Source: Chondrosia reniformis (taxonomy: Eukaryota > Porifera > Demospongiae > Chondrillida > Chondrillidae). From it: a stretch of DNA of 64,000 bases. Within the stretch, counting starts at the first letter, position 1; each line of letters begins with the position of its first letter. The stretch lies in NCBI GenBank assembly GCA_947172415.1, contig OX359196.1, positions 7,521,901 to 7,585,900 of the forward strand, given 5' to 3'. A program made the position numbers and the translations under genes. Positions 1 through 64,000 of the stretch are shown one piece after another. The notes under the pieces were generated by a model, which was given only the letters and a program-made list of their open reading frames with translations, did no database searches and was not told the DNA's origin.

Positions 1-114
1 AAAGTACGTATGTATTGTCTTATGAACTGTTTTTCTGTAACTATTCTTATATGTACGTACATATATGTTGGTTAGAGGGTTTATCAGTTAATAATTGTGA
101 AATTTTCCTACTAG

Positions 115-430
115 AAAATCAAAGAAAGTAGCCGCTTCAAAGAAGAAGGCTACCCCAAAGTTAGTGTATAAGTAAATATGTATATCTGTAAGTATCCTAA
201 TTTATTGAGACTCAGCAACAAATAAAATGAGAAGGGAAGGGATAATTATAGAATAAGCCACCATTTGTTGATGTCTGTAGAAAAAGTGATTTGAAGCAAC
301 AAAAGAGGTCTCCTAGCAACCGAGCTTCAGAAACTGTTAGTTCTGAGACTAAACTTAATATGTGTCGTACTGCAATCATTGTTTGATTTTCTTTTTGCAG
401 GTTAAAAGGAGAGTTAGAAAGAAATTGTAA
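115..430 (+). CDS. possible 3' end of an upstream gene (partial, uncertain)
   Basis: Short Lys-rich stretches flanked by splice-like sequence appear here. One begins after CTACTAG at 114 and reads KSKKVAASKKKATPK in one frame; another lies at about 262-363. A last piece follows TTTTTGCAG at 400 and reads VKRRVRKKL then stop (401-430). The basic composition would suit the tail of a nuclear protein. I could not join the pieces in one consistent reading phase, so exon limits are tentative and the upstream part lies outside the window. No family is recognised. Confidence 0.3.
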
Positions 431-665
431 TATTTGTATTTCTCAACATTTTAAATGGCACGTGAAATGATGCTTGTGTTTTTAGCACTACAGGTTTATT
501 CTTATCTCACTGCTCATATTTCTGTACACGAGTAAGAACAGTATGTAAATATAGAGATGTATTGCACAAGTTTAACTAGTGCGAAGAACCCTTAGGCAAA
601 TCAAGATTGCGCAATATTGTCCTTATATTGCCAAATCTTAACCCTTTTTTGAATGCATTATTGAC

Positions 666-1211
666 ATGTCCGAAAGGAAATTTCAAGGAGAAACGTCTTT
701 AACTGGACTATGTTCAGTTCGCTTAGCTAGGGAAGAAGATATTTATTCAATATATTCAATTCACACGCGTTCCATTCGCCAGCTCTGCCTTACGCACTAT
801 AAAGAAGACGAAATTGAAGATTGGGCTGGTCGGCAGGAACCTGGAAAATATATCCACTTTATTAATCAGGGCTCCATTTACGTTGCAGAGAAGTCAAGTG
901 AAGTCGTAGGGTTTGGACATTTAGAGAATGATTTGCAAAGCGAAGTGAAAGGTCTATACGTATCTCCAGAGTATGCAGGAACTGGAATTGGAAGCTCATT
1001 GCTGAAGCGAATGGAGAGCGATGCTCGTATCAAGGGAGCACTGGAATTAGTAGTCAAGTCTACATTAAATGCACAGAGCTTTTACGAAGGGCAAGGCTTT
1101 GTGCCGGTTCTAGAGCAATCAGTGCACGTGGTAGGAGATCACGAGCTAGCTTGTGTACGACTTAGGAAGGCCATCTCATCGCACCAGAATGGCGGAACAA
1201 ATGACCACTAA
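666..1211 (+). CDS. intronless GNAT-family N-acetyltransferase
   Basis: A single uninterrupted 181-residue frame. GNAT enzymes transfer an acetyl group from acetyl-CoA to an amine on a small molecule or protein. Visible landmarks: a beta strand leading into VKGLYVSPEYAGTGIGSSLL at about residues 97-116, which is motif A with the pyrophosphate-binding AGTGIG loop, and NAQSFYEGQGF at about 137-147, matching motif B with the usual A-x-x-F-Y-x-x-x-G-F. The substrate cannot be told from sequence. All longer genes nearby are split by many introns, so an intronless gene of bacterial-type GNAT layout raises either retroposition or transfer from bacteria. The start is the first ATG of the frame; about 15 residues precede the conserved domain. 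Confidence 0.8.
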   Translation: MSERKFQGETSLTGLCSVRLAREEDIYSIYSIHTRSIRQLCLTHYKEDEIEDWAGRQEPGKYIHFINQGSIYVAEKSSEVVGFGHLENDLQSEVKGLYVSPEYAGTGIGSSLLKRMESDARIKGALELVVKSTLNAQSFYEGQGFVPVLEQSVHVVGDHELACVRLRKAISSHQNGGTNDH

Positions 1212-1629
1212 GCCCCTTGACGTGACCTTTTTATCTGGGTTAGCCCGGGGGGTCCTTGCAAAGACTGTTTATCTTTGGCATTCATTCAATCAATTTGAAC
1301 TAGTGCAAAGCAGCATCTCTACAGAGCAATCACTTAATAAGGAAGATATGCCAAGTTTTCCTTTTGATCTCACGTGGTTTGTATACAAATATAGTGAAAG
1401 TGATGTTTACAAACTGAAACTGCAATCATATATACATAGATACACAAATATTAACAATCCACTCAATGATATTTCATGAATCAAGTGGTTTTCATTTTCA
1501 GTTATTTACAATACCAATTGAAATAAAAACAGGTACGTATATAGTCTTTCTATTTAAAAATCTTGAAAAGCTGTAAATCAAAACATATATATCTATGGAC
1601 ATGATACAAGAAGTTTGTGAGCACTCCTG
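1212..1629. other. intergenic stretch, no gene seen
   Basis: Separates the GNAT gene (+) from the 3' end of SLC30A9 (-), a convergent arrangement, so it should hold both 3' UTRs. A 108-residue open frame starts at 1153, overlapping the GNAT gene, and runs to 1479. It has no recognisable domain and is not called. No clear RNA gene or repeat was seen. Confidence 0.5.
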
Positions 1630-4600
1630 TCAAATGATCTCTAAATCAACGTGTCTAATTTCTGGTGAATGGTTCTGTAAAGGAACAATTTTGTAAGGTT
1701 CATCATGTCATTTGACATGTGTACCTAGTAACTACTGTAGATGAGTACCTTAATTTTTAGTTCAACTCTATCAATTTCCTTTCCAAGGCAATCGACCACC
1801 CTTTCACCATACTCAAGAAGAAAATGATTTAATTCTTCATTTGAGGCAAACTCATTAATGTCCTATGAATAATTGTGATATACGGTAGGCGGCTTTTTTT
1901 GACATCTACTGTAGCTCAAATTGGCCTGAGCTACCTCTCTAACATGTACAAGGATTCACAGAAGATCAAGATAAAGAAAAAGACAAAGACTCCCAGGATC
2001 ACTGATGAAGGGTGGAATTCCCAGAAACGGCTGTCTGACCCAGTGGAGAAGAAGATGAAAGAAGGGAAAAGAAGGAAGAAAAGACTACTGTATCTTCATC
2101 TAAAGCTCTCTTTAGGTTTAGTTCCCCTATAGGCTCTTTTTACAGAATAGGCATATAGCATGTAGGAAAATGGTATCTTAGATTTTTCATGTACAACTAC
2201 ACACATACGTATGCAGATCAGACAGCTGCTACATGAAATACTGTTGTTTAGTGCGTGACAGACCTTCACTGGCATACTGCCCATACACAGTCTGGCTATC
2301 TCACTCCCGTCTACATTGATTTCTGCCTTGAACCGCACAGTATCAGCACCTGTATCAAACGGAGAGAGGTGGCATATTTCAGATGAAACCTTATAACTCG
2401 TACTGACTGACCCATTTCTGTCGCCTTAACATCGTGCACTGAACTAGCAATACAAGGGAAGATTAATAAGAGGGCTTATAATAAAATATTGTTCCTTACT
2501 GAATAAACCTGTCACCTTCCAATAAATCTACTATTTCCTGTAGTCTGTCAGGATGCATGCTTCTACCCACAAGAGCATCACTATTTCTCTGGATCAGAAA
2601 CAGGGCTACACTGCCCAGCAACCCTACAGATCACATGTTGGCTTCTGGTGAATGGACGAACAGATGGATGGGTGGGTGGATGGGTGGACGGATGGGTGGA
2701 TGGGTGGATGGGTGGATGGATGGGTGAATGGGTGGGTGAATGGGTGGACGGACAGACGGACAGATGGGTGGATTGAGGGAATGGTAGGTCTTACCTCCGA
2801 TAGCTATTGATCCCAGTGCATCATACATATGATTACCAGTCAAATGAGTCAACACAATACTAAATGAAGCAATGATTACTCCCAACACAGCCGCACTGTC
2901 TTCCATCAGTACAGCTACAGCACTTGGATCCTTTCCACGAATAACTGCAAATAATGAACCAACAAGAAAAGACATACCTCACCTGTTCACAACTACCTAC
3001 CAGACCACATGGACCATACGTTCCCATGTGTGTGGTTAGAGGATGAGAGACAGCAATACATCAAGGGTTGTGTCAACCTAATACCCCGTAGCCACTAGTG
3101 TACCTCCGTCTCTTACAACCAGGCCACTGTGAGATGATCAAGGTTGCCTTATTCCCAGAGGATACTGTTACTACCATGTACCACCATACTGGTTAGGGTT
3201 ACGCAACATCGTACCATAATCTCTAAATGACACTCTTGAGTCTGCTGCACTCCTCTGGACCTGCTTGATGGCCGATATCAAGGTCACTACAAGAGACACA
3301 GACTGAAGTACCAATGAGCTAGTTATGTACTTCAGTGGACTTACATCCTTCTAGACAAAAGGATCCACCAAGGATAAGGAAGGCCTAAATGAAGAGAAAA
3401 CTATGCAAAACAGCATCATTTTGTATTGCCTATTCATACTACCCTTCCCCACATCCCACCCCTCATCCCGCCCATCCCCACCCCTCATCCCGCCCATCCC
3501 CACCCCTCATCCCGCCCATCCCCACCCCTCATCCCGCCCATCCCCACCCCTCATCCCGCCCATCCCCACCCCTCATCCCGCCCATCCCCACCCCTCATCC
3601 CGCCCATCCCCACCCCTCATCCCGCCCATCCCCACCCCTCATCCCGCCCATCCCCACCCCTCATCCTACCCTAATAGCAGTGTAACTTACAAGAGGCAAT
3701 GACTGCAGCTCTGGAGGTGTGAGTAGTGCCATCGCTCCATGGTACATGGTGATTCCAGCTCCCAGGAAGAAGATACCCACACCACTGATCAGTGAGTACA
3801 CGTAACGTGCACGAGAAAAACCATACCTGCAACCAGCAACATCTCATGCATTGCATGTCTTAGATACTCATGTCACATTCAAACTACGTATATATCTTCC
3901 ATAGTGACAAGATATTTCCTCAATTACCACTTACGGGTGAGTTGGGTCTGGTTTCCGAATGGAACTGAATATTCCCACTGCAAGTAGACACTACAGATGG
4001 CAGACAAATATTCTCTTAATAGTTACTGATGTGACAGACAATTTATGTTATCAATATGTCAATTACTGGTATACGCTCAATATTAACTAGGCATTTCACC
4101 TGGTTCAACAGATCCACCACAGAATGAATGGTCTCGGACAACATGACTGCCGATCCTGTGTAGACATACGCAATCAGCTTCATAAGGGCCACAGCTAGGT
4201 TGCTAGGAGATAACAATGGTGATGATAGTTTGTAAACATTGTGCAAGTAAACTGATTATACAAATATAATTAATCAACTAATTAGACTAAACGTGTTCAA
4301 ATGTTTAAGTTGGCAATTTGTTAAGCATTCTCAAAGTTCCATATTTACAGACCCAAAAACGCAAAGAAACAGTGCTACTTAGGTAACACACATCATTAGC
4401 ATACAAATAAGATGAAATGAACGGACTCTGTAGAGTGTGGTACTACATTGGACTGATGGTCACCATTATGATCTGGTCTGGACCTACCTTGCTATTGCAT
4501 AGAGGACCACTTTGGCAGAACCTCTTATATAGGTCGTCCTATCTTCCTTTCCTCCGAATGCCTACACATCATTCATCAGCATCACAGTGCTCACACTGTG

Positions 4601-5727
4601 ACCTCACAACCCCTACCTTCTCCTCTATCTCCCTTCGTCCCATCGCCTTCTTAGATTTCTTCAACTGCGCTATAATATAAACCAGCCCTATTATAATATA
4701 AATTTGTGAGTGTGTTACTGAGTTAAGATAGGTTACAATTTTTAAAGTCAGTCCCTCTTAATGAAGAGTTACATTCAAGCATTGGTATTTAGGGGTTTCT
4801 TGAAAATATCGCAGGGAGGGGACTAAATACAATACAATAAAACATTGAGGGCTGCCTAGTTCAATAAGTTTGTGTGCTATCAGCATTTGGCAATTTGACT
4901 TCCTTCAAATGGGGGATATTTAAGATGGGGGCAAATGCCCCTGCCTCTCCATATAAGAAATCCTAGATTTCTCTTTAGTTCTGTAAATCTCACCTCTCCT
5001 TCTCCGTTCTGTCTCCTCCTGAAGTGCTAATGTCAGTCGTCTTCTGTCAATCTCCTCTTTCAGTGTCTTCCAGCTCCCCCAAACTTCCAGTGCCTTCTTC
5101 TCCACATCAGGCTTCAAATAGTACCTCCGCACCATCGAATCATTGCTGTAAGCACTCCTAACATAGTGAACCTGCAGTCCTTCCAATTGCCTATAGCACA
5201 AGGACCAGTTATATGTAGAGATAACAATTCAACAGGAGTGCAACACCCACACACACACACACACACACACACCATAGCTCATCACATGATAGAGGAGAAT
5301 ATAAGAATGATACAATGAACATTTGAGTGGATAGTTCTGACCTAAATCCGAGTCCTTCACTTACTCTTCGTTCAAGAGGTACTCCTCCTTGGCCTTTACT
5401 TCAGACACAAACGTGTTAGCCCAATGAACGTTATCTACCTTTGAAGAGAAATCTCTAGAGAACTGCTCATAACTGCGAGTCGCTAGCGAACTTGTAAAAG
5501 GTCTAGGTCGCGTAGGCAACGCTACACTCTCTAGCCTTTCAGCAGGTGGTGGTACTCGGGCTTGTATGACGCTAGCAGGAAGTCTTTGTCTTGCATATAA
5601 TGAGACTATTCCTATGTGATCACATATATAGTATGATCAGTGGATCTGTTGGGGTATTATGCATCATTTGGATATTGAATGTGTCCTCACTTTTAGCGCA
5701 TGCAGGGCAAAACGAAAATACAGCCAT
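1630..5727 (-). CDS. SLC30A9: zinc transporter ZnT9, mitochondrial (SLC30A9)
   Basis: Mitochondrial zinc exporter of the cation diffusion facilitator family. Sixteen exons join in consistent phase on the minus strand: 5727-5691, 5611-5365, 5190-4994, 4669-4617, 4561-4488, 4202-4100, 3990-3935, 3826-3691, 3380-3341, 3286-3215, 2944-2795, 2623-2500, 2443-2412, 2349-2264, 1862-1749, 1674-1630. The product is about 520 residues (human about 568). The N-terminus is Arg-rich with almost no acidic residues, as for a mitochondrial presequence. The ZnT9-specific pre-membrane domain includes [15 protein letters not shown]. The membrane core has [16 protein letters not shown], with the HxxxD zinc site of TM2, then [16 protein letters not shown] and [14 protein letters not shown]. 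The C-terminus ends [11 protein letters not shown], as in ZnT9. A helix near the C-terminus looks about 10 residues short after exon 14, so a small exon may be missed next to the repeat inserted in that intron. Confidence 0.93.
1945..2200 (+). repeat. dispersed repeat copy A (in SLC30A9 intron)
   Basis: Best-preserved of several related copies of a roughly 200-250 bp element. Landmarks in order: CAGGATCACTGATGAAGG, GGAATTCCCAGAAA, CTGTCTGACCCAGTGGAG, an AG-rich tract, ATCTAAAGCTCTCTTTAGG, GTTCCCCTATAGGC and GAATAGGCATATAGCATG. Other copies lie at 54985-55220 (same orientation), 46600-46745 (partial, same), and 33985-34070, 40145-40300 and 47070-47140 (reverse). Confidence 0.75.
2640..2778. 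repeat. TGGATGGG-type tandem repeat in SLC30A9 intron
   Basis: Degenerate tandem array of 4-, 8- and 12-bp units built from TGGATGGG and TGGACGGA. It lies in the intron between exons 11 and 12 of SLC30A9 and ends 17 bp from the exon 11 donor. The apparent Pro/His open frame on the minus strand is a by-product of the repeat. Confidence 0.85.
3458..3668. repeat. 22-bp GC-rich minisatellite in SLC30A9 intron
   Basis: About nine near-identical tandem copies of a 22-bp unit, CACCCCTCATCCCGCCCATC plus CC. It lies inside the intron after exon 8 of SLC30A9, starting about 20 bp beyond the donor. A 22-bp unit is not a multiple of three, so all three plus-strand frames appear open with Pro/His/Ser-rich translations. 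These are not genes. Confidence 0.95.
5237..5273. repeat. (AC)n microsatellite
   Basis: A run of about 13 CA dinucleotides in the SLC30A9 intron between exons 2 and 3. Confidence 0.9.
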
Positions 5728-6088
5728 TTTCTAGTCACAAACGCATTAATGGCGGTGTCCAAAAATTTAGGATATACCCGATAAAAATTTAGCTTTTGAA
5801 GTAAAATGTTACTCTAACCTTTTGTTTCGAAATTTACGGTACACTTTAGCCAATCAAATTGCTCGAATCTCGGCCCTCCGTAGGCTGATTTGGGCTGGAG
5901 CATCCTGCAATGTGTCTTGTCCTCTCAATTTGCATACTGCACACACCTAGTGTTAAAATATAGACCAAGTGAAGAATTGAAGAACGGGTTTACCTAGAGA
6001 GATTACCATTTCCCACAAGGCTGGCTAACTAGGGCTTGTATCCCGCGAAAATCTGTTCCATCTCATGATTTTGATGGAATAGAACAAT
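5728..6088. promoter_or_regulatory. bidirectional promoter between SLC30A9 and ubinuclein
   Basis: 361 bp separate the start codons of the divergently transcribed SLC30A9 (-) and UBN (+) genes, so both core promoters and both 5' UTRs must sit here unless an upstream noncoding exon exists. No TATA box is obvious. It contains CCAATCAAATT at about 5849, a CCAAT-type element. Confidence 0.6.
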
Positions 6089-9000
6089 ATGACTAACGTT
6101 TCACCGAAAACAAAGGGCCAGGACACCTTAAATGGAGAAAAGAAAAGACATCAACATGGGAGAACTCTCAGGATAGAGCTAAATCTTGAAGAACCGAATG
6201 AAGAGGCCACTAATGAATATTCTTACGCTCATTTGGTTAATGATGCGTTTAAGAAGGTAACAATGAATGTTTCGTGACGTATAAAGGGTTTGATTATGGA
6301 AAAATGACAATTTATCAAATTTCTGGTCTTCGGGCCTTCTTGGATCACGCCATTTTGTTGCGTGGGAGGGGGGATAAATTGTAAAATTCTCTCTACTTCT
6401 CTACGTAGAAAGAAGAACCACAATGTGAAGGAGATATTACTGAGTCCCATTTGGCTAAAATTGCTCGTGATTTAGAAGCAAAATTTGTACGTTACAAAGG
6501 GATAATTCTTTTTTGGAGTTATTTATTTATTACCTTGGTATTGTTCCAGGGATCAGCGGCCAAGAAGAAGCGTATAGTTCACGATGCAGTACGTTATCAT
6601 ATATATTTAACAAATTTCAATAATTGGCGAATTTTTCTTCTTTTGTAAAGGATTTCGTTGATTACGGCTACGGGTATGACACAAGCGATTCTTTTGTGGA
6701 CGATTCAGAAGCAGTAAGCTCGCCTTACCAAGCACTCTTATCTGAGCCGTTCATTAGAGATCTCGGTCTGCAACCTCCTAGGTAGAGGATTTCGTCCCTC
6801 TGCATGTGGACACCGCCTATGGAGGTTTCTATGTCAATGCTGGTGACCTACAGTTCAAACCGTCCAAGGATGTCACTGTAGAGTAAGCTATTGGAAGGAT
6901 TATGTATATGGATGTACTTTCAAGTGTACATTTTGTTATTCTGTGTTCAGTGATTACAATTTCATGAATAAAAGGAAGAAAAAGGTTGCGTTTGCATAAC
7001 TAATTCCAAGTGTGATTTAATGTAACTGGTTTGTGTACTTCCTACATCATTAGCCAACCATCCCAAAGCAACCCTCACATGGTACCCCACAAACTCTTTG
7101 GGCCAGGTAAGGGTCAAAGGTTAATTTCCATGTGTCCAAACCATTTTGTGTATATTAGCTCTGTAATAATTAGATCACTATTAGATAGATATGCACCTAA
7201 TTTGGTGTGTGTACAGTACAATTGTATTAGATTTTTTGTGCATAAAAATTGATCAAAAAGTGTACCTAATACATAATGAATGTAGCATTACTATGTTGGT
7301 CTCACTTGTAGCATGAAGGTGAAGCAGGCAAAGCAACAAGTAGCCTCGGCCAAGAAGTCAAAGAAGGCCTCATCTCTCTCGAAGCCTTTGGGTGACCAGA
7401 GAAGTTCCATCTCAGGAGAAGCTAAAATAAAGAAGAAACCATCAAAATCTCTGCAGTCAAGAACTCTGTTCACCTCTGAAACCTTGAAATCACAGAAGCC
7501 TCCAGAATCAGTCCCAGTTGTTACGTCACCAGTGGGAACACAGAAACTAGCTTCAGCTGTTTCTCCTGAGCAAAGTTCTACACAGCTCAGCTCTTCTACT
7601 GAAGATGAAGGGAAACTCCCACAAGGGGGTGTGGTCAATAAAGGGCCGCCCCCTGAGTTGCCTCAAGGTATACCAGTGAATATTCACCAAATGATAACAG
7701 ATTTGAAAGAGGTACAAGTCGCTTATATTAAGTATATATCTAAACTCGCATACATAATAATTCAGATCTCCTCTAGGTTTACTTTGGGAAATTGTTTTGC
7801 TTATTATAAATTCCTATTTGTGCATCCATTTTGCTACGTATATATTGCTGCAATGACCACTTTAAGTTTCTGTCTGATTGGCTTAATAGGACATTAGTCA
7901 AGGTATGAATGATGGTAAATTGAGTATTAAAGCACGAAATCAATTGGATAGCAAGTTGATGATGTAAGATTTGTTAATTGTTGCCCTCTGTATAATGCCA
8001 GCTTTTTCTACACATGGAATTTCTTTCATTTAGTTCTGTTTCTTTTGTGCATTAGACTAGAAAAGGCTTGTCGTGATGTCAGTACAAAAGTTAAAACAGT
8101 GAGCATTAACTACATATTTACATACGTATTCTAGTCTCATACCTAACGCAGCCAATCCCCTCCCTGTGTGTGTGTGTTCTCATTAGGGTATATTTGACCG
8201 TTCTCATGAGGGTATATTTGACCGTTCTCATGAGGGTATATTTGATCGTACTCATTAGGGTATATTTGACCGTTCTCATTAGGGTATATTTGATCACTTG
8301 GCTGCACTGTTGAGTGTGTCCAGACAATCTCTTGTAAGTCGAACGAGAAAAATGATGAGAAAAATTGAAGTAAGTTGTTAGTAGTTATTGTATATATGAA
8401 AGCTACAACATACTTGCACATTTGACTGAAACTTGTCCCTTTTAGGAAGACAAACTTAAGCTGCCTATGGAAGAGCTAAGTACCGGTTAGCATACTACAC
8501 TAACTGTTAGCATGGAGAATTGTACATTCTCTTGAAAGAGTGATTTACTGTCCAATTGCTTGTATTGTACAGCTATTTCTGAGCAAATGGCTGTGCAACT
8601 CAAGAAATACGAAGAGGACCTGGCTCTAGCACAAGCAATAGTGGCCCCACCCACCCAGCCAGGGGCAAAGTTGGTTGACTTGTTTGTGTACATGCCTGGC
8701 TGTTTAGCTACACATGTGTTTGTGTGTTACAGTGCTAGTGCTGTTCTGAGCGATGTAGAAATGGAAATTGGACAAGGTAATGAGAAAATTGAAGACATGA
8801 AATCAGATGATGAGGTACGTATGTATAGCATTTACAGTATACATAACATTACCTCTGTATGTAGTATATAGAAGTATTTCATACATACAATAATAATAAG
8901 CTGGTATACGTACCTACCTAAGATTATAGAGCTCTATTCTGATTGGCTAATATCAGAGCTCTATTCTGATTGGCTATGACAGACAAGTCATGTGATGTTT

Positions 9001-11571
9001 CTCCTCTTCCTTCAGACCAATCACGGACCTCAGGCTAACGGGTCCACTCAACCCAAGAAAGCAAAGAAAGTGCGAAAGCACTTCAGGTGGAATACTGACA
9101 TCAAGTTAGCTTTAGTTTTGCTGTTGCATGATTGGACATTCACTTTATACAAAAATCTGAAACATTGTTTTCCTTGACCTATGACTGTCATGAATACGAG
9201 ACTAAGGAAGCACAATTGCATATAGAACCATACTTGTGGTTTGGGGCAAGCCTATAGATAGAGCTTTGAATGAAGATACAGTGTTCTACTGACCCATGAA
9301 ATAGTGGTTGCTATAACAACCTTAACTTCTTAATTTGGGTATTACAATACATTTAATACTCCAAGTGCATAATTACATTGTACATTCTATTTTAGGCAAC
9401 TTTTGATTAAGATAGTAAAAATTAAGATTGAATTGGAGCAGATGAAAAAGAAAATTATACCCTATGAAGAATTTGTTGGTGTAAGCATGATGCATACATC
9501 TGAATACTGTGCATAAAACAGGATTAACAGGTGTTTCACTTAATTATCTTTAGCAATTCCTAGAAGAATCTATTAAACCATTTTGGCCAAAGGGTTGGAT
9601 GACTAAAGGGTCAGTCTTACTAGATAGCCCTTGCAATATGCCATTTTTATTTGAGACAGCAATTCACAAGTGATGTTAATGGAATGCACTCTCCAGCCTC
9701 ATGCTCTCCTCAGGTCACCTCTTCTGTATGTCTATATGTTGTAGGATACTCTTAAAGATTTCAGAGCCTGCGTACAAACACTTGATCCTGCAGTGAGTCC
9801 TCCTCTTGTGCCACAATCTGAGCTCACTTATATCCTGTGAATGTACTCAATCATTGCGAGGACATGTCTTTGTACATGTTAAAAGTTTGAAGAGATTGTA
9901 TACATATATGATATGTACATGATGTGAATGGCTGTTTCATTTCTGATATCAAATGATAGTTATATACGTGTGTACCAACATATTGTACATGTACAGTATA
10001 TTGACTGCACTCATTTGGGATTGTACAGGCAACCCAAGAAGACAATAGCCCTCCCATTATCAATAGTATCAGGTATGCTGCATGCTGGTACTGTAAATCA
10101 CAATTATTCACAGTTCCTCTATGTTAGCAATATTTGTGTGCACTATAAGTCAATAAGGCTACACTGAACGGTCATTTAATATCAAGAATTTGGTTTGGTT
10201 TAAATAAATGCTCTTTACCTGTGTTAGTCAAGGGACTTGAATATTCTAAATATTTGGATTGGATAGCCAAATTTAGTGTACTAACTATAGCTCTCTCAAA
10301 GTGTTGTTTGTAAGCTGTTTTGTCCACACTTAGATCACTCAAAGTCTACTGTACCAGTTAAAACTGAGACAAAGAAAGAACAAACTTCTTCACAAGCACC
10401 TCTTCCATCAAATGTCTTATCTGTGGTACCATCTGTTGTTGCTATGGCAACAGCTAAGTCTTATACTAGCACTACATCTACTCCTACTCTTCCTCAAAAT
10501 TCCAGCAAATTGATAACTTCTGACCCTTCACCTATGCAAGAGAACAGCACAGTATGTCATGGCATGCAGTATCATCCAACCTAACTGACCCATGCTTTAG
10601 CTACTGTTGAGAAATAGAGTAAAATGTTGCTAGGCAACCAATTAACATAACGGGTTGAAATTTCTCCCTTTATTCTCCTAATACAGGTCTCTGGTGCAGT
10701 ATCTGCGTTACCCATTACACAATCCAGTGGCATATCCCCGTCTTCCACGATTAAAATGTCAACTGTTCCTAGTTCCAGTGCTGTCCTTACCAAGACCAGC
10801 CCCATCAAGTCAACACTGTATCTTCTTCCTTCAGATAAACCACGCCTTTCTCCAAAGAAAACCAAATTAGCAGCCTCTATTTCCTCTTCCTCTGAGCAGC
10901 TCCTACATACCATCTCCTACCAATCGACCAGATATGCTGGACAGCAAGAAGCTCTAAAGACATCTGCAGACACATCTCAAGTGAATGTTCTAACCACAGC
11001 CAGTGCATCTTCCTCAGCCGAACACTTGTTGCATACCCTCTCCTATCAAGTTCCAAAATTAGTCTTGCAACAAGAAAGACCAACTGTCACATCTCAGATG
11101 CTGTCGGCTATTTTTGGAACAAGTTCTTCAAAGCAACAGAAGCCAGTAGTTCAATCTTCATCCCCGGTGTTGCAGATAGCTCCTAGTCACTTCATCCCTA
11201 AGTCAACCTCTCCCTCCTCCCGCCCTATGCCAAGCTCTGTTACCGATCCTCCATTGGTAGCAAAGGGTAGGGTACTGTCTTACAGCCCTCAACCCAAGCG
11301 ACAACTATCTGCCCTGCTGATGCAGTCCCAGGGTGACGCACCAGGATCCAGTCAGTCGTTACCACAGTATTCACCTGCTGTTGCTCTTCCCTCTACAACA
11401 ATGACTAGGCCAGCTCTTCCGCTGGTCCATGTGAGGACCAGCTCAAGAAATCCTAGTAGAATATTTGAGGAGCACTCTTACCAGAGCACAGGGAGTCACC
11501 AGCTACAGACTGAGGAAGCTGTCAATACAACAACGAATTCAACTCAGGTCAAGCCATCTACTTTTTCATGA
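6089..11571 (+). CDS. UBN1: ubinuclein, HIRA-complex histone H3.3 chaperone subunit
   Basis: Nuclear Hpc2/ubinuclein-family subunit of the HIRA complex, which deposits histone H3.3 independently of replication. Exons: 6089-6256, 6409-6486, 6550-6588, 6651-6713, 6782-6882, 6951-6984, 7054-7106, 7312-7711, 7890-7963, 8056-8098, 8283-8369, 8446-8485, 8573-8669, 8733-8814, 9016-9104, 9396-9480, 9554-9609, 9745-9792, 10029-10072, 10334-10551, 10687-11571. They give one 927-residue frame. The HUN (Hpc2-related) domain is plain: VDYGYGYDTSDSFVDDSEA, then TAYGGFYVNAGDLQF (about residues 96-135). A Lys/Ser-rich linker follows, then the conserved middle domain with IFDHLAALLSVSRQSL, KVRKHFRWNTDIK and KPFWPKGWM. 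The Ser/Thr/Pro-rich C-terminus carries two similar SSSEQLLHTISYQ / SSAEHLLHTLSYQ segments. Vertebrates have UBN1 and UBN2; this gene may be ancestral to both, so the symbol denotes the family. Confidence 0.93.
8177..8285. repeat. 24-bp minisatellite copying a UBN 3' splice site
   Basis: Five tandem units of about 24 bp (TCATTAGGGTATATTTGACC plus GTTC). The last unit is the real acceptor and first bases of the UBN exon beginning at 8283 (CATTAG followed by GGTATATTTGATC). The earlier units are therefore extra copies of the acceptor and exon start; in two of them the AG sits in a GAG context. Confidence 0.9.
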
Positions 11572-12381
11572 TTACACTGAAACTACTAAATGATATATGT
11601 TACTTTGGACAGTGTTAATTTTTATTTCTGTGTGCACTAGTATTATGTAATAGATATTTGCAGTGAAAAAGGCTTTAGTAATTTCTATTGACACTCTTAA
11701 AAAGTGCTATATGTATGTATCCATAGAGGAATAGCAATCAAAAATTTATGCAAGACAAAAATACAAAACTGGAAGCATGGTCCAAAATTCATGAACTTTG
11801 TATCTTCATCAGCACATGAAATAACATTTTTATGTTTTCACAAGGTATAGCTACAGTATATAGTAACCAAACCACACAGTTTGAAAATGAAAGCCTTGTT
11901 CAATAGATTGCATTTCTCATATAATACATAAGTCCACATCTTCAGGCACCTTCCAATTGTCCTCTCCTTGATAGCTGCATCTACGTATATATAAAGTAGC
12001 TAGAACATTCTATATATCATGCAAGGTTCTCTCATATCAACTGGTCATCACACAAGAAATACATATACGTATGCTATACTTGGAATTGGTGTCTTTAAAT
12101 TTACATACATAATAATCTATCTTGCATACATAAATGTATCTATATATATGTATCAATTTTCCTTACAGGAATTACATATATATGCATGCATGTCAATAAT
12201 TAAAATAAACATCAATATCTAACTGCTCATTCACAGATGTTTATATAATTACATGTTGCATGCTGAACACTTATACAATTCAATAAGTAAATAAAGAGTT
12301 CATTAAAATAGAAATGTTTATATACAGTACACTGGCAACGCACAAAAGACAATAAAATTACTAGAAAATATAAGTTCATTG
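11572..12381. other. intergenic, convergent 3' regions of UBN and ARAP
   Basis: AT-rich DNA between the stop codons of UBN (+) and ARAP (-), which converge. It should contain both 3' UTRs. No coding frame with recognisable content and no RNA gene were seen. Confidence 0.6.
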
Positions 12382-32814
<20,433 letters not shown>

Positions 32815-33142
32815 CCTATAGGCAGTTGCCTAGCAACAAGGAGAAATGCACACAGTCACATATATCGATAACAAGTGCATATTATGATTAATTAACATAA
32901 CATCAGTGTTAGGCATTGATGAATAGGAAAGACAAATACAAAATTTTTGCAATTATTGATACACTTTTGCAAAATGTAGATGGTAAGTATTGGCCTACAA
33001 TAACTACTATTATAACAATTATATTATAACACATGCCAGGAAACTTTATCAAATACAGTATAAAACTGTTATCACATGAAAGTGTTCCATTCAAAAATGT
33101 AAATACCACATTGCATAGGTACATACATACATAGCTTCAAAC

Positions 33143-33265
33143 CACACCTCTTACATTCTCCAGACACACCTCTTACATTCTCCAGATACACCTCTTACAT
33201 TCTCCGGACACACCTCTTACATTCTCCGGACACACCTCTTACATTCTCTGACCACACCTCTAATT
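33143..33265. repeat. 22-bp tandem repeat
   Basis: About five copies of ACACCTCTTACATTCTCCGG plus AC, upstream of the ARAP coding region, probably within its 5' UTR intron. Confidence 0.9.
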
Positions 33266-34297
33266 AGTGCCCCCCTCGTTCACTTTTACCTAGCAAAACT
33301 GAATTTCTTACTAACATCAAAAATTGATGGTCAAGTCTAAATCACTTAAGCAACTTGTGTGAAATTGAAGTATTTCCTTTCACTTTAATGACCAATTAGC
33401 CGGAAAGAGATATTAGTATAGCATTACGACATGTTATGCTCAGTTCAACTCTATGGATTGTATGAGTGGTGCTAAATAATTCAATAAACAATAAATTGCA
33501 AGTTCATCAATTAGCAACTTGAGTAGAATCATTAAATAAGGAGAAAAATTAAAAGTACACAACTTGCATTTCACTCGTTCTTCAAGTCCACTTGTATATG
33601 TACTATCACTGGAATATATTGTATGTGTGTATATACGTATACCACACTAAATGCATTTAGTAGTGCTATTTATAGAACTGCATATTTTATCAAAGAACTT
33701 GAATTATGTATTTGCTCTTAATGGACTCACTTTAATGGGAAAAAATATTTTCAATATACTACACAATGCCTCTATGCAAGAACATTACACACATAGACTT
33801 GCATGACTATAATATAAACATATGTACATCCGCATCCAAAGAGCCCCAAGTGATCAGTTTAGGAAAATATTGTTCTTATGTAATTATTCATGCGTTTCCT
33901 TCATTGCATGTTCAAATACATTATTTTCCTACATCCATCACATGTGAGAAATAGTGACAAGGAAATTAAACCTAGAGAACTCTAGATGCATCTTCTCTGT
34001 TCCACTGGGCCAGGCAGCTGCTATTCAAAAGCCCAGAATTCATCCTTCATCAGTGATCCTGGGAGTATTTTGTGTTAAAGGTTAAAGGTCATTTGAAAGT
34101 CGTAGATTATTCCTTCCAATGTAATCAGTAAACGTAATTGCTTGAGATTACACATGTAATTATTGTTACTAATGTTTCCACTTCGAGACAAACTGTAGCA
34201 TTACTGGTCTAACAAGGGAGCCCGATAAATAATTGTAAGATGATAAGATTAAAATATACATTACAAACCTTATCACTCGTGACTACAAGGTGAGTAT

Positions 34298-34438
34298 ACA
34301 GATTTTGGATGGTTCATCCTTCGACTTTTGGAACATCTAGAGACGCAGTTTTGTTGTTAAACTTTAGTCAGACATTTCAACCCTGGGAGTCTTCTTCAGC
34401 GACGCTCAAAAAGGCAAAGGATGAACCATCCAAAAGAT
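34298..34438. mobile_element. small foldback/MITE-like element
   Basis: TTTTGGATGGTTCATCCTT at the left end is matched by its exact reverse complement AAGGATGAACCATCCAAAA at the right end, a perfect 19-bp inverted repeat about 140 bp apart. There is no coding capacity. The interior includes CCCTGGGAGTCTTCTT, which resembles part of the dispersed repeat family. Target-site duplication is not clear. Confidence 0.6.
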
Positions 34439-35922
34439 AAGTTTGATGCAGTTAGAAGGAATCCTTATTTTACAGTTTTTACAGTACTTTTTGGGTCAGT
34501 TGTCCAGACTGGACATTATAATCAGTAATCGGTTAGCACTCGCGAGTACCATTTGAACAAACGTTCCCACTGGAATGATGTCACCAATACATGTGTGGTC
34601 AATGCTGGTAACTTAAACCCCTGCAACAATTAAGTTTTCTTGTAAAACCTTACAATTCTGTACATCCTCTATAATATCAAGCACTTATCATTTGCATGCT
34701 TGAGGCTTCCGACAAAGTTCAGTGCCAGAAACTGATTCATGAGCTAACAAGTATTGTAGTATCAAAATTGGGAGGTTTTAATACTAGAACACAATCATTA
34801 TGATAACTCCATATATGGTCAAACAGATGGAAGATTCTACATTATCAATTGAAGTACTTTAAATTTCACCTTAATTAAACTGCAAAAGAAATTTGAAAGT
34901 GAGTAAAGTATTTGCAATACTATTCTAAACTAATTATACACATACATACACAATTTAACTTAATAAATGTTATCTGTTATCAGCTCATTACAGCATAGCT
35001 GTGAATGAAAGTCAACCATAACTACTTGGGAATTTACAAACATCCTGGATCTTAAGGCTTCTTTAGACAAATTTGCATGCAAGAATGCAATAATTTCTTT
35101 CATTTATCATGAAAATGACTACATTATAAACCTCGATAGATGATAAATAAACACACAATCAGTGAAAACTCTTATAGGTGTCGTCTCATTCTCAAAGAAT
35201 TGTTTACGTGTTCACGTCCATTAGCTATAAGACGCTTTAGGGTAACATAGAAAATGTGATAGTCGAGTAACCTCCCACATAAATATTCACAAACACGAGC
35301 CCATCCACCCTATCAACAGAGTCGTACGAACAACACTTGCGTGGAGAATCTCTGCCATGCCAAATAAGGAGTAGACTACGCTTTGCGTGTACACTTCTTT
35401 ACGAGTTCGAATGCGATAACATGAAGAACGCCGTGGACACACCTTTGTGACCCTAATTGGAATTAAATACCTAGATGGCTATATCCGCAGGTCGGTCCAC
35501 CTACCTGAACTATCGCTCTAGTCTGACGGAATTTTACTAATCAAATTTCCACGTTGCATTCACAATGAGACTTTCAATAGAAGCAGATTAAGTTAGCTGA
35601 AGGACAAAGTGGCTTCGGGTCATTTGTACCGCTCTAGTTACAATAGCATGTCTTAAAATTCAACAATGAGCAGTGCAACGCTGTCACATGTTGATCAATT
35701 CTGACTATTACACCCTCAGAAGCAGATCAACACGACATTCTGACAATTGAAATGTTTCTTTGTTACACTCACTCAATGATCTTCTGCTCGTAAAAGTAAA
35801 ATATCTTGAGAACACGAATATTTGGAACTCTTCGGGCAAACAACGATTCAATAAGCGGCCATATTCATACCACGCCTTGGTGCATATATTCCAGCTAACC
35901 AGTATTATTCCAGTAGAGCTAG

Positions 35923-38073
35923 ATGACCTCTCGGCTAAATAACAGGAATTTACCCAACAAAATGGTCGAAGTGGAGGTCGTTGTCGGTACCTACGAAGGC
36001 GTCATTAGAGGATACAAGTTCGACTTGTTGAACCGAGAGAAGGTTAACTCAGCACTTTATCACCAATTTTCATGTTTGCAACTTAACACTCAAATTGAAG
36101 AAAACAGCAATAAATTTTCGACACGCCCACTTATGATTGCCACGCCCTCTGTGTGTACATGTAGGGGTTGACAGCTAGCTTTTCAGAGCAGTCCCACGCG
36201 AGCATTGTTAAGTCAGTGGCATGTAGTGGGAGCCATCTGGCTGTTGGAGGATATGACAATACAATCAAGTATGTAGTCATGCATGTTTCTTAATGACTGT
36301 GTATGTGTATATGTGTATCTCTAGAGAACGACCATTATAGTCTCTTGACTGTATTCAATGCCTAGGATATTTAATATGAAGAAGCGTATTGAGGTTGGTA
36401 CACTTGTCAGACATAATGGTGAGTTTGGAGTTGTACATCTATGAATACACTCATCCAACACAATGAACATTTATCATTGTCTTGTGTGCCTGTATATAAC
36501 CAGACCTGGCATGACTTTTGATAGTGCATTCTCAGTTTCTCTTATATATCCTTATCATACGGTATTTATTGTATGATATGATCAGCCATTTTGTGTTACC
36601 CTTATCATATGATGTCATATGATGTCAGAGTAAGCTCTAAGCAGTACACACAATGCACTGGTACTGATAGGAATGCTGGGCATCTCCTGCCAGTGTTTGA
36701 TCTACACAAGAGTGGGCCAGTACACAAGTCAGTGACTGGGGGAATGGCATTCAGTTTAGGAAATGCCTTAAATAGAAATAACCTTCAAGTCCAATTGAAC
36801 TAAATTCTTAACGGGCTTGAAGTAGCATTGTATTGTTACTTTTAACTGACTGTAACAAAGAATGCACATTTCTGATCAATTATTTAAGTCTAAAGACTTC
36901 TCGATTGAAATGTCAATATTCCCTATCATTGGAGTATGTATGACAGTCTTAAGGGACAGTCATCTACTAGGAATGAGATCTTGTATACAGTGCTAGCTTG
37001 TAAAGGTGTCTATGTAGGCTGCAAGGAGTATATTCCGATATATTTAGGTACTATTAGCTGGCTGACCTTTCACAAAGACACTCACTTGTTCAGTGCCAGT
37101 GAGGATGGTACAATAGGAATATGGGAGGTTGGGACATGGGAGTACCTCAAGACACTCAGAGGACACAAGTAAGGCAGTAGTAGACTGCAAAGACTCCTTT
37201 GAATATAATGTTAGAATATGTGTGAATATGAGCAATGTGGTGTCTTGAGGATTGCTACGTATGTGAATTATCTTAACTACTTTAGGAGTAACGTAAACTG
37301 TTTTTCTGTTCATCCGTCAGGCAAGCTAGCCTTATCTGTGTCTAAGGACAGGACACTGAGGTAGGTACTGCTTGTTTGAAAAGATATTTGTATCTGGCAC
37401 ATTGTACTCACTAATGTTTCTGCTTATGAGGGATAATCAATCTGTTATACATTCACATCGCTGAGGATTATAATTATTGAAAAGTGGTTGAAAAATGTCA
37501 TTCAGACACTGAAGTTGGTAATACGCAGCCTGACATCATTATATGGTATAAATGGTTAAAATGTTTCAAAGTACATCCAAAAAGCTTTAATTGCAAAGAT
37601 TTTGGCCAAGCGCTTCACAAGCTTTGCCTTAAAACCATATTATTTACCTAACACTTTGAAGTTCCTAAAGGATGATTGTGAAGTTGACGTCCAAAATGGA
37701 CGACCATTGCACTGTTTTAAATGTAAAATAGCCAATTACCCACCGTTATAATCCTGTATATGTATATTACCTGACCATCAAAGTATTTTTCATGTGACGT
37801 CATGTGACTAGGACATGGAATCTGTTGAAGGCAAAGATTGGTCTTATCAGCAACTTGAAAGAAGGTATTTACGTACATGATATATTGTCAGTGCAAATCA
37901 CCAAATTTATATATCTCATGTACTTGGATCACCCAATCACCCAAGCAGTTTAATGTAGTTCCGTAAATATATACTTTACACATCTCTCCCCCAATCTAAC
38001 TAACATCGTGATTGAGCTGTCTAGATAGATCTTCCGTTTTGTATGGTACATCATACTAATAGACAATCACTAC

Positions 38074-38122
<49 letters not shown>

Positions 38123-40041
38123 AGTGTACTACATTTATATACTATTTGTATAAGATGTTCTGTAGCCGTTCATGTTCTCTCTTTGGTCCCCCTCCCCCCT
38201 ATAGTGGGGAACTTGGTGACTTGGAACCACACAGGAAGTGGCTATGCTATAGCATTTGAGACTTTTGTCACAATCTATAATGTAGAAGTACGTATGTGTC
38301 ATATATGTAATGTAGAAGTATGTACGTACCATGTCAAATATGTGTCATATATGTGGTCTATTAGTATATATATATATGAAATAGACTTTTTTGCAGAGTA
38401 GGAATAGCATGTAGGAAATGATGTGTTAGATTTGGTAAAATTTATATAGGGATCATATGTATGTGCTAAATTGATAATAGGACCTCAATAGCATGGACGT
38501 GTTAATTAGGTAGCATGGAAGCACTAATTAGGGTACTGTATTTGATATTCTGATATGTATCTATATACTAATATATATAATATCTACATATTATACTACA
38601 CCAGGATGGTTCGACTACCTCAACATTATCAGTTGGAAAACACATTAACACAATAGTGTACATTAAGGTATGCATATTAGTATGTACAAGTAAGTGTACC
38701 TATATATATAGTATGGCATACCTACCTATATAGGATGATGTGATGGCAGTTGGCAGCGAATATAACACTATTAAATTCTACTCTACTTTATCAGGAGTCT
38801 GTTTACATGAATTGGAAGGACATACTAAAAGGTACCCTTGAAGTGTTTTGAATCATGAATTATGTATCCTATAGTATTACAATAGTGTGCCTATATGTGT
38901 GTGTGCTATATGTGTGTGTGTGCTATATGTGTGTGTGCTATATGTGTGTGTGCTATATGTGTGTGTGCTATATGTGTGTGTGTGCTATATGTGTATGTGT
39001 GCTATATGTGTGTGCTATATGTGTGTGTGCTATATGTGTGTGCTATATGTGTGTGTGCTATATGTGTGTGTGTGCTATATGTGTGTGTGACCTTGATGAT
39101 GTATATGACAGGTGTCTGTATACCAGAAAGTCATGTCATGTGCATCTGTATTTATATAGGGTAAAGTCCCTCCAAGTGTTGCTAGGTGATGGGTACCTGT
39201 TCTCGGTATCTTCGGATGAAACTCTTAAAGTGTGGAAACTCAACTCTGAAGATGTAGTAAGTGTTCAGACAATTAAAATGGTGGTCATCGGACAATATCC
39301 AGGTGTATGTGGTAGTTGTCCATCAAATTTGTTGTTGGTGTGACAAAAATGTCCGCCGGTCACAAATGTGCAGTGGAATTGCCCAGAGTGGTTGTGATCC
39401 CACCAAGAAGGCACTTAAACTCACAAAAGCTTTAGAAGTGGCAGCGCACACATGGGCAGAAGCACAGTCATGGCCTTGTTGCTTGCTTAACCCATTAAGT
39501 CCATGTGCCTGATCTGACAGATTGTCAGAGCATCCTAAAAACTATTAAATTGTCTCTGCTGTGAGTGCAACTTACTAAGATATAAGATCAGTGGATTTCA
39601 TATGACCATCAGCAACAGTAATTTTTTATACAAGTTATTGAACATTTCGACCACTAAGGTCTTCATCATCAAAAGGATCTGATACTCATATGATCTTATA
39701 GTGAACACAAAAAATAAGCCATATCATTTCAACTTACTAAGTTACGTATATGACTCAGTAATATATTATATTTTATGTAGACCTCCTCTAGTCTAATTCA
39801 TGAAGCTAGTGTCAGTGCGTGGCCAGTAACCTTGGCAGTTGTGCCACCCGCTCTTTTGACAAGTAGTGACAGGAAGAGTAAGATGAAAGTTGACAGATCT
39901 GGGGTAGAATCTACAGAAGATGAAAAGCGTTTGGTTAACAAGAAAGTGATTATTCGGCAAAAAAGAAAGAATAAATTTAATCTCAACAGAAAAAGAATTA
40001 AAACATTAACTAGATCTAGACTTGAAAAATGGTTTTGGTAG
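35923..40041 (+). CDS. PAK1IP1: PAK1-interacting protein 1 / Mak11-like WD-repeat protein
   Basis: Nucleolar WD40 protein of the PAK1IP1/Mak11 family, needed for 60S ribosome biogenesis and first described as a PAK1 regulator. Eleven exons join into 375 residues (human about 392): 35923-36042, 36165-36268, 36366-36418, 37048-37168, 37286-37360, 37812-37864, 38205-38287, 38605-38667, 38734-38831, 39160-39256, 39781-40041. WD landmarks: VVVGTYEGVIRGYKF at the start, LAVGGYDNTIKIFNMKK, LFSASEDGTIGIWEVGTWE, SGKLALSVSKDRTLRTWNL and LFSVSSDETLKVWKL. The last exon is a basic Lys/Arg-rich tail (KKVIIRQKRKNKF), as expected for a nucleolar protein. The downstream ATG at residue 14 (NKM) would also give a complete WD domain, so the exact start is open. 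Confidence 0.92.
38068..38124. repeat. (GTT)n microsatellite
   Basis: About 18 GTT triplets in a PAK1IP1 intron, roughly 80 bp upstream of the exon at 38205. Confidence 0.95.
38888..39092. repeat. GCTATATGTGTGTGT-type tandem repeat
   Basis: Variable-length units of GCTATATGTGTGTGT in the PAK1IP1 intron between exons 9 and 10. It yields artefactual Cys/Val/Tyr-rich open frames. Confidence 0.92.
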
Positions 40042-40608
40042 TATTATAAAAGAAGGTTTCCTCTGAAATAATGTAAATATATACACAATGTACGTACATT
40101 ACTACATATACACTGAATACTTTCTACATATGAGCAATCTTTTCCTACATGCTATGCTTATTCTGTAAAAAGCCTATAGGTAACTAAACTAAGTGAGAGC
40201 TTTGGATGAAGATACAGGAGTCTTCTCTTTCTTCTTTTACTCCACTGGGTCAGACAGGAATACCACCCTTCAACTCTGACCCTGGAAGTCTTTCAAGTCT
40301 TTCTGGAAGTTCTAAGTACTTTAAATCCTTATATCCACACACGCTGAATACTTACTACACACTGAAATCCTACTACATTTATATAATGGATAGTTACTAC
40401 ATATATGTACTTGATACAAATTATATACTGGAATATATACTTATAATTTAGGTAATTGTTCACAGTATGTGCACACATACTTTGCCACTTATCATTAATT
40501 GTTAAAACAAGCCTCTTATGCACACACAGCACTGCCCACATATATAATTGTTATTGTAGGAAGCTAGCTGCATGACCACATCCACATATTGTAGCCCCAG
40601 GTCTTACA
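40042..40608. other. intergenic stretch with dispersed-repeat copy
   Basis: Between PAK1IP1 and the Ig receptor. Holds a reverse-oriented copy of the dispersed repeat at about 40145-40300, recognisable by CCTATAGGTAACTAAAC, GAGAGCTTTGGATGAAGATA and CCACTGGGTCAGACAG. The rest is AT-rich without a visible gene. Confidence 0.6.
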
Positions 40609-40617
40609 TATATAAAG
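40609..40617 (+). promoter_or_regulatory. TATA box of the Ig/FN3 receptor gene
   Basis: TATATAAAG sits about 25-35 bp before a likely noncoding first exon (about 40645-40680) that ends in a strong donor, AATTAG then GTAAGT. The next exon begins at 40862 and contains the start codon at 40894. Confidence 0.55.
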
Positions 40618-40893
40618 GTGCTGGTCTCTTTCGAAGAAGATCAGTGCCAAGCTATACAGTAACTCTAAAACTGAAATTAGGTAAGTATCTGTAATTGGTG
40701 TACATATATATCCAAAACCTATACATAGTAGCTACTATGTGTAGGTTTTGGATTTAGTCATATAAGTATCTGCATGGCTTAGAGTATATACAGGAGGTAC
40801 TGAAATAATTATAAGCTGAGTGGATATTTTAATACTGTCATTAACACTGCTTTTCCTCCAGCTACTCACAGACTAGGATTTTGGTTAAGAGAA

Positions 40894-43773
40894 ATGATCA
40901 CTATAAAATTGCTAACCATTCTGGAATTGGTACTCCTAAGTGTAACCATGGAGATGGTAGGCAGACAAAAAGGTAATTAAGTAAGGTACAGTAGTTATAG
41001 TATGCATAGTAGTAACAGCAAAAGATTATAATTATATACAGGTTGTCTAGCTTATAATACTATAGTGACTGACATATTATATTGGTTGGCATTATATTGA
41101 TTTTACCTAAAATAATAATATATAATAGTTCCATAACTTTTGTACACTAAATGTTTTCACTCAATAATATTGATAATGTACTTTTTAGAGTATATTTCAG
41201 TACTGATTGATGGATACACTCACAACACAACACTGGATTCTGGTGATACTGTACAACTGGGGACAACTGTTATTCTAGTCTGTTCAGTCACTGGAATACC
41301 TTATGGAGTACAAACTAGCTACAGATGGACCTGCCCTCATGGAATATGTAACATTGGAAGTCATATCTTGAAAATCCCTCTTATCTCTACAAGTGATGGA
41401 GGAGACTATACCTGTACTGTACTGGCTGATGGTATCAATAATAACAGTGCTGTATTTACATTCACTGCTAAACAACCAAGTGAGTTGAAAAACACTAGTA
41501 GTAACACATATAAGACAAGTCCCATCCCTCCATACTACAGCATCAGGTTTTATAGTTACTAGTCAGAACAGAAGCTTTGATCATGAAGCTGTCATTACTA
41601 ACATCACAGAAATAGCAGAAGACCAAGAGATAGGAGAGATACAGTGTAGATCGTACAATGGTGGTAATGCTACATGGGTTAGACCTGGATACACTATACC
41701 AACATCACCAACTGAAGATGTGTATAGTGAAAATGGTTCAACAGCTACACTCTTTGTTAAGAGAATATCAAATACAAGTGATGACTACTATTGTACTGAT
41801 AATGATACAAATCATAACATCAACTTATATTTATCCAACAGTAAGTCCATAGTTACTTAGAATAAACTTACACATGTTGTTTACATGCAAATTAAAATTT
41901 CTATATTTTACAGATACCTTACCAATACCTGCAATAACTTTCTTAAGAGAGGAGCAGGAAAATATTACGTTCACAGTATGTGGTAGTAGAGGTAAATATG
42001 TCACAAGATATGATCGTCTAGATCTAGGAGTACCAGTTGAGGTTGGACATGTAGAAGACAGTAATAAAAAGGTTTCACTGTCAGTAGTACCAGGTGGACT
42101 GTACAGGGTAAAGGTTTGGAGTATTAATGAACAAAATATCGGTTTAGCACCAAATGAGGCTACTTATAGAGCTAAGTCAAGTGGTATGTACTGCAGTATT
42201 GTTAACTGATTATGAGTATACATACATAATATGTTAGGTAGAATACAAGCAAGTAAAGTGTGCATATTCAATACATAACATTATTCCTTTACATACAGTA
42301 CCAACTAAACCAAGACACCTCACAATCACAAGAGTGTGTAAAGATGATGTTGAACTGAACTGGATACCTCCAAGAGAACCCAATGGAGAACTACACTATA
42401 TCATCCAGTATGGTTCCAACACAACCAACACAGCCAGTAACCTGACCTACTACAACTTGACAGGACTAGTGAATGGTACAACATACTACATTACAGTGAT
42501 GGCTGTGAACTCAGCTGGGAGTGGTACTAGTAATGTGATGAAGTATACACATTTAGTAGTTAATGGCTTAACAAATACTCTCACACCATCACCAACTACA
42601 CAGATAGTTAAGGATCACATTCCCTCCTCATCAGCCTCTCCTCCTAGCCTACTGCCAGCACTGACTATTAGAGTAGGAAGGATTGGTGACACAGCTGATG
42701 TCATGGTGACACCTACCATTGGTCAACCAGTACAGATGGAGTGTGAGAGGAGTGGTACACCCAAGAACTGGTACAGTGCAGGTAGTGTGGTTACTCCCAC
42801 TCCAGGAGAGGTAGCTACCACTGGAGGAGGAGGAGGAGTGAGAACATTGTCCATCTCACACTTCAGTTCAACTCATGCTGGAACATACACTTGTATAGTA
42901 GGACCTAATATTGCAGATCTGACATTCTACACTGTAGTTGGTGAGTGCAATGATTAAAAATAGTAATTCCTTCAATTATATGGTAGTATAGATCTATACG
43001 TACGTATGTATTAAACTGTTTCTACCGGTTTGTTAATGTAAAAATTCAATGACCCTGTTTTATAAACACATATACTTACGTAAGTATAGGTTGTACGTAT
43101 ATACGTACATGTACATGCATTGGAGAAGCTAATATTAAATTTCTTGATATATTCTACATATTCCATTCCTGGTCAGTACATAAAGTAAAGTTTCAATGGG
43201 AGAGTGGATATATGTACATTCATATATATATTCATAATATTCTTACTTTCTTCTACTATATATGCAGTCATGCAAACAAAAACTTCTACATCACCAGGTG
43301 AGTAATATCTGATTCACAATAGTGTCAATATGCATTGTTTGTTCTTTTTGCATACGTACACTCTGCAATTCATCTTATTCTCTTCACAGTCACACCAACA
43401 GTAACATATTTGTCAACAGGTGAGTAATATATATAAACATTAATATGCACATATTAGTATTGTATAACAATAAAATACAAATGCATATTATAATCAAACA
43501 GCTGTTGGATCTGTTGATTGGGAATCAATCCTACCACTGTCAGTAGTAGCAACTGCACTCTGCTCTGTTCTCATTACAAGTATCATTTGGTCAATCCTCA
43601 CTTACTACTGCTGTGTTAAGAAGAAACAGAATCAGTCGAGAGACTTGAAGAGACAAGAAAACGAAAATGACATTTATGATACAATTAATGAGCAAGATGA
43701 GGAGTATGGAGATATTATGGTACATCAATCACCAGCTTATGAAACAGTTGGAAATTATATAAACTGTAACTAG
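40894..43773 (+). CDS. type I membrane receptor: signal peptide, Ig and FN3 domains, TM, ITAM-like tail
   Basis: Eight coding exons in consistent phase give 637 residues: 40894-40972, 41189-41479, 41541-41840, 41914-42183, 42299-42940, 43268-43297, 43390-43419, 43502-43773. Residues 1-25 form a hydrophobic signal peptide (KLLTILELVLLSVTM). An Ig domain follows with the DGGDYTCTV signature, then a second Ig-like domain with SDDYYCTD, an FN3-like segment, a clear FN3 with NGTTYYITVMAVNSAGSG, and a third Ig-like domain ending STHAGTYTCIVG. Two 30-nt Thr-rich stalk exons precede one TM helix (LPLSVVATALCSVLITSIIW). The 50-residue tail is acidic and tyrosine-rich: IYDTI and EYGDI spaced as an ITAM, then YETV and YIN. 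Ligand and orthology are unknown. Phase-1 introns bound the extracellular modules, typical of shuffled exons. Confidence 0.88.
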
Positions 43774-44006
43774 CAGTATCCATGATGTTCATATAGATAC
43801 TATATATCAGTATCCATGATGTTCATATAGATACTATATATCAGTATCCATGATGTTCATAGAGATACTATACGTATATCAGTGTCCATGATGTTCATAT
43901 AGATACTATATATCAGTGTCCATGATGTTCATATAGATACTATATATCAGTTTCCATGATGTTCATAGAGATACTATATATCAGTGTCCATGATGTTCAT
44001 ATAGAT
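43774..44006. repeat. 34-bp tandem repeat beginning at the receptor stop codon
   Basis: About seven copies of a 34-bp unit (CAGTATCCATGATGTTCATA then TAGATACTATATAT) start immediately after the TAG stop of the Ig/FN3 receptor, so they form the beginning of its 3' UTR. Confidence 0.93.
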
Positions 44007-44331
44007 AATGACATAGCTATATATCTACTAAACTTTTGTATAAAACCTTACAGCTATAGAAATATAGAATTCTTGTGAAAAATTTTATGAGAAAGGAGAA
44101 TACTACTACTACTAAGGAGAATATACTGCCATTGTACATTAGGTAGTATTCTAAGACTCACCAATGTGCACCGTATTTTAGCATTTAGTGCTGGTACAAA
44201 GTATCAACCGTAGAATAATATATACACATAATGAGAGTGGGCCGGGTCATACGTACTGCATTACTTCACCACCTGGATGTGTTACGCCACTTTTAGTGGA
44301 ATTGCAAAACCTCGGATCATTCTGGAAAGTC
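44007..44331. other. intergenic / ST13 promoter region
   Basis: 325 bp between the repeat downstream of the receptor and the ST13 start codon; it must hold the ST13 promoter and 5' UTR. The frame upstream of the ST13 ATG is open to 44188 but has no conserved content, so the ATG at 44332 is preferred. Confidence 0.5.
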
Positions 44332-47300
44332 ATGTCGCTATCTGCCGAAAAGATTGCTCAGTTGAGAGCTTTTGTTAATCTCTGCAAGGCCAGTCCGGTT
44401 CTTTTGCACAAGCCCGAATTGGAGTTTCTCAGGGACTGGTTGGAAAGGTGACTAGTCTCGCATATAAAGCTTGCTCAATCGCATGCTATACAGCTTTGAT
44501 GCCTTGTGCGCGGCGTCAATAGGCTTCTTAGAATAATTAATAAATGGACAATCAATGAATGTACACGAACGTAACAGTGGTGCATGTTTGACAGATACTT
44601 ACTGAGTACTATTATGGTTGGAACACAATGTATCAGCATGTACATGTAAGCTTATATTAGCGATATCATTTACTCAATAATACTGTAAATAAAATAATTT
44701 TCTAAATAACTAGTTAAATTTCTTTAAATTTTGAGTGAAATCAGATTGTAGTAAAGATTTCTTATAATCTAATTTATCATAAAAAGCACACTCCCTTCAT
44801 ATAAATAGCTATGCTACCAGACCTCTAGTACTAAATAGGTGTAATAACATAATATAAAGAAATCATCTATTAATAAATAAGAACATTTATGTACGTATTG
44901 CCACTTCGAATAAGTAGTGATCTCGAACATTTTACTGTTGTATAATAAAGTATCTTCTACACACAGTTAGTGTATAGAGGATACAGAATATGATGTCCTA
45001 ACAAAAGTACTTCATTGCTCAAGTAGGTTTGATACTTAATGCATTTCATTTTACACTTTTAGCTTGGGTGCTACCATTCCACCGGAACCAGAACAGGAAC
45101 CTGAGCCTGTGCAGACGGAGCCTGCCTCTGAGACCCCTCAGACAGACAAACAGGAAGAGGTTTGACTTGTTGTTTGGATACTGTAGTGCTCATTAGCTAG
45201 CTTGTGTTTCTGTATTCAGGCACCGGCAGAGGAGGACAGTGAGAGTGATTTGGGTAGGTACAGCTGAAGCCATTAATTCTTCACATAGTTATAATTCTTC
45301 ATATAGTTAATGAGCTCTGGAGACATACCCTCAAGTACTGGAAGTTAATACCTCTCCATTGATGCATACTTGGCTGATTGGCAATAATTTAAGTCATTTA
45401 AGTCTGGTTGACCCTAATTTTAGCTGACATTTAGGAATAATATGAACAGTGCTCCTTGTCTAACATTTAGAGATTGACATGGAAGGGACAGTCCCTCCGG
45501 ATGATGACCCACCGCAGGAAATGGGTGACCCTGACAAAGAGGTGTGTCACATACATCTGTCAAATGTACAAGTGTACACAAGACGAGTTGCTTATGGAAG
45601 TGGTTGGTGTTTACTGGCTACTACCTATAAACTGGTTCAGTGAGTCAAAGGGAGACTCTGGTTCCCATTGAGTGGACTTCAGTTCCACCCATTAGCTCAT
45701 TGTGCTCCTCAGGAGACATGAGTGGTGGGGTAAATATAGATGCATTTGATGATATGCAAAGTTTTAAGATTGGCCTATATTTTAGGCTCCCTATTTTCAA
45801 TAACCTTGCCCCCACCCCCACACATGATAGGATTTGAGTGTATCAGCTATTACATTGTATGCACTGCCCATCTGCTTAATAGATAAGTGACCATATTTGC
45901 ATGTGTTAATTAGTACATGTTCCTATGTGGTTATATGTGTGTATTAAGCTGTATATGGAGGTGATAACATGTACAAACTGATCAGTTGATGCAAGCTGAT
46001 ATCGCAGCAGTTGTTGAAGAATTAATTTGATTTGGCAGATGTCCTCAGTAACTGGATTGTTAACAGTTAACTTAATTTGAGTTGTCAGAATGTAGAAATT
46101 TGAATATCATGTAAAAGTAATGAAGTTTTTCTAGTGTTACATTGCCTATCTATCAAAACAGTTGTGGTTTTTACTTCCCTTTATCCTGTATTCACTTAAT
46201 TCTCCATCTATACCTTTGATGTGGTTTTCTGAATGAACTGGTTGAGTTGTATTACTCCTGGCAGACCAAATAAGGACCGACTCCCCATTCCTTGTCCTAT
46301 TGACTGTCTGTCCTCTCAATACATGAAAGGCTACAAAGATGTTTGCGATTTTCAGTAATTCTGTTTCTGTACTTTTTTGAATAGTGAATGATAATGATTG
46401 ATTATACGGATGATTGTAGCTCTTAAGTAGCTTGTCCAGCATCCTCCAGAGTGTGGCTTGATATGGACCTACGTAGTTTTGACTGATAATTAATGAATTC
46501 ATACACTCCAGTACTATCCAGGTGACCACTAACTCATTAGAATGACATTTACATATTTGAACTTTACATTGTCTTCATTGGCAATTGAGCTATCTTTGCA
46601 CTACTATACATGACATCTTTTACAGAATAGGCATATAGCATGTAGGAAAATGGTATCTTAGATTTTTCATGTGAGCAGAAGAATAAAGATAAGACTTTTG
46701 TATTCTCATCCGAAGCTCTCACTAGGTTTAGTTTCCTATATACTGTAGAATAGACGTAGTATGTAGTAAAGTGGTGGTCTGAACTACTTGTATGCATACC
46801 TGTGTGGTACATTGTACGTACAATCTCAAACTGTATGACTCCCACTTGTACAGTATTAGATGTCTAAGGCCGACTCAATTAGAGTCATATTCACGGGCTT
46901 GTTAATTTGCTATTATGTCAAAGATATTAAACATACATTCGTAGACTATCACAGTCGACCCTGATTAATGTGAACATGCTTCACCAGTAGAGCAAGGCAA
47001 ACGACAGTGTTGTGATTCTCTAGTGCATACAAGAGTAATGTAACACACCATTTTTCTTACATGCTACATCTTCTTTAGAGTAAAGGCCTATAGGGAACTA
47101 AACCTAGTGAGAGCTTTGGATGAGGATACATGTATCATGAATACAATTATATGTATGTTATGTAAAATGGCTGTGTGATATACATTTCTTATTTAAAGGT
47201 AACCGAAGAGATGATGGATACGGCACAAGACCTGCGATCGCAGGCAATGGCAGCTATGTCTGAAGGTATTCATAGCAGTATACACACAGCAGAGTCGTAT

Positions 47301-50300
47301 TCTGCTTGCATTAATTTATACATGGAAGCACACCAATATTATTGTATAAATGTATCTACTATACTTGATTAGGTAACAATGAGGAAGCGTTGAAGCTTTT
47401 CACAGATGCCATATCTGCCAATCCGACATCTGCTCCATTGTTTTCCAAACGAGCCAGGTAAGGTCCCATTAATTTGTTATTTTATTGAAGGAAAAATTTA
47501 TGACAATACAAACTAGATTATCTGAAAGTGTTCCTGTGGACTAAGTCAGTCAGGTGTGAAGTATATTATCTGTGAACCCAGCTTTATTAAACTAACAATT
47601 AAATCATCATTGCACTGCATCATTGAGAGTTAGGGAATAATTTAGTCTTCAGTGTTATATAATCACAGTATGACTCTAATGCATTGTGAAGCATCCACTT
47701 GATAATCAAACCACATTTATCATTACAGTACATCAAGTTATGTTAGAGTATAATTGTTGGGATCATTTTGATAAATATTAATTCAAAGCCTGTCCCTTGC
47801 AGAGGTCAATAATTTCACTTGAGGTACGTACCTCTTCCCTTCTTTGTTCTGCAGCCTGTTTATTAGGATGAAAAAGCCTAATGCTGCAATGAGGGATGCT
47901 GAGAAAGCTGTCGAGCTGAATCCTGATTCTGCCCAGGGATACAAATGGAGGGGCAGGGCTCATGGGTAGGGAGGTGGGGCACACATTCAAATGGAGGGCG
48001 GGGCTCATGGGTAGGGAGGTGGGGCACACATTCAAATGGAGGGCGGGGCTCATGGGTAGGGAGGTGGGGCACACATTCAAATGGAGGGCGGGGCTCATGG
48101 GTAGGGAGGTGGGGCACACATTCAAATGGAGGGCGGGGCTCATGGGTAGGGAGGTGGGGCACACATTCAAATGGAGGGGCGGGGCTCATGGGTAGGGAGG
48201 TGGGGCACACATTCAAATAGCTAATTGGGCTCATCAACGTGTTCATATACATGTGATTAATATGCATGGCTATTGTGTATACAGTTACCTTGGCCACTGG
48301 GAGGAAGCATACAGAGATTATCAGTTGGCATTGAAATTGGATTACGATGACTCTGTCAAAGAGTGGTTGACGGACATTAAGCCAAAGGTGAGATCACAAG
48401 CTCCGTTGAGGCTGGTGTCACAGCTGGAGGATGAATTCCTTCCAGTCAATACTGATACTGGCTATATACAGTACATACATGTATATTGCATGACATTGAA
48501 TACTCTTTTGGAGTCCAATGGAATATAAGGAGCAGCGACTGATCGGAGTAGCAGGAGCCTAGCAGAGTGAATCACTTGCTAGTTACGTGAGGTTCTCTTG
48601 GTTGATCAGGTGCCGAGGTGCAGGTGATCTCACAACTGTAGCTCCTTTAATGATAGCCCATAATTGGAATGTAATCCAGTGCTTTCTAATTGAGGATTAA
48701 TGTCACTAATTGTATTAACCAAAACCTGCAGTTTGATTGTCTCCTTGTTTTGTTATAAGTGTAAGGAGCATTTCTATTGAGGTATACCTCTCACAGTAAT
48801 AGAACCTGATATGTTACCATCACAATACACTGTATAAACAAACTTGGACTGGACTTTGAAATATGAATCTCAAAGGTTCTTGGCTATAGTGTTATTTGTC
48901 ATAGTGTCCCATCTAGTCTGCCTGTGGTTACAGGGATGCCTGGACACAATTCAAAGTAGCTGTAGGAGGTAATTCTGACTGTCATAGGACAGTAACGCTT
49001 GATTGTTTAGTCTCATGTATATAATACCTTTAGCACCTTTCACATTATCACTTAAATTTTTGTACTATATATATATATTTCTTGCTCTATAGAGGACTCA
49101 CCTCTGCAGATGGGACCTTGTTATCATATTTATCACTTTGTTAGTCGGTTTATTTGGGTCTTTGTACATTAAGCAGTTTGTTTAGGTAAATTGGTTTAAT
49201 CAACTTCAAAATGTAGAATGATGAAGAAAATTACAGTTTATCATTTTGGCAATTTAGTAAGCTATTAAGTTTATAGCTAATATGTACATTACAGTCTCTG
49301 CCCTATTTTTCGATTCATCTACTTCAATTCTAAGTAATGGTTGACTTTAGCTGGTCTGAAGATACTGCCACAAGTGAAGTGTGTACCTTTATGTCGTACA
49401 CAGGCCGTGAGGATTATAGAACACAAAGCAAAGAGAGAAAGGAGGATTAGGGAGAAGGACATTGAAGAAAGAAGAAGAAGAGTGTAAGAAATCTATTCCT
49501 TGCTACTATATTGTAGCCAGCATAAGATAAAATAGCTATCTTTAATCAATTGTCTGCCCTGTGAAGCCAAATTTATTGGCCTGTGACCCTTCCCTAATGG
49601 TCTGGTACCCTCTGAGCAAGACATCCTAATCCTTCCCACTGTACATATCTACAGACAAGAGGCAAGAGAGGCTAATGAAAGAGAAGCTAAGAAGCAAGAA
49701 GAGAGTGCTAAACAAGTAAGACCCGCTTGGTACCAGGTTGAACAGTGTGTTTATAACACTTTTGAATGTCATTTGCCAGGGAGGAATGGGTGATCACCAG
49801 GGAGGAATGGGTGGTCACCAGGGAGGAATGGGTGGTCACCAGGGAGGAATGGGTGGTCACCAGGGAGGAATGGGTGGTCACCAGGGAGGAATGCGTAAGT
49901 ATTGCAGCCCAAAACACTTGGCTACTGTTAGGAGAGATTATATTCTTAAATCCTTACAGTCTGTTGCACTGTGACCTCATACTGTAAATACCCCAAACTA
50001 CTCTAGTCTTTACCCTCTTAACCTCTTCCACCGTAACCTTTGTTACTCTGTCAAGCTTATAATGCATTTAATTGAGTGTTTTCTTAAGCTACGGAATTTG
50101 ATTTAATTAATTTGTCACTAGACATGATGTAGCTATTTGAGTTGATTTCAGATTTCATGTTTAAGGCATGACTGAGAAGTTAGTTAATCCAATCAACCAT
50201 GCATCCTCCATCTCTAATTTAAAGGTATGCAACTGGACAACTAAGTAACTTGAGCACATTCCACTGCCATTAATATAATCTGTTGCAATAAATCATTTTT

Positions 50301-51250
50301 CAGTGTCTCCTGTGATGCATAAGGGAGTACTTGAACAATGCTATTATTCATAAGTGTCTGTCAATTGGTCAATTTATTCACTGAAGCACTCCCTATCCTG
50401 AAGTCTTTGTGGGCAATAGAAATATGTTCACTTTCCACTGCTACACCTCTTTAGAATGCTAAGAGTTACTAGATCACTGAGTGCTCCACTAATGGCAAAA
50501 TATCAGGTTAATAATTCCATCCTTCAATGCCACGTGCTAGTATCAGGCAGTTTGGTCTAAATACAGCTTTATTTGTTTATTGAAGGTTGATATATATTTT
50601 ATGACAAACACACTGTGGGGGGGGGGGGGGGGGGGGCGACATTCAATAACCTGTTATGGCCTTGGGGAGTGTTGACCCCAAAACTGGATATGGCAGATAC
50701 CACTGGAACTTTTAGAAAATCAAATTTGATTTTCAAAAATTATTTTGTAGAGTGGTTTATAGTACTTGTAGTAAGAAAACTGTAGAATTCTTTCATAACT
50801 GATGCCTTTTAGCATATAGTCTGTGGTTGAGCTGTGTGAATTTTGTTCAACATGATTCTATTTTTACGTATAGCTGACATTTCACAACTGATGCAAGATC
50901 CAGAATTAATGGAATTGTTTAATGTAAGTATACAAAACCACATCTTTTCACATATATTTCTGTGAGTATCTTGAGATATGTACATACGTAGGTACTAAAT
51001 TTCCAACATGTTTATGTCTTTCTGATCCTGTAACTGTGTCTGGCTGCACTTTGTGGTGGTGCTTCTGTATCAACTGTAGGACCCCGATGTGTCACAAGCA
51101 TTCATGGATATTCAGTCCAACCCAACAAACCTAGGAAAATATCAGAACAATCCAAAAGTCATGAAAGCCATTTTGAAGCTACAGCAGAAACTGGGAGGGA
51201 TGGGAGGGATGGGAGGAATGGGAGGGATGCCTGGGATGCCTGGGATGTAA
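44332..51250 (+). CDS. ST13: Hsc70-interacting protein Hip (ST13)
   Basis: Cytosolic TPR co-chaperone that binds the Hsc70 ATPase domain and slows ADP release. Exons 44332-44447, 45063-45159, 45220-45253, 45471-45541, 47199-47265, 47373-47457, 47855-47965, 48285-48387, 49404-49483, 49655-49715, 49780-49894, 50874-50923, 51080-51250 join into 386 residues (human 369). The N-terminus [19 protein letters not shown] matches the Hip dimerisation segment. An acidic linker and the TPR block follow ([54 protein letters not shown]). Then come a highly charged helix, a Gly-Met repeat segment (GGMGGHQ units) and the DP/Sti1-like C-terminus [20 protein letters not shown], with [15 protein letters not shown] and a GGM/PGM tail. 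The GGMGGHQ block is longer and more regular than the GGMP region of human Hip. Confidence 0.94.
46600..46745 (+). repeat. dispersed repeat copy (in ST13 intron)
   Basis: Carries a stretch of about 55 bp virtually identical to 2136-2190 (ACAGAATAGGCATATAGCAT and following), then a TCTCATCCGAAGCTCTCACT block. A reverse-oriented partial copy lies nearby at 47070-47140. Confidence 0.75.
47943..48215. repeat. 45-bp minisatellite copying the ST13 exon 7 donor
   Basis: About six units of 45 bp (CAAATGGAGGGCGGGGCTCA then TGGGTAGGGAGGTGGGGCACACATT). The first unit is the end of ST13 exon 7 (AAATGGAGGGGC to CATGG) plus its donor GTAGGG. Each later unit repeats about 22 nt of exon sequence and the donor. 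The unit length is divisible by three. Confidence 0.94.
49780..49894 (+). repeat. ST13: 21-bp coding repeat in ST13 (GGMGGHQ units)
   Basis: Five and a half in-frame copies of GGAGGAATGGGTGGTCACCA plus G make up almost all of ST13 exon 11. Every unit ends in CACCAG, the same bases as the exon's own acceptor (TTGCCAG). Confidence 0.93.
50619..50637. repeat. poly-G run
   Basis: A long uninterrupted G homopolymer in an ST13 intron. Its exact length is doubtful in any assembly. Confidence 0.9.
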
Positions 51251-51403
51251 GGAATTAACTAATGTAGTTATCAAAGAACTTTGAGATTTTGTAAACTGTT
51301 GCATAATGCATTGAGAAGTTTCCTATGAATGTCATTATGCGGTTTCGCTGTGAATAAAAGGCCGCACCCTGGCGAATACCTTCCAACCGTTCCAGTCAAG
51401 GAA

Positions 51404-54400
51404 ATGTTGCTATTTCTGCTTTTTTTAAGCGTACTTGTCTCAGTTAGCTCTGCTTCCAACGATGCGGTTGCCGATGCGAGCGCGTCTTCTTGGCCTGTTT
51501 TTAGGAACGACTGTTTCGTAGCATATTTCACGGATAGTGTTACTGCTGAAGGGAGGAAGCAATTTTATAGAACACTAGAAGATGAAGCTACAGTTGGACT
51601 CAACGTTACCAAAGTAAATGAACTAGAAGAGAGTGCCTCTGGTTTCATATTTCTAGGAGACGAGGAATCTGCAAGCAAGGTCAGTGAGTCTTTTAGGCTG
51701 TATATAGGTCGAGTGCACCTCGTTAAGCCTGCTGTTGCGGTTTCATTTATGATAATAAAGCTTGTCTTGTCCAATTCTCATTATATCCCATTGTGGAAGG
51801 ACTTTAGACCTGCTTGGTTCAGCTTCATCTTAGCTTCGATAAGGTCCGTTTTAAGACGTTATTCGGACTACACTAACCTATGTGCTCTTTATTATGCTGT
51901 TTGTGTATCTCTCATTATGCTTTGTATATTCAATTACAGTATCTAATATTATTAATACTTTCACCTACTTAGTAGGTTTACACTGTTCAATTCAAATACG
52001 CTTATCAGCAGTGTATATATCACATTAATTAAACTTGTTGTATGATAAGTACTTTAACACAGTAAATGTTATTAATTTATAATGCATGTGGTGGATGGGA
52101 GTGTAGTTATTTGCTAATTCAATTAATGATATCATCAGCCTTTATTGCTCTTGGCTGAACCTATAGTATATTTCTATATAGTGATATAGTAGGTGAAAAT
52201 TTGATGAAGAGCTATATAATTTCTATATACAATATTACTTTTCCAAAAAAATAAATTGTCTAGTTTGACTGTAGTTACATAGAGAAAACACACTGTCCAC
52301 GTTCTGAAACACCTATCAAGCTTCTATCATTTCTATCAGATGTACATTAACATATTGTACTATGGAGTGGCAGTAAGTGTCATGCATATATTGAGCTAAG
52401 TACGTCTGCAGGAATGGTTCCTTAATTGAGGAATAGCAATCATTGGGCAACATTTAAGTGCATAGAGTCACTGACTCAGATTATATTTGCAGCTTTCAGG
52501 GTTTCAATCCAAGTCTTTAGCAAGGGGGGAGAATGCCCCACCCCCTGAATGAAACCCTGTCAATTTATCTTGTAAACTGACACATATTTAATGTGTTGGC
52601 CAATGCAATGCACATATAACGTATGCTTCTGAAGCTCAAAATATATAGGTAACAAAGATTCTTTTCTTTCTTGATCAAGTCAGCTATCAGACCCCATCCT
52701 TAATCTAGTAGTCCATTCCTCAGAAGGGTGTACATTAGATTTCTGAGGTCATTTACAGTTTGTAATGTAATATGTCTCGATTAAGTCTTAGTAAAACTAA
52801 TTAAGTTAATGCTAGTATTGTTAAGCAGAAGAATTTCTTGAAAATTGATATTGTTTATAATGTGTGTGTGTACATACATATAAAATAAGCTTTGAGGCTG
52901 TTAGCCATAACTGTCATGTAGTGTGATTTTCCACTTTTAACTAATCACACTGAATTTTGTAGATGAATGTGTGAAAATTATATAGTCTTATACTGCATTT
53001 GCAAGTTCTTTGTATTGTTCACTGAACCTTGAGCTAATATGTAGCTATATTGGCCAAAGAAAGTAAATGAAGTTTTTGTAGTTATACTTTACATAATAAT
53101 CAGTTACATGATGCAACCAAATTGCAATGATATATGTACATACGGTACATTCAAGTGCATTGATAAAAGTGTTGAATGAATTAATGTGTACAGTTAATTG
53201 TAGAATTCTTGAAGGATATTGAAAAGCTTCATTATTTTAAAATAATCAAGACATTTGGACCAATATATAGACCTTTGTTATTAACTGTTACAGTATAATC
53301 CATCACAGACTATGTACACCTTACTGATGGAAGACTTGTAGGTTAAAGTGTTCTGAGTATTGTAACTGTGTAGATTCATACACTGAAAGTGTGTGTATAT
53401 GATGTGTAGGTTGAGTGTACTGTATTCATTGGTATTGTATGCATGTCTATAGGACATGTAATGGAGAACATGATAGGATAACTGCAAGTTAATATTTTTA
53501 TAATCTTCAATTGAATGACTGTGCAGCTTTTCATTGAAGTCACATATCCTGATAATAAGGAAATGCTAGTAAAGAGTGTGAAATGTAACACTTACGATGT
53601 AATCCTTCCATGGTACACCTGACATGTAATATGATAGACTGAGTTATGTTTGTAGCGTATAACAAGACTAGTATCAATGTACTCATACAAGCTTGTAACA
53701 ATGTATGTTTACAGAGAAACTGTCAAAGGCTATAATGTACAGAATGTCTAATTATATTATTGAAATGGTTCACCTATATAGCAATCTTTTAAGCAATTGA
53801 ATGTTCACTTTGTACAGTATTCAAAATGTCAGCATGCAAAAGCTTTTATATAACAGTCCCAGAAAGATAAAAATAATAAGTGTGTACATACAGCTGAATA
53901 TATATATATACACCTGTCTATGCTAGCATCTCCGTTTGTAGCTGTCTAGCATGGAAGGTATTGAGGCAGTTATTCCTGATTATGTAATATACGGACAGAG
54001 GGATAGAAACGTGGAGTGGCATCTGGATAGGATAGACCAGCAGTGTCTCCCCCTCGATGGAATGACCTATAACCCTTACCTCAATGGAAGTGGAGTAGAC
54101 ATTTATATATTTGACACTGGAGCCAACTTTGACCACGATGAGCTGAAAGACAATACTATATTTCCTGGGAAGGACTTTATAGATGAAACATTAATGGAGA
54201 ACCAGAGAGGATACGACTGCAATGGACATGGTACCCACGTGGCAGCCCTTGCTGGGGGAAAGACCAAGGGAGTGGCACCTGGAGCTACTATTATCATCAT
54301 TCGTGTCCTTAACTGCTTCAATTTTGGACCTTATAGCACATTATTGCTGGGAATTGAATATGCCATTACCTTTAAGAAACAGCGAGCGAGAGAAGGCTTC

Positions 54401-56476
54401 AGTGGAAGGTCAATTGCATCCTTCTCATTACTGGGACCTGCAGATGAGCATATTGATATGAGTATACAATCATTGGTCAACAATGGGTTTGTAACAGTTG
54501 TTGCAGCAGGTAATTACAGAGATGATGCCTGTAACTATAGCCCCTCTAGGCTTCGTGACGTTATCACCGTGGGTGGCTCCAGGAAGGACAGCGACCAAAT
54601 TTATTGGTTTGATAGGACAACTAACAGCCCGGGCACTAATTATGGCCCCTGTGTTGACCTCTTTGCCCCTGGTCAGTGGGTCAACAGTGCAGGTCATGAC
54701 TGTACTAACTGTTCTGTTGTCCGAAGTGGAACATCAATGTCGACACCACTGGTGGCTGGTGCAATTGCTATACTACTTCAAGCAAACTCTACTCTGGGTG
54801 TACCGGACGTCAAAAAGGAACTGATAAGCATGTCATCCTATGGTCTGCTCAATTTTTCATATTTACCTGATGACAGAATTGCTAAGCAAACACCCAATAG
54901 ACTGCTGTACATACCAAGTGAGTTAGAGTATTGACATTTGATATTTATAAATGTAGGAGACAGTTATATACAATGCATAGAGCCAAGGACTCACAATAGA
55001 TCAAGAAAAAGACAGATTCCCAGGATCGAGAAGAAGACAAAGATTCCCAGAGGGGGGGGTCACTGATGAGGGTGGAATTCCCAGAAATAGCTGTCTGACC
55101 CAGTGGAGAAGAAGAGAAGTAACTCTTGTATCCTCATCCAAAGCTCTCACTAGATTTAGTTCCCTATAGGCCTCTACTCTAAAGTAGATGTAGCATGTAA
55201 GAAAATGGTATATTGATTATTCATACATACGTACACACACGCATATATATACTCTAGCTCTCTGAAAAGTAGTCACTTTGAGCTAAGAGTTGTTTCAGTA
55301 TAATAATGATATAAATGAATTGAAATATAAAGGCTCTCAATATTTAGTAAATCCAACAATTACTATGTTTGTTTCAATATTTTAGGAGTTGATGGATTGG
55401 GCAATGATGCCTGTGTCAATTACACTGTGCCACATACCGTACCTCCCACTCTACCAGGAACTGTTTCTGAGCCGACCATCCCTGATGGGACAACAAAAGA
55501 ACCAACACAACCTTCCCCAGACCCCACCACAGAAAGGGTTGTTTCATCTTCCTCTCCTTCTCCTTCTCCTTCTCCGTCTCCCTCTCCATCTCCCACATCT
55601 CTTGGTGGGCGATTACTATATGAATATTTACCCAAAGAGTTTTGTAGGGGAGAGACTTTAACAGCTGAACGTTCAACTGTATATGACTTCCTTCCAGGCA
55701 ATGTGCTAGTGCAGTATTATAATGACCTCAGGAGTCTTGGCTATAGCTTGGTAAGCCTCAGTTCCATCAGTACATCTATGAATACTCCTACTCGATACAT
55801 AGCAGTCTTTAGCAAGCAGTTTAGCATCAGCACTATTGCAATCTTCAATTATAACTTTGTGGGTATGCATTTGGAATTGTTAAGGTATCTTTCAAGGGGA
55901 TATTATGTCCACCAAATAGTTCCTGGCCTGGCGTTAAACTCAAGAAATAAACTACAAATAATTTATTCTGCAGTGCTATATAGATATGCTGATTACAGAG
56001 TGACATATTGGAACTTAGAACAATCTAGATCATCAATTATTACTTTTGCAAACAAAAAATCTAAAGTCACTTCTCGAAATAGTGCCGAAATTCAAATGGT
56101 TGCTGGCATTCAAAAGGGTTCAAAGGAGACAATGCTCTTTATCACAAGACCTCATAGTTACTATAGGTGGTTGTCATTTGTGCGTTTGACTTTACAAGAA
56201 ACTAAGACGCAGCTCCTCCTACAGCACATCAGAGGGAACTATCTGGTGCACTTTGACTCATACAGGACATCAGACACGACAATGTATTACTCTTTGGTCT
56301 TTTCAAACAAGATATGGAGCCATTGCAGCTACCAGGTCATTATGGATATGACAAGAGAAGAGTTAGCTGCCAATACTCGGAAGCTGAGTGATGCTGGATG
56401 GATAATGCACACTGTTGGTGCTTATACAGCTCTCCGTGGCCATACTTTTCAGTATATAGCAGTCTACTGGAAGTAA
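51404..56476 (+). CDS. secreted subtilisin/proteinase K-type serine protease with repeat C-terminal domain
   Basis: Peptidase family S8 protease, three exons (51404-51679, 53942-54917, 55386-56476), 780 residues. Start chosen at 51404 because it opens a signal peptide (MLLFLLFLSVLVSVSSAS); an in-frame ATG at 51329 would only add a polar leader. Exon 1 also carries an I9-type inhibitory propeptide (CFVAYFTDSVTAEGRKQFY). Exon 2 holds the catalytic domain with an intact triad: Asp150 in FDTGAN, His191 in GHGTHVAAL, Ser357 in SGTSMSTPLVAG, and oxyanion Asn283 in AAGN. Exon 3 begins with a Thr/Pro linker and an (SP)n tract, then about 270 residues that read as roughly five related segments with recurring aromatic-rich strands (RYIAVFSK, QIIYSAVLYRY, MYYSLVFS, FQYIAVYWK). 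These resemble the tandem beta repeats next to polyglycine-hydrolase-type proteins. The 2.3 kb first intron shows no gene. Confidence 0.9.
54985..55220 (+). repeat. dispersed repeat copy (in protease intron 2)
   Basis: Same order of landmarks as copy A: TCACTGATGAGGGTGGAATT, CTGTCTGACCCAGTGGAGAA, CATCCAAAGCTCTCACTAGA, GTTCCCTATAGGCCTC and GTAGCATGTAAGAAAATGG. Confidence 0.8.
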
Positions 56477-57272
56477 TTCTCCACAGTACCTCATTTTCTA
56501 ATCAGCCCATAAACATATCTCAATTTCTGTTGTGTCAATTGATTCTGTTCATGTATATTCTCTCATCTGTAGAGACTTGTTTTATCGGTTGGTGTATTCC
56601 CTTTGATATTTTACACAGATATATACATGTTGCATTCATTGCAATTGGTATAGACATAATATATATAATTTACAAGAGAATTACTTGTTATAGTGTGCAT
56701 GGAATACCATTTGATGAATGATACAGGATTTCAAATATTTCTATTCAAAGTATGCGTAGCTTTAGATTATCAGGAAAATGATGACTGAAACATTATAATA
56801 TTCATGAGCTACAGTTTCATCACATTATACGTAAAATTGAAGTATACGTATGAAATTAATGTTAGTATGGTGAAAGATATAATAATAATAATAATGATTT
56901 TTATTATTATTATTATTATATTATGAAATTAATGTTAGTATGGTGAAAGATATATATATATAGATCAAAGGTTACTTTTGGATATATCGTATGCGTATAT
57001 TAAGTCTGTGAGTGATTAAGGGGTTTAGCGACATGCTTATCTGACCATTTCAACACTAAATGGACATGAAAATTTTGAATGAATATTCATTATGGATGCT
57101 GAGCAAGCACGCATCGGGGAATCGTATCACATGATTGCCCTGCCATAAAAGGAAAGCGTTGCATAACACCTACTTTTAAGAGACATCTTTTTAGGAGTCA
57201 CTAGTGCCTATTTTTGTACAGTGCGATGCGCTGATTGTGGACCTGGTGAATGGTGTATATCAACTGGTCAGA
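56477..57272. other. intergenic, with duplicated AT-rich block
   Basis: Between the protease and the SOD-repeat gene. Contains two direct copies of TGAAATTAATGTTAGTATGG (56851 and 56924), each continuing TGAAAGATAT, that flank an AT-rich (AAT)n/(ATT)n palindrome. The SOD-repeat promoter should lie in the last few hundred bases; no clear TATA box was chosen. Confidence 0.55.
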
Positions 57273-60200
57273 ATGCTCACATTGTTGCAAGGAGTAATCC
57301 TTATTTTCTTGAGATGTCTGGTTGCAAGAGGTACGTGCCGTGACACGGTCGACAGTAATATTTTGTGTTGTTTTCATTTTGCTTAAGCACCCACGAGCTA
57401 AGATAAAACACTTAAGCTTTCAAAGGCTAGTCGCGAATTGACCGCGTTAGTTAAATACTTAGCTGGGGTCGCTAAGGGTTGGAGGTCCAGTCTGGACTTG
57501 GAAGGGCCGCCCGTTTCCGAATCAGTAAGCATCAACGAGGTAGCCTAGCCAGTAGTGTAAGGTCAACTTTCACAGCCAAATCGGCAGATATACAAAGAAT
57601 ACACAGAGCGCTATTTGTAGTAAAGCTTTGTCTGTGATGGACACCCGCAAGGTTGTGTTATTTCGCTGTACCCGCATGGCCTATTTAGAAGTAGTGAAAT
57701 ATACTGTGTTCCCCATTGATTGCTTTGTACATATCTTCCTTCTTCCGAAGTCTTTCTGGTGAACATTCTATATTGTAAAGGAATACTAGTGTAATGGGGA
57801 GGTATCAGATATATAGTGTATAGTACAGTACTCACATGGTTACCATGGTTACATGGCCACTGCCCTAGCAACCTTAGGATGGTTACCAAATGTTTCTGTT
57901 GTCAGTTAATCTATGACTTCCCATGTTGAAATAGAGTGCATACATAAGGATACTCTCTTCTACAAGGTTACTCTAGAAGACATGAATCAAGAGTTGAAAT
58001 ACGTATGTATATATGTATGCTTAGAGAAACTCTATGAAGTACATGTTTAATGACTGGATGAGGGAGATGGTGTTGCACAGCTTCTCTGTAGCCATTTTAT
58101 TGCTATTGATCTTGCTAATGAGTATGTGTGTATGTAATTGCTAAATTCAGTGGTTTAATGGTTAACGCTTGTATTTTCACTTGTCATGTAAAATGGATGC
58201 GTAATATCGCAGACTGTGAAAATGATATGAACTATGTTTGCACACACTAGCAATACCTCTTGCATTCTAGGTTGACTTGTACTTTCAAATGCTGATCATT
58301 CTTGAGTTGTATGTGTACTAAGATACTCCACTAATGGGATTCTAATTGTACGTACATACTTCAACTGTTAACAGCTGGTGGGAATTAGGTGTTGCAATAT
58401 CTAGAGCTGATTTCAGTGTGTGTCTCCAGTTCAGAAACAATAGATTGCTCTCCATGCCCCTTAACCAAATGATGGTTTGTGACACTCCTCATCCATACGT
58501 ACTATGTGTGTATTTGTGAAAGGATTGCACTGTTCTATCTTGTGATGGTGGAGTGACCAGTTGACTGTGTGTGTGTGGACACGAGATCCATAGGAGCACC
58601 CATACAGTAGTTGAGTGTTTCTTACAAAGATGTCGTAACAACTGAAGATGTCTGTTTCCTTGTCTTGCTCTGAAATATGTACGTACGTACATATTCAATC
58701 AGAGGCTTTGAAGCTGCAGACAGCCATTTCCTGAAATATAAGTAGTTCCGTGGTACTTGGCATGTCAAGTAGCTGTTTCTAATTAGCTCTCCTCTGTCTT
58801 TGGGAAGGCTCAAAATGGGTTGTGCGCTCCAACTGTCATATATTTTATGTAATTGTACAAGTCTTTTTGATTAAATTCATTATTATTGTATATCCATGTT
58901 ATTGTTTATGAAATAGTTGGGGAGTTGCTTAATGATAGTAGGTATACACAGTTGGTTTTAAGACACAACCATAGCATGTTCTAATGATAAGTAACCATTC
59001 AAGTTGTCTGTGAGAAATGATTAAAAGAACATTAAACAATTAGACTTTCCTATGTCTTGCCATTTTCACCTTGTATGCATGCTTCAAAGATAACCTTTGC
59101 CAGTAATGGTGCGGCTGCTTGGATATATATTATGAGACCACACCCCTCAGATATGGACACACATATGGCGCTGTATGTGTGTATTATTGTGTTATAGTTT
59201 GGTACATGGGTCAAGGTAGGGGGATTCCCCCAGCTTATCAGTCTCCTCCTGAACCACAATATCCACTGCCTACTCCCCTCAAGTGGGACCCCTGCATGCT
59301 TGTGTCAGAGTGGAGACTAAACAGCAATCAATGGAATCAATTAGTGCTTGATTGGCTTCCTGAGGGAATGGATAAACTTTACCATTTTGAGGGAAATGTC
59401 TGACCTCTTTCTGACCTCTTTCTGACCTCTTTCTGACCTTTCTGACAACCTGCCCAAGAGGTGTTTTCACAGATTATGATCATTGCTCTGTTAAGGCTTC
59501 ATTAGTGTCATGGATTGGGCAACTTTAACAGCCTCTTTTGATGGTCAAGTAGACACAATTTGCTTGCAATGTGAACCTTATATACTTTGTAGTGAACACA
59601 AGAATGACCCTAAATGTATTTACATATACAACATCTCTGTATCTTACAGCTATTGGACTATGATAGAATCTTTTACACATATATATATACGTACTTATGT
59701 GTTACATGTATTATGTATGTACACTCTTTCTATAGGAGCTGCATGGTAGGTAGCTACGTAGGTTGTGTGTGTGTATTTATTGGTGACTGTTGCTGTAGTA
59801 GTCTTTCAATGTACGTACGTATGTCTTTCTACAGGTCTTGAAGGAACAGCCTATTTCAATAGTGAAGGAATCAGAGGAAATGTTAAATTTGAACAATCCC
59901 GTGAGGATGAGTCTGTCACAGTAGTGGTAGACCTGAATGGGCTTTCCAATGGCAGCTACTCCTGGAGTATTCACACATACCCTCTGGATCTCACTCTGGA
60001 GCCTTGCAGTATGGACGTCTTTGGTCAAGTGTTTGATCCGTATGATACACTTAAGATGGGAGGCTGTAACCAGAGTAACGTTACCAACTGTGCGCTAGGC
60101 AACCTGACTGCACTTGTGGGACCTCTCAATACCTCCCTTACTACAAGTGTGCTTCAAGATCCATTTTCACTTTTTTCTTTAAACAGTGTCATTGGTAGGT

Positions 60201-62809
60201 CTCTTGTGATTGAACTACCAAATATGGTATTCATATGTGCTAATATTGAGCCACCTGAAGGAACAATCCGAGGGATTTCCCCATTTCGATATCAACAAAT
60301 AAAACGCATATATGGTAATATATGGTTTTGGGAAATCCCCGCTCTGTCCCTAACATCTGTGTATGTTTCCCTCTCCAAGCCTGAGGACTCCTCCGGTCAC
60401 ACCTGGCATGTTCATGAGGAAGCTGTAGGATCAGGCAGCTGTGATGAGGCCGGAGGACATTATGATCCTCTGGGGGCCAATGGGACCTCTGGGTACAATT
60501 GCTCTTCACTAAACCAGTCCACTTGTGAGGTGGGAGACTTGGCTGGAAAGTCTTCAACCCTCTCCTTTCATGATGGATTGTCTCGTCTGTTCTACCAGGA
60601 CAGCCAACTTCCATTAATAGAGAGACATGGGGCTACAATATTGAACCGCTCAGTCGTCGTTCATAATGCAAATGGCGACCCTAAGAGGGTGGATTGTGCA
60701 GACATTGTGCGTTTCCCCGTCCGGTCTGCCAAAGCAGAGTTTGATACTGGAAATATTACAGGTGCCATATTGTTACAGCAAAGGTCACCATATGAGCACA
60801 CAACTGTGAACTTTAACCTGACCGGGCTTTCCAACATAAAAAACATAAAAATAATAGAAAGCTGCCGTCAAGATGACTTGTTTAATCCAAATGGTCGGGT
60901 ACCTCCAGTGGGAGACTTGGGTGAAAGGCTTTTTCTCCCCGGAATGCCTGACCCGAGTATGCCGTACGAGGACCCACTTCTTCCATTGTTTGGTCAGCAT
61001 AGTGTGTTGGGTTGGAGTGTGGTACTGGAGGAGGCTGATGGTAGCAGACTGGCCTGCTCCAGCATAACCCGCACCGGTCCTGTTGTGATCCTGCAGGCTG
61101 TGTTCAAGCTGAATGGCCTTGAAGGAACATTGGTCTTTACACAGCTCCAAGATGATCCACTCTCTGAAACTACAATTGTGCTTGAGGCTCCTCCTAAGAA
61201 CGCCTCATCCACACAACTCCCTTCCGATTCTGAAGGTCCAGTTACTAGCACTGTTGTAGTCCCTCCTGGCACCAGTGAGAGGAGTATGGTAACCATGGCA
61301 ACATCAACAGTAGTAGTGGACACCTCAGTAAGGATAGTATCTGCTGTCTCTAGTATGCTTACCTCCAGTCAAGAGGCTACACCTTCCTCATCTACCTCAA
61401 CAGTGGCCATGTTATCCTCCTCCAGTCCAGATGGCCCCTCCCCCAGCACAGGTGGCCCCTCCCCCAGTCTAGGTGGCCCCTCCCCCAGCATAGATGGCCC
61501 CTCCCCCAGCATAGGTGGCCCCTCCCCCAGCACAGGTGGCCCCTCCCCCAGCATAGGTGGCCCCTCCCCCAGCATAGGTGGCCCCTCCCCCAGCACAGGT
61601 GGCCCCTCCTCCAGTCTAGATAGATCCTCCTCTTCTGAGGTACAAGAAGGGTCTACTGGTTCAATATCCTCTTCTGGGACATCGAGTCAAAGTTCAGAAG
61701 TGACATCATCTACCGCCACCACATCCCTGTTCTCTTCTTTGAATGCTGTAGCTAGTAGCACTTCTGTGTCTACTGACAGTTCTGTTCTGCCCAAGAACCC
61801 ATCCTCGCAGCTCAGCTCTGTCAGCATTAGCGTCACTACTTCTGCTACCTCACCTTCCATATCTGAGGCTGTGCAGTCATCATCAGAAGATGAGACGTCC
61901 TCAGTTCCAGACATTTCCAATGCAGCCACTCAACAGTCAGCCATGTCGTCAAATTCCATTAGGTCCTCCCCCACTACGTTGTTGGAGATCACACCCACAT
62001 TTTCTGTGACAGTCTCACCATCCAGTTCTGTTCAAACTGCTCCAGATATGTCCACTTCATTGCCAGTCCCTGGTAGGAGGAAGAGACTACTTCTCTCAAA
62101 GGTTGACCAGCGTCCTTCAGTCTCCAGGAAGACAAAGAGACAGGTAGATATGTTGTCATGGAGCATCCGACCTTCCTGTGAAGATGGAGTCCCTGAGAGT
62201 CCCAGTGGATGTGCAGTGGACACACCTCTGGCTTGTGACCTCGGAGATTTGGAAGGGAAGCATGGATCACTGGTCCCTGATGGATCCCCCTACAGAGTGT
62301 TTAATGACCCCTACCTACCCCTAACTGGAGAGAATGGAAGTAAGACAGTTGTTATAGTCTATCGGTACTTGTATACATATGTACATAGTAAGGATATGTA
62401 TACATGTGCATATATACTAATACTATATATGTGTAGATGTACGTACAAGTGTGTGTTAAAGTTACCAACCTGTGTATCTGTTTGATAGTTGATGGATCAG
62501 TTTTAGTGTTAGAAATGTCTGGAAGAAGCACTTGTGTTTCAATCCAACCTTTACCCGCAACTCCTTCCACCCCAAGTGCTTCTTCTACTCCAACACCACC
62601 TCCTCCTTCTCCTCCCACTACAGGTAAGTGTTGATGTACTATGTACTCACTTATTGTGTACATATCCATGACAGAACCTATACATATGTATTTACACTCG
62701 AGTGGTGTCATTGTTGCTGTATGAATACGTCCCCAAGGAGCTTAACCCATCTACCCAGCAGCAATATACTACTTTATTGTGCACACCATCATCGCTAGAT
62801 GTACTGTGT
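57273..62809 (+). CDS. secreted SOD-repeat protein with mucin-like insert (3' end beyond window)
   Basis: Exons 57273-57330 (signal peptide, MLTLLQGVILIFLRCLVARG), 59835-62339, 62489-62623 and 62703-62809, all in phase; the gene continues to the right. The big exon carries several Cu/Zn-superoxide-dismutase-like domains. The second keeps all four copper ligands: H211 and H213 in WHVHEEA, H228 in GGHYDP, H296 in VVVHNAN, with the 15-residue 213-228 spacing of SOD1. The zinc histidines are absent (EVGDL where SOD1 has HVGDL), which points to a copper-only SOD. Flanking domains have lost the ligands (SIHTYP; VVLEEADGSRLAC). The last domain is split by about 270 Ser/Thr/Pro residues with nine GGPSPSI-type heptads and two furin-like sites (GRRKR, RKTKR). 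Such copper-only SOD-repeat proteins are known from marine invertebrates. Exon 4 begins the LLYEYVPKE module. Confidence 0.82.
57331..59834 (+). other. 2.5 kb first intron of the SOD-repeat gene
   Basis: Runs from the donor GTACGTGC after the signal-peptide exon to the acceptor CTTTCTACAG. It contains a short 11-bp tandem repeat (CTGACCTCTTT, 59399-59440) and a 94-residue open frame at 59119-59403 of no recognised family. No other gene was seen. Confidence 0.55.
61432..61625 (+). repeat. 21-bp coding repeat (GGPSPSI/T heptads)
   Basis: About nine in-frame copies of GGTGGCCCCTCCCCCAGCAT plus A inside the mucin-like insert of the SOD-repeat gene. The reverse strand also stays open through it, but that is a shadow. 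Confidence 0.94.
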
Positions 62810-64000
62810 GTACGTACGTATATATATGGTCCATCTCTTATCCTAGGACCTACTGTGTGTACATACGTATATGTATGGTCCATCTCTTATCCTAGGACCT
62901 ACTGTGTGTACATACGTATATGTATGGTCCATCTCTTATCCTAGGACCTACTGTGTGTACATACGTATATGTATGGTCCATCTCTTATCCTAGGACCTAC
63001 TGTGTGTACATACATATATATATGGTCCATCTCTTATCCTAGGACCTACTGTGTGTACATACGTATATATATGGTCCATCTCTTATCCTAGGACCTACTG
63101 TGTGTACATACATATATGTATGGTCCATCTCTTATCCTAGGACCTACTGTGTGTACATACGTATATGTATGGTCCATCTCTTATCCTAGGACCTACTGTG
63201 TGTACATACATATATGTATGGTCCATCTCTTATCCTAGGACCTACTGTGTGTACATACATATATGTATGGTCCATCTCTTATCCTAGGACCTACTGTGTG
63301 TACATACGTATATGTATGGTCCATCTCTTATCCTAGGACCTACTGTGTGTACATACGTATATGTATGGTCCATCTCTTATCCTAGGACCTACTGTGTGTA
63401 CATACATATATGTATGGTCCATCTCTTATCCTAGGACCTACTGTGTGTACATACATATATGTATGGTCCATCTCTTATCCTAGGACCTACTGTGTGTACA
63501 TACGTATATGTATGGTCCATCTCTTATCCTAGGACCTACTGTGTGTACATACATATATGTATGGTCCATCTCTTATCCTAGGACCTACTGTGTGTACATA
63601 CATATATGTATGGTCCATCTCTTATCCTAGGACCTACTGTGTGTACATACGTATATGTATGGTCCATCTCTTATCCTAGGACCTACTGTGTGTACATACA
63701 TATATATATGGTCCATCTCTTATCCTAGGACCTACTGTGTGTACATACGTATATATATGGTCCATCTCTTATCCTAGGACCTACTGTGTGTACATACATA
63801 TATATATGGTCCATCTCTTATCCTAGGACCTACTGTGTGTACATACATATATGTATGGTCCATCTCTTATCCTAGGACCTACTGTGTGTACATACATATA
63901 TATATGGTCCATCTCTTATCCTAGGACCTACTGTGTGTACATACGTATATATATGGTCCATCTCTTATCCTAGGACCTACTGTGTGTACATACGTATATA
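62800..64000. repeat. 49-bp minisatellite starting at the exon 4 donor, to window end
   Basis: About 24 copies of a 49-bp unit (TACTGTGTGTACATACGTAT then ATGTATGGTCCATCTCTTATCCTAGGACC). The first unit overlaps the end of exon 4 and its donor (CTAGATGTACTGTGT then GTACGT). Units vary chiefly at ACATACG/ACATACA and GTATG/ATATG. The array continues past the right edge. Confidence 0.95.

Follow-up and report, generated by a model that had tools for sequence, protein, structure and literature searches.

CD3, FcR-gamma and DAP12 are canonical ITAM receptors. A predicted Ig/FN3 receptor gene on chromosome 8 of the demosponge Chondrosia reniformis ends in a tail with two YxxI motifs at ITAM spacing, and the question that this locus raises is whether the tail represents a conserved ancient ITAM or a variant of a single gene copy. 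An early origin of ITAM/ITIM signalling has already been argued from cnidarians and tunicates (PMC12065747, in the sections that concern these animals). Our search of the open-access literature on ITAMs in sponges, Porifera or Amphimedon produced no title that we recognised as dealing with a sponge ITAM receptor. To address the question we analysed the 64,000-nucleotide stretch of DNA that holds the gene (C8:7521901-7585900, henceforth referred to as the window) against the whole assembly of 117,379,552 bases in 15 contigs.

Results

The gene encodes a predicted Ig/FN3 receptor with a short tail

An eight-exon gene model with phase-1 introns was built by hand from AG/GT borders, using the DNA sequence only. 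The model spans positions 40894-43773, the reading frame is open across all eight exons and the predicted protein has 637 amino acids (Table 1). Pfam domains above cut-off were found for Ig (residues 48-117), fn3 (residues 317-390) and Ig_3 (residues 453-514), which bears out an earlier, sequence-only reading of this DNA as coding for an Ig/FN3 receptor; the host is also, as that reading had supposed, an early animal. A search with PF00041, in which 150 of 2147 FN3 candidates were scored, did not place the window gene. Exon 5 of the window is open between the FN3 and Ig domains (42524-42562) at a place where two related genes, L010 and L011, carry stops and therefore probably an intron; the continuity of exon 5 in the window could reflect either loss of that intron or a short intron that was overlooked.

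Several other features were observed in the window. On the minus strand (30937-32829) there is a long, proline-rich open frame with a SAM domain near its start and several tyrosine motifs, which we take to be perhaps an ARAP-type adaptor. A Subtilase (Peptidase_S8) domain lies within a 330-amino acid open frame at 53942-54934, and a 907-amino acid open frame contains a stretch rich in GPSPSxGGPSPS repeats at about 61400-61600.

Table 1. Features of the receptor gene and its flank, in window coordinates
Feature	Positions	Strand	Basis or remark
Exon 1, with start codon; hydrophobic leader, by eye a signal peptide	40894..40972	+	splice reading
Exon 2, N-terminal Ig domain	41189..41479	+	Ig_2 5.3e-6, score equal to cut-off; marginal alone
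Exon 3, probable Ig domain	41541..41840	+	Cys...Trp...DDYYC by eye; alone, no Pfam match
Exon 4, possible FN3-like domain	41914..42183	+	by eye; alone, no convincing Pfam match
Exon 5, FN3 and membrane-proximal Ig	42299..42940	+	fn3 2.8e-12, Ig_3 6.4e-14
Exon 6, short linker	43268..43297	+	splice reading
Exon 7, short linker	43390..43419	+	splice reading
Exon 8, transmembrane span, cytoplasmic tail and stop	43502..43773	+	splice reading
Hydrophobic membrane span, residues about 557-586	43528..43617	+	by eye
ITAM-pattern YDTI-x6-YGDI (Y606, Y616)	43675..43716	+	gene-model translation
SPAYETV, third tyrosine	43729..43749	+	[SN]PxY in 39/39 intact tails
YIN, C-terminal extension	43756..43764	+	1/39 tails; behind 4-base gap relative to L010
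34-bp minisatellite, 6.8 copies, from first base after stop	43774..44007	+	repeat found in sequence

The tail carries an ITAM pattern behind a probable membrane span

In the gene-model translation the window tail reads ...NDIYDTINEQDEEYGDIMVHQSPAYETVGNYINCN, as described earlier. Its motif can be read directly as Y606-D-T-I, followed by the six residues N-E-Q-D-E-E and then by Y616-G-D-I, with codons that start at 43675 (Y606), 43684 (I609), 43705 (Y616) and 43714 (I619). The YETV and YIN motifs that follow contain the tyrosines Y627 (codon start 43738) and Y633 (codon start 43756); the codon of N635 ends at 43764 and the TAG stop occupies 43771-43773. The motifs themselves were re-read exactly as first reported, and the spacing of YDTI-x6-YGDI is that of an ITAM (two YxxL/I motifs at x6-8, extending to 12). 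A hydrophobic span and the residues KKK lie upstream of the motif, which by eye, and on the hand-built model, would place it in the cytoplasm.

To gauge how readily such a pattern arises by chance, we shuffled the 51-residue tail 200,000 times and recovered YxxL/I-x6-8-YxxL/I in 0.43% and the x6-12 form in 0.93% of the shuffles, rates that have to be read with the caveat that this tail had been singled out by a search for oddities. The bare x6-8 pattern was matched 16 times in the 22,737 residues of the six-frame open reading frames of at least 60 amino acids in the window, nine of these matches falling in one tyrosine-rich repeat. Since the bare pattern is not rare, its weight rests on its placement behind a membrane span and not on the pattern alone.

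The paired YxxI motif belongs to one copy of a large family

With exon 8 as the query, 36 places were found in the sponge's own genome at E <=10 (self included), and searches with two further tail types yielded 45 and 40 places, mostly at the same loci. From 44 candidates (L009-L038 and L070-L083) we kept 43, L083 not being a convincing relative, and the exclusion of four broken copies (L015, L016, L025 and L070) left 39 intact tails for counting. Of the 43 exons, 35 were recovered at E <0.001; L073-L078, L081 and L082, all on C1, reached E values of only 0.0025-0.97 and were joined to the family by their layout and motif. Left out were the place at C3:2324541, whose frame is interrupted by two stops, and the weak places on C5, C11, C12 and at C1:9012314. 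The tallies that follow count loci with near-identical copies uncollapsed and so do not represent independent events. A search of GTDB contigs and IMG/VR (prokaryotes and viruses) found no relative of the tail, which says nothing on orthologues.

The third tyrosine, in the form [SN]PxY, is present in every one of the 39 intact tails, and 38 of them have V, L or I at its +3 position. The first tyrosine (Y1), mostly within YExV, is present in 37 tails, 34 of which have V or I at +3 (by eye). By contrast with the third tyrosine, the second ITAM tyrosine (Y2) is present in only 11 of the 39 (Y1 and Y2 were both counted by eye): the segment that would contain it exists in 24 tails and has Y in 11, F in 4, C in 3, R in 1 and H in 5 (by eye). 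When the eight weak C1 copies are omitted, the counts by eye become 30/31 for Y1, 11/31 for Y2 and 31/31 for the third tyrosine (Y3). A retained Y2 follows the Y1 motif at 5-6 residues (8 in L080) and precedes the third tyrosine by 7; the Y1-Y3 gap varies from 9 to 19 residues, with both tyrosines retained in most copies.

Isoleucine at both +3 positions (YxxI-x6-YxxI) is found in a single intact tail, that of the window, and a canonical ITAM of any kind in two of the 39, the window and L080 (YEEI-x7-YGVL). If V is permitted, a YxxV/I/L pair at a distance of 6-8 is seen in 11 of the 39. An ITIM regular expression also matched 11 of the 39 tails, six of them VYYESV tails on C1, and those for ITSM and, roughly, hemITAM matched none of the 39. 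The L080 tail (C8:855030-855530) has been enlarged by repeats around VYEPV; it ends in its ITAM and contains nine tyrosines in all.

The YIN motif occurs in one tail of the 39: relative to L010, the window is without 4 bases just ahead of the L010 stop, and its frame continues into NYINCN. YIN (Grb2-type) as a trait of the family was rejected on this count.

L010 and L011 belong to a tandem array that likewise lies on chromosome 8, at a distance of about 125 kb, with 84-90% identity to the window in FN3 and 93-96% in the membrane-proximal Ig. The L010 tail reads YEVV-x6-YEEV, with KK before Y2 where the window has EE, and the L011 tail reads YEVV-x6-FEEV, in which F replaces the second tyrosine. 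Neither these two tails nor those of L012 and L017 matched the ITAM or ITIM expression. The prospect that relatives which keep the Ig/FN3 part would also keep the paired YxxI motifs therefore did not hold among these paralogues: L010 and L011 retain FN3 and the last Ig and have V at both +3 positions, and conservation of the ITAM was rejected on the counts within this genome.

These counts also bear on how such tails would work. NPxY binds PTB domains. The tail could act chiefly through [SN]PxY and Y1, by way of PTB/adaptor, endocytic or single-SH2 contacts in adhesion or uptake, with the ITAM being fortuitous. The invariance of [SN]PxY beside the sparse retention of Y2 is what such a tail would show, as is a Y1-Y3 gap that varies while both tyrosines mostly persist. 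However, the surviving Y2 residues lie in or near the ITAM range, and more than a quarter of the tails (the 11 noted above) have a YxxV/I/L pair at 6-8, and we regard this explanation as somewhat doubtful.

The window gene is a patchwork

The DNA identity of the window to L010 is 93-100% over 43385-43624 (exon 7, intron 7 and the membrane span); beyond 43624 it falls to 72-77% for the greater part of the tail and to 47-58% from the stop onwards. Silent differences from L010 number 0 of 30 in the transmembrane (TM) part; for the cytoplasmic part the figure is 7.8 of 24.2. When exons 2-5 and TM are taken together and set against the cytoplasmic part, the comparison is 31/375 vs 8/24 for L010 (p 9e-4) and 28/379 vs 10/24 for L011 (p 1.3e-5). 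Among 348 pairs of exon 8, window-L010 is the pair with the most discordant TM and tail (p 8.9e-4, not significant once corrected for the 348 pairs). L010 and L017 display the opposite pattern, in which the tails are alike and the membrane spans divergent.

Upstream, similarity to L010 and L011 is uneven, with identities of 88% in exon 2, 76-82% in exon 3 and 62-67% in exon 4. Identity to L010 is 73% over 43213-43308, and the intron 6 stretch aligns poorly; intron 7 is similar in L010 and only about 55% identical in L011. On small numbers of differences from L010, dN exceeds dS in exon 4 (0.27 vs 0.19) and in FN3 (0.049 vs 0.018), approximately equals it in exon 2 and falls below it both in exon 3 and in the last Ig. 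A tree of the Ig exon from seven copies did not firmly place the window with L010 and L011, because conservation of the last Ig exon is high throughout this set; given this conservation across the C8, C10 and C13 copies, closeness to L010 and L011 in that exon is weak evidence alone. When 14 copies were compared in a tree of their tails, only the window was flagged as long-branched (0.37 vs a median of 0.016). A single clade of the window, L010 and L011 was rejected for the tail by the AU test (p 0.008, with the long branch in play), and the best tail tree places the window within a wider C8 group with weak support (42/69).

From these sequence comparisons we favour piecemeal gene conversion upstream, which would have left the tail unconverted, although the uneven upstream similarity and the divergence of intron 7 in L011 are results against a simple conversion. 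The patchwork could instead have arisen from hypermutation next to the minisatellite combined with relaxed constraint on the tail, with no upstream conversion. The minisatellite does begin directly after the stop, and the tail tree, weak as its support is, still links the window to the C8 group by a very long branch. However, the change relative to L010 is a step near the border of membrane and cytosol with no obvious gradient, the reversed pattern of L010 and L017 does not suit this explanation, and the AU test, subject to the long branch, speaks against a common tail clade. Hypermutation is a tenable but tentative alternative to conversion.

The divergence of the tail might also mean that it is decaying free of constraint and that its ITAM is noise. 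Consistent with decay, dN/dS of the tail is 0.45-0.64 in seven pairs that involve the window vs 0.15-0.33 in the 15 other listed pairs, and the four broken sister copies show that members of the family do break. Nevertheless, the reading frame is intact in all exons, and all three family tyrosines, with an aliphatic residue at +3, have survived although 19 of the 45 aligned tail residues differ (by eye), an argument that is weak as far as the tyrosines go, their retention alone having a probability of about 0.18 by chance (hand reckoning). Overall, we consider decay unlikely.

Possible SH2 readers are present in the same genome

A Syk-family gene with two SH2 domains is located at C6:6.833-6.843 Mb on the minus strand. 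The closest solved structures to its tandem SH2 are SYK (5e-42) and then ZAP-70, and its kinase exons gave the EGFR-labelled 9p9u as top match, followed by ZAP-70 and SYK. About 13 kb from the first, at C6:6854356 (L058), we observed a second Syk N-SH2 exon, identical over an 82-residue open frame, which is either a tandem copy or an assembly duplication. On C5 (L048, 7562793-7566026), SH2, ankyrin repeats and a partial second SH2 follow one another in the layout of Shark; SHARK/HTK16 is described as a relative of Syk in invertebrates that has ankyrin repeats (PMC10253181, in the portion dealing with it).

An SH2 exon at C3:9.110 Mb has SHP-2 as its best match. SH2 and tyrosine kinase domains recur within one frame on C9, and we take these frames to be Src-type. 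Also on C9 (1355380-1360658; L046, L051, L054 and L062) are two adjoining ORFs, each of which encodes three SH2 domains in tandem. The FLxR-type arginine is present in all six of these domains (by eye), and the closest solved chains to the triple-SH2 ORF that was compared are of the Src family. The triple-SH2 proteins may serve as multivalent readers of tri-tyrosine tails.

The sequence-only reading had suggested that ITAM/Syk signalling, or at least its motif, is old. A tandem-SH2 Syk-family gene and a Shark-type gene are indeed present; conservation of the paired YxxI is not supported, the motif being unshared by the paralogues. A conserved, functional ITAM that dates from an early animal ancestor and works with Syk would be in keeping with the canonical consensus and spacing, with the Syk family in this genome and with the report of Syk-family sequences from sponges up to primates (PMC9601881, in its passages on distribution). 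However, the double YxxI is confined to one tail in 39, Y2 is replaced by F in L011, the close relatives have V at +3 and the window is the sole long branch of the tail tree, all of which makes such an ITAM very unlikely.

Discussion

We propose, with moderate confidence, that the window gene belongs to a family of Ig/FN3 receptors with phosphotyrosine-docking tails and that drift or selection has given this copy the full ITAM consensus. It is a member of an expanded family of predicted type I receptors in this sponge (43 membrane-plus-tail exons), whose short tail would serve as a docking strip made up of Y1, a facultative Y2 some six residues on and the invariant [SN]PxY tyrosine. Contact with a ligand would cluster the receptors, Src-type kinases would phosphorylate the tail and SH2 proteins would then dock on it. 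In the window copy, drift or selection would have brought I to both +3 positions, and the resulting full consensus makes it a good candidate for two-phosphotyrosine binding of the sponge's tandem-SH2 Syk. In nearly all relatives the +3 residue is V, which the strict ITAM consensus does not include; the majority of the family may therefore bypass Syk. The motif, the family with its conservation pattern, the patchwork and the SH2 genes are seen in the sequence; Syk binding, phosphorylation and the direction in which the receptor signals are inferred, as is any part in immunity or self-recognition. On the tails compared here, this ITAM is a variant of a single patchwork copy, and the traits that last in the family are a tyrosine tail with the invariant [SN]PxY and Y1.

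The window gene shares YxxI-x6-YxxI in an acidic tail with CD3, FcR-gamma and DAP12, and a Syk-family gene is present in its genome; unlike them, it has relatives without the motif and a large ectodomain of its own, and is not an adaptor chain. Among invertebrates, the oyster (Crassostrea gigas) receptor CgIgIT2 is described as a five-Ig IgSF receptor with an ITAM tail that binds microbes and acts through ERK phosphorylation (PMC11999971, in the passages on this receptor). Both are invertebrate IgSF receptors with a transmembrane span (a putative one in the window gene) and a tail ITAM, but, by that description, CgIgIT2 has five Ig domains, whereas the window gene combines Ig with FN3 and belongs to a large family in which a single member has this ITAM. 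The Alr genes of Hydractinia form a 41-member IgSF family (PMC11999971, where it mentions them), and ITAM and ITIM have been reported in allorecognition candidate genes of this animal (PMC12065747, in the part that covers it). The likeness to Alr, by description, is that of one invertebrate IgSF gene family to another; the Alr genes are cnidarian V-set/I-set genes with a reported role in allorecognition, whereas the window gene is known from its sequence. Ig-superfamily receptors of the Botryllus fuhc locus (apparently FcoR) are reported to have ITIM and hemITAM (PMC12065747, in the section on this tunicate), in contrast to the Chondrosia reniformis tails, with no hemITAM in 39 by a rough regular expression. 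Sponge Ig receptors that are raised after grafting include, as far as the cited text of PMC2248247 describes them, a kinase class with its own kinase domain, from which the window gene differs in its short tail without one.

The near-identity of FN3, the last Ig and the membrane span between the window and array genes with differing tails is, by analogy, somewhat paired-receptor-like. In the vertebrate paired receptors CD300A and CD300C, gene conversion keeps the ectodomains alike while the tails diverge and the outputs oppose each other (PMC12447643, in its account of this pair). The resemblance lies in the alike ectodomain parts and divergent tails; unlike CD300A/CD300C as described there, the window and L010 are near-identical only in FN3, the last Ig and the membrane span, with exons 3-4 at 62-82%. 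The opposite motifs of paired receptors are also missing, the window having an ITAM but no ITIM match and L010, L011, L012 and L017 neither ITAM nor ITIM. The wider proposition would be that a demosponge possesses a germline system of paired-receptor type, with membrane-proximal parts shared by conversion and exchangeable tails of one to nine tyrosines, nine being the number in L080 (ITAM-like, ITIM-like or neither), that are read by Syk, Shark, SHP-2 and two triple-SH2 proteins in immunity or in the distinction of self from non-self. We consider a system of this type improbable, the more so since similarity in exons 3 and 4 is far lower than in the membrane-proximal part.

Were the pattern of alike membrane-proximal parts and changing tails to hold true, the tuning of output by the tail on a shared receptor frame would either predate the split of the sponges from other animals or have arisen independently in them. 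The genome offers a testable set for this, comprising one ITAM tail, natural variants with V at both +3 positions or without a tyrosine, and its own Syk, Shark-type and triple-SH2 genes. As far as its sequence can indicate, the window gene argues for a family of receptors that signal through tyrosines in an early animal, and not for a conserved ancient ITAM.
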